Virus record (IMG/VR): IMGVR_UViG_3300049460_000128
Coordinates: 62,001-126,000 of that record
Reading direction: 5' to 3' (one strand)
DNA from: a virus
DNA: 64,000 nucleotides
Made by a program: the position numbers and the translations under genes. Shown here one piece after another: positions 1-64,000 of this stretch. Position 1 is the stretch's first letter. Every line of letters starts with the position of its first letter. Under the pieces are notes generated by a model. That model was not told the origin of the DNA. It made no database searches and saw only the letters and a list, made by a program, of their open reading frames with translations.

Positions 1-30
1 TTCGGTACTGAAGGCGTTAAAGTCGATCAT
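1..30 (-). CDS. start of a minus-strand gene, cut by the window edge
   Basis: Ten codons are visible from an ATG at 28-30 (MIDFNAFSTE). An AGGA ribosome-binding sequence lies just upstream and a late promoter box (59-66) precedes it. It would be the next late gene after the terminase large subunit. In T4 that place belongs to the sheath gene, but the sheath lies elsewhere here, so the product cannot be named. Confidence 0.55.
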   Translation of the reverse strand, partial: MIDFNAFSTE

Positions 31-58
31 TGCTATCCTGGGAAATAATAATATGTTT

Positions 59-66
59 TATTTATC
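59..66 (-). promoter_or_regulatory. T4-type late promoter (GATAAATA)
   Basis: The minus strand reads GATAAATA, one base from the T4 late box TATAAATA. It sits 29 bases before the ATG of the truncated gene at the left edge and just after the terminase stop codon. Confidence 0.65.
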
Positions 67-91
67 AATTGAACTGGTAGTTCTACGGATT

Positions 92-1675
92 TCACATAAT
101 TGCAAGAGGCATTGAGTCATCATCTTCTGGACTGACAATCTCTTTCAAGCTTTCGCTGTAATCTTCGTTAAGCCAACCAATAATAGCATCAAGAATACGT
201 ACCACCAATAAGGTGGCTGAAATCAAATCATCATGTTCGCCACTCTTAGCCGCATAGCTGGCGCCGCTACTTACGAAGTTCTTGAATTGACGAATCAGTG
301 ATTGACTGTTGACTTGCATACGGCCACTTTCCATCAATGATTTCAGCTTACTGCATGCACTCAGTTTCTTCGCATTGCTGGTGTTCAGACCCTTGCGGAA
401 ACGACCACGACCCTGTCCAGCCACACGTTTTTCACTCACAAAGATACCTGGGAAGTTATGCTCACCCGTATCTTCAATGATTTGCAGTACAGCTTCGCCG
501 ATACTGTTGTTTTCAACAGTCCAGAATATCTCAGGCTCTCCTTGTTGTTCTGGATTCTCCAGCAGACTTTGATTCAACATCAACAAGGTTTGCATGAGAA
601 TTTTGATCTGCCCTCGTGGTGGAGTTTTGTTGTGCTGCCACTCAGCAACTTGAATCATTTCAGGTACTTGAAATACCTGAATAGCCGCATAGTCACCACC
701 TGTACCCAAACATGGATCCAATCCCAACAGGAAGGTCTTATTTGGTTCAGGCTCGCAGAACCAACGTACTTGACCGGTATAGAATTCTGGTTCGCTGTAA
801 CGCAGTTGCACCAATGTCAGAGCATCAATTAAGGTCTCGTCATCTGATACGAATTCGCATTCAAATTCCTGTTGGAATCGTGCGGCACCCAAACTGGCGC
901 GGAATGGTGCAGCCCATGCTTCATCTCGATCTGGGTGACGATCCCACTTGACCTTGATAGGAAAGAAACCATTTGCACCTTCGCCATTTGGCAGCTGATT
1001 ACCAAATTCGTCAGTATTTTGATTTGCTCCACGCCAGATCTTAGCAAATTGGTCTTCGTCATTCTTTGGCGTTGATGTGATAATGCAGCCACCACCAGTA
1101 GCCAGAACAGGCTGAATAGCAGTCCAGAATTCGTTTGCCATACTTGGACGCACGAATGCAAACTCGTCGCAGTACAGAAGGGTAATGGACAGACCACGAC
1201 CAGCATCGGCGGTGGTTGCACGCGCAGTAATGGCCGAACCATTGTCGAATGAGATGGTACCTTTGTTGTACTCCATCACACCAGCTCGTAAATGGTTTGG
1301 GCATTCCTCGTAGCCGTATCGAATACGGTCCATAATCTCCATAGCCTGATTGAACTTATTAGCAGCAATCAGAATCTTGGTGTCTGGGACAAACATTGCA
1401 CGCCACAGCAGATATGCAGCAGCCACGGTAGTTTTACCCATTTGTCGTCCAGTCAATGATACACAGAAGCGATGATTGTGGTACGCTTCAATCATCTCGT
1501 GCTGGAATGGATACAACACGAGTGGAATAGAGCCCTTGATTGGGTGCTGAACTTTCAGGAAATTCTCGATGAAATAAAGTGGATCATCCAGGCATTTTTC
1601 CAGTTCTTCTCGTTGTGTTTTGGTGAAAGGAACCTTACTGTGTCCTTTCTTGGTGAGTTGATACTCGTTAGCCAT
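92..1675 (-). CDS. 17: terminase large subunit (T4 gp17-like)
   Basis: ATP-driven DNA packaging motor and headful nuclease that docks on the portal. 527 aa (T4 gp17 is 610). The N-terminal ATPase domain has Walker A GRQMGKTT (76-83), Walker B LLYCDE with D170/E171, and a TSTP coupling motif near 200-203. The C-terminal RNase H-like nuclease domain begins near LLGLDPCLGTGGDYAA, whose Asp residues fit metal binding. Separated from the small subunit by two unassigned virion-type genes. A hairpin (1702-1725) lies between the likely late promoter (1741-1748) and the ATG, so read-through may set its level. Confidence 0.97.
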   Translation of the reverse strand: MANEYQLTKKGHSKVPFTKTQREELEKCLDDPLYFIENFLKVQHPIKGSIPLVLYPFQHEMIEAYHNHRFCVSLTGRQMGKTTVAAAYLLWRAMFVPDTKILIAANKFNQAMEIMDRIRYGYEECPNHLRAGVMEYNKGTISFDNGSAITARATTADAGRGLSITLLYCDEFAFVRPSMANEFWTAIQPVLATGGGCIITSTPKNDEDQFAKIWRGANQNTDEFGNQLPNGEGANGFFPIKVKWDRHPDRDEAWAAPFRASLGAARFQQEFECEFVSDDETLIDALTLVQLRYSEPEFYTGQVRWFCEPEPNKTFLLGLDPCLGTGGDYAAIQVFQVPEMIQVAEWQHNKTPPRGQIKILMQTLLMLNQSLLENPEQQGEPEIFWTVENNSIGEAVLQIIEDTGEHNFPGIFVSEKRVAGQGRGRFRKGLNTSNAKKLSACSKLKSLMESGRMQVNSQSLIRQFKNFVSSGASYAAKSGEHDDLISATLLVVRILDAIIGWLNEDYSESLKEIVSPEDDDSMPLAIM

Positions 1676-1701
1676 AAAGCCTCACAAATCAATAGTCGTT
1701 A

Positions 1702-1725
1702 AAAAAGGCATCATGGATGCCTTTT
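1702..1725 (-). terminator. intrinsic terminator or attenuator before terL
   Basis: Stem AAAGGCATC/GATGCCTTT with a 3-base loop, flanked by A and T runs. On the minus strand it follows the 308-aa gene and precedes the terminase ATG. It would end transcripts from upstream but also lies downstream of the CTAAATA box at 1741-1748. Confidence 0.6.
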
Positions 1726-1740
1726 CATATGGTTGACTTG

Positions 1741-1748
1741 TATTTAGT
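1741..1748 (-). promoter_or_regulatory. candidate late promoter for terL (CGACTAAATA)
   Basis: The minus strand reads ACTAAATA preceded by CG. The same ten bases, CGACTAAATA, occur ahead of the gp14-like gene (17571) and the tape measure (59423). It overlaps the stop of the upstream gene. A hairpin lies between it and terL, which makes its role less certain. Confidence 0.5.
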
Positions 1749-2670
1749 CGCTCAATTTCGAGATATACTCAGTCAAGCTAGATTTGAAGTCATTGATCAA
1801 GCCGTTGAAGTGTTGGGCAGCAACCTTACCCTCAACATCGCCATCTTTCATAGCCTGGTTGTACATGCTTTGGATCTTGGTCTTCATCGCGGTCAAGTCA
1901 GCATTCAAGCTGCTAAGGGCGTCAACTGATTGTTGTGATGCACCGAAGAAATTATTCACGGCCACATCTTCGTCAATTGATTGCTCACCGCTTTCCATGA
2001 CGTGCTGGTAGTAAGCCATGACCTTCTGTTGGTCTTCAGGCGTGTTGCCTTCAGTCTCCAGCTTGTACAAGAAGTCAGTTGCATCAGTACCGCGCAGCAT
2101 CACCGAGGTGCCTTCTTGTGTATCGTTAATCTGGATGTTACCCAGCGCATCAGTCGTGAATGTGAAGCGGCTATCAGTTGGCATATCAAAGAATTCGTTC
2201 AATTCTTCTTCATCGCCATCCGAGGTTAGATCTTCACTAAGCTTCATACTCAGTTGATCGACGATCTTGGCACACATATCAATAGCTTGCGACTCATCAA
2301 CTGCTTGGCCGGTCGCTTGCTTGACCAATTTCATGCAAGCTTGTGCGCTCTTGAGTCGAACATTACCAACAGCGATGTCTGAATCGGAAATGCCGATGTT
2401 GTTCAGAATGCCATGTACTTTGTCCAATACATCATTGGAGATGATGGAACCCATGTCTGCACGTTCGTCCACTTCTTCAGCAGTATCGTCAACCATTGGG
2501 TTGTCACCCATGTTGTTGGTGATACGATCTGGCATATCAGCACGACCTTTGAAGGTAAAGGAACCAATAGTGTCAGCGCCTGCTGCCTTTGGTGGGGCCA
2601 GTGTGGTGTTCTCCTCAACCTTGCCATAATTGAGCAAGCGTGCGAGCAGGGAAGTATTAATTTCACTCAT
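1744..2670 (-). CDS. unassigned protein between terminase subunits
   Basis: 308 aa, acidic and mostly helical, with no signal peptide or membrane segment. I do not recognise a family. It lies between the two terminase subunit genes and follows the 256-aa gene with two bases between them, so it is probably a late virion or assembly protein. The C-terminal third is rich in helix-forming residues and may form a coiled coil. Its stop overlaps a late promoter box. Confidence 0.8.
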   Translation of the reverse strand: MSEINTSLLARLLNYGKVEENTTLAPPKAAGADTIGSFTFKGRADMPDRITNNMGDNPMVDDTAEEVDERADMGSIISNDVLDKVHGILNNIGISDSDIAVGNVRLKSAQACMKLVKQATGQAVDESQAIDMCAKIVDQLSMKLSEDLTSDGDEEELNEFFDMPTDSRFTFTTDALGNIQINDTQEGTSVMLRGTDATDFLYKLETEGNTPEDQQKVMAYYQHVMESGEQSIDEDVAVNNFFGASQQSVDALSSLNADLTAMKTKIQSMYNQAMKDGDVEGKVAAQHFNGLINDFKSSLTEYISKLSD

Positions 2671-2672
2671 GT

Positions 2673-3443
2673 TTAACCTTTACGAATAGTGTTTGGTGTA
2701 GACGCCTTGACAACTTGTTTGCCACCCTTAGTCAAGTATGTGTGCTTGACGGTGTCGCCGGAATTGTCATAGTTGCCCGTTGGTGCTGGCTCTTTGGCAT
2801 CAGCATCTTGTTTCTTGGTTTTTGGTACTTTGATATCACGATTGAAATCATCAGCCTTGACATCGTTCTTTGGCATATCCATCCAGGCGAACAATGGAGC
2901 GGGCGCGTCAACTTGTTCTGGTTGGTGTTCTGCTTGCAGAGTTTTCAAGTATGAGAGCAGGCGATTGTTGTAGTCATTACCATAATAGTTTTGACCATCG
3001 GCTGTTTGCTCTGCGTCTGAATACACGGAGTCAGTGCTCAAAAGAGGCTCGCGTTCCAGTCCTTTCTTTTCAGCATTGGCTTCAAGCTCGCGCTCTTGTG
3101 CAATGCGGTTGCCTTCGATTTCAATTGGTTCGTTATCGCAACGAACGACTACATATTTTTCAGGAATATTCATGATGTTACGAATATCCTGTTGCATGAT
3201 GTACGAACTGCATGGCAAGGTGGTTGCCACGTCGATCATATACACTTCAACATTTTGCAGGTCTGAGAAGTCCAGAGGATTCTTTTGCAAAATGGAACGT
3301 GATGGTTTTGAGATGCTCAACAGTCTGAATTTCGTCAAATACGCGGCGATCTGAGCAACAATTTCAGAAGTCAGTGGCGATGCTGTTTTGATACGATAGT
3401 TATAGACCTTTTGGCTCTCGGCTAAGTATTTTTTAAAATCCAT
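2673..3443 (-). CDS. probable virion structural protein
   Basis: 256 aa. It starts MDFKKYLAESQ, a lead-in common among structural proteins of large T4-like phages. The N-terminal half (1-110) looks like a compact alpha/beta domain (ASPLTSEIVAQIAAYL, LDFSDLQNVEVYMIDVAT). The C-terminal half is low-complexity, charged and probably disordered. Its late box GCTAAATA at 3466-3473 and a GGGAG ribosome-binding site support the start. Exact role unknown. Confidence 0.8.
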   Translation of the reverse strand: MDFKKYLAESQKVYNYRIKTASPLTSEIVAQIAAYLTKFRLLSISKPSRSILQKNPLDFSDLQNVEVYMIDVATTLPCSSYIMQQDIRNIMNIPEKYVVVRCDNEPIEIEGNRIAQERELEANAEKKGLEREPLLSTDSVYSDAEQTADGQNYYGNDYNNRLLSYLKTLQAEHQPEQVDAPAPLFAWMDMPKNDVKADDFNRDIKVPKTKKQDADAKEPAPTGNYDNSGDTVKHTYLTKGGKQVVKASTPNTIRKG

Positions 3444-3465
3444 GGAGTGCTCCCGTCAATAATCC

Positions 3466-3473
3466 TATTTAGC
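3466..3473 (-). promoter_or_regulatory. late promoter (GCTAAATA)
   Basis: CTAAATA-class late box 23 bases before the ATG of the 256-aa structural gene, followed by a good GGGAG ribosome-binding site. Confidence 0.6.
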
Positions 3474-3532
3474 GTACCAGACGGAATGAAAGTATGTGTT
3501 AACGATATGAGCCAAGTGTCATACTCCAATAG

Positions 3533-3553
3533 AAAAAGGGCCCTAGGGCCCTT
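3533..3553 (-). terminator. intrinsic terminator after the small terminase gene
   Basis: Perfect palindrome AAGGGCCCTAGGGCCCTT followed on the minus strand by a T run. It lies 20 bases beyond the stop of the gp16-like gene. Confidence 0.8.
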
Positions 3554-3573
3554 CTCGTCAATCCTGTGACCTT

Positions 3574-4092
3574 TTACTGGCCGCGAATCTTTTTGATCAG
3601 ATCATTTCGATCGGCAATGATTACCGCTTCTTGCTCAATTATCTCGTTACCTTCACCTGACTTTTGACGCAACAACGCTTTCAGTTTCTCGTTTTCGAGT
3701 TTAAGCTTCTGTGCTTTCAATTGCGCATCACGCTTTGAATTCTTGGCATCCAGGGCCAATTTGTACATACCAGCTGCGGTCTCAAATATACGACCAGCTG
3801 AACGAGTGTCAACGTTATAGCCAAGATCCATCAAGTCTTGTGCATGTTGGAGTGTCTGGCCATAAATGTCATCAGCACTATCGGCGTGATCTTTTGCTTC
3901 GACGACGTCTGGGTCTTGACGGACTGTAATTGGAGATTCCAAGGCAGCAGTCAAAGCATCAACGTCAGCATTACCTTCTGCTTCCAGCAATTCATCCTCG
4001 GTGAGCGAATCATGATCATCCGTTTCACGAGGAGCCTTTAACAGATCTTCCAGTGTTGGCAAGTCCAAGGCTTCTTGAATAGTTCTACTCAT
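3574..4092 (-). CDS. 16: terminase small subunit (T4 gp16-like)
   Basis: 172 aa (T4 gp16 is 164). Small terminases bind packaging DNA and stimulate the large subunit's ATPase. The acidic N-terminal part is followed by a central helical region (about 85-150) of the gp16 type: DLGYNVDTRSAGRIFE, then a long amphipathic helix rich in Lys, Leu and Glu fit for ring oligomerisation. The start overlaps the stop of the gp4-like gene (ATGA), so the two are translationally coupled. Confidence 0.85.
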   Translation of the reverse strand: MSRTIQEALDLPTLEDLLKAPRETDDHDSLTEDELLEAEGNADVDALTAALESPITVRQDPDVVEAKDHADSADDIYGQTLQHAQDLMDLGYNVDTRSAGRIFETAAGMYKLALDAKNSKRDAQLKAQKLKLENEKLKALLRQKSGEGNEIIEQEAVIIADRNDLIKKIRGQ

Positions 4093-4526
4093 TTTCGTTT
4101 ATTTCCTTTGGCAAAGAGCTGATCTTCAGTTAACACACGGAATGTCAGGCCATGCTTGGCACACCATGCAGCAGCGGCTTGCCATTTGGCTTTGTTTACC
4201 GCCAATGTTAATTTATCTCGCTTGCTCTTGGCACGATCGTCATATGCTTCCTTGGCGGGTTTGATCTCAATCAATTCAGCACGACGATTACCAGTCTTAT
4301 CTGTGAATACAACCATGAGATCTGGAATGTAGAAAGTCCATTTGTTCGTCAACGGATGCAAGTAAGGAATGCTGAGACTCTCACTCGCCCATTGAGTTAC
4401 ATTTGGATGTGCATCCAGAACACGGAATACCGACAATTCCCAGCTTGACCTAAAAGTGATAGGCAGCGTTCCAATATACTTGGCTGCATTTACTGGTTGA
4501 TAATGCCCTTGACTAAACTTACTCAT
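4089..4526 (-). CDS. 4: head completion nuclease (T4 gp4-like)
   Basis: 145 aa (T4 gp4, also called gp50/65, is 150). In T4 it acts after packaging so that the head can join the tail. It has a TnsA/restriction-like nuclease core: FRSSWELSVFRVLD, then YIPDLMVVF (metal Asp) and ELIEIKPAKE (E-x-K). A TTG three codons upstream is possible, but the ATG at 4526 overlaps the preceding TAA stop (TAATG), which favours it. Confidence 0.88.
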   Translation of the reverse strand: MSKFSQGHYQPVNAAKYIGTLPITFRSSWELSVFRVLDAHPNVTQWASESLSIPYLHPLTNKWTFYIPDLMVVFTDKTGNRRAELIEIKPAKEAYDDRAKSKRDKLTLAVNKAKWQAAAAWCAKHGLTFRVLTEDQLFAKGNKRK

Positions 4527-5863
4527 TATGCCCAATCCGAATAATCATCGCCGTCACTAATGTCGGGCAAATCGATTGTACCAACTGCACTATCTTGTAA
4601 TACTGAAGTAGAGTATGAAGAGAATGCAGATGATATTGAACTACCATTTGATATCTTTTGCGCTTGACCTTTGGCAATATCATACAACGATGAACTAACG
4701 CCAGTACTCGAACCTGGGTTACTTGCCACTTTACCGATAAGGGTATTCAGGGCCCCAGGGATCTTACTGGTTACTTGATTCAAAGTGGACGTAGGCACGC
4801 CAGGAATAGACAAGCCATTAGTCAATGACGAGATCGCATTGCCGAAGTTCATATTACCAAACGAACTCAACACAGACGAGGTATTACCTGGAAGCTTTGA
4901 CAGCAATGCTGTATTGCTACCAAGCGCACTTGTGATTGATGAAAATGCGGAGGTCAACCCAGCATTTTTGTTTATCGTATTACCAACAGCTGAAAAGTTA
5001 TTGAATGCGTTTGAAATTGATTTGGTTTCAAACGGCAAATTTGACGAACGAGTAGCCCCACGAGTCTCGCTCGTGGGCTCGTAAACGTCACCAACGAAGT
5101 TACGATCAGTCAAAAGACTCTTAATGAAGTCAGAGGCTTTCGCATCTGTCATTGAGACTGGAACGTTGTCGTTGTTATAGATGATTGTTTCGTACTCCAA
5201 TGTCATTGTAATGCCATGACCATGCACACTGCCGTAATCCATTTCGTCCGGGTCGAAACTGGAGATTTTTGGATTGATCAAATCAAATTGCGTGTATGTA
5301 CCATTCGAGAACTGATAGCACTCGATTTTAGAGAAGAAACCCTTCGGCGAATTTCTAGTCGCCTCAGTTTGCTCTTCGTTTGGAAGAGTTAGGCCAAACC
5401 CTGTACCACCGGTGTTCTTGAAGTCAGTGTTTGTGAGATCATAATCCCAATCATTAGCAGTGGTCTTGCGGAAATCACCAAAGTAGAATGCCGCATATTC
5501 GTGCCACATTTGCATGACCATCTGATCAGAGGTATCATGAAACTCAATCTTGACTGCACCAAATTTGATATTGGTTTGAACTAAACGTTTTTTGTTATAC
5601 TGATTAAGCGATTGCATATCAGCAGAAATACGTGGGCGATCAAACCGCTTAACGGCAAACTGAAGGCCAGTTTCCCATTTAGGCGGAGTGTTGGTTGTCG
5701 TCCCACGCACAAAGCGGATCAAGAATAGGAACTGAGGACGTGGTGCATTGAGGGCATACTTTCCGCCATCAAAGCGATCACCATCGAATCCAAAAATTCG
5801 ATAAGCTTGTCCGGGGCTACGCTGAAATAGCGGTGCCCCTTTGTCGTTCGTAGTCTTGGCCAT
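4526..5863 (-). CDS. tail tube initiator/baseplate-tube protein (gp48/gp54-like)
   Basis: 445 aa. The first 250 residues look like a tube-domain protein (PQFLFLIRFVRG near 45-56; IKIEFHDTSD-type strand region). The C-terminal 170 residues are Ser/Asn/Gly-rich low complexity. It directly follows the tail tube gene. In T4, gp48 (364 aa) and gp54 (320 aa) cap the baseplate and nucleate the tube; size, neighbour and fold fit that role. I cannot tell gp48 from gp54. Three bases separate it from the tube gene. Confidence 0.65.
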   Translation of the reverse strand: MAKTTNDKGAPLFQRSPGQAYRIFGFDGDRFDGGKYALNAPRPQFLFLIRFVRGTTTNTPPKWETGLQFAVKRFDRPRISADMQSLNQYNKKRLVQTNIKFGAVKIEFHDTSDQMVMQMWHEYAAFYFGDFRKTTANDWDYDLTNTDFKNTGGTGFGLTLPNEEQTEATRNSPKGFFSKIECYQFSNGTYTQFDLINPKISSFDPDEMDYGSVHGHGITMTLEYETIIYNNDNVPVSMTDAKASDFIKSLLTDRNFVGDVYEPTSETRGATRSSNLPFETKSISNAFNNFSAVGNTINKNAGLTSAFSSITSALGSNTALLSKLPGNTSSVLSSFGNMNFGNAISSLTNGLSIPGVPTSTLNQVTSKIPGALNTLIGKVASNPGSSTGVSSSLYDIAKGQAQKISNGSSISSAFSSYSTSVLQDSAVGTIDLPDISDGDDYSDWA

Positions 5864-5866
5864 CTA

Positions 5867-6454
5867 TTAAACGCCCGAACCTGGCAACAGACTCGAAGCA
5901 ACGTTTGCTGGCATAAGTTCGCCTGCCTGGGTTGCGATATCGTAACGAATATCCAGATCAATGTGCATAGCATCGCTGCTGCTGTAATCCAGATCGCCAT
6001 ACGAAACGCCAGTCAGGAAGCAACCTTCCAGGTACCATTGTTCGATAACCGTATCATTACCACCGTCCATCTGTTCGATGTACATGTTGAACTTGTAGTT
6101 CACACCAGCCAATGGGCTGGTCTGCTCAAAGTGGTTCTGTTGTTTCTGAACTTGGTGACCCACCAATTTGGAAACACTGTTGGTTACGTCGTCGCGAACG
6201 GTGATCTTTACTGGATCCCATTTTGGCTTAGACATGTAGTACGCGATCGAGTTGTAGCTCTCGACCTCTTTTTCCGCGTACTTGACGCCAGGGCGGCTGG
6301 CAGAAATGACCTGTTGGGTCAATTCAATACCACCTGCAATCGGACCAAAGTTGATCACGCGAACACGGAACTTATATTTTACTTTTGGCTGAAGGATGCT
6401 ACCACGACCGGTACCACCGCCCAACGGAACGCCAAATTTACTCAAAACCGTCAT
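5867..6454 (-). CDS. 19: tail tube protein (T4 gp19-like)
   Basis: 195 aa (T4 gp19 is 163). It forms the inner hexameric tube that conducts DNA. The sequence runs as beta strands typical of the family, including YKFRVRVINFGP, EKEVESYNSIAYYMSKPKW and the final strand pair with YLEGCFLTGVSYGDLDYSS. Two late boxes in tandem (6485-6492 and a perfect TATAAATA at 6520-6527) precede it, fitting very high late expression. The gene after it is the tube-initiator type. Confidence 0.9.
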   Translation of the reverse strand: MTVLSKFGVPLGGGTGRGSILQPKVKYKFRVRVINFGPIAGGIELTQQVISASRPGVKYAEKEVESYNSIAYYMSKPKWDPVKITVRDDVTNSVSKLVGHQVQKQQNHFEQTSPLAGVNYKFNMYIEQMDGGNDTVIEQWYLEGCFLTGVSYGDLDYSSSDAMHIDLDIRYDIATQAGELMPANVASSLLPGSGV

Positions 6455-6484
6455 ATGAAATACTCCATAATGAAACTAATGTAG

Positions 6485-6492
6485 TATTTATG
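6485..6492 (-). promoter_or_regulatory. late promoter (CATAAATA), proximal to gp19
   Basis: Late box 31 bases before the tail tube ATG. A second box lies 35 bases further upstream. Confidence 0.65.
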
Positions 6493-6519
6493 AATGGCGA
6501 TGAATCAGTAAAATGACAA

Positions 6520-6527
6520 TATTTATA
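6520..6527 (-). promoter_or_regulatory. late promoter (perfect TATAAATA), distal to gp19
   Basis: Exact T4 late consensus on the minus strand. It lies between the tail tube gene and the structured non-coding region. Confidence 0.75.
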
Positions 6528-6554
6528 TGACACCAGAACAGTGCCATGGAAGTT

Positions 6555-6630
6555 GTCAGTATGCCGAATGCTTCAATTTAAAGCTAATCAATGCTTTTCG
6601 GGCACGGTCGAGTCCAACCGGCATACTGAC
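6555..6630. ncRNA. candidate structured RNA, part 1 (11-bp closing helix)
   Basis: GTCAGTATGCC at 6555-6565 pairs perfectly with GGCATACTGAC at 6620-6630. Inside, GCTT/AAGC with a 7-base loop and CGGT/ACCG can form further stems, so the 76 bases fold into a branched shape. It is not a canonical tRNA: no proper T-arm or anticodon loop. No coding sequence crosses it. The strand is unknown; minus is more likely because all neighbours are transcribed that way. Confidence 0.5.
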
Positions 6631-6667
6631 TTTGCTCTAGCCTCTTTCACCTGTCATTTCAGGGACA

Positions 6668-6741
6668 ATCGATACCCCTCGCTGCGACGCAAGGCCTACC
6701 TTTATGTGAGTCGCACCCACCTCCCAGTCTCCGGTATCGAT
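6668..6741. ncRNA. candidate structured RNA, part 2 (9-bp closing helix)
   Basis: ATCGATACC at 6668-6676 pairs perfectly with GGTATCGAT at 6733-6741. Nested inside are TGCGAC (6683-6688)/GTCGCA (6710-6715) and AAGG/CCTT. With part 1 it fills most of a 365-base gap without genes. A GGAAT/ATTCC hairpin follows nearby. It could be a second domain of the same RNA. Confidence 0.5.
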
Positions 6742-6819
6742 CTTATGGGTTCAGGAATAATTCCTTGCCGGCCACCCTTACGGATAAAAACATTATACAT
6801 GCTGGACGCCATCCTGCAA

Positions 6820-7179
6820 TTATTTTCTTGGCTTCTGGCTATGGTTCAATTCTATGATCTCCAGAAACACCAAGTACGGATTGTCCGATCGCGGTGGTTC
6901 ACTGGGAGAACGATCTGGTGATAGGCGAGCTGGACGAATACGCCCATACTTGCGGGTTTTTCGCAAGAAGTCGCCATGACCCTTAAAGAGACGTTCGCAA
7001 TAGAAAGTATACGATTTCACATGCCTGACACTGACATGTTGGCGATTGAATCTATAGCCCAAAGACTCCAGGTATTTGGTCCACTTTTGACGAACCGTAT
7101 GTGCATTACCACTATCAAGGAACACGGTCTTCTTCAATGTAAGATTGTGGATGCGGATTTTGAAATTACGAATGGGCAT
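6820..7179 (-). CDS. small basic protein of unknown function
   Basis: 119 aa, rich in Arg and Lys (RKTRKYGRIRPARLSPDR near 75-92), no membrane segment. A strong AGGGAGAG ribosome-binding site precedes the ATG. It lies between sheath and tail tube genes, directly before the structured non-coding region, so it may bind nucleic acid; that is inference. I do not recognise a family and see no nuclease motif. Confidence 0.7.
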   Translation of the reverse strand: MPIRNFKIRIHNLTLKKTVFLDSGNAHTVRQKWTKYLESLGYRFNRQHVSVRHVKSYTFYCERLFKGHGDFLRKTRKYGRIRPARLSPDRSPSEPPRSDNPYLVFLEIIELNHSQKPRK

Positions 7180-7302
7180 CTGGCTTCTCTCCCTTAAAAT
7201 AATGGTAGAGAGCGGATAAAAATTCAGACAAATGGAGTATCATCGTGACAGTATATTGAAAAGAGCCATGAAATCATAATTGATCTCAATACCATTTAGC
7301 CA

Positions 7303-7332
7303 ATAAAAAACCGCCCCTAAGAGCGGTTTTTC
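7303..7332 (-). terminator. intrinsic terminator after the sheath gene
   Basis: Stem AAAACCGC/GCGGTTTT with an 8-base loop and a T run on the minus strand, 14 bases past the sheath stop. Confidence 0.85.
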
Positions 7333-7345
7333 TGAGTGCTGACTA

Positions 7346-10210
7346 TTAGGTCAACGAATCGCCTGAGTTACGGATACGAACTGGCAAGTAGATGAACTCA
7401 ACCGACTTGATCGGTTGGATGTACATGTCACACCACAATTCGTTACGGTTACGACGTTCTGCGGTGTTGTTCGACGTATCGCAAACAACTGCGAAGTCTT
7501 CCAGGGCGCGCAGACCAACCAAACCAATCAGGAAGCGTTCGATAGTAGTCTTGAATGCATCACGAGTCTGCAAGTCATTCTGTTCGAACAAGAACGGCTT
7601 GGAGATATTGTCCAACTGGTAACGCAGGTAGTTGGCCAAACGAGCAACGTTGATACGATCCAAGGCGCTAGCAACTGGGCTCAAAGTCTTCTGTCCATAC
7701 ACTACCAGACCACGATTCGGGATGTAAGCAATCGGGTTGATCTTGTTCTGGTACAAGACGTCGCGCTGACCTTGGTTCAAGATTACTGGCTTGTATTCAC
7801 CTTCAGAAGTCAAGTAACCAACTGATGCTGCATTGGTAACCAAACCACGGTTGAAACCAGCAGGAGCGAACCACTGATAAGCAACTTGGTCATTGTACGC
7901 AATCGTACGCAGAGCAATGGTCGAAGGTGGGACCATAATTTCGGTACCATCAACGTTAGTGCTCAGACCCCATGGGTAATAGACACCCACGTTCGTGTTG
8001 CTAGAAGTCAAACCATCATCGCCGTTACTTGCGGCATTGTTGGCATTCGTTGCCCAACGTTGGATCGAAGTGCTGTCTGGTGTCAGACGTGCTGGGGTGT
8101 CACCAACAATGAACGAAACTTCTTTCTGGTCAGTGTTGAGGGTGATCATCTCATCGATCAGTTCTGGGTAGCCAGGAGCTGCCAACAGGTTGTAGTAAAC
8201 CATTTCCGAACGGATCTCTTGATTACCAGCCACCACCGCAGCCATAGCACGAACAACCATAGTACGCTGAGCTTTACGGCCCATGTATGGTGAACCGTCA
8301 ACTGCATTGCCGCTTGTGGTTACCCAACGACCAACATTGGTTACTGGTGGGAAGACAACAGTGTCCAGACCAACCGTGTAAGTGTTCAGCGAAAAGTCGG
8401 TGTTCGCATCGTAGCCACCTTCAGCGAAGTATGTGCCTTTCCATTCTTTGACGTTGTAGGTACCAAAGCGGGTGTTGAACAACAGAGTACCAGCCGAGTG
8501 TGTACGTGGATCAACGCAGTCTGGATCAACGAAGTTACTCAGAACCAGATCGTTTTCGCTTGTGCTGTTACGAACGTAGTCGATAGTTGCACCAGTGTAG
8601 TTCGGACCTGAGTCTTGACGTGCATCAGCAAACACGATGCCGTATGGTGTGGTTTGATCAGTATTGTCGATCAGAACCCAACGACGGGAGTTGGCTTGAT
8701 AGCGATACAGTTTTGGGTAGTTTTCCAGATCGCTGGAATCCAACCACAGATCGTTGTCAACCAGTGACGAACCATCCAATTGATAGTTTGGTGCCGAGCC
8801 AGCAATTTGCACGCCGTGCTTATCGGTCATTGGATACATCTTGCGATAACCCAACCACTGATCGCCATCACATACCATGATGTCAGCTTGGAAATTGGTG
8901 TTGAACCACATACGACCATCTACTGGGTCAGTGGAAGGTTCAACGTAGCTTTGTTCGTAAACCAACTGCGACCATGCACTACCTTGCCATACGCGCAATT
9001 GTTGACCAGCCAATGGATTTTGACTTGTGCCTTCAACGTTGTACTTAACGTAAACGGTGCCGTTAGTTGGTGTTGCGCCCAGGGCGGCGTTTGCGGCCAC
9101 ATCATCCGCGTACATTGGCGCATCAGCGACAACGAAAGCACCAACGGACGAGCTGTAGTATTTCACTACGAACTTAGTGCCGCTGTTAAGAGCTGTGGTC
9201 TTGATCCATACGTCACCAGAAATGCTTCCTTGAGGAACACGATTGTGGGTAGCATAAGTCAGTTTGACGCTTTTGGTGACGCCTGCTGACAACTGCATGG
9301 ATGCCAATGGGGTGCCGGTAACGTTCTGGAGTTCAACACTGTCCAGGATGAAGTTAAAACTGATACGACCAGCCGAGTCATTGGTTGCAATGATTTTATT
9401 GTTCAAGCTTGGTGCTGCTGCGATTGCGGCATTGATATCCGTAATGGCCTGTTGAACGCCGTTTGAAGTCAATACGATCACGACACCATTGATACTGAAC
9501 GAATCGTTTGGTGTGATGTTGGTGATACCCGTCGAGCCACGGATGATGTTGCGGGTCATCTTCCAGTTATTGGAACCAACCAGATACCACACGCCGTTCA
9601 ATTTCTCGAACATGCGGTTAGTGGCTTCAATGGTCACAACTGCGAAGTCGCCGTCTTCACCGAATGCAGCTTGTGGGAAACCAGTCGCGATGTCGTAGTT
9701 TGTTGCATCGCTTACAACCAAGATTGGTTGTTTCAGGAATGGGTCCAAGCTCGATGCGCCAGTGCTCTGGAACACACCAAACTGAGTGTTGACCAGATCC
9801 AGCCAGTAAGTACCGTTCAGTGGGGCACCACGTGGGGCTGAAACACTTGCATCCAGTTCTGCCAGATCGATGTCTGCACGAACCACGTATGCGGCGTTGT
9901 TGATACCCAGGAATTGGTATGCAGCGTGCAGACCATATTCATTAAGTTCATGGGCGTGAACTGGTGTACCTTGCACGGTGGCAAAGAATGGATCACCGAA
10001 TGTTTGATTCAATTCGCGTTGGCTGGTAGCCAGGTACAGCTTGCCGGCTTCACTTGGGACGGTGCCAGGAGCGATACCAACACCAGTTGGCGATGCTTTG
10101 TTATTGCGTGTTGCAAAAACGATCAATGGGACCGTGCCGGGACCGGCACTACCATAAATGGCTTCATTGATGATCTGTACATCTACGCCAGGTGAGACTA
10201 AAGTTGCCAT
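7346..10210 (-). CDS. 18: tail sheath protein (T4 gp18-like), enlarged
   Basis: 954 aa (T4 gp18 is 659). It forms the contractile sheath around the tube. The N-terminus MATLVSPGVDVQIINEAIYG and the C-terminal domain (about 700-950: VYGQKTLSPVASALDRINVARL, a helix then LPVRI strand near the end) are typical. The extra length lies in the middle, where Trp/Tyr/Gly-rich segments (WIKTTALNSGTKFVVKYY, WLDSSDLENYPKLYRY) suggest inserted surface beta domains. Late box and GGAG site upstream; terminator downstream. Confidence 0.95.
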   Translation of the reverse strand: MATLVSPGVDVQIINEAIYGSAGPGTVPLIVFATRNNKASPTGVGIAPGTVPSEAGKLYLATSQRELNQTFGDPFFATVQGTPVHAHELNEYGLHAAYQFLGINNAAYVVRADIDLAELDASVSAPRGAPLNGTYWLDLVNTQFGVFQSTGASSLDPFLKQPILVVSDATNYDIATGFPQAAFGEDGDFAVVTIEATNRMFEKLNGVWYLVGSNNWKMTRNIIRGSTGITNITPNDSFSINGVVIVLTSNGVQQAITDINAAIAAAPSLNNKIIATNDSAGRISFNFILDSVELQNVTGTPLASMQLSAGVTKSVKLTYATHNRVPQGSISGDVWIKTTALNSGTKFVVKYYSSSVGAFVVADAPMYADDVAANAALGATPTNGTVYVKYNVEGTSQNPLAGQQLRVWQGSAWSQLVYEQSYVEPSTDPVDGRMWFNTNFQADIMVCDGDQWLGYRKMYPMTDKHGVQIAGSAPNYQLDGSSLVDNDLWLDSSDLENYPKLYRYQANSRRWVLIDNTDQTTPYGIVFADARQDSGPNYTGATIDYVRNSTSENDLVLSNFVDPDCVDPRTHSAGTLLFNTRFGTYNVKEWKGTYFAEGGYDANTDFSLNTYTVGLDTVVFPPVTNVGRWVTTSGNAVDGSPYMGRKAQRTMVVRAMAAVVAGNQEIRSEMVYYNLLAAPGYPELIDEMITLNTDQKEVSFIVGDTPARLTPDSTSIQRWATNANNAASNGDDGLTSSNTNVGVYYPWGLSTNVDGTEIMVPPSTIALRTIAYNDQVAYQWFAPAGFNRGLVTNAASVGYLTSEGEYKPVILNQGQRDVLYQNKINPIAYIPNRGLVVYGQKTLSPVASALDRINVARLANYLRYQLDNISKPFLFEQNDLQTRDAFKTTIERFLIGLVGLRALEDFAVVCDTSNNTAERRNRNELWCDMYIQPIKSVEFIYLPVRIRNSGDSLT

Positions 10211-10239
10211 AAGAATTCTCCTTAACTGCTTATTGGGAA

Positions 10240-10247
10240 TATTTATT
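10240..10247 (-). promoter_or_regulatory. late promoter (AATAAATA) for the sheath gene
   Basis: Late box 30 bases before the sheath ATG, with AAGGAG between. Confidence 0.7.
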
Positions 10248-10270
10248 CACCAAGTGAGGATTCTTCGTAC

Positions 10271-10299
10271 AAAAAGGCCTCGAATATTCGAGGCCTTTT
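10271..10299 (-). terminator. strong intrinsic terminator
   Basis: Perfect inverted repeat AAAAGGCCTCGAAT/ATTCGAGGCCTTTT with T runs on both strands. It follows the SLOG-like gene and isolates the sheath transcript. Confidence 0.88.
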
Positions 10300-10318
10300 C
10301 TTTAGTCCATCCCAAGAA

Positions 10319-10891
10319 TCAAATGGGTTTCACATAATCCATTAGTTTCCTGATTGCGTCCTTACCATTTTGTTTCAAGTCCCTGCTACCAATACCAGCC
10401 CAAATGCCCGTAGGCTTTGGTGGCGCTTCGATTTGATCCCATGTTGACCCATTGTATTGGAACCAAGAGTCTTGATCCTGATCAAACACATAGACATTAT
10501 GGTTACCTGGGTGCAGTTGAGTGAACATCGTGGTCGCCCAAGCCGTACCGCCTTGCACCACATTGTCCTTGATCGTCGTCACAGCATAGCAGCTTGACGA
10601 CCATGCAACCTGATAGTAGTTGCGTTGAATCAATGACTTGACCCAAGGCTTACCAGGTGGATGTTTCTTCAAAGCCACCGCCGCAACCTTGATTGCTTCA
10701 TCGGCTTCTTTCAACTGTGCATCATTGAGACGCACCAGCTCTATTTCAGGGGCTTGACTGCGATGCCCACTGAAGCTCCAATGGATAACATTGTGACCGA
10801 TCAAGCCAGCACACATTCCCCATTGTACGTCCGCACCATCGGCGCCACCTGATAGGCAACAGTTGGCCATTGATTGAAAAAGTTCCTGCAT
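10319..10891 (-). CDS. SLOG/LOG-like nucleotide-binding protein, permuted motif order
   Basis: 190 aa. Contains the landmarks of phage SLOG-superfamily Rossmann proteins: LSGGADGAD (13-21), HPPGKPW, RNYYQVAWSS, VQGGTAWATTMF, NVYVFDQ and AGIGSRDL. SLOG domains bind nucleotides or nucleotide-derived ligands. In family members I know, AGIGSR is the N-terminal strand and precedes SGGADGAD; here it comes last (about residues 164-172). So the domain looks circularly permuted. A GAGGT site precedes the ATG. Function in the phage unknown. Confidence 0.65.
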   Translation of the reverse strand: MQELFQSMANCCLSGGADGADVQWGMCAGLIGHNVIHWSFSGHRSQAPEIELVRLNDAQLKEADEAIKVAAVALKKHPPGKPWVKSLIQRNYYQVAWSSSCYAVTTIKDNVVQGGTAWATTMFTQLHPGNHNVYVFDQDQDSWFQYNGSTWDQIEAPPKPTGIWAGIGSRDLKQNGKDAIRKLMDYVKPI

Positions 10892-10964
10892 TTATACCTC
10901 AATAGTGAATACTAATTTCCCAGCCTGGAATGAAAATGGTGCTTGATCCCTTACACCATTTCAC

Positions 10965-11033
10965 ATAACCAAACGGCGAAGGATGACTTGACGGGAGGCG
11001 TCGTAACAGCGCTACACTCCAACGTTTGGTTAT
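10965..11033. ncRNA. inverted-repeat element with 11-bp closing helix
   Basis: ATAACCAAACG at 10965-10975 pairs perfectly with CGTTTGGTTAT at 11023-11033. Inside, GACG/CGTC can form a short hairpin. It lies in a 153-base gap between minus-strand genes. It resembles the element at 6555-6630 in size and long closing stem, not in sequence. Could be a structured RNA or a long-stem regulatory site; it has no T tract, so is not an obvious terminator. Confidence 0.4.
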
Positions 11034-11044
11034 CCGCATACGTT

Positions 11045-11257
11045 TCATTTCTTTCGTGGGAACAAGTATTTGAACTTGAAGTCTTCATTTATTGGGTCAC
11101 TGACATCCTCGAACGCTTTACGACGCATCCTTCGATACCGTCGCTCACTGAACATCGAGTACAGACCGCCAATCAATGCAATACCAACTTCAACAACGAC
11201 GCCCAACAACCAGAAACCAATTATGATTCCAACAATCCATTCAATGATTACTACCAT
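11045..11257 (-). CDS. small membrane protein
   Basis: 70 aa. A hydrophobic segment (2-36, with two Gly-rich stretches) is followed by an Arg/Lys-rich cytoplasmic-type tail (SERRYRRMRRKAF). The ATG abuts the stop of the 65-aa gene. Last of three consecutive membrane-protein genes after the dNMP kinase. No family recognised; a role in lysis or membrane takeover is possible. Confidence 0.7.
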   Translation of the reverse strand: MVVIIEWIVGIIIGFWLLGVVVEVGIALIGGLYSMFSERRYRRMRRKAFEDVSDPINEDFKFKYLFPRKK

Positions 11258-11455
11258 TTACCAACCTCGCTTCACGTCGTGCCATACTTCCACGATCGAA
11301 TCGTAGACTAAACTCAGAATCCACATTACCAGCATCACTGACAGCCCCAGGAAAAAGAACACGTATTCAAACACCCGCTTCGCAACTGTCCACGATAATG
11401 CCAGCAAGATACTGGCACTCACCAACACACCTGCGATCATAAGAAATTTGATCAC
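11258..11455 (-). CDS. small membrane protein, two transmembrane segments
   Basis: 65 aa with hydrophobic segments at about 3-23 and 31-52. It starts with GTG overlapping the stop of the gene upstream (GTGA). Size and topology would suit a holin, but nothing specific proves this, and the endolysin gene is 4.5 kb away. Confidence 0.65.
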   Translation of the reverse strand: MIKFLMIAGVLVSASILLALSWTVAKRVFEYVFFFLGLSVMLVMWILSLVYDSIVEVWHDVKRGW

Positions 11456-11763
11456 TTACCGTCATCCTGGTTACGTTGTTCTGCGGCCAACACACGTTGC
11501 TCTAACGCATACAAGCGAGCTTCAAATGTCATCCAAACTTCAACCATCGAAGCACCACGAAGCTGGGCATTGATGATATGTTGACGTTCATCCATGTTTG
11601 ATTTAAATTCTTTCTCACGAATCCGATATGGCGTTTCGGGTGTTTTTTCCTCATAGCCAAGAGCAGTGCGGATCATCAAATATGCTAGACGACATAGCAA
11701 ATATGCACCAAAACCCATTAAGCCAAATATGATGACCATCGCCACAATAGCACCTGCACTCAT
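11452..11763 (-). CDS. membrane-anchored coiled-coil protein
   Basis: 103 aa. One N-terminal transmembrane segment (about 4-32), then a charged region ending in a helix (MTFEARLYALEQRVLAAEQ) likely to form a coiled coil. Start overlaps the stop of the dNMP kinase by four bases. The layout resembles anchored coiled-coil lysis accessory proteins, but identity is not established. Confidence 0.7.
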   Translation of the reverse strand: MSAGAIVAMVIIFGLMGFGAYLLCRLAYLMIRTALGYEEKTPETPYRIREKEFKSNMDERQHIINAQLRGASMVEVWMTFEARLYALEQRVLAAEQRNQDDGK

Positions 11764-12395
11764 TCTGCCGCCTTTCTTATAGCCGACTGAAGGTCAGCAA
11801 TTGTTTTATCATTTTCGATCAGGGCATCAACGGCAATATGATTCCATGCCCATTCACTTGAGTGAATGTGTGCATACTTGGTTTCCATGATTGTCTTTGC
11901 ACCTACTCGCACCACCTCATCAGTGCTGTTGATACGTACTGATGTTGAGAAGAATTCAGGCTCATCGCCTTTCTTGATTCGAACCAGTTTACCACCAAAG
12001 CGTTGCACCAACGACGTTTCGTTTTCGTAACGACAGTCAGTGATTACCACCTTGTCGTGACCGCTGTTGAGAATACGACGCTCCACATTGGAAATCCAAA
12101 TGTTGTCGTTGAAATTGGCCCTGATAATATCAGTTCCGATTCTAGTCATTGCCAACCTTGGTGTGAAGTTTGGGATGCCCAATTCTTTTGCCCACCAGCT
12201 GTCGACTTGCTCTCGCCATTCCCGGCTTTCCTTGGTGTCACCAATGAGCATATGGCGCGGCCAATCGAACATGGCCGACAATACATCCTTTAGCGCATCT
12301 GCGAACGCATACTTGACGTATCCGTCGTCAATGAGTGCTTGTGCTGCTGTATCCTTTCCGGCTCCTTTGAAGCCCAAAATACCTACGATTTTCAT
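11760..12395 (-). CDS. 1: deoxynucleoside monophosphate kinase (T4 gp1-like)
   Basis: 211 aa (T4 gp1 is 241). It phosphorylates dNMPs to dNDPs for DNA synthesis. P-loop GFKGAGKDTAAQ at 8-19; then FADALKDVLSAMFDWPR, the conserved lid/substrate region of phage dNMP kinases; VVITDCRYENE as the Walker B-like strand. First gene of an overlapping four-gene set with three small membrane proteins. Confidence 0.92.
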   Translation of the reverse strand: MKIVGILGFKGAGKDTAAQALIDDGYVKYAFADALKDVLSAMFDWPRHMLIGDTKESREWREQVDSWWAKELGIPNFTPRLAMTRIGTDIIRANFNDNIWISNVERRILNSGHDKVVITDCRYENETSLVQRFGGKLVRIKKGDEPEFFSTSVRINSTDEVVRVGAKTIMETKYAHIHSSEWAWNHIAVDALIENDKTIADLQSAIRKAAE

Positions 12396-12466
12396 ATAGA
12401 GTTCTCACATTTAATACTGCCTTGCAGTCAACTATTTTACAGAAAGTTGAATGTGATTCAATATAC

Positions 12467-13084
12467 TTACTCGTTATCTTCTTCCTGATAATCGTCGTCG
12501 AAGACTGCATCATCCATCAGCGAATTATCGGCCGGGTATGAGCGGGTATTTTCCGTGTACTGATCCACGTAGGCATCCATGTTCACAAATTTGGTATGAG
12601 TACCTACCAGTTTGACGCGCATGCAAAGGTCATCATCTGTGAAGAAAATCCAGTCGTTGTACTTGCGGTAATGACGACTGCTGAAACCCAAAGTCTTCAT
12701 GGTTTCGCGGAAGGAAGCGTATTCGCTTGGGGGAATTTGTGCCGCGTATTTGAATTGATATTCTGAGTTGCGATTGGCTAATTGCTTGAAACCAGTAACA
12801 AAATTACGTCCGTAGTCTTTTTGCATGGACGCCAATAGCTTTGACAATTCGACAGTGGCAACCGGATCATATGCACATACGACCCTGGTTATCACCTCGA
12901 ATGCGATGACTTGTGCTGTATCGATCCATTTGTGGATCCCAGCACGTTTATTGCTCAATTGTGCATTGATTGCCGTACCAACATCTTCTAACGATCGGTA
13001 TGCAATCCCGTTGGTGCTAAACTGAGAACTGTAACCAGTCCAATATTCGTTTGAATCTGACTTCTTGATTTTGTAGTGGATCAT
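12467..13084 (-). CDS. unassigned protein with acidic C-terminus
   Basis: 205 aa. It has a helical middle (VIAFEVITRVV, LASMQKDYGRNFVTGFKQL), beta-rich part (YNDWIFFTDDDLCMRVKLVG) and an Asp/Glu-rich tail (last 20 residues). No family recognised. The layout, minus-strand operon with nucleotide metabolism genes, suggests a middle-late gene. Confidence 0.75.
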   Translation of the reverse strand: MIHYKIKKSDSNEYWTGYSSQFSTNGIAYRSLEDVGTAINAQLSNKRAGIHKWIDTAQVIAFEVITRVVCAYDPVATVELSKLLASMQKDYGRNFVTGFKQLANRNSEYQFKYAAQIPPSEYASFRETMKTLGFSSRHYRKYNDWIFFTDDDLCMRVKLVGTHTKFVNMDAYVDQYTENTRSYPADNSLMDDAVFDDDYQEEDNE

Positions 13085-13092
13085 TATTGTTA

Positions 13093-13410
13093 TTATTGTA
13101 TCTCACCATGATCCTCCTTGAAAGGGTTATTGGTAGACCAGATCTTAAACATAACCTGATCCTCCGACCATTCAAACACATACAGGACTTTGTCATCGTG
13201 TTTTTCACCACGATACCACCAGCCACTCGTGTGCTCAATCAGCCACTTATCAATAAAATCCAATTGGATCGCATCGATATTAAGCTTCAACTTCATCCAG
13301 ACAAACGGCGGCTTTATATCGCGCCATTCATCCCCACTTAGTCTCTTACCCATAAACCCTTTCAAGGCATCTGGCAACTTGTCTATGGCGCTATTATGCT
13401 CAGCAGACAA
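13093..13410 (-). CDS. unassigned 105-aa protein
   Basis: 105 aa with many Trp residues (DEWRDIKPPFVWMKLKL; TSGWWYRGEKHDDK) and a beta-rich C-terminal half. Eight bases upstream of the 205-aa gene in the same direction. No family recognised. Confidence 0.7.
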   Translation of the reverse strand: MSAEHNSAIDKLPDALKGFMGKRLSGDEWRDIKPPFVWMKLKLNIDAIQLDFIDKWLIEHTSGWWYRGEKHDDKVLYVFEWSEDQVMFKIWSTNNPFKEDHGEIQ

Positions 13411-13457
13411 GGTATCGTCAATAAAGAAACAAACTGTATTACAGTTCAGTTACCAGC

Positions 13458-13829
13458 TTAAATGCTCTTCAGCAATTCATCGATCTTCTTGGCTTTGTCC
13501 AGCACCTGTTGCAGATCGTCCTTACAGATGATGCGCATGCTGTAAAAGATCGGATTACCGTTGATCCCACGAGGGCCAGCCTTGTCGTAATATTCGAAGC
13601 AGAAGATCGAGCCCGAGTTTTGCAGTTGCTTGCTGGTGATTTCGTCCATGAAGAACAACGGCATGAACACCATGCCCAGCATGCTGATATCGCTGTCGCG
13701 AATCATCCACGAGCCGAAGATCTTGTCGGCGTGGTAGTCTTTTGCAAATTGGGAGAGTTCTTCTGGAGTGTAGCGATGGACTTCAGGGTTAGCTGGAACT
13801 TCGCCGTGTTCTAATACTTCGATGGACAT
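13458..13829 (-). CDS. unassigned 123-aa protein
   Basis: 123 aa from the ATG at 13829 (MSIEVLEHGEVPANPEVH); an in-frame ATG 48 bases upstream is less likely because GGAGACGATATG gives a good site here. Alpha/beta composition, ends in a helical KAKKIDELLKSI. Lies just downstream of the gp15-like gene. Slightly more GC-rich than neighbours by eye. No family recognised. Confidence 0.75.
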   Translation of the reverse strand: MSIEVLEHGEVPANPEVHRYTPEELSQFAKDYHADKIFGSWMIRDSDISMLGMVFMPLFFMDEITSKQLQNSGSIFCFEYYDKAGPRGINGNPIFYSMRIICKDDLQQVLDKAKKIDELLKSI

Positions 13830-13898
13830 ATCGTCTCCATGAACCAAAAATCGTATGGTACATGAAAACGATATCATTTACAAGTGAATCAGGTCATT

Positions 13899-15245
13899 TT
13901 ACAGGTGGATCCGCCAGAAACCTGGGTTGTATTCACCACTGATGGCCATAATCCAAGAACCGTTAAGGAAACGCAATTGCTTGCTGGTGCGCAAATTAAC
14001 CAAGTATTCACTGGTGTGGGTTGTGTTCGCGCTAAATGAAACAGTCCAACCAGTCATCGTATACTCAATGATGTCGTTCGCATATGCGGTAAGATTACCC
14101 CAAGCTTCACATGGCCCAATGTCTTCCAAGACGAGGTAACGCTGCCCAAGCGTCGCTGCCGGCAATTGCACACCTGGAATGTGAACCAATGGATCAATCA
14201 AGCCATTGACTGGTGGTTGAGTATTGGCTGGTAATGTGTCAATGTCAATCTGCCAGAACAAAACATTCGGACGACTACTATCAAGTTGAATGGTACCCAC
14301 GATATCAAGATCATCTGCTTGTTCGATATCGGCACGAAGTCGCAATTGTGATTGAGCTGGAGTAACGGTGCCATATTGATACAACAGGCGTTCCCAACTT
14401 GGTACTGGTGCATTTTCTGGTCCCAGTAGCGTAACTTCACCACCGTCAACACTGATGTGATAGTCACCAGGAGTAACAATCACTCGACCAACCTGTTCAG
14501 CATCACTCGATACGACCATGGTGTCTTCTGAATTCGTGGCGTCAACCGTACCAGCATAGATGTTGGTGACAATCTGTTCAATGACACGCTGCTGTGTGAC
14601 CTTAGCTGGTGGGCTGATCCACAATGGCAGTTTGAAGATAAACGTCATGATGTCGATTTCATCAGACGTACCAACTGGCATCGATCGTGATGACCACGCA
14701 ATACTGTCGAGGGTCATAGTAGTCATTGCTGACCAGTCCAATGGATTATCAGAGTTCTGAATATCAAAGCCCACATTGAATGCCATAACGATTTGCTCAA
14801 ACAACATGTGCTTCTGATTCTCGTTCGAGGTCCAAATATCAACTTGAAGTGTCATATCCATTGGGTGAGGCATCATACGATCAACGGTATACTTGGCACC
14901 AGGATCACTCGTGTATTTGCCAGTCGTTGGATCGACGGCCAATTCATGAACATGCAAGGTACTGATGTGTCCAGGATTTTGAGTACGTGATCGGTCAATT
15001 GCCATATCCTTAATGAATACGGTAATCATTGGTGTACTCAACAGCGAGTTTTCACTGTTGTTCTGGATGATCGATGCTACTTGCTTGTTCTGACTCGCCA
15101 TGCGACATGGCACTACCTGGTAACGAGGAGTACCATCAGCATTCTTCCCGGCTTCAATCTGAAAGCCCGAGAAGGCACGAACTACTTGGAGCAGGAAACG
15201 GCGTACTTGACCATCGTAGAAAAATGGAATCGCATCAAATGCCAT
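13899..15245 (-). CDS. 15: tail sheath stabiliser/completion protein (T4 gp15-like)
   Basis: 448 aa (T4 gp15 is 272). In T4 the gp15 hexamer closes the tail and binds the gp13/gp14 neck. The N-terminal 230 residues match the family: FFYDGQVRRFLLQVVRAFSGFQ, then RMMPHPMDMTLQVDIWT and SRSMPVGTSDEIDIM before LPLWISPP. The last 200 residues are an extra beta-rich region. ATG at 15245 (after AAGGTG) is preferred over a GTG nine bases upstream. The start overlaps the end of an HNH gene. Confidence 0.88.
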   Translation of the reverse strand: MAFDAIPFFYDGQVRRFLLQVVRAFSGFQIEAGKNADGTPRYQVVPCRMASQNKQVASIIQNNSENSLLSTPMITVFIKDMAIDRSRTQNPGHISTLHVHELAVDPTTGKYTSDPGAKYTVDRMMPHPMDMTLQVDIWTSNENQKHMLFEQIVMAFNVGFDIQNSDNPLDWSAMTTMTLDSIAWSSRSMPVGTSDEIDIMTFIFKLPLWISPPAKVTQQRVIEQIVTNIYAGTVDATNSEDTMVVSSDAEQVGRVIVTPGDYHISVDGGEVTLLGPENAPVPSWERLLYQYGTVTPAQSQLRLRADIEQADDLDIVGTIQLDSSRPNVLFWQIDIDTLPANTQPPVNGLIDPLVHIPGVQLPAATLGQRYLVLEDIGPCEAWGNLTAYANDIIEYTMTGWTVSFSANTTHTSEYLVNLRTSKQLRFLNGSWIMAISGEYNPGFWRIHL

Positions 15246-15900
15246 GGTTGTCACCTTGTTGTTTTAGCGCTTTTCTTTTAGCATGAGCTTCGCGCATTTT
15301 TTGTTTGGTTTCTTCGGGAAGTTTTTTCCCTTTTTTTGCCGCAGACATACGATCTTTCATTTCTTGAGTCCGAACCCAAGCACTCATATTCTGTTTGGCT
15401 GTTTCGTCTCGTTTCTGCCCTTTCAATTTTTCTACACGTTTAGTAATCCATTCGTCACTTTGTGTCTTACCTTTGTGTGAGTTACTTTTTCCTCGCATAG
15501 CATCATGATTGGCAGTCCGTTGCAATTTAGCCTTTTCACTAGTCTGCAAAGCAACTCGAATGTTATCTAAGTGTTCTTTACTTTTTACTTTGCCAGTCAT
15601 CAATGCGGATATTCGTTTGGCATTTTCTGCTTTGAGTCTATCGTACATTCGCCCTGAGATTTTAGTGTCAAGTCTATGAACCATATACCAAAGTGCAGTG
15701 AGCATTGGTCCCTTATGAATTTTGGCCAACAATAAATGAGCCACGAAATGTTCCCGGGCTGTCAATTCAACAATATTGCTTTCGACATCAGTACCACCCA
15801 TTGATTGCTGTATTATGTGGTGACGTTCTTTATAACCGTTAACGGTTTGACGTAATTTCGCCTTTTCAATTAATGCTGAATATATGTGTTGATAGTTCAT
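15235..15900 (-). CDS. HNH homing endonuclease with NUMOD-type repeats
   Basis: 221 aa. HNH core near 25-62: ERHHIIQQSMGGTD, then NIVELTAREHFVAHLLLAK. The C-terminal half is strongly basic with repeated short NUMOD3-like motifs (GKVKSKEHLDNIR, GKTQSDEWITKRV, GKKLPEETKQKMREA) that bind DNA. Such free-standing genes are mobile and cut phage lacking them. It sits between the endolysin and gp15 and its stop lies inside the first codons of gp15, so insertion took place exactly at the gene boundary. Confidence 0.92.
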   Translation of the reverse strand: MNYQHIYSALIEKAKLRQTVNGYKERHHIIQQSMGGTDVESNIVELTAREHFVAHLLLAKIHKGPMLTALWYMVHRLDTKISGRMYDRLKAENAKRISALMTGKVKSKEHLDNIRVALQTSEKAKLQRTANHDAMRGKSNSHKGKTQSDEWITKRVEKLKGQKRDETAKQNMSAWVRTQEMKDRMSAAKKGKKLPEETKQKMREAHAKRKALKQQGDNHGI

Positions 15901-15910
15901 ATCACCTCAA

Positions 15911-15938
15911 TAGAATGGCACCAGTTGGTGCCATTCTA
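15911..15938 (-). terminator. long hairpin between endolysin and HNH genes
   Basis: Perfect 13-base stem TAGAATGGCACCA/TGGTGCCATTCTA with a two-base loop, ending 11 bases before the HNH ATG. It follows the endolysin stop by 38 bases. The T tract is weak, so termination may be partial; it may also occlude translation of the HNH gene. Confidence 0.6.
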
Positions 15939-15975
15939 TTTACTTACTGCCCATCGTAGAAGAAGTCAATTAGAG

Positions 15976-16392
15976 TCATACGATGTGCTTACCTGCTTGC
16001 AATTCGGCCAAGGTCAAACCACCGGTGTATTGGACGTGTGCCAATTCCTTGAATGACTTCCAACGGCCTGCCCATTCCAAGCCAACAGATTCAGCCAACT
16101 CACCGCAACGAGTGAAGGTCTTTGTGTCATTCCAGTTGATCTTACCGTTAACCACTGGGGCAAAGTCCAATGCACAACGATAGTTGTGATACGATTGACC
16201 CGCTTTGGCATTGGTCACAATCGCACCTTTGGTGGTACGACCCTGGTTATACAATGCGGTTTGACTCTCGAAGTCACGATACGTGGATGTGACGATTACG
16301 TCAATGCCTTCTGCATGACATGCTGCGATAAACGCAAGGGCTTTTTCTTTAACGACCGGCAACAGGTCATCAAGGTTTCTACTGTTAATCAT
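15976..16392 (-). CDS. endolysin, M15 D-Ala-D-Ala/L-Ala-D-Glu peptidase
   Basis: 138 aa, close to T5-type endolysins. It cleaves peptidoglycan stem peptides at lysis. Zinc-peptidase M15 motifs: STYRDFESQTALYNQGRT (about 37-54), SYHNYRCALDF (zinc His and Asp) and ELAHVQY (third zinc ligand His). No signal peptide, so a holin would be needed for export. Good GGAG site upstream. Confidence 0.93.
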   Translation of the reverse strand: MINSRNLDDLLPVVKEKALAFIAACHAEGIDVIVTSTYRDFESQTALYNQGRTTKGAIVTNAKAGQSYHNYRCALDFAPVVNGKINWNDTKTFTRCGELAESVGLEWAGRWKSFKELAHVQYTGGLTLAELQAGKHIV

Positions 16393-16403
16393 AATGATTC
16401 TCC

Positions 16404-17549
16404 TTAGAAGTCAGCACGCGGTCTGATGGTCGCGCTGAGTGGTTGTTTCTCATCAAACGTACGGGCTGGCTCAACATTGTTGGCAGCGATCGTGGTTTGA
16501 TTCTTGTTGTTGATAAACGACTTGAGCAAGCGATGGGCCATACTCCAATCTTCCTGGCGATAATCAATCTCAATACGAACCCACTTTGAACCCATACGCT
16601 TGAACAAGCTATGTGGATCATAATCGGTGCGCAGGAAGAAATCGCCTTCAGTTGGTCCAATTGGGAAACTATTACCAGATCCAACCAATTGTGCGTTATT
16701 GGGTGGTACACCATCGCCAGCAAATACCCATGGGGCCTGAGTGGACAACTCGTCTCCTGGTACCACATAGAACTGACGCGTGTCGAAGTTTCTAGCACTG
16801 ACGTGCTTCTTGGCTTCTTCCACGATGTCATTGTTGAGACCCAACTGAGTACCAACATTGCTCATGATGTCTTGCAGTTTGGTGTCTGTCTCCAGGCCAA
16901 ATGGATCGATGGCATTCTGATCCAGAATGTCCTGATACTCCTGACTAGCCGTCATAGGCTTGACTTTAACTCGCCACACATGGGAGAACCAAGTCTGGCT
17001 ATAACCCTCAGTAGAACGGGCTGCATCTTCCACCACGTAGAACTTGTTCATGGCTGGCTTATCGCCCAACGCATACTCGTCACGTTGGTGTGGCAATTCA
17101 ATTACATCACCCGACATCAATTTTCTACCCAGGATAGAAACCATGTCGTTGGTGTGGAAGAAGATAGTGAGGTTGTCGTTATCCAGGAAGAGACCAAATT
17201 GGCGAAGATCGAACTCAGTATCCTGAATACTGTAAATGGCCTTCAACTCAATGATGTCTGGTGCATATCTGCGGTCACGATTCTCCAAGAGCAATACGTC
17301 TTGGATCAAGGTCTCACCACCATCGTAGCTCTGGGCTTGCGTACCGTCAGCGTTGAGGATAGGTGTAACCCCATCGTCTTCGAACAATGGCTGACCTTCT
17401 ACGACGGCTCCGTTGACTTCCTTGGGCCCCAGGTACTTGTGGATCCAAGCAGCAGTGCCACCGATCTGAAATTGTTCCCTGATTGTATTGTCCAGGAACT
17501 TGAAATCATTCTTTTTGAGGCCATTGCCCCATATGCTCAAACGTGGCAT
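16404..17549 (-). CDS. 14: neck protein (T4 gp14-like)
   Basis: 381 aa (T4 gp14 is 256). In T4 gp13 and gp14 form the neck that seals the filled head. Family features include VSILGRKLMSGDVIELPHQRDE and NKFYVVEDAARSTEGYSQTWFSHVWRV (seen in two parts), a strand pattern shared with gp14. The ATG at 17549 with GAGGTGG before it is preferred over a GTG two codons upstream. Late box CGACTAAATA lies upstream. Unusually, the gp13-like partner is divergent, on the plus strand. Confidence 0.82.
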   Translation of the reverse strand: MPRLSIWGNGLKKNDFKFLDNTIREQFQIGGTAAWIHKYLGPKEVNGAVVEGQPLFEDDGVTPILNADGTQAQSYDGGETLIQDVLLLENRDRRYAPDIIELKAIYSIQDTEFDLRQFGLFLDNDNLTIFFHTNDMVSILGRKLMSGDVIELPHQRDEYALGDKPAMNKFYVVEDAARSTEGYSQTWFSHVWRVKVKPMTASQEYQDILDQNAIDPFGLETDTKLQDIMSNVGTQLGLNNDIVEEAKKHVSARNFDTRQFYVVPGDELSTQAPWVFAGDGVPPNNAQLVGSGNSFPIGPTEGDFFLRTDYDPHSLFKRMGSKWVRIEIDYRQEDWSMAHRLLKSFINNKNQTTIAANNVEPARTFDEKQPLSATIRPRADF

Positions 17550-17570
17550 ATCCACCTCATATGAAAGCCA

Positions 17571-17578
17571 TATTTAGT
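17571..17578 (-). promoter_or_regulatory. late promoter (ACTAAATA) for the gp14-like gene
   Basis: CGACTAAATA on the minus strand, 22 bases before the ATG; the same ten bases recur at 1741 and 59423. Confidence 0.65.
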
Positions 17579-17646
17579 CGTATGGTGCCATATGAAATAA
17601 TGGTGTTTTTGAGGATTCTGATCGATTTCCTGTCAAGTTTTTAAAA

Positions 17647-17704
17647 ACCTACCTGGAGTTTACGACATCGATATCATTGTTTTTTAGTGATTCCTCAAGA
17701 ATCA
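17647..17704. repeat. intergenic element copy A (conserved core plus hairpin)
   Basis: A 23-base core (17647-17669; begins ACCTACCTGG, ends TACGACATC) is followed after exactly 18 bases by a hairpin TGATT-CCTCAAG-AATCA (17688-17704). Copy B at 40971-41030 has the identical core, the same 18-base spacing and a hairpin with matching loop but a different stem. It sits in the 380-base gap between the divergent gp14 and gp13 genes. Confidence 0.75.
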
Positions 17705-17842
17705 TAGTCTTCATGATCTTCTTCTTTCTTCATGAAAGTATCAATCATTAGGCTAGTACCAAGAGACTATATGTGTCATACCTGAGTTCTTGTCTAGTAG
17801 TTCTTCCTCGAGTGGTAATGCTGTCATATCGGGATAGTATTC

Positions 17843-17873
17843 GTAGCTGGTGTAGTTCCTACTTTCCAGCTAC
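17843..17873. other. hairpin in the gp14/gp13 divergent gap
   Basis: GTAGCTGG (17843-17850) pairs with CCAGCTAC (17866-17873). It lies 60 bases upstream of the gp13 late promoter. No T run follows; role unknown. The rest of the gap holds element copy A and the two late promoters. Confidence 0.4.
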
Positions 17874-17930
17874 TTGATTGATGGACTATTGGGGTTATTT
17901 TGTTACCTGGGGGTTATTTGTGTGGTTTGT

Positions 17931-17938
17931 GATAAATA
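17931..17938 (+). promoter_or_regulatory. late promoter (GATAAATA) for the gp13-like gene
   Basis: Late box 30 bases before the ATG at 17968. Because it lies inside the upstream in-frame extension, it argues for the shorter start. Confidence 0.7.
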
Positions 17939-17967
17939 TCTTGGTATCCTTTATGGGAGTTTGGTAT

Positions 17968-18735
17968 ATGAGTGAGATCAGGAAGAAGTTGATTACCGAG
18001 ATGCAATTGAGTCTTGGTAGTGGGATGATTGATATTGAGTTAGATCCGGAGCATTATGAGTTTTGTGTTCAGGTTGCATTGGATCGATATCGTCAGCGGA
18101 GTACGAATGGTGTTGAGGAGTCGTTTATTTTTTTGGAGATTCAGCCCAACGTAGCTGTGTATTATTTGCCTGAGGCGGTTCAGGAGGTTCGTAAGATATA
18201 TCGTCGTGGATCGGGATCGGCTGGTAATACTGGAGTGGGGATTGATCCGTTCAATCAAGCGTTCATCAACAACATGTATATGATTGGTAATCCGTCGAAT
18301 ACGGGTATGAATTCTGGTGGTACTGGTTTTTTAGCCACGTATGAATTGAGTATGCAGTTTCAATCTATAGTTGGTACCATGTTTGGTCGAGAGGTCATGT
18401 ATACGTGGAATCCGGAGTCCAAGAAGTTGACATTGCATCGTAAGTTTACGGCTGCTGAGGAGGTGTTGTTGTGGGCGTACAATGATAAGCCGGACGATAT
18501 GATTATTAGGGATCGTATGAGTAAGGTTTGGATTCGTGATTATGCGGTTGCTCGTGCCAAGGTCATATTAGGTGAAGCGCGTTCGAAGTTTCAGCAGATT
18601 GCTGGTCCTCAGGGTGGATCGTCTTTAAATGGTGATGCCATGAAGGAGGAGGGTAAGGCGGAGATGGAGCGTCTTGATAAGGAGTTGACTGATTTGGTAG
18701 ACCAGAGTATGGGGTATGGCATTATCATTGGATGA
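17968..18735 (+). CDS. 13: neck protein (T4 gp13-like)
   Basis: 255 aa (T4 gp13 is 309). Partner of gp14 in the neck. Starts MSEIRKKLITEMQLSLG, then DIELDPEHYEFCVQVALDRY and FLEIQPNVAVYYLPE, all typical; the C-terminal half ends with helices (VARAKVILGEARSKFQQI). An in-frame ATG 90 bases upstream is rejected because the late promoter lies inside that stretch and ATGGGAG precedes 17968. Coding strand is unusually T/G-rich compared with the other tail genes. Confidence 0.85.
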   Translation: MSEIRKKLITEMQLSLGSGMIDIELDPEHYEFCVQVALDRYRQRSTNGVEESFIFLEIQPNVAVYYLPEAVQEVRKIYRRGSGSAGNTGVGIDPFNQAFINNMYMIGNPSNTGMNSGGTGFLATYELSMQFQSIVGTMFGREVMYTWNPESKKLTLHRKFTAAEEVLLWAYNDKPDDMIIRDRMSKVWIRDYAVARAKVILGEARSKFQQIAGPQGGSSLNGDAMKEEGKAEMERLDKELTDLVDQSMGYGIIIG

Positions 18736-19093
18736 TGTTATACTGGCTTTTTTGATCATCTGGTGTACCATGACAGTATTTCATTATGATAGATTCAGTA
18801 GGCCACCTGGTATGGAGTTGCCATATATGTTTCAGTATGTGATTGATCTTCGTCGGTTGTTGACATTAGATCAACGTCTGGCTACAGGCTGGCAGCAACA
18901 GTGCTTGATGCAGGATATCAAGAATGCTATCGTTAATTATATGAGGCAATTTGAGGATCCATACACGATGGATTTTCAGTTTGATTACGTGTATATGAAG
19001 ACGGTTGGTGATGAATGGTTGGTTCTTAGTAAATTGGCAGGTCATCCATGGTATCGTGCGATCATTGAGACCAACGTCATAACACCAGAGTGA
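18716..19093 (+). CDS. unassigned small protein, possible array-family member (group A)
   Basis: 125 aa. Overlaps the end of the gp13 gene by 20 bases; an alternative ATG at 18770 would remove a hydrophobic lead. The C-terminal part FDYVYMKTVGDEWLVLSKLAGHPW resembles the signature of the small-protein family found through this region (strand, acidic residue, W, then x-L-x-KLAG). No enzyme motif seen. Confidence 0.6.
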   Translation: MALSLDDVILAFLIIWCTMTVFHYDRFSRPPGMELPYMFQYVIDLRRLLTLDQRLATGWQQQCLMQDIKNAIVNYMRQFEDPYTMDFQFDYVYMKTVGDEWLVLSKLAGHPWYRAIIETNVITPE

Positions 19094-19104
19094 AATATCC
19101 ATTG

Positions 19105-19133
19105 TTGTAAGTCAATGTGGCTACCAGTATACT
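19105..19133 (+). promoter_or_regulatory. sigma70-type promoter (TTGTAA-17-TATACT)
   Basis: -35 TTGTAA (19105-19110), 17-base spacer, -10 TATACT (19128-19133). The -10 lies at the centre of a 22-base perfect palindrome (19119-19140). Likely drives the 19162 gene run. Confidence 0.6.
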
Positions 19134-19140
19134 GGTAGCC
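19119..19140. promoter_or_regulatory. 22-base perfect palindrome over the -10 box (possible operator)
   Basis: GGCTACCAGTA followed by its exact reverse complement TACTGGTAGCC. It covers the -10 box and expected start site of the promoter at 19105-19133, so a dimeric repressor could bind; it could also form a weak hairpin terminator for the gene upstream (followed by ATTTT). Confidence 0.5.
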
Positions 19141-19161
19141 ATTTTACCATTTGGCACAAAT

Positions 19162-19539
19162 ATGGAATACGATTTTCTGATCAGTGATCATAGTGAGTGG
19201 GCGCATCCAGAGTATCAATACAGGGTCATATACCATTTGGGTAAGGAGTATAATTTTGGGTATGCGGGCTATAAGTCTCAAGCAGATCTTCAGATTATGC
19301 AGGATAGCAACTATACTAAAATTCTGGGGTATTTGAACCAGATGATGGTTGAGGATGCCTATAAGGCGGTTCGTATGGTTGACTTATTGATTGTCTACTG
19401 TAATGAGTGGATTGATGACGTCACGTTGAAGCTTGCATGTGGGGAAGACATTCATTTCATCAAGCCTGCTTTTGTTGAGAAATTGGGGTTACCTGAGACT
19501 GAGCATCAGGCAATTATTCGTCTTATGGGTGGTGCATGA
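19162..19539 (+). CDS. small array-family protein (group A)
   Basis: 125 aa from the ATG at 19162 (an upstream in-frame ATG lies inside the palindrome/promoter). N-terminal SEWAHPEYQYRVIYHLG, variable middle, then LLIVYCNEWIDDVTLKLACGED, the group A form of the C-terminal signature. The next gene has the same two blocks, so they are paralogues. Overlaps that gene by four bases. Confidence 0.7.
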   Translation: MEYDFLISDHSEWAHPEYQYRVIYHLGKEYNFGYAGYKSQADLQIMQDSNYTKILGYLNQMMVEDAYKAVRMVDLLIVYCNEWIDDVTLKLACGEDIHFIKPAFVEKLGLPETEHQAIIRLMGGA

Positions 19540-19982
19540 AAGCCAACAAATATAATCCCAAGATTCCAGTTCGTTCGTTTGGCCTGCCACCTGATTGGCT
19601 GCATCCTGAGCTTGCGTATCGGGTTACGATTGATATCAAGCCCAAGATTGTTAAGATTCAATATCCACTTGGGTCTCAATACTCTTACTCTTTGGCTGGC
19701 CACTATATCATTATGAGTCCCAGCCATTTCAATGAGTATGAGTATGACGAAAACAAGGCGCAGGTGATCAGGGACGTGTCGTCATTGTTGCCAGGTCGTC
19801 ATGCCGTGCATTCGATCATGAAGGATCGGGTGTTGGTGTATTGTGACGAATGGATTGATCCTGTTGTCTTAAAGCTCGCCAGGATTGAGAATATGGGTCG
19901 TTGGGCGATTGAGAATCGTCGTCATATTCCGGATCAGAAGATCAATCATTTGGCGAATAGTTTAGTATCGAGGATAGTATGA
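19536..19982 (+). CDS. small array-family protein (group A)
   Basis: 148 aa. Shares PDWLHPELAYRVTIDI near residue 20 and RVLVYCDEWIDPVVLKLARIE near residue 105 with the gene upstream; the stretch between is unrelated. Coupled by four-base overlaps on both sides. No known domain. Confidence 0.75.
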   Translation: MKANKYNPKIPVRSFGLPPDWLHPELAYRVTIDIKPKIVKIQYPLGSQYSYSLAGHYIIMSPSHFNEYEYDENKAQVIRDVSSLLPGRHAVHSIMKDRVLVYCDEWIDPVVLKLARIENMGRWAIENRRHIPDQKINHLANSLVSRIV

Positions 19983-20131
19983 GTGAGATTGAGTGGTTGT
20001 TGTTCTGGCCGTGTTGGTTTTTGACTCGGATGTGGATCACCCGTAAGTGGCCGTTGGGACGAACGATTACGGTTGGTTTCATCATATCGATTAGCATCTA
20101 TGTCGCATTGTTGATTTTTGCATTTTGCTAA
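19979..20131 (+). CDS. 50-aa membrane protein
   Basis: Overlaps the previous stop as ATGA. Sequence begins MSEIEWLLFWPCWFLTRM and has a second hydrophobic stretch (TVGFIISISIYVALLIFAF, 31-49), giving one or two membrane segments with a basic loop between. Ends at TAA 20129-20131, overlapping the -35 of the next promoter. Confidence 0.6.
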   Translation: MSEIEWLLFWPCWFLTRMWITRKWPLGRTITVGFIISISIYVALLIFAFC

Positions 20132-20153
20132 AAGGATTTTGCCACCTTATACT
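20125..20153 (+). promoter_or_regulatory. sigma70-type promoter (TTGCTA-17-TATACT)
   Basis: -35 TTGCTA (20125-20130), 17-base spacer, -10 TATACT (20148-20153). Followed by TAAGGAG and the ATG at 20181. Same -10 as the promoters at 19105 and 29388. Confidence 0.7.
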
Positions 20154-20180
20154 GAGTGCCAATTTACCTAAGGAGCAGTT

Positions 20181-20681
20181 ATGGAAGCCAAGCATTATAG
20201 TGCAATGAAATCAGCCGCTAGTTTGGCATGGCGTGCTGGTATGGATTTGAGTGAAGTGGATGATTTCTCAGGTAAGGGAACGTGCATCTGGTTGAACGAC
20301 ACGCATGATGTCCAACTGTGTTTTTTCATACAGGGTACGGATGAGACCAATATGCGTTGTGGCTTTATGATTCCAAGTTCAGAATCAGGCCTCATGCAGC
20401 TTTTGGATCATCAGATCACCGACTTGACTATCCCCATCTATTTGGATCATCAAATGTTGAATCACAAAATGAATCGTACTACGGTTCAACGTGGTGAGCG
20501 AGTGAACTCGCGTATCTATTTGAACTATCAAGATCTTGACCTATCATTTGACATGGACACTGATGGCCTGGCGCGTGTCATGAGTGAGATTATGTTGTCA
20601 TTGGAGCCTGCCATTCACACGTATGTGACCATGCGTGATCTTCATATGTTCAACAAAGCCTACATGGAGTTGTTGCCTTGA
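20181..20681 (+). CDS. unassigned 166-aa protein
   Basis: 166 aa with an excellent AAGGAG site. Alternating strands and helices (GTCIWLNDTHDVQLCFFIQG; VNSRIYLNYQDLDLSFDM), no membrane segment. Not an obvious array-family member: it lacks the C-terminal signature. First gene after a sigma70-type promoter, so probably early. Confidence 0.75.
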   Translation: MEAKHYSAMKSAASLAWRAGMDLSEVDDFSGKGTCIWLNDTHDVQLCFFIQGTDETNMRCGFMIPSSESGLMQLLDHQITDLTIPIYLDHQMLNHKMNRTTVQRGERVNSRIYLNYQDLDLSFDMDTDGLARVMSEIMLSLEPAIHTYVTMRDLHMFNKAYMELLP

Positions 20682-21055
20682 ACTATCAAACCTTTGATTA
20701 TCCCTTCTATCCAGAAGGCTGGCCGCATACTGAGTATCAGTATCGAGTGACTTTTCGGACGTCGTTAAGGGAAGATCAATGGCATTATGACGCGGCTCAT
20801 AACGAGGCTGATTCGTATTTGCATGCTGGTAGGTTGACGGATATGATCACCAGTCATTTGCATCTTTGGGAAATGCGTACTGAGGTACGGGATGGTGGGT
20901 TGATTTTGTATTGCAAGGAGGTTGGATGGTTGGCCATTTTGAAGATGGCCCATGGTAGCGATCTGAAGTCGCCCATCCAATCACTTGCTCGTATCGAATC
21001 GTGGAGTACCCATGAGCGGCCGATATCAAAGCACATGGATTTGTTGAATAAATAA
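20678..21055 (+). CDS. small array-family protein (group A)
   Basis: 125 aa with a TTG start overlapping the previous stop (TTGA). Contains GWPHTEYQYRVTFRT near 15-29 and GLILYCKEVGWLAILKMAHG near 86-105, matching the 19162 and 19536 proteins. Its end overlaps a late promoter box. Confidence 0.7.
   Translation: MNYQTFDYPFYPEGWPHTEYQYRVTFRTSLREDQWHYDAAHNEADSYLHAGRLTDMITSHLHLWEMRTEVRDGGLILYCKEVGWLAILKMAHGSDLKSPIQSLARIESWSTHERPISKHMDLLNK
21047..21054 (+). promoter_or_regulatory. late promoter (AATAAATA)
   Basis: Late box 33 bases before the ATG of the PP-loop gene, overlapping the end of the preceding gene. A CCTGATATCAGG palindrome lies between box and gene. Confidence 0.55.
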
Positions 21056-21086
21056 AAACTTTCAGGATTCCTGATATCAGGTGGTT

Positions 21087-21965
21087 ATGGACTGGATGCG
21101 GTTTTTACCGTGTGATCGAACGGCAAAGATTCCACGACAGTTAATTGAGTTGCCCCGGTGCGAGCTGGGGCAATCTCCTTTGGAGCTAGCCATTCAGGCG
21201 GTCAATGATATTGTGGCCAAGTATCCAGCCCCCTATACCTTGATGTTGAGTGGTGGCATTGATAGTCAGGCGATGTTATATGCTTGGGTGAAAGCTGGAG
21301 TTGAGTTTAATACCTTGACGTTTCAATATGGTCATTACAACCTTCATGACATAGAAGCCCTTCAGAGATTTGTTGATGCATTGGCATTACCAATCACATT
21401 GACCTATATGGATTTCAACGTGATATCATTTTTGGAAAATGAATACGATCAGTATGCTACCAAGTATGACTGTTCGAGTCCCCAGATTTGCACTCATATA
21501 CGGTGTAGTGAATGGGTCAAAGAGGGTACTGTGGTGTTCAGTGGCAATTTCGTCATGAGTCCCACAAATGGTGGTCCCATGTTGAGTCATGCCATATTGG
21601 GAATAAGGCGATATGCCGAGATCGAGCAAAGATCGATCGTGCCATTTTTCTTCCTGCATACGCCACAGTTGGCATATTCGTTTATCCCGTATGAAATTCG
21701 GGGTGCAAAATCTGCTTATGAAATGAAGACTGGTATGTATAGGGCAGCAGGCTTTCCCATATTGCCGCAAGCTGACAAGTATACGGGATTTGAACGTATC
21801 AAGGATCAATATGACAACATTGACGTATCGCTGAAAACCAAACTTCAATATGCAGAAAAGCCCAGTACCAGGCCCTTTGATCTAATATACCGGTATCCAT
21901 ATGAAACTAAATTCAATGACCCAAGAGTAGATTTTATCTTCTCTTTCCTAAAGGATAAGCCATGA
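21087..21965 (+). CDS. PP-loop ATPase/asparagine-synthase-like amidotransferase-type enzyme
   Basis: 292 aa. PP-loop SGGIDS at 55-60 binds ATP and adenylates a substrate in this superfamily (asparagine synthase, NAD synthetase, QueC). No glutaminase domain. It shares QADKYTGFERIKDQYD and an overall layout with the 33744 gene (QPNKYTGFEKIKQLF), so the two are paralogues. ATG 21087 follows AGGTGG; a GTG six bases upstream is possible. Stop overlaps the subtilisin start (ATGA), suggesting the two products work together. Substrate unknown. Confidence 0.75.
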   Translation: MDWMRFLPCDRTAKIPRQLIELPRCELGQSPLELAIQAVNDIVAKYPAPYTLMLSGGIDSQAMLYAWVKAGVEFNTLTFQYGHYNLHDIEALQRFVDALALPITLTYMDFNVISFLENEYDQYATKYDCSSPQICTHIRCSEWVKEGTVVFSGNFVMSPTNGGPMLSHAILGIRRYAEIEQRSIVPFFFLHTPQLAYSFIPYEIRGAKSAYEMKTGMYRAAGFPILPQADKYTGFERIKDQYDNIDVSLKTKLQYAEKPSTRPFDLIYRYPYETKFNDPRVDFIFSFLKDKP

Positions 21966-23545
21966 ACTATATTATAGACTTTGAACCACATGTTAGTGCT
22001 GTGCAGATCAGCCAATACATGACTGACAATAATCTGACTGTGTTGTCAGTCTATGATCATTTTGAACACGTCTACGTTGTCACTGGTGCCATTCCACCAA
22101 AGACTGATGCAGTTGCGTCCGTTGTGATCGATGACACACATGCCATTAAACTGTTGGATGTAGTGCCGATTACCGACGATGCCCCTGAAATTACGTTTGA
22201 TCATGACGATCAAAATTGGTGGAAAGTAGTAAGCTTGATTCAAACTGATCTTGATGCGCCTACAACAACTATGAAACGCAAAGGTCATAGTGTTAACGTG
22301 TATCTGGTTGACAGCGGCATTACCGCATTGCATCCAGAATTTGCGGATTCTGATATCACAAACTTGTTCTCGGTGAATGGCACCTTTGACGATCTAACGG
22401 GTCATGGTACCGCCTTGGCGTCCTTGATCACTGGTAAGACTTGCAGTATTGCCGACCCAGCCCTGAAGGTTGTTAAGATCTTTGACAATAGTGGCAATGT
22501 CAAACAAAGCCAATTGTTGGCTGCAATGGATGCAATCATTGCTGATGTGGTGGCTAATCCAACCAAATTAGCAATTGCGAACATGAGTTGGGCAATTCCA
22601 CGTAATGAATATTTGGATGCCAAAATTCAATTGATGATTGATCGTGGTATCGTTGTTGTTGCGGCAGCGGGCAATAGTGGTTTGTCAATTGACGACGTTA
22701 CCCCAGCGGCCATTGATCAAGTGATCACGATTGGCGCGTATGACCAATCGTTCCACCCATGTGACTTCTCCAGCTATACTGGCACATCTGATCTGAACTA
22801 TACTGAGGGTGCTACCAACAATGGTGCATTGGATGGTTGGGCACCTGGTGAAAAGATCTACGTCGCCAATGTGAGTGGTGGCTACAGCTATGCGGTTGGT
22901 ACCAGTTTGTCGGCTGCTATCCATACTGCCATTTGTGCATATAATGGCATGCAGATGTTAGATGCTGATGGTGCCGTACTGACCTGTATCGAAAGCATTG
23001 TGACTGATACCAAAGCGATGTCATTGAGTCGTAAAGATTTGATGGTATATCCGGATAGCAAATATAATGACTCAGTCAACAAGGTGTCGACTTGTTTCAA
23101 TGTATTCACAGCTAGCCAGCGTGTCCCTAAACTGGTTGAGAATATTGCATTCACGGTCGGCATTCCAAACTGTCGTCGTTTGTTCCATCCATTGATGACT
23201 GCAAGTTATGAAGTATTGGGTGAAATCCCGGAAGGTCTGACTTTGTATCGTGGTATGCTTTATGGTTCGCCGACAACTGATCAAGTTGACTATGAATTGA
23301 AAACATTTGAAGTGGATGTTACCACTATGGATGGGCATACAATAAACCAGTTGGTGAATATTCTGATCAAGCAACCAGAATACGACCCGACCTTGTTGCC
23401 AGCGAATGATCCAGTATTGTCAGTCATGTACATGACTTGTTCTGGTTTCACATGTGGTAGCTGCGGTGGTAGTAATTCGTGTGGGTGCGGTAATACCAAA
23501 GCTGGTGGTTGCGAATGCCTGTGCCTGGGCTGCGATTGCCCGTAA
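21962..23545 (+). CDS. subtilisin-like serine protease with Cys-rich tail
   Basis: 527 aa. N-terminal 80 residues (MNYIIDFEPHVSAVQISQYM) resemble an I9-type propeptide. Catalytic Asp in VYLVDSGITALHPEF, His in GHGTALASLITG, oxyanion Asn in AAGNSG and Ser in VGTSLSAAIHTA are present, so it should be active. Then about 180 residues of unknown fold, and a final stretch of about 40 residues with ten Cys (CGSCGGSNSCGCGN; CECLCLGCDCP). No signal peptide. Late promoter upstream. The tail could bind metal or be a fused modification substrate; both are inference. Confidence 0.88.
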   Translation: MNYIIDFEPHVSAVQISQYMTDNNLTVLSVYDHFEHVYVVTGAIPPKTDAVASVVIDDTHAIKLLDVVPITDDAPEITFDHDDQNWWKVVSLIQTDLDAPTTTMKRKGHSVNVYLVDSGITALHPEFADSDITNLFSVNGTFDDLTGHGTALASLITGKTCSIADPALKVVKIFDNSGNVKQSQLLAAMDAIIADVVANPTKLAIANMSWAIPRNEYLDAKIQLMIDRGIVVVAAAGNSGLSIDDVTPAAIDQVITIGAYDQSFHPCDFSSYTGTSDLNYTEGATNNGALDGWAPGEKIYVANVSGGYSYAVGTSLSAAIHTAICAYNGMQMLDADGAVLTCIESIVTDTKAMSLSRKDLMVYPDSKYNDSVNKVSTCFNVFTASQRVPKLVENIAFTVGIPNCRRLFHPLMTASYEVLGEIPEGLTLYRGMLYGSPTTDQVDYELKTFEVDVTTMDGHTINQLVNILIKQPEYDPTLLPANDPVLSVMYMTCSGFTCGSCGGSNSCGCGNTKAGGCECLCLGCDCP

Positions 23546-23559
23546 TTCTCTAGGAACAT

Positions 23560-24879
23560 ATGGATATTAGTGTTATTGGCGGCGGTTATGTGGGCGTAAT
23601 CACCGCCATTTCCTTGGCTCAAATGTATGATCACAAGGTGATTGTAGTTGAACCTGACGAAGAAAAATTAGCCCATCTTCAACGTGGCTTGATGCCATTT
23701 CATGAACCATATTCTGAGCCTGTACTCCAGAGTATGGTTTACCGTAGTAGGCTGATGTTTGTGCCTGCACTCACGAGTCAATTTGGAACCATTCAGATCA
23801 TTGCTGTGGGGACTCCTGCCAAGCAGGATGGTTCAACTGACCTCACCCAAGTATTTGATGCTGCGACTACGATTGCTCGTTTGATGGATCAAGACACCAT
23901 CATTGCAATCAAATCAACGGTGCCGGTTGGCACTTGCGAGAAGATTGAGCAATTGATCAGCCATATCTTGATTGAACGTGGAGTCGTGTATATGTGGGAA
24001 GTCATCAGCAATCCTGAATTTTTGAGCCAAGGTCGTGCGATGGCGGATGCTCGTTCGCCTGATCGAATTATCATTGGTGCCAATACGTCATTTGGGCGTT
24101 TATATGGCAAAGTATTCCAGCACTCAAGTGCCATTGAATACGTGAGTCAAAAAGCTGGCGAGATGATCAAGTACATGTCAAATGCCATTCTGGCTACTAA
24201 AATTTCAATCATGAATGAAGCAGCGGCGTTTGCTGAGCATCATGGTATTGACATCATGGAAGTGGTTGATGGTGTTGGACGAGATGAACGAATTGGAATG
24301 TCGCATTTGACTCCAGGCATTGGATATGGTGGGTCCTGCTTACCAAAAGATGTCAGTAGCTTGCTTCACCAAGGACGCGAAGCCAATACACCATTCACTG
24401 TTTTGGAGACAGTTAGCGCGATTAATAATGATCAACACAGTCAGCTGTGTAAAAAGGTCATACGACGTTTTGGTGACGATCTCGTCAATCTCCGGGTCGG
24501 TATTTGGGGTGTATCTTTCAAACGTGATACCGATGATATGCGGAATGCCAAGTCGATTCCAATCATCAAGTTTTTACTCGAGCGTGGTGCCACTGTTGTA
24601 TTGCATGATCCCAAAGCAGTTTTCACTTGCATGGACATTATGGATACTGTATTATCAGCTGAACAAGTGAACCGTCTTTCGTTTAACATGGACAAGATGG
24701 TTGTTGCAACGAATGTTGATGCCTTGTTGTTGTTGAGTGACTGGGAAGAATATGACAATATTGATACCATGCGCTTACTGGGCATTATGAAACAACCATG
24801 TTTGTTTGATGGGCGTAATTTCTGGCAACGAGATTACATGATCCAAGAAGGTTTCGAATATCACGCTATAGGACGATAA
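23560..24879 (+). CDS. ugd: UDP-glucose 6-dehydrogenase family
   Basis: 439 aa, usual length for the family. It oxidises UDP-glucose (or a related UDP-sugar) to the uronate with two NAD+. Rossmann motif GGGYVGVITA (8-17), catalytic GYGGSCLPKD with the Cys nucleophile, and the C-terminal FKRDTDDMRNAKS domain are present. It follows the subtilisin by 14 bases. In a phage it could alter surface sugars or glycosylate phage products. UDP-ManNAc dehydrogenase is an alternative. Confidence 0.9.
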   Translation: MDISVIGGGYVGVITAISLAQMYDHKVIVVEPDEEKLAHLQRGLMPFHEPYSEPVLQSMVYRSRLMFVPALTSQFGTIQIIAVGTPAKQDGSTDLTQVFDAATTIARLMDQDTIIAIKSTVPVGTCEKIEQLISHILIERGVVYMWEVISNPEFLSQGRAMADARSPDRIIIGANTSFGRLYGKVFQHSSAIEYVSQKAGEMIKYMSNAILATKISIMNEAAAFAEHHGIDIMEVVDGVGRDERIGMSHLTPGIGYGGSCLPKDVSSLLHQGREANTPFTVLETVSAINNDQHSQLCKKVIRRFGDDLVNLRVGIWGVSFKRDTDDMRNAKSIPIIKFLLERGATVVLHDPKAVFTCMDIMDTVLSAEQVNRLSFNMDKMVVATNVDALLLLSDWEEYDNIDTMRLLGIMKQPCLFDGRNFWQRDYMIQEGFEYHAIGR

Positions 24880-24880
24880 C

Positions 24881-25036
24881 ATGAGCAACGAAGCACAGTA
24901 TCAAGCTGGTCGGGAGTATGCGGAGTTTTGGATCCGTACTGGTGGCGATTTGGTAGTTCAAGACAGCCCCGATAGCTGGTCTGATGCTAAGTGCAACGGC
25001 TTTCATGATCGTCTTACCGAAGAACGCAACAAATAA
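24881..25036 (+). CDS. unassigned 51-aa protein
   Basis: Begins one base after the preceding stop. Acidic, helical start (MSNEAQYQAGREYAEFWI), ends LTEERNK. No family recognised. Its position and direction fit the operon. Confidence 0.55.
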   Translation: MSNEAQYQAGREYAEFWIRTGGDLVVQDSPDSWSDAKCNGFHDRLTEERNK

Positions 25037-25048
25037 TTGAAAGCACAT

Positions 25049-25339
25049 ATGAGCAAACAAAACAAACCAGCCGACAAGCCAAAAGAACCATCTGTGATCG
25101 CAGATCGTATCGTGATCATGGCTCCTGAAGCCAGCGTTAAAGCCGGTCTGCAATTCTTCCGTGACAAGGTCTCGGCCGAAGATCAGGCAGTGCGCGAAGG
25201 TTACAAGCCATTGTCGGTGCTTGACGCTAAAGAACTGCTCCTCGCCCTGCATGCGGCTTGCCGCGTGGCCACCGGTGCTGAACACACGAATGCACTGATC
25301 CAAGGGCAGAAGCTGTTGGACCGTCACGGTATCAAGTAA
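25049..25339 (+). CDS. unassigned 96-aa protein
   Basis: Starts MSKQNKPADKPKEPSV. An N-terminal Lys/Pro-rich lead is followed by a helical domain (LSVLDAKELLLALHAACRVATG). More GC-rich than neighbours by eye. Stop overlaps the next ATG (TAATG). An upstream TTG start is less likely. No family recognised. Confidence 0.65.
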   Translation: MSKQNKPADKPKEPSVIADRIVIMAPEASVKAGLQFFRDKVSAEDQAVREGYKPLSVLDAKELLLALHAACRVATGAEHTNALIQGQKLLDRHGIK

Positions 25340-25614
25340 TGGAACGCTTCGTCCTAGAATATCAGCAGTCTGACGGGTGTACGTATTCATGCACCAATAC
25401 ACTGCCCGTTCAGTATTCTTCCGGTGAAGCTTTACTGGTCGACTTAGAGACAGCAATGCGTAAGGGTGTGGACGACCAAGTGTCTGAAGTGAAATTTGCT
25501 GGTTATGATTTCTACCCACCAGATTTCTTCTACGTGGACACACGCACCCAGGCGACGGTCTTCTCAGGCCCCAAGATTCTCACCATTGATGAATGGTTTG
25601 CAGAAAATGGTTGA
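25339..25614 (+). CDS. unassigned 91-aa protein
   Basis: Alpha/beta protein ending GPKILTIDEWFAENG. The ending loosely recalls the array-family signature (strand then DEW) but without the following A-x-L helix. Coupled to its neighbours by overlaps on both sides. Confidence 0.65.
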   Translation: MERFVLEYQQSDGCTYSCTNTLPVQYSSGEALLVDLETAMRKGVDDQVSEVKFAGYDFYPPDFFYVDTRTQATVFSGPKILTIDEWFAENG

Positions 25615-25993
25615 TGACAAGATTGTGTATGTGGTCCCCGAGGGGCCATCTTGGGAATATAACATCCAACATGGTTTCAAGATGCGTATTCGATTCACGA
25701 TGGATCGGACACAAGTCAGTCAAATGGGCCGGGCTACGATCATGCACCCAAGATCATTTTATGATCATACTAAGGCTCGTAAAAAGCTCTACGAACAATA
25801 CCGAGAGGTTGCAGCCAAGTTATTAGGGCAACGTAAGGTTGGCTGGAATGCTCGTACGTACAAGACCAATGACAACGATGTGTTGATCTATTGCCATGAT
25901 TACGATTGGTTGGCAGTCGCCCGCTTGCAAGGCCACGAGTTCATCGTGCAGACGCTAACCGCAATTGAATATGTGAAGGAAGAAAATGGGTAA
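25607..25993 (+). CDS. small array-family protein (group A)
   Basis: 128 aa from the ATG at 25607, which overlaps the preceding stop. GFKMRIRFTMDRT early, a Lys/Arg-rich helix (HTKARKKLYEQYREVAAKLLG) and the group A signature NDVLIYCHDYDWLAVARLQGHEF near 100. Overlaps the next gene by eight bases. Confidence 0.72.
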   Translation: MVDDKIVYVVPEGPSWEYNIQHGFKMRIRFTMDRTQVSQMGRATIMHPRSFYDHTKARKKLYEQYREVAAKLLGQRKVGWNARTYKTNDNDVLIYCHDYDWLAVARLQGHEFIVQTLTAIEYVKEENG

Positions 25994-26309
25994 CGTGTCA
26001 TACGACTATTTCCGCAAAGACCATCCTCAATATCCAGACGAATACGGGGATCGTTTCAGATCAGTTTACGTCTGTAGTGTGCCTGGAGTTCACAACAGCA
26101 CATTCTCGATCTATGCGGATGAACTGCGGCTGATTCGTGAGCTTGCTAAGTACGGTGAGCCAGTGTTCATCGACTGCGGTGAATTGGAGCTGGTTGACAA
26201 AGTAATCAAATGGTATCCGCAATATAAGGACAAGGTGCGCCACGATCCTTGGTATGAAGATTCCATTAGCTTCGTCGCAGTATCATCCGCGAAAGCCCCC
26301 GGCTTCTAA
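25986..26309 (+). CDS. unassigned 107-aa protein, possible array-family member
   Basis: FRSVYVCSVPG strand near 25 and EPVFIDCGELELVDKVIKWYPQ near 58-79 place it near group A in layout, with DCGELELVDKVIKW in the signature position. The C-terminal 25 residues are different. Coupled to the preceding gene. Confidence 0.6.
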   Translation: MGNVSYDYFRKDHPQYPDEYGDRFRSVYVCSVPGVHNSTFSIYADELRLIRELAKYGEPVFIDCGELELVDKVIKWYPQYKDKVRHDPWYEDSISFVAVSSAKAPGF

Positions 26310-26327
26310 CCTGGTTTTTGGTATTTT

Positions 26328-26355
26328 TGCCAATTCAAGTATACCAGTCATACTG
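26328..26355 (+). promoter_or_regulatory. sigma70-type promoter (TTGCCA-16-CATACT)
   Basis: -35 TTGCCA (26328-26333), 16-base spacer, -10 CATACT (26350-26355), then AAGGGA and the ATG at 26378. Confidence 0.5.
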
Positions 26356-26377
26356 TCTTTTTACACAAAGGGACAGT

Positions 26378-26929
26378 ATGAAAATCACTCATGCAACTGC
26401 CGCTCAGGCAAAAATCCGCAACATCTATCACATCGACCTCGAAACTTATCACGGCGATGCCGATGGTGACAGCAAGATCACCATCAAGGTAGCTCCTGAA
26501 AACATCAAACAAGTCATAGCCGAGATCATGCTGGTTCAAGCTCAGTTCCATGGTCGTGGTGGCTGTCGCACCATGTACGACCAGATGAATTACTTCGGCA
26601 TGACGTATGAAGCCTATGAGGCAAATGGCGACACACATGATGGTTATTGGGAATGGTTTGATCGTGAGGGCGACTATCCATACGACTATGAATCGGGTCA
26701 ACAGAATTACACGCTTAGTTCATATAAGATTTGGTGGTACGATGACAATGGCGTCAAGTTCAAGGTAACGGCAGAAGATGACACTGGATTGCTGGAAGAA
26801 TTCAAAAAGATGAATGAAGCATTTCATCTGGGTAGTTATGCTCATTGGGAAGATGGTACTGAGGGCATCGATGACATGTTCGCAGAGTATCGTGCATCGG
26901 CCATCGAGCTTGTTAAGAAGCACATTTAA
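26378..26929 (+). CDS. unassigned 183-aa protein
   Basis: Starts MKITHATAAQAKIRNI after AAAGGGA. Acidic, with many Tyr/Trp/Asp (HDGYWEWFDREGDYPYDYE). No membrane segment. No family recognised. An in-frame ATG 60 bases upstream lies before the promoter -10 and is rejected. Confidence 0.75.
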   Translation: MKITHATAAQAKIRNIYHIDLETYHGDADGDSKITIKVAPENIKQVIAEIMLVQAQFHGRGGCRTMYDQMNYFGMTYEAYEANGDTHDGYWEWFDREGDYPYDYESGQQNYTLSSYKIWWYDDNGVKFKVTAEDDTGLLEEFKKMNEAFHLGSYAHWEDGTEGIDDMFAEYRASAIELVKKHI

Positions 26930-26972
26930 TTAAGCTGGTAGACTTGTAATAGTGTAAAGAACTCAGGTATGG

Positions 26973-26980
26973 GATAAATA
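26973..26980 (+). promoter_or_regulatory. late promoter (GATAAATA)
   Basis: Late box 33 bases before the ATG of a 39-codon gene that has a good AAGGTG site. Confidence 0.6.
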
Positions 26981-27012
26981 TCGTAGCAGTCCCATACCCA
27001 CAAGGTGCAATC

Positions 27013-27132
27013 ATGGTAATTTACCCAAGTTCAAAAGACTTGTTTCGCCAATATATCAATAGCCCAGAACGCAAGTTAATGTCGTTCCAAGACTGGCTCC
27101 AAAATGTACTTCCAACACTTCCCAGACCCTAA
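27013..27132 (+). CDS. 39-aa late protein
   Basis: Begins MVIYPSSKDLFRQYIN, ends LPTLPRP; helical. AGGTG six bases before the ATG and a late promoter upstream support it despite its size. No family recognised. Confidence 0.55.
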   Translation: MVIYPSSKDLFRQYINSPERKLMSFQDWLQNVLPTLPRP

Positions 27133-27194
27133 TTCATTTAACTCTTGATTTTTCACTTGATTTTTAGTACCATATGAACTTCATTGGAGGACTT

Positions 27195-27425
27195 ATGGCA
27201 ACGAATCACGTAGGGAAGATCAAGGATCGCGCACGCGAGGTTATCACCCAACCGGATAGCATTCCGACTATCCTGGACATTCCACCGCCGGATCATACGT
27301 TCCAGTATCCCAAGGTGGATGCAGACATGACGGAAGAACAGCGACGCCGGGCATTCGCCAAGATGGAACAGATCGCTGAAGCGGAATCTCTTGATCTGCT
27401 GGCTCGTGTGATGGTACATCGCTAA
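27195..27425 (+). CDS. unassigned 76-aa protein
   Basis: ATG at 27195 follows GGAGG. Begins MATNHVGKIKDRAREV; a Pro-rich middle (TILDIPPPDHTFQYP) and a helical end with TEEQRRRAFAKMEQIAEAES. No family recognised. An in-frame ATG 21 bases upstream lacks a ribosome site. Confidence 0.7.
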   Translation: MATNHVGKIKDRAREVITQPDSIPTILDIPPPDHTFQYPKVDADMTEEQRRRAFAKMEQIAEAESLDLLARVMVHR

Positions 27426-27446
27426 ACCACATTCACTTCATAGTTC

Positions 27447-27475
27447 TTGACTCTTTGTATTATGGCATGTATTCT
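27447..27475 (+). promoter_or_regulatory. sigma70 promoter (TTGACT-17-TATTCT)
   Basis: -35 TTGACT (27447-27452), exact 17-base spacer, -10 TATTCT (27470-27475). Closest to consensus in the window. Drives the exonuclease-nadE-pth2 operon, probably from early infection by host polymerase. Confidence 0.75.
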
Positions 27476-27510
27476 TACATGAAAATAATAACAATGAGAA
27501 CAAGAAAAAT

Positions 27511-28086
27511 ATGTCAATCTGGAGCGTAGATGTAGAATCTGACGGCCCTTGCCCCGGCAAGCACTCGATGATTAGTTTTGGGATGGTGCGAGTTGATGAT
27601 CAACTTACTACCACGTTTGGTGGCCGCCTCAAGCCAATTAGCGATATTTGGGTACCTGATGCCTTAGCGGTGTCTGGATTCACCCGCGAGGATACACTGT
27701 TGTTTGATGACCCTGCGGTTGTCATGCAGCAAGCAGCAGACTTCATTGCTGCAAATAATGTTGGGGATCGTCCAGTTTTCATTTCCGATAACAACGGATA
27801 CGATTGGATGTTCATGCACTATTATTTCCACATGTATTTGAATCACAATCCATTTGGTTGGAGTTCACGCCGCATTGGTGACTTCTACTGTGGCTTGCGT
27901 AAGAATTTCCGGGCAAGTGGTCGTGACTGGCACAAATTCCGTAAGACCCGTCACACACATGATCCGGTCGATGATGCAAAGGGCAACGCTGAAGCACTCG
28001 TGGGTATGTGTCACAAGTGGCAAATTGAATTGCCTGGTGTCACCCTGCAACCATTAACCAATCCAGTTCAACCAAGGCAAAAATGA
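27511..28086 (+). CDS. DnaQ-like 3'-5' exonuclease (DEDD family)
   Basis: 191 aa. Exo I motif VDVESDGP (6-13, D and E ligands), Exo II near FISDNNGYDWMF and Exo III HTHDPVDDAKGNAEAL (His and Asp of a DEDDh type). It removes 3' nucleotides from DNA or RNA. Not fused to a polymerase. Stop overlaps nadE start by four bases (AATGA). First gene of the operon from the promoter at 27447. Confidence 0.85.
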   Translation: MSIWSVDVESDGPCPGKHSMISFGMVRVDDQLTTTFGGRLKPISDIWVPDALAVSGFTREDTLLFDDPAVVMQQAADFIAANNVGDRPVFISDNNGYDWMFMHYYFHMYLNHNPFGWSSRRIGDFYCGLRKNFRASGRDWHKFRKTRHTHDPVDDAKGNAEALVGMCHKWQIELPGVTLQPLTNPVQPRQK

Positions 28087-28901
28087 ATCAAGAACAAAAA
28101 CGAATGCAGGCACAGATTATCGCAGCATTGGGCGTTCAGCCGGTGATCGATCCTGTATTGGAGATCATCAAACGTGTGGGTTTCCTCGCGTCGGCGCTGC
28201 GTGCTGCAAACAAAGAATCCTATATCCTGGGTATAAGCGGTGGCGTCGATTCGACGACCTCCGGTCGCCTGGCAGTTCTGGCCTGTGAACAACTCCGCGG
28301 CCTGGACTATCACGCACAGTTCATCGCTGTGCGTTTGCCGTACGGCGAGCAACGTGACGAAGCAGATGCGCAACGTGCGCTTGACTTCATCAAGCCCCAC
28401 AAAGTGATCACCGTGAACATCAAGCCGGCTGTCGATGCGATCATGGCGTCCATGGATCTGGCCGGCTTGACTGACAAGCAGATCGACTTCCTGAAAGGCA
28501 ATGTGAAAGCGCGTCAGCGCATGATCGTGCAATATGCACTCGCGGGTCAGTACAATGGCCTGGTGATCGGCACCGATCATGCCAGCGAAGCACTGATGGG
28601 CTTCTTCACCAAGCACGGCGATGGCGCGGCCGACATTGTGCCGAAAGCCACGCTGGAAAAAGAGCAAGTCCGTGAAGTAGCGGCTGAGTTGGGTGCGCCT
28701 TCTGAGCTGGTTGGCAAACCACCAACTGCTGACCTGGAAGACCTGAATCCAGGTTTGCTGGACGAAGTTGCGTATGGCGTAACCTATGCGACGATCAGCA
28801 AATTCCTGCGCGGTCTGGACATCAGCGAAAACGATGCCGCAATCATCATCAAGCAATACTACAGTACCGCGCACAAGCGTAGTCTGGCTCCTGGTATCTG
28901 A
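28083..28901 (+). CDS. nadE: ammonia-dependent NAD synthetase
   Basis: 272 aa (E. coli NadE is 275). Converts deamido-NAD to NAD+ using ATP and ammonia. PP-loop GISGGVDST near 55-63; conserved QFIAVRLPYGEQRDE, GNVKARQRMIVQY, GTDHASEALMGFFTKHGDG and KPPTADLEDLNPG all present. The C-terminus stops soon after TAHKRSLAPGI, lacking the usual FDDFW end. Clearly more GC-rich than flanking genes by eye, so probably acquired from a bacterium. It may restore NAD+ drained by defence systems; inference. Confidence 0.95.
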   Translation: MNQEQKRMQAQIIAALGVQPVIDPVLEIIKRVGFLASALRAANKESYILGISGGVDSTTSGRLAVLACEQLRGLDYHAQFIAVRLPYGEQRDEADAQRALDFIKPHKVITVNIKPAVDAIMASMDLAGLTDKQIDFLKGNVKARQRMIVQYALAGQYNGLVIGTDHASEALMGFFTKHGDGAADIVPKATLEKEQVREVAAELGAPSELVGKPPTADLEDLNPGLLDEVAYGVTYATISKFLRGLDISENDAAIIIKQYYSTAHKRSLAPGI

Positions 28902-28912
28902 AAGGAAACAAT

Positions 28913-29335
28913 ATGACCAAAGTGACACACCCCGTTCCCGACTATTACTTCTTCGTGCTGATGCGTACCGATCTGGCATCCATGAATCCAGGTAAGGCTG
29001 TTGCCCATGGCGCACATGCTGCCTCGATGTTCGAGATGGCCATGAAGGAAGTCAAGGATCACAAGATCCAGGCTGCATTGACCAAGTGGCGCGAATCGGC
29101 CGGCACGTTCGGTACTGCGATCACCTTGGCTGTCAACGATCGTGAACTGCATGAAAGTGTGGACAACCTCACCGCTGCTGGTTACCTGGCCGGTGTCGTA
29201 CATGACCCCACTTACCCAATCACCGATGGTCAGACGTTCCACCTGATCCCGCTCGACACCTGTGGTTGGGCGTTTGTGGACAAAGACGACCCAGTTGCCA
29301 AAGCTCTGCGTGCTCGCCTGAGTCTGATGGCGTAA
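28913..29335 (+). CDS. Pth2-like peptidyl-tRNA hydrolase family protein
   Basis: 140 aa. FFVLMRTDLASMNPGKAVAHGAHAA (seen at about 12-36, with the lysine and His of the family) and VVHDPTYPITDG match the PTH2/DUF2000 fold. Pth2 frees stalled peptidyl-tRNA; phage homologues are rare and their substrate is not known. GC-rich like nadE, eleven bases downstream of it, followed by a strong terminator. Confidence 0.78.
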   Translation: MTKVTHPVPDYYFFVLMRTDLASMNPGKAVAHGAHAASMFEMAMKEVKDHKIQAALTKWRESAGTFGTAITLAVNDRELHESVDNLTAAGYLAGVVHDPTYPITDGQTFHLIPLDTCGWAFVDKDDPVAKALRARLSLMA

Positions 29336-29349
29336 GCGAGGTCGTATTC

Positions 29350-29378
29350 AAAAAAGCCCAGCAGTGCTGGGCTTTTTT
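29350..29378 (+). terminator. strong intrinsic terminator
   Basis: AAAAAAGCCCAGCA/TGCTGGGCTTTTTT hairpin, symmetrical so it may act on both strands. Ends the exonuclease-nadE-pth2 operon. Confidence 0.92.
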
Positions 29379-29387
29379 CATGTATGA

Positions 29388-29416
29388 TTGCTTCATACAT
29401 GATGGTGCCATATACT
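29388..29416 (+). promoter_or_regulatory. sigma70-type promoter close to the start codon (TTGCTT-17-TATACT)
   Basis: -35 TTGCTT (29388-29393), 17-base spacer, -10 TATACT (29411-29416). Only seven bases separate the -10 box from the ATG at 29424, so the transcript should be leaderless or nearly so. Confidence 0.6.
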
Positions 29417-29423
29417 CGCAAGT

Positions 29424-29729
29424 ATGGAAATCATCGAAACTATTCCCGCCTTTAAAAAATATTGGTCAGACGACCATATCAGTCACCATTTCAAATATGG
29501 AGTTGTGGTCCGGTATGCACACATGACGAAAGCGATTGACGCTTTCGTGACTATCTACTGCGGATTTGACAGTACGGTATGGACCTACCGTAAGACCCAC
29601 ACGGTAGGTGATCTGAATATCGTATATGTGCATGACTTGGATTGGCAGGTCATTGCTAAACTGCATGGGATTGACTTTATTCCAATGGTCACTTCAATCT
29701 TGGTGAATCCGAGGTTCAATGATGTATGA
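29424..29729 (+). CDS. small array-family protein (group A)
   Basis: 101 aa. HHFKYGVVVRYAHMT strand, then LNIVYVHDLDWQVIAKLHGIDF near 66-87, the group A signature. No ribosome site; the promoter -10 lies seven bases upstream. Overlaps the next gene by 11 bases. Confidence 0.7.
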   Translation: MEIIETIPAFKKYWSDDHISHHFKYGVVVRYAHMTKAIDAFVTIYCGFDSTVWTYRKTHTVGDLNIVYVHDLDWQVIAKLHGIDFIPMVTSILVNPRFNDV

Positions 29730-29994
29730 CGTGGTAGTCAAACGTTGTCTGGGGCTTGGGCTTGGTAAGTATGAGGTCGTGATTCCGCTCACTTACTTCA
29801 ATCAAATATACTCGGTATCCATGTATGCGCCGACATTCAAAGATGCGTATCATGATGCCAAAGATCATATAAGCAAGCAGCCATATTTGAAAGATGCGAA
29901 GTTCTACTATCTGGATCAGGATGCTCAACGTAGTAAATATGATCTATGGGATGATGGCATTGTGATGATGTTGATTCTCTTATTGAGTGAATAA
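29719..29994 (+). CDS. small array-family protein (group B-like)
   Basis: 91 aa. Ends KYDLWDDGIVMMLILLLSE, close to the group B endings at 31.4-33.0 kb (D-L-W/F-DD-x-x-V-M-x-x-L). Middle has FKDAYHDAKDHISKQ, the single helix typical of the family. Confidence 0.68.
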   Translation: MMYDVVVKRCLGLGLGKYEVVIPLTYFNQIYSVSMYAPTFKDAYHDAKDHISKQPYLKDAKFYYLDQDAQRSKYDLWDDGIVMMLILLLSE

Positions 29995-29998
29995 GATC

Positions 29999-30445
29999 AT
30001 GTTTGAAGCTGCAAAACAAGAAGAGCGAGAGTTGATGAATGCTCGCATTTGGGAAGATGAAACCAAGCATCGTTTCCAATGGGCACTCATTAGTGTCTTT
30101 CCCTGCAAGGTGAATGGTGACACTGGCTGGCGTCACCATATTGAGAAGCTATTGGGACCTGAAGGTCAGGAATGGGTGCTTGGTAATTATCAAGGCTACA
30201 TCAAACGAGCAGCCGATTATGAGTTTACAACGCAGATGGAATGGTGGGATGAACCAGCCATGCGTTGTATTGTGATCTACTGCGATCACACGCTTGACTC
30301 CATCCAGGTACTTGAGCGATTGATCGATGGTGATAAAAGCAACTTCACACCATCATTATTGCTTGGATTCAAATCACCGCAATACCTTGATGGTGAGCCT
30401 TGGCAAGATCACATCATCACCAAGACCTTGTTCATGGGGTCTTGA
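29999..30445 (+). CDS. small array-family protein (group A, divergent)
   Basis: 148 aa from the ATG at 29999. Basic/acidic helical start (MFEAAKQEERELMNARIW), then MRCIVIYCDHTLDSIQVLERLI near 92-113 in the signature position. The last 14 bases overlap the end of the convergent terminase-like gene. Confidence 0.62.
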   Translation: MFEAAKQEERELMNARIWEDETKHRFQWALISVFPCKVNGDTGWRHHIEKLLGPEGQEWVLGNYQGYIKRAADYEFTTQMEWWDEPAMRCIVIYCDHTLDSIQVLERLIDGDKSNFTPSLLLGFKSPQYLDGEPWQDHIITKTLFMGS

Positions 30446-31259
30446 ACTCCGATTCGTATTCTTCAACGAATCTATGATGTCCCATCATGTTGATCATCTG
30501 GGTAGCCCAAGATTGATCTCTGTCTGGATGAGCTTGCCAATTGATCTTCACCTTAGCAAAGCCATTATTATTCCCAGTCCACAAATCATAAAATATTCCC
30601 TTGGGCGCACTCGCACCTGAGGTTGCCAATACCACTTTAGTTCGCCCGGTGGACAAACATGGTTGTATGTTTGTCCAAAATTCTTCCATCGGGCTGTGTG
30701 AAATGAAACCCATGCTATCGATATACAGAGATGATATCGTATGCCCCCGCCCGCAAGTGTTAGATGCCACCGCAAAATGGATAGATGAACCATTGTCAAA
30801 CTCAATGGCCTGTTTGTTGTTCATTAGAATCTTAGGATAGATGCCTAACAGATGGTGATGCATGAATTCAATTCGTCTACGATGCTCTTGCGTCATCGCG
30901 TAGGTACGATCAACCATGAATATTTTTCGATTAGGCTGTCGTAGGGCATCCCACAAAGCACTAGCGCTGAGCATTGATGTGGTACCAAGTTGACGTCCTG
31001 ATTGGATGATCACTCGATCGTTCTTTTGGATGATATCAAGGGCGGCGGTCTGGTAGTCGTGTACCTGGAATGGGATTGCACCCTTTATAGGATGTTGAGT
31101 GAAGCAGTTTGCCATAAAGAGTGGCAAACTTTCCAGTTGATCACTGATGAGCAGATAGGCTTCTATCTTGCTTGCACAAACTATCAGTTCGTCAATGGCT
31201 ACGGTTGGGAATAATTCTCGAGCTTTAGAGAGTGCTCGCTCTTTGATGTCAATATTCAT
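30432..31259 (-). CDS. terminase large-subunit paralogue, ATPase domain only, key residues lost
   Basis: 275 aa, colinear with the first 285 residues of the gp17-like protein: TQHPIKGAIPFQVHDYQ, FDNGSSIHFAVAS, FWTNIQPCLSTG and KVKINWQAHPDRDQSWA all have matches there. Walker A reads SGRQLGTTS (87-95), with Thr in place of the ATP-binding Lys; Walker B reads SLYIDSMGF (168-175), with Ser for the catalytic Glu; TSTP is TSGA. No nuclease domain. The frame is intact, so it is a maintained gene, probably not an ATPase. Late box at 31320. It might bind portal, gp16 or gp17 as a decoy or regulator. Confidence 0.88.
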   Translation of the reverse strand: MNIDIKERALSKARELFPTVAIDELIVCASKIEAYLLISDQLESLPLFMANCFTQHPIKGAIPFQVHDYQTAALDIIQKNDRVIIQSGRQLGTTSMLSASALWDALRQPNRKIFMVDRTYAMTQEHRRRIEFMHHHLLGIYPKILMNNKQAIEFDNGSSIHFAVASNTCGRGHTISSLYIDSMGFISHSPMEEFWTNIQPCLSTGRTKVVLATSGASAPKGIFYDLWTGNNNGFAKVKINWQAHPDRDQSWATQMINMMGHHRFVEEYESEFKTP

Positions 31260-31319
31260 ATGTCCTCATAATGTCAGGTTGCATTACAGCCCAGGGATCG
31301 TTTACCGTCCAAGGTCACA

Positions 31320-31327
31320 TATTTAGT
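31320..31327 (-). promoter_or_regulatory. late promoter (ACTAAATA) for the terminase paralogue
   Basis: CTAAATA-class box 61 bases before the ATG at 31259, in a 136-base gap between divergent genes. Confidence 0.6.
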
Positions 31328-31395
31328 TGACATCTTGCCACTTTGGTAAAGGTTGCAACATGTTAGAATGGCAAAAATAATTACGCAATTTTGCC

Positions 31396-31734
31396 ATGCA
31401 GCCAGCCGTCACATCTGAAGTCCAATTTCAAGCAATCACTCCCGAACACAGTAATCAAATGATTTGGTACGGGCGCATTGATGTGTATACCGCCAACGGG
31501 TCACGCCTGTTGAAGCAAGAATTTTCTGATCACGAATTCCAGAAGACCATTGAGTGGGCTCGTGATTGGCATACTACTGAAGATCTGGTTCCCAGTCGGG
31601 TGTTGTTGATCCCAGTGAGTATGGTTCAAACTTGGTCTGGCATTCACAAAGTGCATCATGATGCGAAGGCCGTACCAATCGATGACCTGTTCGACGATGA
31701 CTGTATTGTTATGGCAAGGCTGTCCATCATATGA
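31396..31734 (+). CDS. small array-family protein (group B)
   Basis: 112 aa. First of five head-to-tail paralogues. Shared layout: strand (MIWYGRIDVYTANG), helix (FQKTIEWARDW), strand (SRVLLIPVSMV), then VPIDDLFDDDCIVMARLSI at the end. Upstream 130 bases hold a TTGCCA/TAGAAT pair with poor spacing. Stop overlaps the next ATG. Confidence 0.75.
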   Translation: MQPAVTSEVQFQAITPEHSNQMIWYGRIDVYTANGSRLLKQEFSDHEFQKTIEWARDWHTTEDLVPSRVLLIPVSMVQTWSGIHKVHHDAKAVPIDDLFDDDCIVMARLSII

Positions 31735-32039
31735 GCAAAGTCAAAAGCGCCATCATTGAATATACGGCGGCGAGATCAGTATATCAATCGTATTGGTCAG
31801 TGAACATCTATCCAAGCATGGATGGAATTGCTATGCCATTTGTTAGGACATTGGATCAGGTCATCACATACTTGCGTAAACTGGCACCAACATATGACAT
31901 ACACTACGAGTCAATTAAACTGGTGACACACGGTGTGACGAGTAATGGTGAGCATGATCCAAATCCCATCCTCATCAATGAAATCAACAACATATGGGAC
32001 GACGACGAACTGACTGTATTGAGATTGCGAGTGGCATGA
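31731..32039 (+). CDS. small array-family protein (group B)
   Basis: 102 aa. YWSVNIYPSMDG, then LDQVITYLRKLAP helix and IKLVTHGV strand; ends INNIWDDDELTVLRLRVA. Four-base overlaps with both neighbours. Confidence 0.75.
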   Translation: MSKVKSAIIEYTAARSVYQSYWSVNIYPSMDGIAMPFVRTLDQVITYLRKLAPTYDIHYESIKLVTHGVTSNGEHDPNPILINEINNIWDDDELTVLRLRVA

Positions 32040-32362
32040 TGTATGACATTCTCGTCAGCTACATGCATCATCTGTCGCATCCGTGGTTCGGCATCATGGT
32101 GCCATGTGGTATGGCTATTGATACCAACATCGACGACTTCATACGCGCCGTTACCTTTGCTGACATAATTGAACGGACCAGAGTAGCGATACGGGCTGAT
32201 TCACGATCATGCAACAAAATCATTTTTACCAAAGGTCCCGTATATGTTGAAAATTTTCCTGACTTTCATACAGCCGAGCGACGCATCTATCCATCAATGC
32301 TGGTAGTTGATGACATATGGGATGATGCTGCCTTGGCTATCGTACGATTGAGTATATCATGA
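32036..32362 (+). CDS. small array-family protein (group B)
   Basis: 108 aa; ATGATG offers starts at 32036 or 32039, both overlapping the preceding stop. Ends VVDDIWDDAALAIVRLSIS. FHTAERRIYPSML recalls FMSAARKLQDGIV and FFQDPRVIYPDMS in the next two genes, so the five genes share a further block before the signature. Confidence 0.75.
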   Translation: MMYDILVSYMHHLSHPWFGIMVPCGMAIDTNIDDFIRAVTFADIIERTRVAIRADSRSCNKIIFTKGPVYVENFPDFHTAERRIYPSMLVVDDIWDDAALAIVRLSIS

Positions 32363-32712
32363 TTCCATATGGCCACTACCTGCTTGACTTGGTAATTTCG
32401 TATCGCCCCCATAATCAAAAAATGGGTCCATGGTTTGCTAGATGGTACGTGGCAAATCAGATCATCGATGATGCATATATCTACACACACGCGCCAACAT
32501 TTCATGACATAGTCGAGGAGATGAAAAAGTGGTTAACACGCGATCAATTACCACTTAATCGCATCTTTGTCATGCGTGGCATGTTAAATGAAGATCGGCA
32601 TGTTGACTTCATGAGTGCTGCCAGAAAGCTGCAAGATGGTATAGTGGAGATTGACTCATTGGAAGATGACGATCAATTGGTTTTGGCCAGACTTTCAATT
32701 GCGGAGAATTGA
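32359..32712 (+). CDS. small array-family protein (group B)
   Basis: 117 aa. Shares NRIFVMRG strand, FMSAARKLQDGIVEIDS and ends LEDDDQLVLARLSIAEN. Overlaps the preceding gene by four bases; its stop abuts the next start. Confidence 0.75.
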   Translation: MIPYGHYLLDLVISYRPHNQKMGPWFARWYVANQIIDDAYIYTHAPTFHDIVEEMKKWLTRDQLPLNRIFVMRGMLNEDRHVDFMSAARKLQDGIVEIDSLEDDDQLVLARLSIAEN

Positions 32713-33036
32713 TTGAACAAAGAAGTGATAATTGTGTCTAGCCATGACGGGAATCGAACCTGGTCCGGCTTTGTGATCAATGCAGGCGATAATTCACCCA
32801 ACGAACACATGAGTGTTTACACGGCGTCGTTTCACACTGTATTGTCTGGTGTTAGACAATTGGTGGAAGAAAACAACTACAAGGTGTCTCGTGTGATCTT
32901 AAAGGTGGGCCCCCTCAGATCGGACAAATACCCCAAGTTCTTCCAAGATCCAAGAGTCATATACCCCGACATGTCCTTGATTGAAGACTTGTTCGATGAC
33001 AATGAGTTTGCGGTTGCTCTTCTTAGCTGTCAGTAG
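32713..33036 (+). CDS. small array-family protein (group B)
   Basis: 107 aa with a TTG start directly after the preceding TGA. Contains SRVILKVGPLRSDKYPKFF, YPDMSLIEDLFDDNEFAVALLSC at the end, nearly the pattern of the 32036 protein. Last of the five. Confidence 0.72.
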   Translation: MNKEVIIVSSHDGNRTWSGFVINAGDNSPNEHMSVYTASFHTVLSGVRQLVEENNYKVSRVILKVGPLRSDKYPKFFQDPRVIYPDMSLIEDLFDDNEFAVALLSCQ

Positions 33037-33107
33037 GCGGATCAGTGGGCTTAACCTTGGCCACCCGTTCATGACTGTGCTGTTGACCCAGTGCCAGTTT
33101 GATCGTC

Positions 33108-33115
33108 GATAAATA
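33108..33115 (+). promoter_or_regulatory. late promoter (GATAAATA)
   Basis: Late box 22 bases before the ATG of the first oxygenase-like gene of the modification cluster. Confidence 0.65.
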
Positions 33116-33136
33116 TGGCACCATTATGGGTACGTT

Positions 33137-33760
33137 ATGACAATATCAGATTTAATCGTTAATTTTGGAGATGTGATTCAATTACGGGATCAAGGCTTTG
33201 ATATACCCAAAATGCAACGTGTGTTGGATGCAAGTGCTGAATGGAAGCAATATAATCCACGTAAGCCAATCAATCGATTTGGTCTATCTATCACATCTGC
33301 TGATGGCGGCTATTCAGGGGTCCCTGACCTAGACTCGTTGCGCGAGTACAATACGCTCAACGATACCGCATTCAACGAGCGCAGCTTCCGAACCAGAACT
33401 TCAATTTGTGATGAACTTGAGTTGCATCCTTTTTTGGATTTGTGGAAGCTGTGGTTAGGTCGATCACACTTTTTGCGGATGGATGCCGGTGGTTTCTTTC
33501 CACCACATCGTGACAATGGATTGACATTTCCACCGAACACTATTCGAATTCTGGTGCCAATTCGTTGGCAGAAGAATCATGCTGTTTGGATACAAGATGG
33601 TAAAATACTGCATCTGGAAGAAGGTCAGGCGTATTTCATCAACACCATGAAAGAACATTCGATCTTCTCGTATCAGGATAACTCCATATTGATGGTGCTG
33701 AATGTGGCAGTAAGTTCTGAGACGATATTGCAGGTAGCACAGAATGCAAAAGTTCTTTGA
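33137..33760 (+). CDS. 2-oxoglutarate/Fe(II) oxygenase, Asp/Asn beta-hydroxylase-like
   Basis: 207 aa. Double-stranded beta-helix pattern with iron ligands His124 and Asp126 (FPPHRDNG), distal His174 (MKEHSIFSYQDNS) and a following strand ILMVLNV. Family members hydroxylate Asp/Asn side chains in proteins or peptides. Overlaps the PP-loop gene by 17 bases, so the two are coupled. Late promoter upstream. The substrate cannot be told. Confidence 0.78.
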   Translation: MTISDLIVNFGDVIQLRDQGFDIPKMQRVLDASAEWKQYNPRKPINRFGLSITSADGGYSGVPDLDSLREYNTLNDTAFNERSFRTRTSICDELELHPFLDLWKLWLGRSHFLRMDAGGFFPPHRDNGLTFPPNTIRILVPIRWQKNHAVWIQDGKILHLEEGQAYFINTMKEHSIFSYQDNSILMVLNVAVSSETILQVAQNAKVL

Positions 33761-34649
33761 TGACGATTGGCTGACGTTCCAGGTTGACTATGATGGACTC
33801 ACGGTAGGTCAGTCCGCATTGATATGGAAAATTGCTGACGACATCGGAATGTCAGCAGACGTCGGAATCAGTCGTATGGTCGACGGAATTAAAAAAATGC
33901 AGCTGGGCATCAACCCAGTCGTATCGTTGAGTGGTGGGGTGGATAGTCAAGCGGTATGCTTGCTGCTCCGTGCAGCCAATATCGATTTCAAGATAGCTAT
34001 CATGCAATATGAAAATGATCTCAACGATATGGATGTCTCGAGTGCGGTCAGCTTCTGTGAAACAAAAGGGTTCAACTACGAGATAATCAAATTCAATGTT
34101 ATCCCATTCCTCACCCAGGAACTTTCAGTATATGTTGCACTGTATGAATGTCCTTCACCACAGTTTGCAGTTCACTTCAAGTTTTATGAAATGTTGATGA
34201 CACGTGGTGCGTCATCTATCCTTGCAGGTGGTAGTGCTCCATATTGGCTCAAAGATCGTTTGGTGTATCCCATCACCATATCACAAAACGCATGGACGGT
34301 ATTTGCCCGCAAAAACGATTTCAATCTATATGGAAACGTGCTGGGTTGGAGCCCGGATATTGCTATACCACTTATTAAGAACTCACCAAACGTCAATGGA
34401 TATGGTGAGACTCTGACTGGTAGATACGCATCTAAGATCGCCGGTATGCTTGCGGTTGGGCTTGATGTTATCGCACAGCCCAACAAATATACAGGGTTTG
34501 AAAAGATCAAACAACTATTTGCCCAGCACACGGGTGATCCACTATTCTTTGACAAATCGTTCCGCTATCGGTTTTTCAGAACACATCCTGATTTAGCTGG
34601 CGTATTGCTGCCCAACCTACCGTTCGAGACCGCAATCAAAACTCTATGA
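33744..34649 (+). CDS. PP-loop ATPase, paralogue of the 21087 gene
   Basis: 301 aa. SLSGGVDSQA (61-70) is the PP-loop; CPSPQFAVHFKFYE and QPNKYTGFEKIKQLF match CSSPQICTHIRCSE and QADKYTGFERIKDQY in the 21087 protein. Probably adenylates a carboxylate or amide before nucleophilic attack, as in asparagine-synthase-type enzymes. No glutaminase domain. Its end overlaps the convergent gene at 34636 by 14 bases. Confidence 0.75.
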   Translation: MQKFFDDDWLTFQVDYDGLTVGQSALIWKIADDIGMSADVGISRMVDGIKKMQLGINPVVSLSGGVDSQAVCLLLRAANIDFKIAIMQYENDLNDMDVSSAVSFCETKGFNYEIIKFNVIPFLTQELSVYVALYECPSPQFAVHFKFYEMLMTRGASSILAGGSAPYWLKDRLVYPITISQNAWTVFARKNDFNLYGNVLGWSPDIAIPLIKNSPNVNGYGETLTGRYASKIAGMLAVGLDVIAQPNKYTGFEKIKQLFAQHTGDPLFFDKSFRYRFFRTHPDLAGVLLPNLPFETAIKTL

Positions 34650-35313
34650 TTTCAAAATTAGGTAAAGATGCGTCGTTCGATATCAAGATGTCTTCGCCTA
34701 AATTATGTTGACTAGTATATGACACAGTTAAGATGAGATCATTTTCATCTGGTACAGATCTGATCAGGATTTTCTTTTTGGTGGTATCCCATGCTACCGT
34801 CTCTTGATTGTGCATCGTCATATAATCGTCTACTTGAAAAGCGACAGGCCAGAATTCTGAAACGTGTTCACCATTCATATACTTGCTGATTCGTTCTTTG
34901 ATCAGGAAACGTCCAGGTACAGTTAGTGATAATTTATCCTGGTTATCAAGTATGATAGGCCAACCCAACACATGCTTGAATTCAACTGCATCATCCACCA
35001 CATCATCGGCGAAAAATACATTGGTCTTTTTTGCATTGGCTTTTAAACGAATCAACACACCAGACAGCCACATATCGTAATTGGCCAAGCATGAGTATTC
35101 CAAGAGACCAGGTGCGTATATGACTTTCTTACCAGTAGCTGTTGCCACTTCTTCTGCAAAAAAGAGGCTTCGTTTATCGTGACGACTTATATTACCAGAT
35201 ACCAATATGTAATCTGGCTTTTCCGTGCTACTAAGTGAAACTACTTCGGAGATTTGTTTGTCTGCAAATTCAATCAACTTGAGTTGTAGGTTTCTGATCA
35301 CCAGTAGTTTCAT
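34636..35313 (-). CDS. unassigned protein, possible inactive calcineurin-like phosphoesterase
   Basis: 225 aa. The first 80 residues follow the layout of metallophosphoesterases, but each metal motif is altered: MKLLVIRNLQL where D-x-H is expected, ILVSGNISRHD where GDxxD is expected, VIYAPGLLEYS where GNHE is expected. The C-terminal half is unrecognised. If the resemblance is real, it is a second inactivated enzyme on a late minus-strand island. Late box AATAAATA at 35346. The match is weak. Confidence 0.55.
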   Translation of the reverse strand: MKLLVIRNLQLKLIEFADKQISEVVSLSSTEKPDYILVSGNISRHDKRSLFFAEEVATATGKKVIYAPGLLEYSCLANYDMWLSGVLIRLKANAKKTNVFFADDVVDDAVEFKHVLGWPIILDNQDKLSLTVPGRFLIKERISKYMNGEHVSEFWPVAFQVDDYMTMHNQETVAWDTTKKKILIRSVPDENDLILTVSYTSQHNLGEDILISNDASLPNFEIIEF

Positions 35314-35331
35314 ATGGATGGTTTCTTAGTT

Positions 35332-35339
35332 TATAAATA
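35332..35339 (+). promoter_or_regulatory. late promoter (perfect TATAAATA) for the second subtilisin
   Basis: Exact late consensus 32 bases before the ATG at 35372. It faces and overlaps the divergent late promoter at 35346-35353. Confidence 0.75.
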
Positions 35340-35345
35340 AAGTAT

Positions 35346-35353
35346 TATTTATT
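35346..35353 (-). promoter_or_regulatory. late promoter (AATAAATA), divergent
   Basis: Minus-strand box 32 bases before the ATG at 35313. The two divergent boxes are seven bases apart, so transcription start regions cross. Confidence 0.55.
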
Positions 35354-35371
35354 TTAACCACCGAGAACACT

Positions 35372-36706
35372 ATGGCCTATAACACCAATAATTTCATAAA
35401 ATCCACCACATTTATGGACTTAACTAGTTCGGCACTGTGGGCTCAGAATCGTATTGTGAATCGATATCGCCCATTGATTGCAAATCCTTTGATGGCAAAG
35501 CTGTCCAGCGATACTCCGGTAGAAGTCATTGTAATGGACTCTGGAATTCAACGCAATCATGTTGAATTCGCGCAAGCAACAATTGAAGACCTGTATTTTG
35601 TGCCAAACCTCCTGAACATCAGCGATGAGACTGGACACGGTACTGCAATGGCGTCTTTGATTGCTGGTGTAACTGTTGGGGTTGATCCAACTGCAACCTT
35701 GAAAATTGTCAAAATCTTTGGGGCAAGCTACGATACTTCCGAGGCTGAAATATTAGATGCCTTTGATGCAATCATTGCCTATCATGCATCAACACCAAAC
35801 GTCACGAAGATTTTGAACATGAGCTGGGCAATTCCTGCCAACGATTCAGTTAAAATCAAACTCAAGATGCTATCAGACGCTGGCGTGATATTGGTGGCTG
35901 CTGCGGGCAACTATCCTCAGTGCATTGATGACACTCTGCCGGCAGGTTTCGCCGGAGCAGTCACGGTTGCTGGATCGAAGCAATCTGACGAAGAATACAC
36001 GCAAGTATATGGTGTCAACAAGAAGATTGACATCTATGCACCAGCCGAACAGGTTTGTGTGGCGGCATTTGAAGACAACGTTGGTTATGCGACCACTGAC
36101 GGGTCATCTAGTTCGGCGGCTTTGGCTTCTGGTGTATTGAGCCTCACGCGCAAAACATTTGCCCATACCGTATCTAGTGATGATGTGAAACTGGCCACGA
36201 TGCAAAACGGTACAATTGGTGCCTTATTGGTGAATGACCGTGTGAGCTTTACTGAAAACCGTTTGTTGTATCGTCCTGATGTGAACTCTGTGCCTAGCGA
36301 TCAAGACTATTATGCAGGTAACATCACAATTGGTTCAGGTGCGGTGATCAACGTATCGTTGAATACGTTTATGCCAATCGAACAGTTTGAAAACATCTTT
36401 GACAAGTTGACGTTTGCTCTTGAGGTTGATTCTGAGTTTAGTTCATCAATTAGTGTTGGCCCACAGGGCGCCCTGACTATCGTTGACCCAGTATCGTACG
36501 TTCTTCCGCAAGACAGTGTGGTGAAAAAGGTGTCGTTCTATGTAACAGCCTCGACCACGACTATCACTATGACATCGCCAAAGATTCACTACTTCTTGTC
36601 ATCAATTGATAGTACAGATCAGGATATTGCAGCCCTTACCGATCAATTGAATTCACAAACATATTTGATCCCATTGACATTGAGTCAACTTAATAACTTC
36701 AAATAA
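35372..36706 (+). CDS. subtilisin-like serine protease
   Basis: 444 aa. Asp in VIVMDSGIQRNHVEF, His in TGHGTAMASLIAG, Asn in AAGNYP and Ser in DGSSSSAALASGVL form an intact catalytic set. LKIVKIFG and ILNMSWAIPAND match the 21962 protease (LKVVKIFD, IANMSWAIPRNE), so the two are paralogues. It lacks the long propeptide and the Cys-rich tail; the last 140 residues are beta-rich. Strong late promoter. Possibly a virion-maturation or peptide-processing protease. Confidence 0.9.
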   Translation: MAYNTNNFIKSTTFMDLTSSALWAQNRIVNRYRPLIANPLMAKLSSDTPVEVIVMDSGIQRNHVEFAQATIEDLYFVPNLLNISDETGHGTAMASLIAGVTVGVDPTATLKIVKIFGASYDTSEAEILDAFDAIIAYHASTPNVTKILNMSWAIPANDSVKIKLKMLSDAGVILVAAAGNYPQCIDDTLPAGFAGAVTVAGSKQSDEEYTQVYGVNKKIDIYAPAEQVCVAAFEDNVGYATTDGSSSSAALASGVLSLTRKTFAHTVSSDDVKLATMQNGTIGALLVNDRVSFTENRLLYRPDVNSVPSDQDYYAGNITIGSGAVINVSLNTFMPIEQFENIFDKLTFALEVDSEFSSSISVGPQGALTIVDPVSYVLPQDSVVKKVSFYVTASTTTITMTSPKIHYFLSSIDSTDQDIAALTDQLNSQTYLIPLTLSQLNNFK

Positions 36707-36709
36707 GTT

Positions 36710-37471
36710 ATGATTGAACCAACCAAAGTTGCGACCGTCAAATGCTCATTTCTCCTTAACGAAGTTGACGTATTTGAAATCAAAAACTTCTTAACTGACG
36801 CCGAGTTTGCCCGTATTCGAGAGTTCATCGAAGCGTATATTGGGCATACGGGTGTAAGTCAAAATGGTGACCGTCGAACCATCGTTGATGACGATGGGCG
36901 ACGTGTTTTCACTCTTGAATATTATGGTAACCGTCCGTTTCGTCTAGTGTGGAATTTGGGCCATACTCCAAAATACTGGCAGCAAAATCCATCAACCATC
37001 AATGAGTTTTTCAACAAGGCACTACGGGATAATGTTCATCCTTTGGTATATCGTTATTTGATGAAATGCAAGAATGAAATTGCTTTGTTCCAAGGTGATT
37101 GGCTACCCATCAGATGTGTCATCAATGTGTTGGGAAATGGGCTGTGCCTTGATATACACGGTGATGGTAATTTTCACGAAGTTGACTTGGAAAAACCCGC
37201 ACAGGTTGTGAGCACAACTCTGTATATGCGATTGCCCGCTGCTGGTGGTAAATTGTTTTTCTCTGATGGGTTCATGATGACCCCTGAAGAAAATAGCTTA
37301 GTCATGTTTGACGGTCAAGCGGTGTTACATGGGGTATCTGAAACACGAGATCCCGATCCAAATTTCATCCGCGTCGCCATGACAACCAGATGGTGCCGTA
37401 TTCAAGACCTGCTATTCCCAACAGTGACACCAATGCTGTATCCCCCAACTGATTTTGACGCGGGGATGTGA
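36710..37471 (+). CDS. 2-oxoglutarate/Fe(II) oxygenase
   Basis: 253 aa. Iron ligands His150 and Asp152 (LDIHGDGNFHEV), strand VSTTLYMRLPAAGGKLFF, distal His207 (AVLHGVSE) and Arg221 for 2-oxoglutarate (FIRVAMTTRW). This pattern is common in phage oxygenases. Three bases after the subtilisin gene; its stop overlaps the next start (GATGTGATG). Substrate unknown. Confidence 0.8.
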   Translation: MIEPTKVATVKCSFLLNEVDVFEIKNFLTDAEFARIREFIEAYIGHTGVSQNGDRRTIVDDDGRRVFTLEYYGNRPFRLVWNLGHTPKYWQQNPSTINEFFNKALRDNVHPLVYRYLMKCKNEIALFQGDWLPIRCVINVLGNGLCLDIHGDGNFHEVDLEKPAQVVSTTLYMRLPAAGGKLFFSDGFMMTPEENSLVMFDGQAVLHGVSETRDPDPNFIRVAMTTRWCRIQDLLFPTVTPMLYPPTDFDAGM

Positions 37472-38067
37472 TGCACAATCCGCTAAACATAAATCAAGCT
37501 TTCTTATTTGATCTGTTGAGTCCAGATGGTGAGTCAGTCATCGTGGAAGATATTCCACAGGAGGTGGCTGAATGCTTTATAGCCGAAACGTTAAAGTATG
37601 CTGAAGATGAACCACCACAAGACTCAACATGGCCACGAACTAGGAAGCAATCGAAAGTTCAGATTGTACAGAATACCGATTACCTGAAGGTCGCTGCCCA
37701 CATAGCACAACATGCAATTTTGAACAACTGGAAAATCAATGGCGAGATGTCAGTGTCTGACTTTGGTTTCTTTTGCTATAAGGCCAATTCGCACTTTCCC
37801 GCGCATTGTGATAATGCCAATATTCTCGATGATGGTACCGTTGAGTTCTTTTCTGAACATCGCAAAATAACGTGTATAACCTATTTGAACGATTATGCGA
37901 TTGATTACGAGGGTGGCGAGCTTTGCTTCCCCGAGCTTGATTTGGAGTTCAAACCAAGAAAATACAGTATGATCATTTTCCCGTCTAATGTATATTTTAG
38001 GCATGCGGTAAACCTCATAACCAAAGGCGAACGAACCATATTCGCTTTTTTCCTGGATGTAAAATAA
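37471..38067 (+). CDS. prolyl 4-hydroxylase-like 2-oxoglutarate/Fe(II) oxygenase
   Basis: 198 aa. HxD at 112-114 (HFPAHCDNANI), ITCITYLNDYAIDYEGGELCFPE (a classic P4H stretch, seen in two parts), distal His178 (YFRHAV) and Arg188. Members hydroxylate proline or related residues in proteins. ATG overlaps the preceding TGA; the stop overlaps the next ATG (TAATG). Confidence 0.85.
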   Translation: MHNPLNINQAFLFDLLSPDGESVIVEDIPQEVAECFIAETLKYAEDEPPQDSTWPRTRKQSKVQIVQNTDYLKVAAHIAQHAILNNWKINGEMSVSDFGFFCYKANSHFPAHCDNANILDDGTVEFFSEHRKITCITYLNDYAIDYEGGELCFPELDLEFKPRKYSMIIFPSNVYFRHAVNLITKGERTIFAFFLDVK

Positions 38068-38654
38068 TGACTTTTGATAACCTACTTGCTGACTCTGGTC
38101 CGAGGATTGGCGTTTTCGTATCAGGTGGCCTTGATAGTGCTTTTCTCCTTTACCTGTTGATGCGTGAAAATCAAACGCTTGGTAAAAAGATAGTGGTCTT
38201 CACCGTTCCCAAAGCAGACGGCAGTGTTCATTATGCCTCCAAGGTAGTATCGCATATTGCCAACATGTTGAATGTGGAACCTCCACAAATGCTATTGGCG
38301 GGCGATCCCAACTTATCCCACGACATCATCGTATTCAGTGCATGGTGGTCAGTGTCGATGCGAAACCTGGTTGATACTATTTTCTTAGCTGACAACATTA
38401 CTCCCGATCTGGAGCTTTCTGGTCTTGCCCCAGTTCGTTCACGAGTCACTCATCTTATGGTGAGACAGCCACTATTCGATTACACGAAGGACATTTTGGT
38501 GAATAGCATTTTTCAGTATGGAGTCGAGTCATTGATTGACGTTACGCATACTTGCACGGAGCGCGCCCGTGGCCGCTGCAAAATGTGTTGGCAATGTAAT
38601 GAACGCGCATGGGCATTCACACATGCGAACCGTGTTGACACTGGCGATGAGTAA
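38067..38654 (+). CDS. QueC-like PP-loop enzyme with zinc motif
   Basis: 195 aa. VSGGLDSA (18-25) is the PP-loop, and Cys163, Cys171, Cys174 and Cys177 (HTCTERARGRCKMCWQC) match the zinc site of 7-cyano-7-deazaguanine synthase. QueC converts a carboxylate to a nitrile through an amide using ATP and ammonia. No other deazaguanine genes (queD, queE, folE, dpdA) are seen in the window, so it may act on another carboxylate. Tightly coupled to oxygenase genes on both sides. Confidence 0.75.
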   Translation: MTFDNLLADSGPRIGVFVSGGLDSAFLLYLLMRENQTLGKKIVVFTVPKADGSVHYASKVVSHIANMLNVEPPQMLLAGDPNLSHDIIVFSAWWSVSMRNLVDTIFLADNITPDLELSGLAPVRSRVTHLMVRQPLFDYTKDILVNSIFQYGVESLIDVTHTCTERARGRCKMCWQCNERAWAFTHANRVDTGDE

Positions 38655-39255
38655 CGATATTCTGCTTCCTGATTTGTTGGATCCAGTAGCACACAATGAA
38701 CTAGCATTCGATGCTGACCGGTTGCTATCTGAGTTTCAACAAATGGCGAGTATGATTCAACACAGTGCTTGGTATAGGATCAGTATCAACTATTCATATT
38801 ATGACGACGACAATGCACCAATCGATACCGTATTTTCTCCTAGCTGTGAGAAACTCACAACCGAGTTTGATAATTTGGAATCCCATAAGACCTTACAGTT
38901 GATGCAGTCGTGGAATAGTGATAACATCCTGAAACCCTTTCAGGGTTCATACACTGCGTCAGTTGTTCAAAGGTTGGATTCATATTTCCGACAATATGGC
39001 GAACGTGTCACTATAGCCAAATTCACAATCTTGCATAGTCGTGAATGCTATGTGGTTCATAGCGATTTTATGCAATATCGATATCATGTCCCGGTAAAGA
39101 CAAACGAACACGTTTACTTTATGGCTGACCGAGTGCTGATTCAAATGCAACAGGCTGGCAAGCTGTACCGCATAAGAACGGATAACCAGCACACAGTTAT
39201 GAATGCCGGCAACGAATCCAGAATTCACTTGATCATAGACACATGCAAACTCTAA
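38647..39255 (+). CDS. putative 2-oxoglutarate/Fe(II) oxygenase, Asp/Asn hydroxylase-like
   Basis: 202 aa from the ATG at 38647, overlapping the QueC-like gene by eight bases. HSD at 138-140 (YVVHSDFMQYRYHVPV), distal His182 (DNQHTVMNAGNESRIHLIID) and Arg192 fit the cupin-type oxygenase. N-terminal 130 residues are specific to this gene and its neighbour. Overlaps the next gene by 13 bases. Confidence 0.65.
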   Translation: MSNDILLPDLLDPVAHNELAFDADRLLSEFQQMASMIQHSAWYRISINYSYYDDDNAPIDTVFSPSCEKLTTEFDNLESHKTLQLMQSWNSDNILKPFQGSYTASVVQRLDSYFRQYGERVTIAKFTILHSRECYVVHSDFMQYRYHVPVKTNEHVYFMADRVLIQMQQAGKLYRIRTDNQHTVMNAGNESRIHLIIDTCKL

Positions 39256-39875
39256 ACATATTCAAATTAGACACTCAATTGGTATTTGATGCCAATCGTT
39301 TATGTTCTGAATTCCATCACTTCACAGCAACCATACCCAGAAGAGCCAGTCAACCTCAACGATATTGTGTCAACTACAGTGAAATGGATGTTGATGATGA
39401 AATGAGTTTGATTGCATTTACGAGTGGGAAAAGCCCAGCATTGGAAGAGTTGAAACAAACTATATTGGGTGATTACGAGTATCAATACGACGACCCCGCC
39501 AGTATAGCGTTCTTGCAAACGTGGACACCAGAGAATTTGTTAAAGGTGTATCACGGTACCTATACGGCCGACGTAGTCAAGCAAGTGGCTGAATGGGTAA
39601 GGGCCCGAGGTGGCATTTTGGGACCAATCCAATATTTTGAAATTCCTCCTTGCTACTGCTACATCTATCATCACGATAAGCCATCATTTTTCAACCTCCA
39701 CATACCAATTCAAACTCAGGTTGGTAATTTCTTCATTGCTGAAAATGAGCTGGGAACCATGCTTGATGCTGGACACCTATATGCTCTGAACACTACTGGT
39801 TATCACACCGCTCTGAATTCGTCCAAGCAGACACGAATTCATCTCGTCTTTACCGTTCTGAATAATTCCCTGTAA
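39243..39875 (+). CDS. putative 2-oxoglutarate/Fe(II) oxygenase, paralogue of 38647
   Basis: 210 aa. HHD at 143-145 (YIYHHDKPSFFNLHIPI), distal His188 (GYHTALNSSKQTRIHLVF) and Arg198. Shares LVFDANRLCSEF, LQTWTPENLLKVYHGTYTADVV with AFDADRLLSEF and MQSWNSDNILKPFQGSYTASVV next door, so they are a tandem duplicate. Last gene of the cluster. No terminator seen in the 79 bases that follow. Confidence 0.65.
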   Translation: MQTLNIFKLDTQLVFDANRLCSEFHHFTATIPRRASQPQRYCVNYSEMDVDDEMSLIAFTSGKSPALEELKQTILGDYEYQYDDPASIAFLQTWTPENLLKVYHGTYTADVVKQVAEWVRARGGILGPIQYFEIPPCYCYIYHHDKPSFFNLHIPIQTQVGNFFIAENELGTMLDAGHLYALNTTGYHTALNSSKQTRIHLVFTVLNNSL

Positions 39876-39954
39876 GACATACCACCAAATACGCCATTTA
39901 GTTGGTGCTTTGGTGTCGTGCCAGTTCAATCAATCGTGCTATGCTATGGGCGAT

Positions 39955-40395
39955 TCAAATCAATGGGTTTGGATCAATTGGCGGTGTTGCCTTGGCAGCT
40001 CGCCGTTTAGCCGCACGTTCAGTTGCTTCGCTGGATGTTTTGGCTGTGTGGCAAGGATGACACAGTGTCTGGAGATTACCCATCTGCCAGAAAGACAAGT
40101 CACCCTGTGCTTCGATTAACGGCTTGATGTGATCCATATGCCATTTTGGAAGACCTTTGCGGGCACAAATGGTACCACACGATTTGCATTTGCCTTGGTC
40201 GCGTCTCCAGACAGCCTGGCGTGTTTTCGTGGGCCAGAAGAGCAGTTTGTACTCGGCGACGCATTTGACGTGCCAACGCGCTTTGCTGACTTTACCGCGA
40301 GCAGTGTTGCCGATAGCTTCATTGCACCAACGGCATGTGCCCAAGGGTGCAGTTTCAAAGTGAGGGGGAAGGGGAGGGATACGATGTTTACTCAT
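39955..40395 (-). CDS. HNH endonuclease (McrA-like)
   Basis: 146 aa from the ATG at 40395 (MSKHRIPP). Zinc pairs CRWC (about 21-24), CKSC and CHPCH, plus MDHIKPL with the catalytic His, form an HNH fold. Probably a homing or host-DNA nuclease. The start region of the next plus-strand gene lies just beyond its ATG, and a late box (40401-40408) ends only five bases before the ATG. Confidence 0.85.
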   Translation of the reverse strand: MSKHRIPPLPPHFETAPLGTCRWCNEAIGNTARGKVSKARWHVKCVAEYKLLFWPTKTRQAVWRRDQGKCKSCGTICARKGLPKWHMDHIKPLIEAQGDLSFWQMGNLQTLCHPCHTAKTSSEATERAAKRRAAKATPPIDPNPLI

Positions 40396-40400
40396 ACGGA

Positions 40401-40408
40401 TATTTATG
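40401..40408 (-). promoter_or_regulatory. late-type box (CATAAATA) next to the HNH start
   Basis: Six bases from the ATG at 40395, so a transcript would be leaderless if the box is used. It overlaps the ATG of the divergent array gene (40406). Confidence 0.4.
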
Positions 40409-40699
40409 ACTGATATACGGCTAGTGCCATTTACAACAACAATTACAATACGGCAGTGTGCAGCGAACGTATGGCATTCTGAAGTGAAGGAACAACATGC
40501 AACCAGATTTTCCGTTTCGTATTTTCGATTCCACCACACGCTCGCTGAAGTGAGAACATATTACGAGAATGAATACAAGATCAAGTTGACTAAGGTTCAG
40601 TATATCTTGGAAGCAGACGGCGACACCAAGACGTTAGAAGATGATGCTGACTGGGTTATGGCAACATTGACATACCGCCCATTAAAGGATCAGGCATGA
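40406..40699 (+). CDS. small array-family protein (group C)
   Basis: 97 aa. TITIRQCAANVWHSEVKEQ strand region, HTLAEVRTYYENEYK helix, VQYILEADGDTKTL strand and EDDADWVMATLTY signature. First of the group C run. Overlaps the next gene by four bases. Confidence 0.75.
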   Translation: MTDIRLVPFTTTITIRQCAANVWHSEVKEQHATRFSVSYFRFHHTLAEVRTYYENEYKIKLTKVQYILEADGDTKTLEDDADWVMATLTYRPLKDQA

Positions 40700-40956
40700 A
40701 TCTTGGTACTATTCAACCTTTACGTGGGCGTAGTGCAAACGGTGAATGGGTGACCTATTGCGAGATCATCGTCTTCATCAATGAGTCACGTTGTGATAGG
40801 ACTGGCACCATTATGATATGGGATGACGTATGGGAAGCCATGAAGTCATTTGATACCAAATATGGCGACATCAAATGGACATGGCAAGATTCACATGGCG
40901 AGATTGAACTCGATACTGACGCAAACTTGATTTTGTGGAAACTGTCAAAGTTCTGA
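40696..40956 (+). CDS. small array-family protein (group C)
   Basis: 86 aa. VTYCEIIVFINESR strand pair, VWEAMKSFDTKYG helix, ends IELDTDANLILWKLSKF, where Asn-Leu replaces the usual Asp-Trp. Followed by intergenic element copy B. Confidence 0.72.
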   Translation: MNLGTIQPLRGRSANGEWVTYCEIIVFINESRCDRTGTIMIWDDVWEAMKSFDTKYGDIKWTWQDSHGEIELDTDANLILWKLSKF

Positions 40957-40970
40957 TCGAATTTCAAAAT

Positions 40971-41030
40971 ACCTACCTGGAGTTTACGACATCAGGTAGT
41001 CATTTCTTGACAGGATTCCTCAAAAATCCT
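40971..41030. repeat. intergenic element copy B (conserved core plus hairpin)
   Basis: Core 40971-40993 is identical over 23 bases to copy A at 17647-17669; after 18 bases follows AGGATT-CCTCAAA-AATCCT (41012-41030). Loop matches copy A (CCTCAA) while the stem differs yet still pairs. The core here can also form a CTACCTG/CAGGTAG hairpin. It lies in the gap between the group C run and the convergent kinase-like gene. Confidence 0.75.
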
Positions 41031-41066
41031 CATATCTATGATCTCAACAATCTCTTGATTGTATCA

Positions 41067-41948
41067 TCATTGGTGTCCTTTACTCTTCATAAAAGCATCG
41101 AGGTCATCCATTGGAGTATTGTCAGTATTGGGTTTAACCATGTTGTTCATTGATGTTTTGCTTGCATTGGACTTCATAGCTTTCTTACCTTCGTTCTCAT
41201 CACGGAATAGTTTCTCATCGAACTTATAGAATGCACGATTCAGCATTAGGTCATCTGTATTTGCTATTGGGTCCAGGATAACCAGTTGATCGTCTCGCAT
41301 GATGAAGTTTTCGTCGTGTAGGTCTAGGGTGAAGCCCAATTGTTTGATGTCATGTAGGGTGGTCAGGAACAACTTTAGTTCATCGCCCAGGATATCTGGT
41401 TTATAGTTCATGTGATGATAACCGGACAGGTATTTGGTGAATTGGGTCAGGATAGGTATTTCGGAGTCTTGTAGGCGATCGAAGTAGAAGAGTGCGGTAG
41501 CCAGTTTGATGGTTGTTATATCAACTTCGCCGTCGTCTATTTCTGCGAATTGTTCTTCATATGGTTGGTATTTGAGGTCGAAGCGATAGTTGAGGATTGA
41601 TCTATTGCTTGCCAGTTTTTCCATTTTGACGAAGTTCACATAGTCTGGTGCGTCAGCGTGTCGGATGAAGAAAGCTGGCATCTTTTTTATCTGGCTAGTG
41701 AACTTTGGCAATAGTGGGTTGCTTTCATGTGTCTTGCAGTATTGTACGAATGCTGTGTATGCTGAGTCCAGAAGCCAGAATTTATAAACGGAGTCACCGA
41801 TCATTACAGCGGCGCCGTTAGCGCCTTGTCCCAGGAGTTTGATAGGGCCGTTGCCGTAAGTTGCTCGGAATTGGTCCAGGACTTCGGTGGCGGTCATATC
41901 GTGGAAACGTTTAACGCCTGTGAGTTCCATGAGTTCTTTGTATCGCAT
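41067..41948 (-). CDS. protein-kinase-like protein
   Basis: 293 aa. Gly-rich loop LGQGANGAAV (39-48) with Lys56 (VYKFW), catalytic loop LDLHDENF (208-215) and metal Asp226 (VILDPIAN): the core of a protein-kinase fold. The C-terminal 50 residues are charged and disordered. Late box AATAAATA and AGGGAA site upstream. Targets could be host or phage proteins late in infection. The coding strand is A/C-rich by eye, opposite to most genes here, which hints at inversion. Confidence 0.78.
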   Translation of the reverse strand: MRYKELMELTGVKRFHDMTATEVLDQFRATYGNGPIKLLGQGANGAAVMIGDSVYKFWLLDSAYTAFVQYCKTHESNPLLPKFTSQIKKMPAFFIRHADAPDYVNFVKMEKLASNRSILNYRFDLKYQPYEEQFAEIDDGEVDITTIKLATALFYFDRLQDSEIPILTQFTKYLSGYHHMNYKPDILGDELKLFLTTLHDIKQLGFTLDLHDENFIMRDDQLVILDPIANTDDLMLNRAFYKFDEKLFRDENEGKKAMKSNASKTSMNNMVKPNTDNTPMDDLDAFMKSKGHQ

Positions 41949-41970
41949 TTGGTAATTCCCTAGAAATCAA

Positions 41971-41978
41971 TATTTATT
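41971..41978 (-). promoter_or_regulatory. late promoter (AATAAATA) for the kinase-like gene
   Basis: 23 bases before the ATG at 41948; directly abuts the ATG of the divergent array gene at 41979. Confidence 0.62.
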
Positions 41979-42215
41979 ATGAAGCAATATCGTATTAGTC
42001 AGACCAAGTGGACGGAGCGGATGTTTTGGACGTATATGATTGATGAGCGTCGTGCTCGTGGTCCGTATTTTGAGATGACGATTGTTCGTTGTTTGCGGGA
42101 GATCATGATTGATGTTGGTGATATGCCGTTTGTCATTAACATTGACCTTCCAGGGATCAAGGAGTTATTGGAGGATGAATCGCAGGTTGTTATGGCGATG
42201 TTGCGTCATACATAG
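41979..42215 (+). CDS. small array-family protein (group C)
   Basis: 78 aa. MFWTYMIDERRARG, MTIVRCLREIMIDVG helix, FVINIDLPGIKEL strand, then LEDESQVVMAMLRHT. The leader is just the late box of the opposite gene, so its promoter is unclear. Confidence 0.68.
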   Translation: MKQYRISQTKWTERMFWTYMIDERRARGPYFEMTIVRCLREIMIDVGDMPFVINIDLPGIKELLEDESQVVMAMLRHT

Positions 42216-42229
42216 TGGCAAATGGGGTT

Positions 42230-42258
42230 TTGATTAATTGGATGGATATTGTTAGCAT
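42230..42258 (+). promoter_or_regulatory. sigma70-type promoter close to the start codon (TTGATT-17-TAGCAT)
   Basis: -35 TTGATT (42230-42235), 17-base spacer, -10 TAGCAT (42253-42258). The ATG at 42265 begins six bases later, so the transcript should be leaderless. Confidence 0.5.
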
Positions 42259-42264
42259 TGCCAC

Positions 42265-42549
42265 ATGAACAGATATGCTTTTATAAAGACAATGGATAAG
42301 AATGGCTGTTTCGCCTATTGGGACGGGTACATTCTTCGTGATGGTGAATCACTGATGACGGCTGTATACCATCGTAGATCCAAATGGTGGGTGCAATGCC
42401 TCATGGATGCGTATGATATCATGATCGAGGATGGTTACATAGCTGACCATATTGAGTATGAAGTCAATTTGTGTGAACCAAATGGTGTAGTGATTACGAC
42501 GATTACCAATGAGGGTGATTGGGCGTTAGCGAGATTAACATATGAATAA
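42265..42549 (+). CDS. small array-family protein (group C)
   Basis: 94 aa. CFAYWDGYILRDG strand pair, WVQCLMDAYDIMIEDGYI helix, IEYEVNLCEPNGVVITTI and NEGDWALARLTYE signature. First gene from the promoter at 42230. Overlaps the next gene by eight bases. Confidence 0.75.
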   Translation: MNRYAFIKTMDKNGCFAYWDGYILRDGESLMTAVYHRRSKWWVQCLMDAYDIMIEDGYIADHIEYEVNLCEPNGVVITTITNEGDWALARLTYE

Positions 42550-42778
42550 AGTTTTGTTTCCGAGTTTTCAACACACGAGTGGAGTTGGCGTGTATGCCCA
42601 TGGTATCAATTGGCCGCGAGAAGATGGCGAGTTGTTGCGGTATTTTTTCAAAGATCGTGAATCGGTGTTGCGATATTTTGCCAGCCGTCTGTCGTTATTT
42701 CCAGGCGTGGAATTTTACTTCGTTGATCCGGAAGGCAATGAAAGTCTTATTACGCCCGACAAATGGATCAATGAATAA
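42542..42778 (+). CDS. array-family protein lacking the terminal helix (group C)
   Basis: 78 aa. Same order of elements (GVGVYAHGINW, SVLRYFASRLSLFPG, EFYFVDPEGNESLI), but the protein ends TPDKWINE: the D-x-W point is reached and the A-x-L helix is missing. It may be a truncated or naturally short member. Overlaps both neighbours. Confidence 0.65.
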   Translation: MNKVLFPSFQHTSGVGVYAHGINWPREDGELLRYFFKDRESVLRYFASRLSLFPGVEFYFVDPEGNESLITPDKWINE

Positions 42779-43067
42779 ACTGATTCTTGTTGTTCATCCG
42801 TTACCAGGCATTCATCGTGCCTGGACCAACCAGTCTAGTATTTGGTGTGTATATGGCCCAAACAATAGTAAGTGGCCTGTGATCAATGGTCATGCTGAGA
42901 TTGCGTATGTGTACAGTTTGCGGGAAGTCTATGACCGCTTTATGACACCAGAGGGTCAGGCAAAATATGGTGGTCCGTTTGAGACTGTTGTTCGTATTGA
43001 GGGTCAACCGGAAGATGTGCTGATCAGTGATGCTGATTGGGCAGTTGCCATGTTGAAATACAGCTAG
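42771..43067 (+). CDS. small array-family protein (group C)
   Basis: 98 aa from ATG 42771, inside the last codons of the previous gene. SIWCVYGPNNSKWP, YSLREVYDRFMTPEGQAK helix, FETVVRIEGQPEDVLI strand and SDADWAVAMLKYS, a textbook group C ending. Confidence 0.75.
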   Translation: MNKLILVVHPLPGIHRAWTNQSSIWCVYGPNNSKWPVINGHAEIAYVYSLREVYDRFMTPEGQAKYGGPFETVVRIEGQPEDVLISDADWAVAMLKYS

Positions 43068-43096
43068 TTGTTATCTGGCAACCATACCAGTACCAT
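43068..43096 (+). promoter_or_regulatory. sigma70-type promoter close to the start codon (TTGTTA-17-TACCAT)
   Basis: -35 TTGTTA (43068-43073), 17-base spacer, -10 TACCAT (43091-43096); the ATG at 43103 follows after six bases. Same geometry as 42230 and 29388. Confidence 0.5.
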
Positions 43097-43105
43097 GCTG
43101 GTATG
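43083..43105 (+). promoter_or_regulatory. hairpin or operator including the start codon
   Basis: CATACCAG (43083-43090) pairs with CTGGTATG (43098-43105), whose last three bases are the start codon. It overlaps the -10 box at 43091. If transcription begins at the ATG the left arm is not in the RNA, so it would then be a DNA operator. Confidence 0.45.
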
Positions 43106-43417
43106 CACACTTTTATCATTGCCAAAATGCCCGCAGACTCGTTGGGTTGGACTTCGTATACCCTTTGGAGTACTGAGTCAATTGACACGCTCAAATGCTG
43201 TTATGATGATGGTGTGGGCATTGTGGATCATTTTTCCGAGTATCACAAATGGGCGAAAGCCATCTACGACAATCCAGGTGCGGGTCGTGTGATTCTTACC
43301 GTTGATAGTCAGACCATTGATCATCAGACTGGTAATCCGGGTGATGATATATGTCATGTTGAAATTACAAGTGATGCCGATTGGGCTGTTGCTGTTTTGA
43401 GTTATCCAATTGCATGA
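43103..43417 (+). CDS. small array-family protein (group C)
   Basis: 104 aa. Has SYTLWSTESIDTLKCCYDDG and HKWAKAIYDNPGAGRVILTVDS, ends CHVEITSDADWAVAVLSYPIA. Slightly longer than siblings in the middle. Four-base overlap with the next gene. Confidence 0.73.
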   Translation: MHTFIIAKMPADSLGWTSYTLWSTESIDTLKCCYDDGVGIVDHFSEYHKWAKAIYDNPGAGRVILTVDSQTIDHQTGNPGDDICHVEITSDADWAVAVLSYPIA

Positions 43418-43716
43418 AAAAACCCACCATTCCTCGTTTACCATTTCGTTTTATCCATATTGAGTTGACTAGGCCAACCCTGCGCCTCATTTATTTCTAC
43501 CCCAAGTGGGAAGTATCTGGATATAGGGGTGAGTTGACGCAGTTTCGCAATGTCGTTAATCGTGGTGCCACATTACGGGAAGTTAAGACATTGCTCGATG
43601 CTGATCCATATGTTGTTTCGACCACTCAGATAACTATATTGGATGGCGGACGTCGAATACCGGTTCTTACTGATGAGGATTGGGTTATGTTGATCTTGGG
43701 AGAGTCGCCGTCTTGA
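43414..43716 (+). CDS. small array-family protein (group C)
   Basis: 100 aa from ATG 43414. TLRLIYFYPKWEVSGY strand, ATLREVKTLLDADPYV helix, TTQITILDGGRRIPVL strand, TDEDWVMLILGESPS ending. Confidence 0.74.
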   Translation: MKKPTIPRLPFRFIHIELTRPTLRLIYFYPKWEVSGYRGELTQFRNVVNRGATLREVKTLLDADPYVVSTTQITILDGGRRIPVLTDEDWVMLILGESPS

Positions 43717-43725
43717 TGGTGACTT

Positions 43726-43974
43726 ATGAGACGAATAAAGGTTAGAAAGTTTGACATATATCAGGAATTTAGCTCAATAGCGTGTTACGACCGGCATTTT
43801 GCCTTTCATAGCTACTGGGTGTCATTGCGGGACTGTTATGACGCACTGGTGACGAATGGTGACGTCTCTGGACGTTATAGGATAGAGATTAAGCTCGAAG
43901 GCGAAACAATGGTACTTGAGGATGATGGCGATTGGGCAGTTGCATTGATAAAGTGGAGTCATGTTAAGTTTTGA
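43726..43974 (+). CDS. small array-family protein (group C)
   Basis: 82 aa. Compact type example: KFDIYQEFSSIACYDRHF strands, VSLRDCYDALVTNGD helix, YRIEIKLEGETMVL strand and EDDGDWAVALIKW signature. Nine bases after the previous stop, overlaps the next by 14. Confidence 0.75.
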   Translation: MRRIKVRKFDIYQEFSSIACYDRHFAFHSYWVSLRDCYDALVTNGDVSGRYRIEIKLEGETMVLEDDGDWAVALIKWSHVKF

Positions 43975-44194
43975 TTATTATTTGATGCTTAGAAGCGATC
44001 GTACCGTTGATGTGTACGATCGCCACCATACTGCCCATGGTACGTATTCATCGATTGCTAAATGTCAGGAGTTCTTGATGCCTTGGGTTCTATCACGTAA
44101 GGAAACGGTTGGTACAATATCAGATGGCAAATGGATTCCACTAATGGATGACGGTGACTGGGTGATGTTTTTATTGAGTCGTTCAAATGGCTGA
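43961..44194 (+). CDS. small array-family protein (group C)
   Basis: 77 aa. YYLMLRSDRTVDVYDRHH, SIAKCQEFLMPWVL helix, TVGTISDGKWIPLM strand, DDGDWVMFLLSRSNG ending. DVYDRHHTAHGTY resembles ACYDRHFAFHSYW in the gene upstream, so these two are close relatives. Confidence 0.73.
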   Translation: MLSFDYYLMLRSDRTVDVYDRHHTAHGTYSSIAKCQEFLMPWVLSRKETVGTISDGKWIPLMDDGDWVMFLLSRSNG

Positions 44195-44468
44195 CACTAC
44201 ATCCAATTCTCAAGGTTGGTCTCGTGAAAACGAAATTAGGATAGGTCCTTTCATTATTGATGGGGTTTGTTGTGCATGGGTTATCTGGGGTCATGACCGA
44301 ACCTATACCAAATGGATACAAAGTTTGAGTTCGTTGGTTGAGTGCAGGGAGTATTTGATGACACGTAATCTTTTGGGTGATGTAACATTGAGTATTATGG
44401 ATTATCCATCGTTCCAATTGGTGGATGAGACGGATTGGGCATTGGCTATGTTGACGCACGGACGGTAA
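44187..44468 (+). CDS. small array-family protein (group C)
   Basis: 93 aa. VCCAWVIWGHDRTYTKWI, LSSLVECREYLMTRNLLG helix, VTLSIMDYPSFQLV strand, DETDWALAMLTHGR ending. Eight-base overlap with the preceding gene. Confidence 0.74.
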   Translation: MADTTSNSQGWSRENEIRIGPFIIDGVCCAWVIWGHDRTYTKWIQSLSSLVECREYLMTRNLLGDVTLSIMDYPSFQLVDETDWALAMLTHGR

Positions 44469-44469
44469 A

Positions 44470-44736
44470 ATGGTTGATATCCCACATGTAACGCACATAA
44501 CGGTGGTTGAAGGGCGGTTGGCCAACTACCACAATATTGAGTGGATCGTTGTGATTCTTGATCCTTACTTGCTCACCGGCTTTACCTCGATTCGGGAGAT
44601 GTATGAGCACCTGCGCGATAAGAATTATTTTGCGGGCGAATTTATGATGACGATCAAGCATGGCTCGTTTGGTACTATCAACATCACCCATGAAAATTTG
44701 GAAGAGCAGATGGCGATTGCGTTTTTGACCTTATGA
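44470..44736 (+). CDS. small array-family protein (group C, divergent end)
   Basis: 88 aa. NIEWIVVILDPYLL, SIREMYEHLRDKNYFAG helix, FMMTIKHGSFGTI strand; ends THENLEEQMAIAFLTL, where the Trp is replaced by Gln-Met but the A-x-L helix is kept. Confidence 0.7.
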   Translation: MVDIPHVTHITVVEGRLANYHNIEWIVVILDPYLLTGFTSIREMYEHLRDKNYFAGEFMMTIKHGSFGTINITHENLEEQMAIAFLTL

Positions 44737-44972
44737 ATCAAGTCTACATCAACGACCTCCATCATCATGATTTCGTATTTTTCACGGTGCGTCATGGGCC
44801 GCATTTTGGAAGCATGACGACCAAAATATTCAACACGTTCCATGACGCATGTCGCTTTGCCCTAAACTCCCACGACATTGAGCGCCCATATGAGGCATCG
44901 GTGGTTATAGGCAACACCTTATACAAGCCCGAGAATGAAGAAGATTGGGCTATTTTGTTATTGACCGCATGA
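44733..44972 (+). CDS. small array-family protein (group C)
   Basis: 79 aa. FVFFTVRHGPHFGSM, TFHDACRFALNSHDI helix, EASVVIGNTLYKPE strand, NEEDWAILLLTA ending. Four-base overlaps on both sides. Confidence 0.74.
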   Translation: MNQVYINDLHHHDFVFFTVRHGPHFGSMTTKIFNTFHDACRFALNSHDIERPYEASVVIGNTLYKPENEEDWAILLLTA

Positions 44973-45520
44973 AACCAAGACTCGAAATTAGGCTAAGTTG
45001 GTCGCAAGATGTGTTTCAAGTCTACATCGAAGATCGAATACAAGGTCAAGTGGTCCATGAATCTCGTAGATTCATGCGTCAACAATTGGGCTCATTGGAA
45101 ATGGTGCCAGTTGTACTGCAACACTTGGGCTTGCGAATAGAAGATCATGCCTGTTATGTGATACACGAAGGGGCATATCGTCGTGTAATAACCAATGATG
45201 GTCCCGCACCACCTAGAGGTGGTGGCCTCCAGGGTGCTGATTGTTTTGAAACCTTTGATGATTTGCGGGCATTGCATCACAAATATAATCCCACCATACA
45301 TTACGTCAACTCCATGACCCTAGTAATTGAACGCAAGAACGGCTACTTCCAGATTCGTCAATTGGGTGGTCCCACCTGGCATTGGCCTGAAACCATGCAG
45401 GAAGCCAAACGTCTAATGCTTCAAAGTCATCCTCGCTATCAACATGGCTATGTTGTTGATGGGGATTTTCACGAACTCGAGACTGATGAGGATTGGGTCA
45501 TGGCTGCATTGACGTTATGA
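44969..45520 (+). CDS. double-domain array-family protein (group C)
   Basis: 183 aa, twice the usual size. The first half (1-85) has the family order but stops at AYRRVITNDGPAPP without the terminal helix; a Gly/Pro linker (PPRGGGLQG) follows; the second half ends VDGDFHELETDEDWVMAALTL. It looks like a fusion of two neighbouring members. Confidence 0.72.
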   Translation: MKPRLEIRLSWSQDVFQVYIEDRIQGQVVHESRRFMRQQLGSLEMVPVVLQHLGLRIEDHACYVIHEGAYRRVITNDGPAPPRGGGLQGADCFETFDDLRALHHKYNPTIHYVNSMTLVIERKNGYFQIRQLGGPTWHWPETMQEAKRLMLQSHPRYQHGYVVDGDFHELETDEDWVMAALTL

Positions 45521-45774
45521 TTGAACTGAACATTTATCCACGCATGTCATGGAATTATGACCAAGGCAAGCAGACTCTGAACTATGTCGCACAAGTGTTC
45601 AATGGTCGAGAGATTCGTATGGCTCTGAGCTATGATACTGTTTACGAATGCTATACCGCCTTGCGTGAGTGTGGGTTCCTTGAACGAGATTATACCGCTT
45701 GTGTTATGATCGATGGGGTGGTGCATCATCCGACTGACGATACCACGTGGATGATGGTATTGTTGAGTAGCTAA
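45517..45774 (+). CDS. small array-family protein (group C)
   Basis: 85 aa from ATG 45517. LNYVAQVFNGREIRM, TVYECYTALRECGFLE helix, YTACVMIDGVVHHP strand, TDDTTWMMVLLSS ending. Last of the uninterrupted run. Confidence 0.73.
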   Translation: MIELNIYPRMSWNYDQGKQTLNYVAQVFNGREIRMALSYDTVYECYTALRECGFLERDYTACVMIDGVVHHPTDDTTWMMVLLSS

Positions 45775-45780
45775 AACATA

Positions 45781-45809
45781 TTGATACCGTGATGTGGTAT
45801 GCCTATCCT
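45781..45809 (+). promoter_or_regulatory. sigma70-type promoter (TTGATA-17-TATCCT)
   Basis: -35 TTGATA (45781-45786), 17-base spacer, -10 TATCCT (45804-45809). 34 bases before the ATG at 45844. Confidence 0.6.
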
Positions 45810-45843
45810 GTATTTTTAACTACAAACCACATCATACACCATC

Positions 45844-46563
45844 ATGTCAGCTCAACCAGAACTCGTGCCAAATCTGCACAATATCATCACTCTGCCAGAT
45901 ACCAAAGCTCCAAACAAAAAGCATCCCAGTAACAAAGACAACTTCACCTACGGGATTGTTACCAATCTAATCAGTGACGAAATCAAAGATCATTCCATCT
46001 TCACTATGGACAACTCTGCTCGTTTCAGTATGACGGTCACTCGTCCGGTATGTCTGGGTACGCAGGACAATATTCCAGGCAGCAACAAGAAAAAGAACAA
46101 AGCCTACAATGTGGCTGGCGTATACATTATCTGGCAAGTGAAGCGTGCTGAAATTCTCCACTTTCTCCTGAAATTCGACAATGGTGATTTGGACTACATG
46201 TTCAAGAACTACGCTTGCTATTTTGGTGAATCTGATACTGCAAAACCAAGCGATGGCATTGGTGGTCGGGTCAACAGTCTGCGTCGTGATGTTGTAAAGC
46301 AATTGGCTGCAAATGTGGCTCCTGCTAGGTCAACCAGCAAAGAAGCCAGTGCGTATAAGCTTGCCCAACAGATGCTGGCCAACTATGCGTTGTATGTTGA
46401 ACCAAATGCTGGTTTCACTACTGCGGTTGATTGTCTGTTTGCCAGTTACGTTGATATTGCTACCATCCAGGGGTATAATGGCCAAGCTGTTGAGAGTGAC
46501 TGGGTTGAGCGTACTCTCATCATGACTTACAAACACAATGGTTTACTGGTGAATCAAAAATAA
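45844..46563 (+). CDS. unassigned 239-aa protein
   Basis: Begins MSAQPELVPNLHNIITLPD; Lys-rich segment NNIPGSNKKKNKAYN-like near 77-90; helical C-terminal half. No family recognised, no array signature. Own sigma70-type promoter, so probably early. The start lacks a clear ribosome site (CACCATC precedes it). Confidence 0.75.
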   Translation: MSAQPELVPNLHNIITLPDTKAPNKKHPSNKDNFTYGIVTNLISDEIKDHSIFTMDNSARFSMTVTRPVCLGTQDNIPGSNKKKNKAYNVAGVYIIWQVKRAEILHFLLKFDNGDLDYMFKNYACYFGESDTAKPSDGIGGRVNSLRRDVVKQLAANVAPARSTSKEASAYKLAQQMLANYALYVEPNAGFTTAVDCLFASYVDIATIQGYNGQAVESDWVERTLIMTYKHNGLLVNQK

Positions 46564-46571
46564 GGAAGTAT

Positions 46572-46859
46572 ATGGGTAAGGTGGTACATTTGATCTTGAA
46601 TAAGAAATCAAACCATTCGGATCAGATCTTGATTCTGGAGCATGGGTATCCAGAGTTGGTATGGGATCATTCGTTAGACCTTACCCCCATTGAAGCCTTG
46701 ACAGAGGTTAAGCGGATATACTTGCATCACATTGAACGTGGTAATCAAGTATTGGTCAGCACCTGTCATGAATACCGTCGTAAGCAAGATGGCAATGAGT
46801 TGCGCCCCCTCGACGTTATGGATGACGATGCTATGATTGTTGAGGCATTGAGTCGATGA
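46572..46859 (+). CDS. small array-family protein (group C)
   Basis: 95 aa. QILILEHGYPELVW, IEALTEVKRIYLHHIERG helix, QVLVSTCHEYRRK strand, DVMDDDAMIVEALSR ending, close to group B in using Ala-Met for Trp. AAGGAAG site. Four-base overlap with the next gene. Confidence 0.7.
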   Translation: MGKVVHLILNKKSNHSDQILILEHGYPELVWDHSLDLTPIEALTEVKRIYLHHIERGNQVLVSTCHEYRRKQDGNELRPLDVMDDDAMIVEALSR

Positions 46860-47116
46860 ATATCACTTTTGAACCAATCAGTGCAGACTTCAGAGATACA
46901 GGTCACTCGACATCCGTTACCTATATGTCATCAAATACCGAGAGCCGCGTCGTCATCGGGTGCTTGAATCTTAAGCTTGGCGTTAATTTATGGCTCCATG
47001 ATATGGAACGTAAATTTGATTACTTGGCCGATTCTCTGACCGTTGAATGGCACGATGGTGAAGTTTTTGCCATTAGATCTGAATTAGATTTGGTTTTGGC
47101 CTTGCTTCGCTTTTAA
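46856..47116 (+). CDS. small array-family protein (group C)
   Basis: 86 aa. Strands TSVTYMSSNTESRVV, short helix LWLHDMERKFDYL, SLTVEWHDGEVFAI strand and RSELDLVLALLRF ending. Its stop overlaps the stop of the convergent gene at 47113. Confidence 0.7.
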   Translation: MNITFEPISADFRDTGHSTSVTYMSSNTESRVVIGCLNLKLGVNLWLHDMERKFDYLADSLTVEWHDGEVFAIRSELDLVLALLRF

Positions 47117-47520
47117 GCCAAGTAGCCAAATTTCCTTGCATTCGCGATCGCATCAGGGCTCATAGCAACCGGAATAGTTGTTGCGCCCTGATCCCGTAGG
47201 TATGAGAAGCGATGTCTACCATTACTAAATGTCACACGTCCTTTTTCATCCACATACGCTTCACTGGCTTCGACGGTCTCGCCAGTTTTCAGGAATTCAC
47301 CAAAGCCCTGATAGCGTTTACCAATTCCTTGTGTACCACCTGTACCAATATAGAATTCAGTGTCTTTGCTCCAGGCATGGTTGAACGGTTGCACCAATAT
47401 GTCTACCAGTGTGTCCTGGTGACGCTGGGACGACAGGCTGAGCTTAAAGGGAATCGGTGTGTCAGATTGTGGCAATGACACGCTATGTGACCGCTCGTTT
47501 ATGATTTCTGTGTATCGCAT
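47113..47520 (-). CDS. late protein with ParB/sulfiredoxin-like motif
   Basis: 135 aa from ATG 47520 (MRYTEIINERSHSV). VTFSNGRHRFSYLRDQGATTIPVAM (about 98-122, seen in parts) resembles the G-R-H-R strand-turn of ParB-like nucleases, but the rest is not clear. Late box CATAAATA 20 bases upstream. N-terminus MRYxE resembles that of the kinase-like gene, also late and on this strand. Its last seven codons (RKFGYLA) recur at 48286-48309. Confidence 0.65.
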   Translation of the reverse strand: MRYTEIINERSHSVSLPQSDTPIPFKLSLSSQRHQDTLVDILVQPFNHAWSKDTEFYIGTGGTQGIGKRYQGFGEFLKTGETVEASEAYVDEKGRVTFSNGRHRFSYLRDQGATTIPVAMSPDAIANARKFGYLA

Positions 47521-47539
47521 GATTGGTTCCGAAAGTTGA

Positions 47540-47547
47540 TATTTATG
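47540..47547 (-). promoter_or_regulatory. late promoter (CATAAATA)
   Basis: 20 bases before the ATG at 47520; fits the pattern of late boxes ahead of minus-strand single genes in the array zone. Confidence 0.6.
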
Positions 47548-47595
47548 CGTGGTGGGCCAAGGCCAATTGAGTCTGAAAAGTTGAAATGCCGCATA

Positions 47596-47623
47596 TTGAG
47601 GCTTGCTGGTTATTGTATACAAT
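47596..47623 (+). promoter_or_regulatory. sigma70-type promoter (TTGAGG-16-TACAAT)
   Basis: -35 TTGAGG (47596-47601), 16-base spacer, -10 TACAAT (47618-47623), inside ATTGTATACAAT, a 12-base palindrome. 41 bases before the ATG at 47664. Confidence 0.55.
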
Positions 47624-47663
47624 ATGGCACCAACACAGTAATCAACAACAACAAAAACTACAA

Positions 47664-48278
47664 ATGACTACTAGCCCGCAACCACAACCACAACACGCCA
47701 CCATTATTCAACTGCCAGTCAGTCAACCAGCAATCAGCAATGACACTTGGATTTCCAAATACGAAGGATGCGGCATCTCGATCAAATTTGGTAAATTCTT
47801 GAAGTTGCTTGATCGTGATGCATGGCGCCACTTCAGAGATGGCAAGGGCATTTATGCCCTGTATTATATACCAGACGCGTTGATGACTCAGTTGAATACC
47901 TTGCCTGTAGTAAACGAACATGTAATTTATGTTGGTGAATCCAGTCATTGTTTATACGGGCGTTTCAATAAATTCAAAGCCACTTTGAATCAATTGATGC
48001 AACATCGTGTAGCTAGTACCGGAACCACGGGTGGCTCATTGATTCCTCGTAGTAGTCATAGCGCCGCCTCTCACTTCTTCAACGAAGTGAGCGCCAGCAC
48101 ATCTGATGTATACTATGATAAGGACACCCACGATTTTATTCGTGTTGATGGTTATACGCTCATGGTCAGGATTGCAGTTGAACAATCCAATTGGATTTAT
48201 GACACCGCAGACCATGAGCGTTCGTTCTTGACTGCCGTGAAGGCAATTAATCCACCACGTTTGTATAATATCAAATAA
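47664..48278 (+). CDS. GIY-YIG-like nuclease-domain protein
   Basis: 204 aa from ATG 47664 (MTTSPQPQPQH). GKGIYALYYIP (61-70) and EHVIYVGESSHCLYGRFNKF (85-104) match the GIY and YIG strands and the Arg of the GIY-YIG fold. C-terminal part is unassigned. Could be a homing endonuclease or a host-DNA nuclease. It is flanked by direct copies of the last codons of the 47113 gene. Confidence 0.72.
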   Translation: MTTSPQPQPQHATIIQLPVSQPAISNDTWISKYEGCGISIKFGKFLKLLDRDAWRHFRDGKGIYALYYIPDALMTQLNTLPVVNEHVIYVGESSHCLYGRFNKFKATLNQLMQHRVASTGTTGGSLIPRSSHSAASHFFNEVSASTSDVYYDKDTHDFIRVDGYTLMVRIAVEQSNWIYDTADHERSFLTAVKAINPPRLYNIK

Positions 48279-48285
48279 CAGAACT

Positions 48286-48309
48286 AAGCCAAGTAGCCAA
48301 ACTTTCTGA
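48286..48309 (-). pseudogene. remnant of the 3' end of the 47113 gene
   Basis: The minus strand encodes IRKFGYLA then stop, matching ARKFGYLA-stop of the intact gene. 17 bases are identical and the two codons before differ synonymously (AGA AAG against AGG AAA; stops TAG and TAA). Nothing upstream of the eight codons is coding. It marks a duplication or recombination scar around the GIY-YIG gene. Confidence 0.6.
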
Positions 48310-48316
48310 TAGTCGT

Positions 48317-48344
48317 AAAAAAGCCCGGATATCCGGGCTTTTTT
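48317..48344 (-). terminator. strong intrinsic terminator after the capsid gene
   Basis: AAAAAAGCCCGGAT/ATCCGGGCTTTTTT perfect hairpin, symmetrical, 37 bases past the capsid stop. It would also stop plus-strand transcripts from 47664. Confidence 0.92.
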
Positions 48345-48380
48345 GTTTGTCTTCAAAGCGACCACTAGGGTCGCTAATGA

Positions 48381-49586
48381 TTACAGGAACTTCAGCGAAG
48401 CGGTGTTCATACCGACCAGACCCAGGTAGTCAGCAGCGTTACCCAGTGACGAAGCAGCGTTCGTCAGTTCCAGGTAGCCGTAACGGGTCATGAACGATAC
48501 AACTGGTTCGAAGGTGTTTGGATCAATGATCACACCGCTCGAGGTCAGTGGTACGTATGGGCAGTAGTAAGCTGCGGCGTCGATCTCGCCTGGGCCTTTG
48601 TAACCAACCAGAACTGGGGTGCTATCGCTAGCGTACTGGTCGACGTAAACGCGCATCGAGTTGTTCAGCATACCAACGAACTTGGTGTTAGTTGGAGCTT
48701 CGAACGTGCCTTCGGTAGTACGGGCGAAAGCCGAAGTAGTAGCCGATTGCAGAATGGTCAGTGCGGTTGGGGAAACAACAACCCAGTTACCTGCGCCACG
48801 ACGGGTACGTGCAGCGATCAAGTTAGCTTGACGGTTGATCAGAACTGCCAGAGCAGCGTGAACGTCACCGACGAAGGTTGGGGTGCCCGAAACAGCGGCT
48901 TGGTCAAACACAGCGGTTGCTGCACCTGGCAGTGCGCGCAGGGAAGTCAGGATTTCCTGGTCGATTTCGGCGGTAATTTCTTGCGCCAGTGCAGCCATGA
49001 TTTCTGCTTCGATGTCGATACCTTGTTGAGCTTGCGAATCTTGCGCAGCTTCAAAGGTCCAACGAGCGCTCAGACGACGTGTTTTCGCCTCAACGACTTC
49101 TTTCAGAATCTGGATGCTCAAACGCTTACCAGCAGTACCTTCCAGGGTCGAGGTTGCTTCAGCTTTTGGAGCTGTTGCATCGCCGTTACCCGAGTAAGCA
49201 CGAGCGATATCGTATGGTGACAGTGCTTCTTTACCAGCGGTAACGCCAGCGAACGAATCAGCGTAACGAACGCGCAGGGTGTGGATCTGTGCCACTGGCG
49301 AAGTCATTGGCTGAACACCAATAATTTCGTTAGCGATCACGGTTGGCATCACACGACGGATAACCGGCAGGATAACCTTGTTCAGGGTAGCGATGTTAGC
49401 GCTGTTGGTTGCACCCGAAGTTGCATTTTCCATCAGCTTCAGTTCACGATAGGTATTATCGAGAACGGTTTCCATCATACGCTTCTTGGTTGGGTTTACC
49501 GAACCATCTTGATTGTGAGTCAGATCTTTGCCTTCGCAGAGCATTTTTTTAGTTACTGACCACTGGGATTCAAACAGTTTACTCAT
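48381..49586 (-). CDS. 23: major capsid protein (T4 gp23-like)
   Basis: 401 aa precursor (T4 gp23 is 521). ILPVIRRVMPTVIANEIIGVQPMTSPVAQIHTLRVRY (residues about 72-108) is a hallmark. The likely gp21 cleavage site is L-M-E at 51-53, aligning with the T4 site before the N-terminal arm. Shorter than T4, with less insertion-domain sequence. Directly after the scaffold gene and followed by a strong terminator. Confidence 0.96.
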   Translation of the reverse strand: MSKLFESQWSVTKKMLCEGKDLTHNQDGSVNPTKKRMMETVLDNTYRELKLMENATSGATNSANIATLNKVILPVIRRVMPTVIANEIIGVQPMTSPVAQIHTLRVRYADSFAGVTAGKEALSPYDIARAYSGNGDATAPKAEATSTLEGTAGKRLSIQILKEVVEAKTRRLSARWTFEAAQDSQAQQGIDIEAEIMAALAQEITAEIDQEILTSLRALPGAATAVFDQAAVSGTPTFVGDVHAALAVLINRQANLIAARTRRGAGNWVVVSPTALTILQSATTSAFARTTEGTFEAPTNTKFVGMLNNSMRVYVDQYASDSTPVLVGYKGPGEIDAAAYYCPYVPLTSSGVIIDPNTFEPVVSFMTRYGYLELTNAASSLGNAADYLGLVGMNTASLKFL

Positions 49587-49604
49587 GAGTATAACTCCTA
49601 AAAA

Positions 49605-51191
49605 TTACTTTCTAATACCTGCAAGCTTCAGAATTTCTGCGGTCTCTTTGGACACTTCTTCTTCGACTTGTGGTTGGACTGTTTCAAGCAGTCGATTATT
49701 TCGCTGATCGCCAGTTACAGCTACGCAGCTCTTCGGCTTAACAGATGTCTCACTCAAAGTTTGACGTACTGGCAATGCCACCTTTTTGCTACCCTCATTG
49801 AGGACTGCTGGAAGGTATTTATTAAATGCTTCTTTTAACTGTGCGGTTTTGACAGTTTCCAGCAGTTCTTGCATAACGGCGCGCTTTTCGCGACCCAGTG
49901 GGGTCAGGAGTTCGCTCATTACACGATTACGTGCTGCCGACTCTTCAGCCAGTTTGGTTTTGCGGGCAGCCGCATCCATAGCTTGGTGAGATTCGGAAAG
50001 TTTGCGTTTGACGGAGCTCAGTTCCGAGTTCAGTGACTCGACGACTTTTTCCATCTTTTTAACTTCGGTGCCTTCGCTGAAGTACGAGGTCATGAACTCT
50101 GTAGCCACGGCTTCAAAGATACGGCGACCAAACATATTCTGACGATTGCGTTCCAGGTCTTCATGCAGTTGCTTCATTTCCACTTTCATGGATTCAGTAA
50201 CTTTCTTGTCGACCAGTTTTGCAGCTTCGCGAACGAAGTTACGCTGGGTTTCAGCCAACTTAGTACGGGCTTCTGCAACCAATTCAACCTTCTTAGCAAC
50301 GAGTGCTTTCTTGTCTTCTTGGAATTCACGCAGTTCTTTTGAGACTTGACCGACAACGAATTGATCGATCTTTGCCACACGTTCAACCATAGCTTCTTGC
50401 AGTTTGGCGCGTTCGGTACGCAGGGACTCTGCGACTTGTTCACGTTGTGCTGTCAATGCCATGTGTTCTTCGTTAACCAGTTGTTGCTTCTGACGGAGCA
50501 CGCCCATCTCTTCATCCAACTTGGTTACTACAAATTTGCGCATCAGAGCCATTTGTTCGTTCAAGCGTTTCTTGTATTCGGCTTTGTTGGTAGCATTAGC
50601 TTCTGCCAACTTGACTTTCATACCACGAACTGCTGCACGGTCTTGAGCGAATTCGGACAGTTCCTTATTCAGCTGCTTGACGATGAACGATTCCATGACT
50701 TTGGCGTGTTCACGATTACGAGCTTGGTACTGGGCTTTGATCGTTGCATTAGCTTCAGCGAGTTTCAAACGCAGAGCCGCAGCTTGACGTTTGTCTTCGG
50801 CGAATTCCATCAGTTCGGAATTCAGCTTTTGCATTACAAAGGTTTCCAGGACTTTGGCGTGTTCTTGAACGCGAGTCTTGTATGCCACACGAGCATCCTT
50901 AACGGCTGCGTCGTAACGGGCTTGAGATTCCTTCAGCTTTTGGGCTTCAGCGATTTTCTCAGACTCGTATTTCTGAACTACATCAGTGAGCATACGATCC
51001 ATTGCTTCCACGAGTTGTCCCTTGTCGTGCTCGAAACGTTGTGCCATTTCTTCGCGGATTTGTGTTTCCACAGTTTCGCGCAGAGTAGCTACTTCGTTGT
51101 CGATACGAGCATCGAAACTCTCTTGGAGAGATTTCTGGTCGTCTTCACTGAGTAATCCAGCTTCAAACAATTTCTTGATAATGTTATCCAT
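49605..51191 (-). CDS. 22: prohead scaffold protein (T4 gp22-like) with internal repeats
   Basis: 528 aa (T4 gp22 is 269) from the ATG at 51191 after GGGAG. Almost wholly coiled-coil and Glu/Lys/Ala-rich. It contains three or four tandem units of about 54 residues, each with EHAKVxExFVxxxLNxEL, EFAEDKR and KLAEANAT (near 95-250). The doubled length may match a larger head. Expected to be degraded by gp21 during maturation. Confidence 0.88.
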   Translation of the reverse strand: MDNIIKKLFEAGLLSEDDQKSLQESFDARIDNEVATLRETVETQIREEMAQRFEHDKGQLVEAMDRMLTDVVQKYESEKIAEAQKLKESQARYDAAVKDARVAYKTRVQEHAKVLETFVMQKLNSELMEFAEDKRQAAALRLKLAEANATIKAQYQARNREHAKVMESFIVKQLNKELSEFAQDRAAVRGMKVKLAEANATNKAEYKKRLNEQMALMRKFVVTKLDEEMGVLRQKQQLVNEEHMALTAQREQVAESLRTERAKLQEAMVERVAKIDQFVVGQVSKELREFQEDKKALVAKKVELVAEARTKLAETQRNFVREAAKLVDKKVTESMKVEMKQLHEDLERNRQNMFGRRIFEAVATEFMTSYFSEGTEVKKMEKVVESLNSELSSVKRKLSESHQAMDAAARKTKLAEESAARNRVMSELLTPLGREKRAVMQELLETVKTAQLKEAFNKYLPAVLNEGSKKVALPVRQTLSETSVKPKSCVAVTGDQRNNRLLETVQPQVEEEVSKETAEILKLAGIRK

Positions 51192-51202
51192 GGACCACTC
51201 CC

Positions 51203-51853
51203 TTAATTCTTGAGATTCTTGACCCAACTCATCAATTCCTGTTTCAGGTAATCTTTGGCGCGTTGGTCATGTTGTACTGCCTGAGCGAGATCTTCTACAA
51301 CCTTGCTCCGCTTGTTATTTAGCGTCTCGTAAACTGGCACTGGATAAGCATTTGGCGCACTTGGGCGAGCCACGATATCCACGGTAACGATCTGGAAATC
51401 GGATACTTCACCGCTTTCGTTTACGTTACCAGAACCTCGGCTACTAACACCAAGCTTCACACCACTTTCCAACAAAGTTCGAACGATATTGCCCATAGGA
51501 GTTGGCAAGATTTGCAGCTTACCCATACCTGCTGGACCATCCATCCACATCTGAGTGATGATGTGACTAACACGATCCAAGTTAATATTCAGTTCTGCTG
51601 GGTGATCCAATTCACCACAGATCGAGAGGTCATCGGAAATTTGTTGGTTGATAAAATCAACCGCACCTTTGATCTCGCTAACTGGGTACACACGCTCATT
51701 GTGATTTTTAATACCACCCTGAATAAAGATACCACTCATGTACAGCTTTTTACCGCCGGGTGTTGAGTTGTCATCTTCGTGCATCAATTGCATCTTGGCC
51801 TTATTAAAGGTCAAGTGTTCTTGCAGGAGAACGCCACCTTGTTTAATATTCAT
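51203..51853 (-). CDS. 21: prohead maturation protease (T4 gp21-like)
   Basis: 216 aa (T4 gp21 is 212). Catalytic His in CGELDHPAEL and Ser in GVSSRGSGNV are the family pair; VSHIITQMWMDG lies between. It cleaves head proteins at L/I-x-E sites. Placed before scaffold and capsid as in T4. Confidence 0.94.
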   Translation of the reverse strand: MNIKQGGVLLQEHLTFNKAKMQLMHEDDNSTPGGKKLYMSGIFIQGGIKNHNERVYPVSEIKGAVDFINQQISDDLSICGELDHPAELNINLDRVSHIITQMWMDGPAGMGKLQILPTPMGNIVRTLLESGVKLGVSSRGSGNVNESGEVSDFQIVTVDIVARPSAPNAYPVPVYETLNNKRSKVVEDLAQAVQHDQRAKDYLKQELMSWVKNLKN

Positions 51854-51934
51854 ATTGCTACTTCCATAAAAATGGTTACAGGTAATCAGCGGTCAAATAT
51901 TCAGACATGATTACCTGTTGAATACTAAACCAGC

Positions 51935-52927
51935 TTACTTCTTAGAGCCCAGGAGGCTCTTTTGACCAGCTGGGTCAGCCGACAGCTTGTTCAGTTCTGC
52001 CGAAGCATCACCTTCCTTCTTAACAGCCGATTGACCAGCAGTCGCAGTTGCTTTTACGTTCGAACGAGTTGCGATCTTCTTAGTCGAAGGAGCGTTTTCA
52101 CGGTCGTAACCACTGTGCTCATCCGATTTGATCTTCACTGGAGCACCAGCCAGACGCTTGTCAGCCGGGGTGTTCAGTGCTGGCGAAACGGTGTTCTGTT
52201 TGAACTTACCATTGCCTTGTTCACGACCGTCGCCACTTGGAATAGCAACTTTTTCCAGTTCGTCAACGATTGATTCGGACAGGTCATCGAACGAGTCATC
52301 GCCCATGCCCATGTCATCTGCTGGAGCAGCCATGTCGTCACCCATTGGGGCAGCGTCCATTGCCAGACCACCATCCAGACCTTCTTCGTCGTCATCGGTG
52401 GAAGCCATAACGTTGATTTCGCCATCGGAAGTGGTGGAGATTTGCACCATCGCTTCTTCGACTTGTTCTTCGCCTTCAACTTCGTCACCCAGGACATCTG
52501 AGTCGCCGCCCATCATTGCATCGAATTCAGCAGCCAGACGTTGGATGTCAGCTTCCAGATCCGAAACACGATCTTCGATTGGTTCTTCTTGTTCTTCTTC
52601 GCCTTCAGCCTCTTCGCCGTCGCCTTCAACATCATCAGCGGTCAGTTCGTCGGTTGCAGCTTCTTCGCCTTCTGGAGCATCAACGGCGGCAGCGCCGTCA
52701 TCAGCTGCTGGGTCCAGATCATCTTCGGCCAGTTCGTCTTCGGAGAACATTTCGTCAATTGACATAATGCCTTCCATGCTTTCGTCCAAGATGAAGTCTT
52801 CACCTTGACGCAGCGACTCGTGGATCTGGCGTGAGCGTTCCAGAATAAAATCATGGAACAATGTATCTGCTTTATCTTTTTCTTGATTGAGCAGAGCAAT
52901 CAGTGCTTTCTCTAAAATCATTCGCAT
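51935..52927 (-). CDS. acidic prohead core/internal head protein
   Basis: 330 aa. Helical N-terminus (ILEKALIALLNQEKDKADTLF) then a very acidic, Asp/Glu/Ala-rich region (about 60-200) and a basic-polar C-terminus with KKIATRSNVKATATAGQ. Place (between portal and protease) and composition fit gp67/gp68-type core proteins. No enzyme motif. Late box GCTAAATA upstream. Confidence 0.7.
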   Translation of the reverse strand: MRMILEKALIALLNQEKDKADTLFHDFILERSRQIHESLRQGEDFILDESMEGIMSIDEMFSEDELAEDDLDPAADDGAAAVDAPEGEEAATDELTADDVEGDGEEAEGEEEQEEPIEDRVSDLEADIQRLAAEFDAMMGGDSDVLGDEVEGEEQVEEAMVQISTTSDGEINVMASTDDDEEGLDGGLAMDAAPMGDDMAAPADDMGMGDDSFDDLSESIVDELEKVAIPSGDGREQGNGKFKQNTVSPALNTPADKRLAGAPVKIKSDEHSGYDRENAPSTKKIATRSNVKATATAGQSAVKKEGDASAELNKLSADPAGQKSLLGSKK

Positions 52928-52982
52928 TTTTAAGTCTCCCTTTTACGCTTAAAAAGTACACAACCGAAATTGTGTTCTGCTT

Positions 52983-52990
52983 TATTTAGC
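52983..52990 (-). promoter_or_regulatory. late promoter (GCTAAATA)
   Basis: 56 bases before the ATG of the acidic core gene. The remaining 200-base gap holds only this box and the terminator at 53084. Confidence 0.55.
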
Positions 52991-53083
52991 AGGCACATAA
53001 TTCGACGGCAAGATAAGAGCGAAAAAGTGGTGTTTTTATCAAAAGTACGCAGTTAATTCGACCACCAGGAAGATATGGGTCGT

Positions 53084-53110
53084 AAAAATGGCGCCTCGCG
53101 GGCGCCATTT
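53084..53110 (-). terminator. intrinsic terminator
   Basis: AAATGGCGCC/GGCGCCATTT hairpin with a 5-base loop and flanking T run on the minus strand, 17 bases past the stop of the 250-aa gene. Confidence 0.82.
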
Positions 53111-53126
53111 ATGTTATTGATGTGAA

Positions 53127-53879
53127 TTAGATGGAACTCAAAAACTCATCAACTTGCTGGTCATTGTCGAAGCCCAAGTCTTCGTAGTAATCGCGTTCGC
53201 CAGTATTGATCGTGGTTGTGAGCCCATAGTAGTTACCACCCAGTTCAAAAATCTGGAGTGTGTACTGATCTTCCATTTCACAATGGATTTCAGCCAGACA
53301 GCGGCCTTGTGTGCGAATCTCCACCAAGTTGTCTTCGTTCTCACTTTTCTGACCACGCCACTCGTTATACTTCAGAAAGAAAGCCTGATGCTCTTGCTCG
53401 CTTGTGAGGTGAATTTCAGGGGCTGTTTTCATAGTCAACAACGCATCTGATTCTTCAATATCGTGTGATGCCAAAATGACACAATCAAGAGCATCCCAGG
53501 CGCGAGGAGAATTAGTCATTGCCGGATTGATGAATTCAATTGCATGTGGGTACTCGTCTTCTTCACTGTCGTACAACCACTCGTAGTCGGTATGCAAATG
53601 GAAGTTCGCATCGAGCAAGAACTTGTTGGCCATTTCCAGATTGTTATCGTGTGGTAATTTTGCTGGATCCAATTCGATGACCATCTTGGCGTCGCCTTCA
53701 GTCAAGCCAGTGTCTTCCTGCTCTGCATCGATATCTCCAGACAGCTTATCATCGTTGTCGTCTTCCGTGACTGGCTCGTCAGCAATACCCAGATGCTCGT
53801 TTACGAACGACTTAAACAAGGCATTGGCATCCTGACCTTTGATTAGTGCCTTGAGTGCTTCTTCAAAATGTTTACTCAT
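53127..53879 (-). CDS. putative head core-associated protein
   Basis: 250 aa. N-terminus MSKHFEEALKALIKGQDANALFKSF echoes the 51935 protein (helix, ALxALI/L, FxxF), followed by an acidic linker (EDDNDDKLSGDIDAEQED). The C-terminal 150 residues look like a separate folded domain of unknown type. Lies between gp67-like and the acidic core gene; ten bases after the 80-aa gene. Confidence 0.68.
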   Translation of the reverse strand: MSKHFEEALKALIKGQDANALFKSFVNEHLGIADEPVTEDDNDDKLSGDIDAEQEDTGLTEGDAKMVIELDPAKLPHDNNLEMANKFLLDANFHLHTDYEWLYDSEEDEYPHAIEFINPAMTNSPRAWDALDCVILASHDIEESDALLTMKTAPEIHLTSEQEHQAFFLKYNEWRGQKSENEDNLVEIRTQGRCLAEIHCEMEDQYTLQIFELGGNYYGLTTTINTGERDYYEDLGFDNDQQVDEFLSSI

Positions 53880-53888
53880 ATTTGCTCC

Positions 53889-54131
53889 TTACATGAGATC
53901 GCCACCACCATCATCTCCGTCTCCCGAAGGAGCACCATAGATGACAGCCAGCACGTCTTGTTGCTTCAAAGCTTCAAGGCGCCGCAATGCTCGCAGTTTC
54001 TTAAGTTTGTTGAGATCACGCAAGGTCAGCTTTGACTTGCGTGTGTCAGTGATATTACGGGTGTTGATCTTATCGGCGGATGGATCATAATGACCACCCA
54101 AGTCAATGTTATCAAATTCAAACAGTTTCAT
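53889..54131 (-). CDS. 67: small prohead core protein (gp67 position)
   Basis: 80 aa, the length of T4 gp67. SKLTLRDLNKLKKLRALRRLEALKQQ (about 33-58) is a basic helix found in small proteins that follow the portal gene in T4-like phages. Ends in a Gly/Asp tail. Start overlaps the portal stop by one base. Sequence likeness to T4 gp67 itself is not evident, so the symbol rests on place and size. Confidence 0.6.
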   Translation of the reverse strand: MKLFEFDNIDLGGHYDPSADKINTRNITDTRKSKLTLRDLNKLKKLRALRRLEALKQQDVLAVIYGAPSGDGDDGGGDLM

Positions 54132-55894
54132 TATGCCTCCGGAGCGGCTGGTGCTGCCGCTGGTTGTTCAACGGGTGCCGCTTCTGGTGCAGCATCGCCA
54201 CCATCATCTGGTGGTGCTTCCATGGTGTCGTTATCATGCGAGAATGGATCATTGTCATTTGGCGCACGAACACCAACACTTGACAAGCCTTCTTGATCCT
54301 CGTCATTGCCATCGTTACCCGTGGCTTCTTTGACTTTGTCTGGATTCTCTTCCATCCAGAGTCGTTGATTTTCCATCAATTCTTCTTGAGTGAGATTCAG
54401 GAAACGAGTCAACTTGAAACGTTCTGCCAGTTTCGGATTGTCTTGAATCTGAACATAGACAGCCATCTGTGCAGTATCCAGTTCGACTTGACGGTATTTG
54501 GTGAAGTTTTGTGGCGGATTGAACGTAAGATCAAACAGGTCGTCATCAATCACGATGCCACTGTCTTTCAAATATGCCTTAAACTCTTTGTTGAACGTTG
54601 GGATCAAGAGGCTTTGCAGACGCATACAGTATTTGTTGAACAAATACTCTTGAATCATAGCTGCGCCCATCTTACCATCATTGAACGCTTGACCGCCTTC
54701 GTCTCCAGTTGTTCGATAGGCAGGCGGAATACGCAAACCATCACGCAGCTTTTTGCTGAAGAATTCAAGGTCAGCCAGCTCGCCAATGTTTTCACCACCA
54801 GGAAGTGTTTCGACACTTGAACCACGACCATCCAAGCCTTGGGCGAAGAAATAATCGTCCATGATTGAGATTGGGTTGTAGGCCGCATCCATGATGTTTT
54901 GACCACCGCCACCACGATTTGGAATACGACGTTGGTGAATCTCATTCTTGACTCGTTCGACGTGGGCTTGCGCCATCATTGGGTTCATGCCACCTACGTC
55001 AATCTTGAAGATACGACGCTCAGGCGCTCGTTGAACGCGATATATGATGACTGAATCTTCCAACAGTTCTTTCTGTTTGAATGTCTTGAAGATAGGCTCG
55101 AGGACACTGGAACCAAATGGCCAGTTAATATCCATACCGACGCTCAGACTCAGGTGGATAACATGCTTGGCATCAACTGTATTGCTACGATGAGTAGCAC
55201 CTTGTTGACCACGCATATTGACGCCCTGTCCAGCCAATTGGAAATCTCCACCACCACTATTTGTATGGAGTGGACCCCGAGTCAGAGGGGATGTTGTTGA
55301 ACCCACGCCATGGTAATCGCCCGGATCAGTTGGGATGGTGCCAAGCTTTTGCTGATTAACAAAATCCAAATCTTTGATGATGTATTCAACTGGCTTACGA
55401 CCTTGAGTTTCGTCTACTTTGATTAGTTCAACGTTGTAGTGGTCAATCCACAGCCACTCTTTTGTTTCTGGATCGCGAACGAAGAATTGGTCACCGTTTT
55501 TGATGGTGTTGCGGAACATATTCCACAAACGACCACGGAAGTTGTTGACTTTGATCCACTTTGCCAATGCAGTGCTGACGATGTTTACTTCAGTCTCGTT
55601 GGCACCTTTGTCGTAGCGCACCGTAAATGGATGTTCGGATTGTTCTTCGGATTGGGTACAGAAGTCAGCGATGATATCCAGAGCAGCGTTGATTTCGCTA
55701 TCACGATCCATGTCATCATACTGCATGTATCGTTGCAAACGATTGGGGTGTCCGGCATAGATTTCTGGCAGGTAGGAAGAGTAGTTGGCCCCTGATGGGT
55801 TACCAACTGCTCCTCGATCCTTGCCATTGTTAGTTTGTACTAATTCTGGAGGTGAATCCAGTTTTACGGTACGAAAGTGTTTCTTCCACGACAT
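54131..55894 (-). CDS. 20: portal protein (T4 gp20-like)
   Basis: 587 aa (T4 gp20 is 524). Forms the dodecameric vertex ring for packaging and neck attachment. ANYSSYLPEIYAGHPNRLQRY and MDRDSEINAALDIIADFCTQ near the N-terminus, RRIFKIDVGGMNPMMAQAHVERV in the middle and RLQSLLIPTFNKEFKAYL later are typical. The C-terminal 60 residues are a Pro/Ala/Asp tail. Late box and AGAGG site upstream. Confidence 0.96.
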   Translation of the reverse strand: MSWKKHFRTVKLDSPPELVQTNNGKDRGAVGNPSGANYSSYLPEIYAGHPNRLQRYMQYDDMDRDSEINAALDIIADFCTQSEEQSEHPFTVRYDKGANETEVNIVSTALAKWIKVNNFRGRLWNMFRNTIKNGDQFFVRDPETKEWLWIDHYNVELIKVDETQGRKPVEYIIKDLDFVNQQKLGTIPTDPGDYHGVGSTTSPLTRGPLHTNSGGGDFQLAGQGVNMRGQQGATHRSNTVDAKHVIHLSLSVGMDINWPFGSSVLEPIFKTFKQKELLEDSVIIYRVQRAPERRIFKIDVGGMNPMMAQAHVERVKNEIHQRRIPNRGGGGQNIMDAAYNPISIMDDYFFAQGLDGRGSSVETLPGGENIGELADLEFFSKKLRDGLRIPPAYRTTGDEGGQAFNDGKMGAAMIQEYLFNKYCMRLQSLLIPTFNKEFKAYLKDSGIVIDDDLFDLTFNPPQNFTKYRQVELDTAQMAVYVQIQDNPKLAERFKLTRFLNLTQEELMENQRLWMEENPDKVKEATGNDGNDEDQEGLSSVGVRAPNDNDPFSHDNDTMEAPPDDGGDAAPEAAPVEQPAAAPAAPEA

Positions 55895-55915
55895 AAAATA
55901 CCTCTTTAATGAGCA

Positions 55916-55923
55916 TATTTATG
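55916..55923 (-). promoter_or_regulatory. late promoter (CATAAATA) for the portal gene
   Basis: 22 bases before the portal ATG; overlaps the end region of the tape measure transcript. Confidence 0.65.
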
Positions 55924-55944
55924 GTAAAGAAACCACTCAACTTA

Positions 55945-58900
55945 TCAAATAATGTTGCCGGCCACAGTTTCCAGATTACGATTGCTCTTCTGCTGTTCAC
56001 CGATCAAATCACGCATACCGCCAACCTGTTGTTGGGTACCTTGATTCAAGTTATCCATAAGCTGCATCATAGCGCCCTTGGTTTCCAAGTTGTCTTTTTG
56101 CAGCTGAAGTGCTTGAACTTTCCATTCGGACTGTTGGGCTACCAAGGCATCAGTGTTGATCTCAGGTACCGATAGAGCATCCGGCTTGGAAGGGCCGGCA
56201 TAACTTGCTGTTGACATCTTGGCCGCATTGAACATGTCAACGTTTTGATTAGCCATTAAGTCAACTGGTGTGCTGACGTTCGCAAGGGCAGTCTGACTTG
56301 CCGTGTTGAGATCTGTGAAGCTAGTGTTGACATTCTTCGTGTACTCGTCGAACTTTTGTGTGATCGGAGCAGCGAGATCTGTCTTCGGTGGTTGTACGGC
56401 CTGATTCATGGAATCCAAAGCTGCGTCGTTGCCGCCCATCAGAGACTTCCATGCACCTGTGATGCCATTCTTGATCGAACTCCATCCAGACTTCAACCAG
56501 CCTCCAATCTTTTTCCAGCTACTCCAAACTGCACCCACATACCATTTCACACCAGCACCGATTGGCCCCAATGCATCACTCGCCTTATTGAATGCACCCG
56601 CGTAATCAAAGTCCTTGATTGCATTGATGCCATTTGAAACCACACCTGAGATGCTATCCCAGTTGTTGAAGATTGCAAGTACACCACCACCGAATACAGT
56701 ACTGATTGGACCCAACATGGCACCAGCTTTACTCAAAGCTCCAGAGTAGTCAAAGTCCTTCACTGCACCAAAAGCATCCGAGGCAAAGCCTGACAGTTGT
56801 GTCCACTTTGAACCCAAGTAGTCTACACCAGCACCGAATGCGGAACCGATTGAACCCAGCATACCAGTCACTTTGCTGAATGCGCCGGCATAATCAAAGT
56901 TCTTTACGGCACTGAACGCACCAGTAACCATACCCGTGAGATCATCCCAGTTTGCATAGATGACACCAATACCAGCACCAACGGCTGCGCCGATTGGGCC
57001 CAGCATGGCACCCATACCTGCAAATTGTGCGACAGCCTGAAGCGTCTCTTTACCCTTGAAATCCGGAGCAGCATCAAGCAACATTGATGCACCCATACCC
57101 GCGATTGCACCCACACCACCCATACCAATACCGCGAACAAGTGATCCCGCACCTTTAACCACACTTGTGCCACCGCGCATCAAACCACCAGCGACTCGTG
57201 AACCCATCATACGACCCGGCACTCGACGAACGGCACCAACAGCTTTAGATGCGCCGCTTTTCGTAGCTGCCCATCCACGCGACAGGCCGGATCGTGTTGA
57301 GGTTATAGCACGCCCGGCAAAACTACTCGTACTGGTGGCTGCACGTCGAGTCATATCACCAGCCGCGTGGCCCATACGGTACATGCGACTAGCCTTTGGT
57401 GCTTCAGTTACGTGTGGAACATGTGGCGCAGATGGATGAGGAAGCTCGTGGGGCACTGCATGATTGGCATGTGACGCCGCGTCCATAATTTTACGTGCGC
57501 TGCTGGCACGACCGGTACGACGTGTTCTACGACCTTTCTTGCCCTTTTTGCCTTTCTCATTCTTATCATGGTCGAAATCAAAGTCATTACCCTTGCCGCT
57601 ATTGTTCAGGTCAACGACCCGCAGCGCCGTGCCGTTACTGAATTTTGCAAGCGCATGTTCGAACGCATTCTGGATATTATTTTGAGTCAATGGGGCACCT
57701 TCTTTCTTGCCCCCAATACCAAATTTCTCACCCAACAGATCTTTTACTCTACCGCCATATGATGCGACTGCACCACCAGCCATTTTGGCAGTTTGCCAGG
57801 CGGCCCAGGTTACCAATGCAGCACCAAAGAAGCCAATCTTGTCAGTCAGCCATCCAAACTTCTCACCCAAGTATTCAACGACAGTCAGCACTTTACTACC
57901 GAAGCTGACCAGTCCTGCTACGCCATTCGCCAATGCTTCGCCGAATGCAATCAATTTCTCAGGTGTGATATTGTCTGACAGGAATTTACCAAACTTTTCT
58001 GCCATGCCCTGAATCTTTTTAATGAACTCGTCGAATGCTGGATCATCCGCGAATTTTTCAAAGCCTTTCATCAAATTTTCAAGGCCGTTGTAGAAACCAG
58101 TACGCAGGGCGCCTGAAACCTTGTCAATGATCACACCCAGATTTTCCAAGAACTTAGTAATGTTCTTGGTTTGGGCCAATTCCTCTGGGGACTTCTTGGC
58201 CAATTCCTGCATCTCAGAGATCATATTGATCGCAGAGGCGGCCGCCTTGTTACCGGATGCCGCTTGGAATTGCAGCGTGGCCATGTTTTTCATACCCTCA
58301 GCCACGAATTTGCGGTTGAAGTCAGCCGCATCTTGGTCATTCCAGGTATTGTTGGCCACCTTTTGCGCCATGTCGTCCATCAGGTTCGTGACGCCAAACA
58401 AACCAGCCTCAATGAATGTATTACTGGCATCACTCATTATCGCACTGCCACGGCCGGCAGTTTGAGCCAACATGGTACTAAGTGTCTTACCTGCTTCGCC
58501 CGGCAATGCAGACATGTAGATGATGGCCTTGTTCATGGCTAAGCCGTAATTGTTCTGACCATCAGAATTCATCTGAAGCAATCTAGCTCGCAGGGTCTCA
58601 TCCCGCAACGCACCTGCTGCCATCTTACTGATTGCCTCGGTAGACATACCAGTCATCTGGGCCGCTTTAGCTGTCTCGATGGACAGTGACTTCATGTTGG
58701 CGGTAGTCTTCTCGGTAGTCTGGTTTGACAGATTACCATACAGACGTTGTGTTTCCAGGTACGTGCCCAATTGAGTGTTCAACTGTTCACTAGTGAGACC
58801 CAGTTGTCCAACATCCATCAAGCTGTTACGCAGACTTTTGCTCATCTCACCAAACGCATTGGCACCAATACTCGCAACCACGGTACTATTTTGTTTCAAT

Positions 58901-59397
58901 GCGTTGGCAAAGGTTGTCAGTGACATATTGGATGCCGCTGCTGCCTTTTGCATCTCCAACATGCTGCCACCAAAGGTTTGACCAATCTGTGACAGATCCT
59001 GATACGTTTTGGTTGCATCGCTCAGAGCTGACACCATTGCAGCCATTACGCCACCAGCACCGAATGCAGCGCCGAGTGCCGAGATTGCGGTTGATGCACT
59101 ACCAGCCGATGAGCTGAGCTTTTTGAATCCGTTGAGTGATGACGTTAACCCAGTATCAAGGGATTTCATTTTCTTCTGGAGAGAACCAACCACTCCACCC
59201 AAGGCTTTGTTTTGCCCGATCAGATCCTGAATTACCTTGGCGTCACCAGACTTGGAGGAGCCACCAGAACTTTTGGCTGATTTCTCACTGGCTTTGGTGT
59301 TTTTATCAGTCGCACTTGACCCTTTGAGATGCGCCCGCGTATTCGCGTTGAGCGCATCAATCATTTTGTTTAAATCGTCGCTGGTAAGATCGGCCAT
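55945..59397 (-). CDS. tail tape-measure protein (gp29 role)
   Basis: 1150 aa, the largest protein here (T4 gp29 is 590). N-terminal third is helical and Ser/Ala-rich, then hydrophobic segments (GVMAAMVSALSDATKTYQDLSQIG). Residues about 750-1040 hold four to five repeats of about 58 residues built on W-x-x-ISG or LTG, then F-DYAGAFxKxxxxLGPIG. It sets tail length and may reach the membrane during injection. The length suggests a long tail. Upstream box CGACTAAATA. Confidence 0.85.
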   Translation of the reverse strand: MADLTSDDLNKMIDALNANTRAHLKGSSATDKNTKASEKSAKSSGGSSKSGDAKVIQDLIGQNKALGGVVGSLQKKMKSLDTGLTSSLNGFKKLSSSAGSASTAISALGAAFGAGGVMAAMVSALSDATKTYQDLSQIGQTFGGSMLEMQKAAAASNMSLTTFANALKQNSTVVASIGANAFGEMSKSLRNSLMDVGQLGLTSEQLNTQLGTYLETQRLYGNLSNQTTEKTTANMKSLSIETAKAAQMTGMSTEAISKMAAGALRDETLRARLLQMNSDGQNNYGLAMNKAIIYMSALPGEAGKTLSTMLAQTAGRGSAIMSDASNTFIEAGLFGVTNLMDDMAQKVANNTWNDQDAADFNRKFVAEGMKNMATLQFQAASGNKAAASAINMISEMQELAKKSPEELAQTKNITKFLENLGVIIDKVSGALRTGFYNGLENLMKGFEKFADDPAFDEFIKKIQGMAEKFGKFLSDNITPEKLIAFGEALANGVAGLVSFGSKVLTVVEYLGEKFGWLTDKIGFFGAALVTWAAWQTAKMAGGAVASYGGRVKDLLGEKFGIGGKKEGAPLTQNNIQNAFEHALAKFSNGTALRVVDLNNSGKGNDFDFDHDKNEKGKKGKKGRRTRRTGRASSARKIMDAASHANHAVPHELPHPSAPHVPHVTEAPKASRMYRMGHAAGDMTRRAATSTSSFAGRAITSTRSGLSRGWAATKSGASKAVGAVRRVPGRMMGSRVAGGLMRGGTSVVKGAGSLVRGIGMGGVGAIAGMGASMLLDAAPDFKGKETLQAVAQFAGMGAMLGPIGAAVGAGIGVIYANWDDLTGMVTGAFSAVKNFDYAGAFSKVTGMLGSIGSAFGAGVDYLGSKWTQLSGFASDAFGAVKDFDYSGALSKAGAMLGPISTVFGGGVLAIFNNWDSISGVVSNGINAIKDFDYAGAFNKASDALGPIGAGVKWYVGAVWSSWKKIGGWLKSGWSSIKNGITGAWKSLMGGNDAALDSMNQAVQPPKTDLAAPITQKFDEYTKNVNTSFTDLNTASQTALANVSTPVDLMANQNVDMFNAAKMSTASYAGPSKPDALSVPEINTDALVAQQSEWKVQALQLQKDNLETKGAMMQLMDNLNQGTQQQVGGMRDLIGEQQKSNRNLETVAGNII

Positions 59398-59422
59398 AGG
59401 TCACCTGGTAATGGTTCACTAA

Positions 59423-59430
59423 TATTTAGT
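59423..59430 (-). promoter_or_regulatory. late promoter (ACTAAATA) for the tape measure
   Basis: 26 bases before the ATG at 59397; extended match CGACTAAATA as at 1741 and 17571. Confidence 0.65.
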
Positions 59431-59460
59431 CGCACTATTAAGTAGGCATTTAATTCGACT

Positions 59461-59468
59461 TATAAATA
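59461..59468 (+). promoter_or_regulatory. late promoter (perfect TATAAATA) for the hub gene
   Basis: Exact late consensus 28 bases before the ATG at 59497, with AGAGGA between. Divergent from the tape measure promoter 30 bases away. Confidence 0.78.
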
Positions 59469-59496
59469 ACCGCAATAAACTCCCAAAGAGGAAAAC

Positions 59497-60336
59497 ATGG
59501 AAAATAACAACCCGTTAGCAAAATACTTTAGACAACCTGGTTTGTCGTGCCGCCTTCCAAGTCGCGGTAATTTTCAAGATAAAGGCAATATCACTTTCAC
59601 GGCCACCGGTGAAGTGAATGTTATGCCAATGCGTGCTGCTGACGAACTGTTGCTCAAAAGCCCAGATGCTCTGATGAGCGGTCTGGCAATCGAGAAAGTA
59701 ATCGCCAGTTGCGTTGAAGTGCGCGATGTCATGCAATTGCCAACTCAGGATATTGATACATTACTGTTGGCAATTCGTTCAGCTACCTACGGCCCAATGA
59801 TGGGTATCAGTGCGGTTTGCCCTGAGTGCGAAGCTGAGAATGAATACGAAGTTGACATCAGTCATGTACTGGATACGATCGTTGAATTGGAAGAGGAATA
59901 TGTGGTACGTCTGGATGATGCTATTGTTGTATATCTGCGTCCTTTCAACTTCCACAATTCAACACAAGCCAGTTTGGTTGCATTCCAGGAAGCCCGTAAG
60001 GTGCAAATGGCCGACAACGATCATACGAGCGATGAAGAGAAACAGCGGCAGCTGAATAGCAGTTACGAACGCATCAACGTCATGAACGTTCAGATGGTTG
60101 CTGACTGTGTGCAGAAAGTAGTTGTTCCCGAAGGCGAGATCGTTGATCGCCTTCACATTTCAGAATTTATCCATAACGTGCAGAAAAAGTGGGTGGGTAT
60201 GTTGGAAGATAAGCTGAAGAATATCAATGATGCTGGTGTAAATAAAACACATCCAGTTGCTTGCACGGCTTGCAACCATGAGTGGGAAACTACCGTCGAC
60301 TTCGATCCAGCTAGTTTTTTCGGTCAAGACTCCTAA
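59497..60336 (+). CDS. 26: baseplate hub protein (T4 gp26-like) with zinc ribbons
   Basis: 279 aa (T4 gp26 is 208). CRLPSRGNF near 18-26, NVMPMRAADELLLKSPDALMSG and VIASCVEVRDVMQLPTQDIDTLLLAIR are family traits. Two Cys pairs (VCPECEAENEYEV; ACTACNHEWETTVDF) suggest a zinc ribbon. In T4 gp26 helps build the baseplate hub. Next to the tape measure, as expected. Confidence 0.82.
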   Translation: MENNNPLAKYFRQPGLSCRLPSRGNFQDKGNITFTATGEVNVMPMRAADELLLKSPDALMSGLAIEKVIASCVEVRDVMQLPTQDIDTLLLAIRSATYGPMMGISAVCPECEAENEYEVDISHVLDTIVELEEEYVVRLDDAIVVYLRPFNFHNSTQASLVAFQEARKVQMADNDHTSDEEKQRQLNSSYERINVMNVQMVADCVQKVVVPEGEIVDRLHISEFIHNVQKKWVGMLEDKLKNINDAGVNKTHPVACTACNHEWETTVDFDPASFFGQDS

Positions 60337-60352
60337 ACACTCCTCCTGAAGG

Positions 60353-60377
60353 CATCCCGGGTATCATTACCGGGATG
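60353..60377 (+). promoter_or_regulatory. hairpin enclosing the start codon of the next gene
   Basis: CATCCCGG (60353-60360) pairs with CCGGGATG (60370-60377), whose ATG is the start at 60375. A 9-base loop. No T run follows. It could hold back translation of the 58-aa protein relative to the hub gene. Confidence 0.5.
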
Positions 60378-60551
60378 GAAAAGGAACAAAAGGAGCTGCG
60401 CCACATTATTCACCATTTGATGTGGGCTATGCGTGGTGGACTGACTAGAGAAGAAGCTTGGACCCTTTGCTACAAAGAACGAGCTGAGCTTTTAGAGGAC
60501 GTTAAAACCCGCATGGAAGGAGTGGAAAAGACTGGTTTACCCATTATATAA
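60375..60551 (+). CDS. small hub assembly chaperone candidate (gp51 role)
   Basis: 58 aa. LMWAMRGGLTREEAWTLCYKERAELL (about 15-40, in parts) matches short proteins that follow hub/tape measure genes and help them assemble in T4-like and related phages. Known for position and W-x-MRGG-x-(T)-x-x-E pattern; exact identity with gp51 is not claimed. Coupled to the hub gene only through the hairpin-bearing gap. Confidence 0.6.
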   Translation: MEKEQKELRHIIHHLMWAMRGGLTREEAWTLCYKERAELLEDVKTRMEGVEKTGLPII

Positions 60552-60592
60552 ATGGTATCGGTAGCAACAAATTTTATAAGAAGAAAAGTTTC

Positions 60593-61111
60593 ATGACATC
60601 AAAAGCAAAAATCAAAGGTAATTCGTGGGAAAATCAACTGGCGAAATATCTCAGAGTTCTCTTCCAAGGATCATTCATCCGTGTGCCAAACTCTGGTGCA
60701 TTCATTGGCGGTAAAAATGCACACCGCAAGGACAATATGTCCGACAACCAAATTCTGGCAGCTAAGGGCGACCTTCAGACACCAGACTTCATGCCCAAGC
60801 TCGTGATTGAGTGCAAGTTCTATGCTGACTTCGCATGGCACAGCTTGTTGACTCCTGGCTATGTGCCACAGCTTGATGCCTGGATTACACAGACGAAAGA
60901 GTGTATTCAGACTGGTGACTTCTGGGTTGTGGCATTCAAGATCAATCGTCGTGGTACGTTCGTGTGCTTTGATTACACGACTGCTATCGAGAATAATTTT
61001 GCATTGGGCAACCATTCCGTGTATACCAATGCTGACGGTAAGTACATCATTACCGATCTGGAAGAAATGTTCAACAACAACAAAGATACCATTCTCAAAC
61101 TTTCCGCGTAA
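60593..61111 (+). CDS. PD-(D/E)XK endonuclease-like protein
   Basis: 172 aa. GNSWENQLAKYLRVLF (9-24, catalytic Glu), then LAAKGDLQTPDFMPKLVIECKFY (57-79, in parts: Asp, then E-x-K) form the nuclease core. Resembles Holliday-resolvase/restriction-like phage nucleases. No ribosome site beyond AAGAAAAG. It lies near gp46/gp47, so recombination or repair is plausible. Confidence 0.75.
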   Translation: MTSKAKIKGNSWENQLAKYLRVLFQGSFIRVPNSGAFIGGKNAHRKDNMSDNQILAAKGDLQTPDFMPKLVIECKFYADFAWHSLLTPGYVPQLDAWITQTKECIQTGDFWVVAFKINRRGTFVCFDYTTAIENNFALGNHSVYTNADGKYIITDLEEMFNNNKDTILKLSA

Positions 61112-61492
61112 ATGAAACGTTCAGATAAGATCATAAACTACAAACACGGCGCACGCCGCGTCAAAGCAAAACGTCGTCGTGTAAAGGCCCGTAAGCCAGT
61201 TGAAATTAAAGAGGTATCGAATCTGAACTTGAATGTACCTGACGACTTCAACTATGTGATATACTTGGACAAGACGGTTGGCTACAGTAATCGTCTTGCT
61301 GCCACGACCGCCATACGAGATTTTTCAAACCATGGTTTTTGTGGCAAATGGAATTTCACTTATAGCGTCAACAAGTATCGCCGGGGTGTGAAAATAATGG
61401 ATCGCTTGTATCTGCAAGATGAAAGCGATTTGGTGATGCTAAGATTGTGTCACAACATTGCCGTTGATCGTATTCATAATATCATTCGTTAA
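61112..61492 (+). CDS. small array-family protein with basic N-terminal tail
   Basis: 126 aa, directly after the nuclease stop. Basic lead (ARRVKAKRRRVKARKP, 14-29), then the family layout: FNYVIYLDKTVGYS, RLAATTAIRDFSNHG helix, FTYSVNKYRRGVKI strand, YLQDESDLVMLRLCHN. The signature is not at the very end: 12 further residues follow. The basic tail suggests nucleic-acid contact. It shows that the family extends outside the two main arrays. Confidence 0.65.
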   Translation: MKRSDKIINYKHGARRVKAKRRRVKARKPVEIKEVSNLNLNVPDDFNYVIYLDKTVGYSNRLAATTAIRDFSNHGFCGKWNFTYSVNKYRRGVKIMDRLYLQDESDLVMLRLCHNIAVDRIHNIIR

Positions 61493-61516
61493 AAAGGGGA
61501 GCAACTGCTCCCCTTT
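61490..61516. terminator. bidirectional intrinsic terminator
   Basis: AAAAGGGGAGCA/TGCTCCCCTTTT hairpin with a 2-base or 3-base loop between the convergent 61112 and gp46 genes. Confidence 0.85.
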
Positions 61517-61518
61517 TG

Positions 61519-63297
61519 TTATTTCTCGCCTTCCGCGTTGAACTTCGTAAAGCCATTCTCTTTCTTGACCATCAACACATTGCTGACTCGAGCAATCAAG
61601 TCTTCTTTGTGACTGATCAGGAAGATTGACTTCTGACGTTCAGCTGCCATTTTCTTCAACAAGCCCAATGCTGCATCAGCCCCTTGTGCATCAAGACCAT
61701 TGTCCAAGTATTCGTCAACAAACAACAGGTTGATGTTTTGGTTCAACGATTCCCAGACATCACGGAATGCCCAGCTTGTGGCCAGAATAACACGATTCAT
61801 TTCACCACGGCTCAACTGTTCAAAGTCGAAGTCGCGGCCCATCAGATCGATCTCAACACTGAGGTCACTCTTGAATGTTACTTCATGTGGCAAGCCCAGT
61901 TTTTCCAGATAGTAGTTGAGACGATGATTCAACTGATTACTGTTTTGGTCAACAATCTTCTTACGGATGAACGAGTCTTTGTTGACCAGCAGCTTCAACA
62001 AGAAGTCCTGATGCTTCAACAGCGTATTCAGTTCCACCAATGCTTCATCGTCAATTGGCTGAAGGCCAGTGCTAGACAATGTGGTAATTTGTTCCGCGTA
62101 TGGATCAACACTGCTCTCTTCCCTAAAGATCGACTCCAGGATGTTGTTGATCGTGTTTTTATGTTCCAAAGCCTGCGCGAGTGTTTGATAAACAGTGCGT
62201 GGTTCGTCACCAATCGTCACCAGACCGGCGTTCAGCTCATTTATGTACTGGTATGACGCTTCCACGTCTGCAACAGCACTGGCGAGCTCTGGTTCCAACG
62301 CAATTATCTGATCCTTGATATCTTGGATCATTTTGTCATGCTTGGCATCATGGATCTCTTGACCGCACGTATGGCACTTGTGCTCTTCAGCATGGGCCAA
62401 GTTTGAAGCCAGTCGGCCCAACATCGTGTCTTTGTTGACCAGATCTTGCTCTTGACGACGCAAGTCTTTGCTTGCTTGGTTCAACAATCCAACGAGTGTT
62501 CGATAGTCGGCCAACTTGTGGTGACTATCAATCTCGTAATCGATATTGAGGTTTTGCAGTTCTTCCAATTGACTCTCAGCCGATGCAATACGACTGTGAC
62601 GTGCATTTTGCCAAGTGTTGCTCTTGTTCGTCAGGTCGTTGATCGTATTATGGATCTTTTGATTGCTGTCCTGTGCTGCCTTGATTCGATACTCTTCCTC
62701 TTTGATCGAGTCTTTGGTATTCTTGATCAACTCTTTCAAGTTCTCACTACGCAGACTGATCTGAGTAATACCCAACAGCTCTTCGATCAACACTCGCTGA
62801 TCACCTGGGCGCAGCTTCAGGAATGGTTCCGTGTATGTGTTCATTGCCACAATGTGACGGAACATGTCGTGACTGAAACCCAGAATCTTGTTGATTTCAA
62901 CCTGAGTGTGTTTGCCCTCACCCTGACCTTCATCAGTCTCAGGTTCCATCAATTGCGTGTCATTGATAAAGTACCGGAAGAACTGTGGCTTGCGACCGCG
63001 TTCAATACGGAATTGTTTGCCATTCACTTCGAAGGAAATGTTGACAACCATATTCTTGCCGTTGATACTGTTGACCAAGTTGTCTTTCTTGATGTTGCTC
63101 AGCGGGATACCAAACAAGCCAAACGAGATGGCTTGCAGGATGGTACTTTTGCCCACGCCGTTACGGCTGTTGACACCACCAACGTCCATGTTCTCACCCA
63201 AGATCAGGGTGAGTGATTGACCGTCAAGGTCAAGTGTCTGTGGCACGTTGCCGACAGACAAGAAATTGCGCATGGTTACGCTTTTGATATTCAACAT
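61519..63297 (-). CDS. 46: recombination nuclease ATPase subunit (T4 gp46, Rad50/SbcC-like)
   Basis: 592 aa (T4 gp46 is 560). Partner of gp47; resects DNA ends for recombination-dependent replication. Walker A NGVGKST (about 46-52), long coiled coils, zinc hook CHTCGQ near 308-313, signature LSRGEMNR and Walker B LLFVDEYLDNGLD near the end. Stop is directly followed downstream by the terminator. Adjacent to gp47. Confidence 0.95.
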   Translation of the reverse strand: MLNIKSVTMRNFLSVGNVPQTLDLDGQSLTLILGENMDVGGVNSRNGVGKSTILQAISFGLFGIPLSNIKKDNLVNSINGKNMVVNISFEVNGKQFRIERGRKPQFFRYFINDTQLMEPETDEGQGEGKHTQVEINKILGFSHDMFRHIVAMNTYTEPFLKLRPGDQRVLIEELLGITQISLRSENLKELIKNTKDSIKEEEYRIKAAQDSNQKIHNTINDLTNKSNTWQNARHSRIASAESQLEELQNLNIDYEIDSHHKLADYRTLVGLLNQASKDLRRQEQDLVNKDTMLGRLASNLAHAEEHKCHTCGQEIHDAKHDKMIQDIKDQIIALEPELASAVADVEASYQYINELNAGLVTIGDEPRTVYQTLAQALEHKNTINNILESIFREESSVDPYAEQITTLSSTGLQPIDDEALVELNTLLKHQDFLLKLLVNKDSFIRKKIVDQNSNQLNHRLNYYLEKLGLPHEVTFKSDLSVEIDLMGRDFDFEQLSRGEMNRVILATSWAFRDVWESLNQNINLLFVDEYLDNGLDAQGADAALGLLKKMAAERQKSIFLISHKEDLIARVSNVLMVKKENGFTKFNAEGEK

Positions 63298-64000
63298 TTA
63301 CAAGAGTCCTCGATAGATTTCAATCAACACCTCGTTGGAAATGCCGCCACTCTGAACGGAGTTCAGGCCAGCTTCAACAATCTGATCGATGGACTGGAAT
63401 ACAGTCGAGTCGTCAAATTCTTGATCTTCAACGTTTGCTTTGTTGATTGGTATAAAGTCGATTTTACGAGCCCTGAAGTGGGTTGTAAAAATGTCTTTAA
63501 CGAATTGTGCTTCATCGTACGACAAATCGATATCAATGCTGGCGCGGATGTAGCTTTTGTTGACCACGAATTGCTCTGGAGTTTCAATCATCTCGCTGAG
63601 TTTCATAGTGCGATATTTAGGAGCGTCTGCCCACTCCTTAAAGATCGGCTCTTGACCCCATTCCAGGAACATGGCACCACGGTCGTCATCCCAGACGTCA
63701 CCAAAATTGAATGGGAAGATGTTGCCAATGTAGATCACCTTACCGCGTGCTTGTCGCTTGTGGAAGTGACCACTAAACACATAGTCTTGATGCACAAAAT
63801 GTTCGTGATGCAGTTCGCCATGATCTGGCATTTCAGTCATACCGTTCATGAAGAAGTGCGGCAACTCAAAGTGACCGAAGATGTATTTGCTAGTGATGTT
63901 TGGAATTGCTTTCCATTCTTCATTAACCAACCACGGCATGATCGTCACATTGCCGATAGTGAGTGGTTCTTTGACCACCACACAGTTCTCAATATTACGA
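63298..64000 (-). CDS. 47: recombination nuclease subunit (T4 gp47, Mre11/SbcD-like), N-terminus off-window
   Basis: The reading frame runs open to the window edge (RNIENCVVVKEPLTIG); about 234 residues are visible of an expected 340. SGHFHKRQ (GHxH-type metal motif) and VYIGNIFPFNFGD are characteristic, with a capping domain after. The D-x-H, GDxxD and GNHE motifs must lie beyond the edge. Abuts the gp46 ATG. Confidence 0.92.
   Translation of the reverse strand, partial: RNIENCVVVKEPLTIGNVTIMPWLVNEEWKAIPNITSKYIFGHFELPHFFMNGMTEMPDHGELHHEHFVHQDYVFSGHFHKRQARGKVIYIGNIFPFNFGDVWDDDRGAMFLEWGQEPIFKEWADAPKYRTMKLSEMIETPEQFVVNKSYIRASIDIDLSYDEAQFVKDIFTTHFRARKIDFIPINKANVEDQEFDDSTVFQSIDQIVEAGLNSVQSGGISNEVLIEIYRGLL

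Follow-up and report, generated by a model that had tools for sequence, protein, structure and literature searches.

Extent and membership of the small-gene run

Between 40.4 and 47.1 kb of the window (the whole 64,000-nucleotide stretch of viral DNA analysed here) lies a run of small plus-strand genes next to the capsid gene. The sequence-only reading had described a dense run of such genes sharing a C-terminal signature of acidic residues, D-W and hydrophobics. All of the small plus-strand genes it listed are present, most of them overlapping or abutting, but the run is not continuous: it is broken by a minus-strand gene of 293 aa (41067-41948) and by an unrelated plus-strand gene of 239 aa (45844-46563). 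Membership was scored by a hold-out test among the ORFs of the 297-kb genome, in which the profile was built without the gene being scored. Sixteen genes were scorable, the seventeenth (42542-42778) being truncated. The ranks and bits listed below come from this test, and A9 denotes a profile from related phages which contains no window sequence.

40406..40699, +, DW-type member, 97 aa; contains LEDDADWVMATLTY; rank 1, 22.7 bits; A9 profile match
40696..40956, +, possible member, 86 aa; ends LDTDANLILWKLSKF; fails hold-out; 14 bits with the FKL model (see below)
41979..42215, +, DW-type member, 78 aa; ends LEDESQVVMAMLRHT; rank 9
42265..42549, +, DW-type member, 94 aa; rank 1, 18.5 bits
42542..42778, +, probable truncated member, 78 aa, judged from the alignment; ends ITPDKWINE, last helix missing
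42771..43067, +, DW-type member, about 98 aa; ends SDADWAVAMLKYS; rank 1, 21.2 bits; A9 profile E 2e-4
43103..43417, +, DW-type member, 104 aa; ends SDADWAVAVLSYPIA; rank 1 by a narrow margin, 15.3 bits
43414..43716, +, DW-type member, 100 aa; ends TDEDWVMLILGESPS; rank 1, 21.5 bits
43726..43974, +, DW-type member, 82 aa; rank 1, 45.3 bits; AlphaFold2-modelled, pLDDT 89
43961..44194, +, DW-type member, 77 aa; rank 1, 21.7 bits
44187..44468, +, DW-type member, 93 aa; rank 1, 29.2 bits
44470..44736, +, possible member, 88 aa, from its position and helix motif; rank 96
44733..44972, +, DW-type member, 79 aa; ends NEEDWAILLLTA; rank 1, 17.4 bits
44969..45520, +, 183-aa protein, C-terminal half a DW-type domain; rank 1, 27.7 bits
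45517..45774, +, DW-type member, 85 aa; rank 1, 27.1 bits
46572..46859, +, possible member, 95 aa; ends DVMDDDAMIVEALSR; fails hold-out
46856..47116, +, DW-type member, 86 aa; ends SELDLVLALLRF; rank 10

Eleven of the 16 scorable genes outranked every non-member ORF, with 15-45 bits as compared to about 7 for the best reversed ORF, which bears out the shared signature. The genes at 41979-42215 and 46856-47116 were near misses, and the non-members scoring highest against the DW-type profile are largely genes of a sister type located in other arrays. For the genes at 40696, 44470 and 46572 the hold-out profile gave no independent support among the ORFs of the 297-kb genome. With the A9 profile, two genes of the window gave a match (E 2e-4 and 0.026); outside the contig from which the profile was derived, the nine other records searched gave none. 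Reversed and shuffled controls gave almost no signature matches, which rules out a chance motif. The N-terminal half of the 183-aa protein may be another copy of the domain that lacks the last helix.

Further members are found elsewhere in the window:

29719..29994, +, extra member outside the reported run; LWDDGIVMMLILLLSE; recruited by an iterated A9-derived model, 49 bits
31396..33036, +, second small array of five related genes (31396-31734, 31731-32039, 32036-32362, 32359-32712, 32713-33036)

In the alignment each of the five genes of the second array ends in D-D-[DNA] followed by hydrophobics and L. Their end-to-end match to the A9 profile (P 8e-4, probability 24%) is only suggestive of a relationship to the DW type.

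A superfamily of jumbo phages

The run is real, and it is a minor branch in one corner of a superfamily that is far more extensive and previously undescribed. The 297-kb record carries 64 genes with the sister C-terminal signature F-x-x-E-x-D-A-x-x-F-K-L-[KT]-W (FKL type), most of them in arrays other than the run at 40.4-47.1 kb; the C-terminal model has no match among the reversed ORFs of the same genome. At least 148 matches occur in a 561-kb phage and 26 to 45 in the cultured Sinorhizobium phage Phosso, and some giant phages carry roughly 80 to 150 copies per genome which are very different from each other. Members are mostly 60-110 residues long, with a median pI of about 5.4, and the signature, usually situated 0-3 residues before the C-terminus, is retained across about 300 sequences. 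The superfamily is seen in several jumbo phages with a T4-type capsid; a profile search of T4, phiKZ, phage G and 121Q found no members. One apparent member beside a ClpA/B-like gene (242693-243436) was taken on inspection to be spurious.

The relationship of the two types rests on profile comparison. The DW type matches the array of its relatives in phages L054 and L055, which likewise adjoins the capsid gene, with E 8e-8. DW type and relatives together match the FKL type with E 8e-5 and a score of 19.5, as compared to 8.7 or less for 13 decoys, in an alignment running from helix 1 to the end (probability 60%); against a small FKL set the alignment covers the signature only. We take this as moderate evidence of kinship between the two types. 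It had been anticipated that ordinary pairwise comparison would miss the kinship of members, and this is borne out: of 2016 pairs from the sister arrays, no more than 59 can be recognised at E<1e-4.

The superfamily is recognised by none of Pfam, PHROGs, NCBIfam, PADLOC and PDB (PADLOC profiles matched 0 of 40 members tested), and a PDB sequence search returned nothing except a designed helical protein and noise. A known function was detectable for no member. Among sequenced phages there was no similarity to the DNA of the window region or to a DW member, and an FKL member gave weak matches only. No description was found in the literature, where the arrays that reviews refer to are only of similar genes, so that the suspicion of a family of undescribed form holds for the libraries and literature covered. 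A bacterial origin was rejected, as 84,980 genomes contained 21 pattern matches, one of them strong at the C-terminus, and no arrays.

Predicted fold

AlphaFold2 predicts the order beta-beta-alpha-beta-beta-alpha in both a DW and an FKL model (one each, compared by order of elements), which suggests a single fold for the two types. A helix beginning S/T-h-x-E-C/V and a strand ahead of the signature, both proposed from the letters, agree with the DW model (H34-43, E60-64, H67-76). The conserved part is the last strand-turn-helix, made of an acidic cap and Asp, then four residues that are mostly hydrophobic, then x-Leu-[KTRS]-aromatic. Foldseek gave no significant match in PDB, and among viral models one borderline match (E 2e-3) to a 66-aa uncharacterised protein of Rhizobium phage P10VF, whose genome has no match to the superfamily profiles. 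The PB1 domain (PF00564) also has the order beta-beta-alpha-beta-beta-alpha, and resembles the models in its acidic motif ahead of the last helix. It was rejected, since no Pfam profile match appeared up to E 10, the final strand after helix 2 is missing from both models, and no PB1 structure is among the listed Foldseek matches.

Divergence and selection

Phages L054 and L055 allow the rate of change to be compared with that of other genes. Their capsids are 98.5% identical, a neighbouring gene 91% (550 residues aligned) and a peptidyl-tRNA-hydrolase-like gene 81%, whereas the collinear array orthologues share 30-51%. Of the suggestion that the set is recombining and fast-evolving, the second part is thus supported; recombination is not, DNA matches inside the largest array being few and short (23-51 bp). 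Divergence after duplication suffices for the diversity of the arrays. Relaxed constraint would also fit the rapid divergence.

At the conserved ends synonymous codons are mostly as varied as background, with a slight codon bias at three signature positions (E at 11, A at 15, F at 17). As synonymous codons are mostly free, selection acts on the protein, and a DNA-level element, a recombination block or a translational signal behind the conserved ends is ruled out. Four-base overlaps dominate the gene junctions examined in the largest array, and scans of the array for promoters and terminators gave no excess over shuffles.

Possible functions

The reading we prefer, at a rough probability of one half, is that the genes form a multigene family with one fold whose products interact with host or defence proteins. 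The run in the window would be a local expansion of the superfamily, whose genes multiply by duplication into co-directional arrays in which the stop codon of one gene overlaps the start codon of the next. The very fast divergence of the bodies and the selection on the protein that holds the last strand-turn-helix are shown by the comparisons above, as are the copy number and the kinship within each type. Through its variable surface each paralogue may recognise its own host or defence target, and the conserved end may maintain the fold or dock a common partner. The phage would thus possess a set of interaction proteins comparable to the multigene families of large eukaryotic DNA viruses; the role in host takeover or anti-defence proposed earlier fits such a repertoire.

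A more specific idea comes from gene order, in which the strongest association of a conserved member is with the phage ClpP gene; we regard this as a lead. A conserved single-copy member lies directly upstream of clpP, on the same strand, in six jumbo phages (G000, G004, G005, G007, G008 and L178), and is 29-38% identical among the first five, whose ClpP are 49-60% identical. Four of them have a second member downstream of clpP, and phi30-3 has two downstream. ClpP is found in 11 of 12 records and Clp-type AAA+ genes in all 11 searched. Members might accordingly be Clp adaptors, which would dock to a Clp component by their conserved C-terminal element and pick substrates for the phage protease by their variable body. 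In adaptors of the SspB type the body selects the substrate and the conserved C-terminus, an exposed peptide after a linker, docks Clp; the pairing with clpP recalls them, but the conserved end here is predicted to be folded and not a free tail. A control comparison showed that some of these genomes also have members beside the sliding-clamp or capsid gene, so that adjacency by itself is common, and the pair is absent from Phosso, Atu_ph07, G002 and G010 and from most of 83 viral ClpP loci. We consider adaptors unlikely, and still less likely the extension to whole arrays, by which about a hundred diverged receptors per genome would feed host or defence proteins to the phage Clp machine. If true, such a repertoire would parallel, in prokaryotes, the large families of viral substrate receptors.

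Small regulators binding nucleic acid or polymerase, with a single fold serving numerous promoter- or RNA-specific factors, have a precedent in the zinc-ribbon copies (about 35) of phage G, proposed as transcription factors (PMC7824862). The C-terminal DNA-binding domain of T4 MotA appears several times among the weak Foldseek matches of the FKL model, but these are not significant (E 1.5-4), and the mild acidity of most members is unusual for DNA binders, which makes regulators improbable. The same acidity is too mild for DNA mimicry, which was rejected. To a largely neutral radiation, with duplicates tolerated in a head-full genome and selected only for folding and non-toxicity, we give an equally low chance. 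Copy number and order do vary and the bodies diverge fast, but open frames are kept in dozens of overlapping genes, the signature persists over those roughly 300 sequences and the L054 and L055 arrays are collinear, all of which argues against neutrality, since neutral duplicates should decay. The position beside the capsid gene, in the window as in L054 and L055, would suit virion or internal-head proteins with the signature as packaging signal. However, most members belong to arrays at other places in the genome, no arrays adjoin the capsid gene in relatives whose capsids are close, and the known head-targeting sequences of T4 are N-terminal, which leaves this the least probable of the alternatives.

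Comparison with known systems

Most jumbo-phage genes have no assigned function. In several phages a sizeable block of this dark matter now falls into one superfamily, missed by every library tested, of which a single genome can hold up to about 150 copies. Scores of orphan genes become one testable question, for which search profiles are available for other phages, and Phosso on Sinorhizobium meliloti is a cultured and annotated phage-host pair in which experiments are feasible now.

Tandem-duplicated gene arrays were described in the jumbo phages G and 121Q (2017, PMC5646251). Tandem duplication is common to both cases, but the copies there are very similar whereas most pairs here are invisible to BLAST, and as the superfamily profile has no match in G or 121Q the family itself is not shared. 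The zinc-ribbon expansion of Bacillus phage G (Iyer et al. 2021, PMC7824862) is likewise a lineage-specific expansion of one small jumbo-phage domain; the superfamily differs from it in having no cysteine pattern, a predicted mixed alpha-beta fold, larger numbers and a distribution over many related phages.

The poxvirus Bcl-2-like proteins and the multigene families of African swine fever virus are likewise sets of numerous diverged paralogues that share a fold and lie in arrays. The comparison is one of apparent working principle and not of homology, the hosts here being bacteria and the role conjectural; on it, the superfamily would be the equivalent, among viruses of prokaryotes, of the multigene families that large eukaryotic viruses use.

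The small-gene array and its surroundings

The record is a virus contig of 296,594 bases, probably incomplete, of which the window covers bases 62001-126000. Its major capsid protein shares 80% identity with its counterpart in Sinorhizobium phage Phosso and 68% with the one in Agrobacterium phage Atu_ph07, and the source virus is therefore classed, on this sequence identity, as a T4-superfamily jumbo phage. The relevant features of the window are the following.

About 28.9-29.3 kb: peptidyl-tRNA hydrolase 2-like gene
29.7-33.0 kb: second small array, probably related to the family
39955-40539 (-): HNH endonuclease (PF01844, E 6e-8) at the array start, its ORF overlapping the first array gene
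40.4-47.1 kb: main array, interrupted by two unrelated genes
41067-41948 (-): 293-aa protein inside the array
47113-47622 (-): gene between array and capsid gene, with a weak match, below cut-off, to PF22162 (plasmid fertility inhibition factor, E 2e-4)
48381-49586 (-): major capsid protein

All small array genes named in the sequence-only reading were found in the window. The C-terminal D-W (or equivalent) signature which that reading ascribed to all of them (DW type) was examined by hold-out, with a profile of the last 50-60 residues and one member left out per round: 11 of 16 members outranked all ORFs in the record that are not members and two ranked 9th and 10th, while three are unsupported by sequence alone. 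Reversed ORFs peaked at only about 7 bits. One array gene is truncated ahead of the final helix.

The 293-aa protein carries a glycine-rich loop, LGQGANGAAV, and a motif resembling a kinase catalytic loop (LHDENFIMRDDQLVILDP); a Pfam search gave no match, and it is perhaps a divergent protein kinase. The peptidyl-tRNA hydrolase 2-like gene adjoins family arrays in all three phages compared, the other two being represented by the loci L054 (15563-15997) and L055 (14612-15043), between which it is 81% identical.

A probable sister type in arrays elsewhere in the genome

Searched against the rest of the record, the DW profile gave weak matches in dense small-gene arrays whose products end in F-x-x-[ED]-x-D-A-x-x-F-K-L-[TK]-x (FKL type), usually no more than three residues before the stop codon. 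In a simple motif count 41 ORFs carried this signature, where shuffled ORFs would give 0.3. An iterated C-terminal model of 24 columns recognised 64 FKL genes in this genome with scores of at least 11 bits, but none among reversed ORFs; across all DNA collected at that stage it recognised 294. With the DW genes of the window the genome holds about 80 members or more. Of 2016 pairs of FKL proteins within the genome, BLASTP detects only 59. In the largest array 16 of the 30 junctions examined are 4-base overlaps with ATG, and we infer that array genes are translationally coupled through operon-like junctions. Beside this array, at 208.9-215 kb of the genome, lie genes whose products resemble a QueE-type radical SAM protein, a sugar epimerase and GTP cyclohydrolase I.

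The two types are likely, though not proved, to form one superfamily. Profile comparison joined the window DW genes to the array of two related phages (profile A9) at a probability of 94% (E 8e-8), and A9, built without any window sequence, matched two window genes when searched on the genome. Pooled with these relatives and compared with 309 FKL sequences, the DW genes gave an alignment that starts at helix 1 and continues to the end, with E 8e-5 and a probability of 60%; its score was 19.5, and none of 13 decoys exceeded 8.7. With a small FKL set the alignment covers the signature only.

The best AlphaFold2 model of the array gene at window 43726-43974 is a confident one (pLDDT 89, pTM 0.75) and has strands at 7-14, 17-22 and 27-31, a helix at 34-43, strands at 51-57 and 60-64 and a helix at 67-76; mean pLDDT ranged from 64 to 89 across five models, so that the fold must be taken as predicted and not as established. 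For a minimal FKL member the model (pLDDT 84) has strands 6-8 and 13-16, helix 24-32, strands 37-40 and 45-48 and helix 51-61. In both models the conserved end comprises the last strand, an acidic cap and the last helix. Neither model had a significant match among solved structures.

Divergence and distribution

In L054 and L055 the same kind of array lies beside the capsid gene, the two being on opposite strands, as they are in the window. Their capsid proteins are 98.5% identical to each other and 88% to that of the phage under study, a figure which overstates the closeness to the L054 phage (G008), since the ClpP proteins of these two are only 55% identical. Collinear array orthologues of L054 and L055 share 30-51% identity, against mostly 58-98% for flanking genes of annotated size (capsid 98%, two upstream genes 96% and 91%); another small flanking gene also shows 30%. 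Pairwise BLAST of either array against the window array gave no match.

The signature DNA pattern occurs in 28 stretches of IMG/VR, many on contigs of 250-608 kb. The family profile A7 matched all 14 records tested, which are not a random sample because most were picked via the pattern. It matched 148 places in a contig of 561 kb, 38 in one of 608 kb, 28 in the record under study and 26 in cultured Phosso. A T4-type Gp23 capsid scored above cut-off in ten of 14 records. The C-terminal profile A8 gave 58 matches in the record under study, 44 in Phosso, 64 in one further jumbo contig, 34 in another and three weak ones in Pseudomonas phage phi30-3. It matched nothing in T4, phiKZ, GAP32, XbC2, a Vibrio jumbo phage or Atu_ph07. 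With a further family profile, A3, Atu_ph07 had five weak matches and 121Q and phage G had none. A screen of 84,980 genomes of bacteria and archaea gave 21 occurrences of the pattern, each of them single and without arrays.

Possible functions

Of 12 records searched for phage ClpP genes 11 carry them, and Clp-type AAA+ ATPases were found in 11 of 11. In G000, G004, G005, G007, G008 and the locus L178 one particular FKL member immediately precedes clpP in the same orientation, and four of the first five have a second member downstream of clpP; phi30-3, with few members, has two downstream of clpP. Members also adjoin the control sliding-clamp and capsid genes in some genomes, at differing positions, so that adjacency to clpP alone is weak evidence; the conserved orthologue, position and strand set the clpP pairing apart, and it is a lead to the function of the family. 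Family members are missing from the vicinity of most of 83 viral ClpP loci, and the pair is absent from Phosso, Atu_ph07, G002 and G010. Further observations at these loci are as follows.

Genome 183811-184356 (-), L161: phage ClpP between single members, one each side
Same genome, about 243.5-245.8 kb: Clp-type AAA+ ATPase
L172, L165, L167, L169 and L170 (Phosso, G005, G007, G010, G011): second, more diverged ClpP-like gene
L163, L164, L166: two larger proteins ahead of the member-ClpP pair, one resembling a MoxR-type AAA+ ATPase, the other a VWA metallopeptidase-like protein

At nine of 12 tested signature positions synonymous codons vary as much as they do in the gene bodies; the other three are slightly biased. 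This result speaks against a recombination site, a promoter or a translation signal; selection on the signature, as judged from codon usage, is at the protein level.

The family grows by duplication and diverges quickly on one predicted fold, its copies being kept in coupled arrays and varying strongly in number among related phages. Such a combination is best explained by a repertoire of interaction proteins directed against host or defence components, by analogy with the multigene families of large eukaryotic viruses, and to this reading we give a probability of about one half. That the members serve as Clp adaptors, for which the clpP pairing is the relevant observation, we consider unlikely. 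Binding to nucleic acid or a polymerase is quite unlikely, the T4 MotA C-terminal domain that recurs among weak FKL structure matches (E 1.5-4) not being evidence; a largely neutral radiation is judged equally so. A role as virion proteins is very improbable.

None of the libraries searched recognises the family, and almost all small genes in the part of Phosso that was examined (1-22 kb) are annotated as hypothetical. The expansion of paralogues in jumbo phages is already known in principle; the present family differs from the known expansions in its sequence and predicted fold and in its hyperdivergence, number and spread, and appears to be a protein superfamily undescribed so far.
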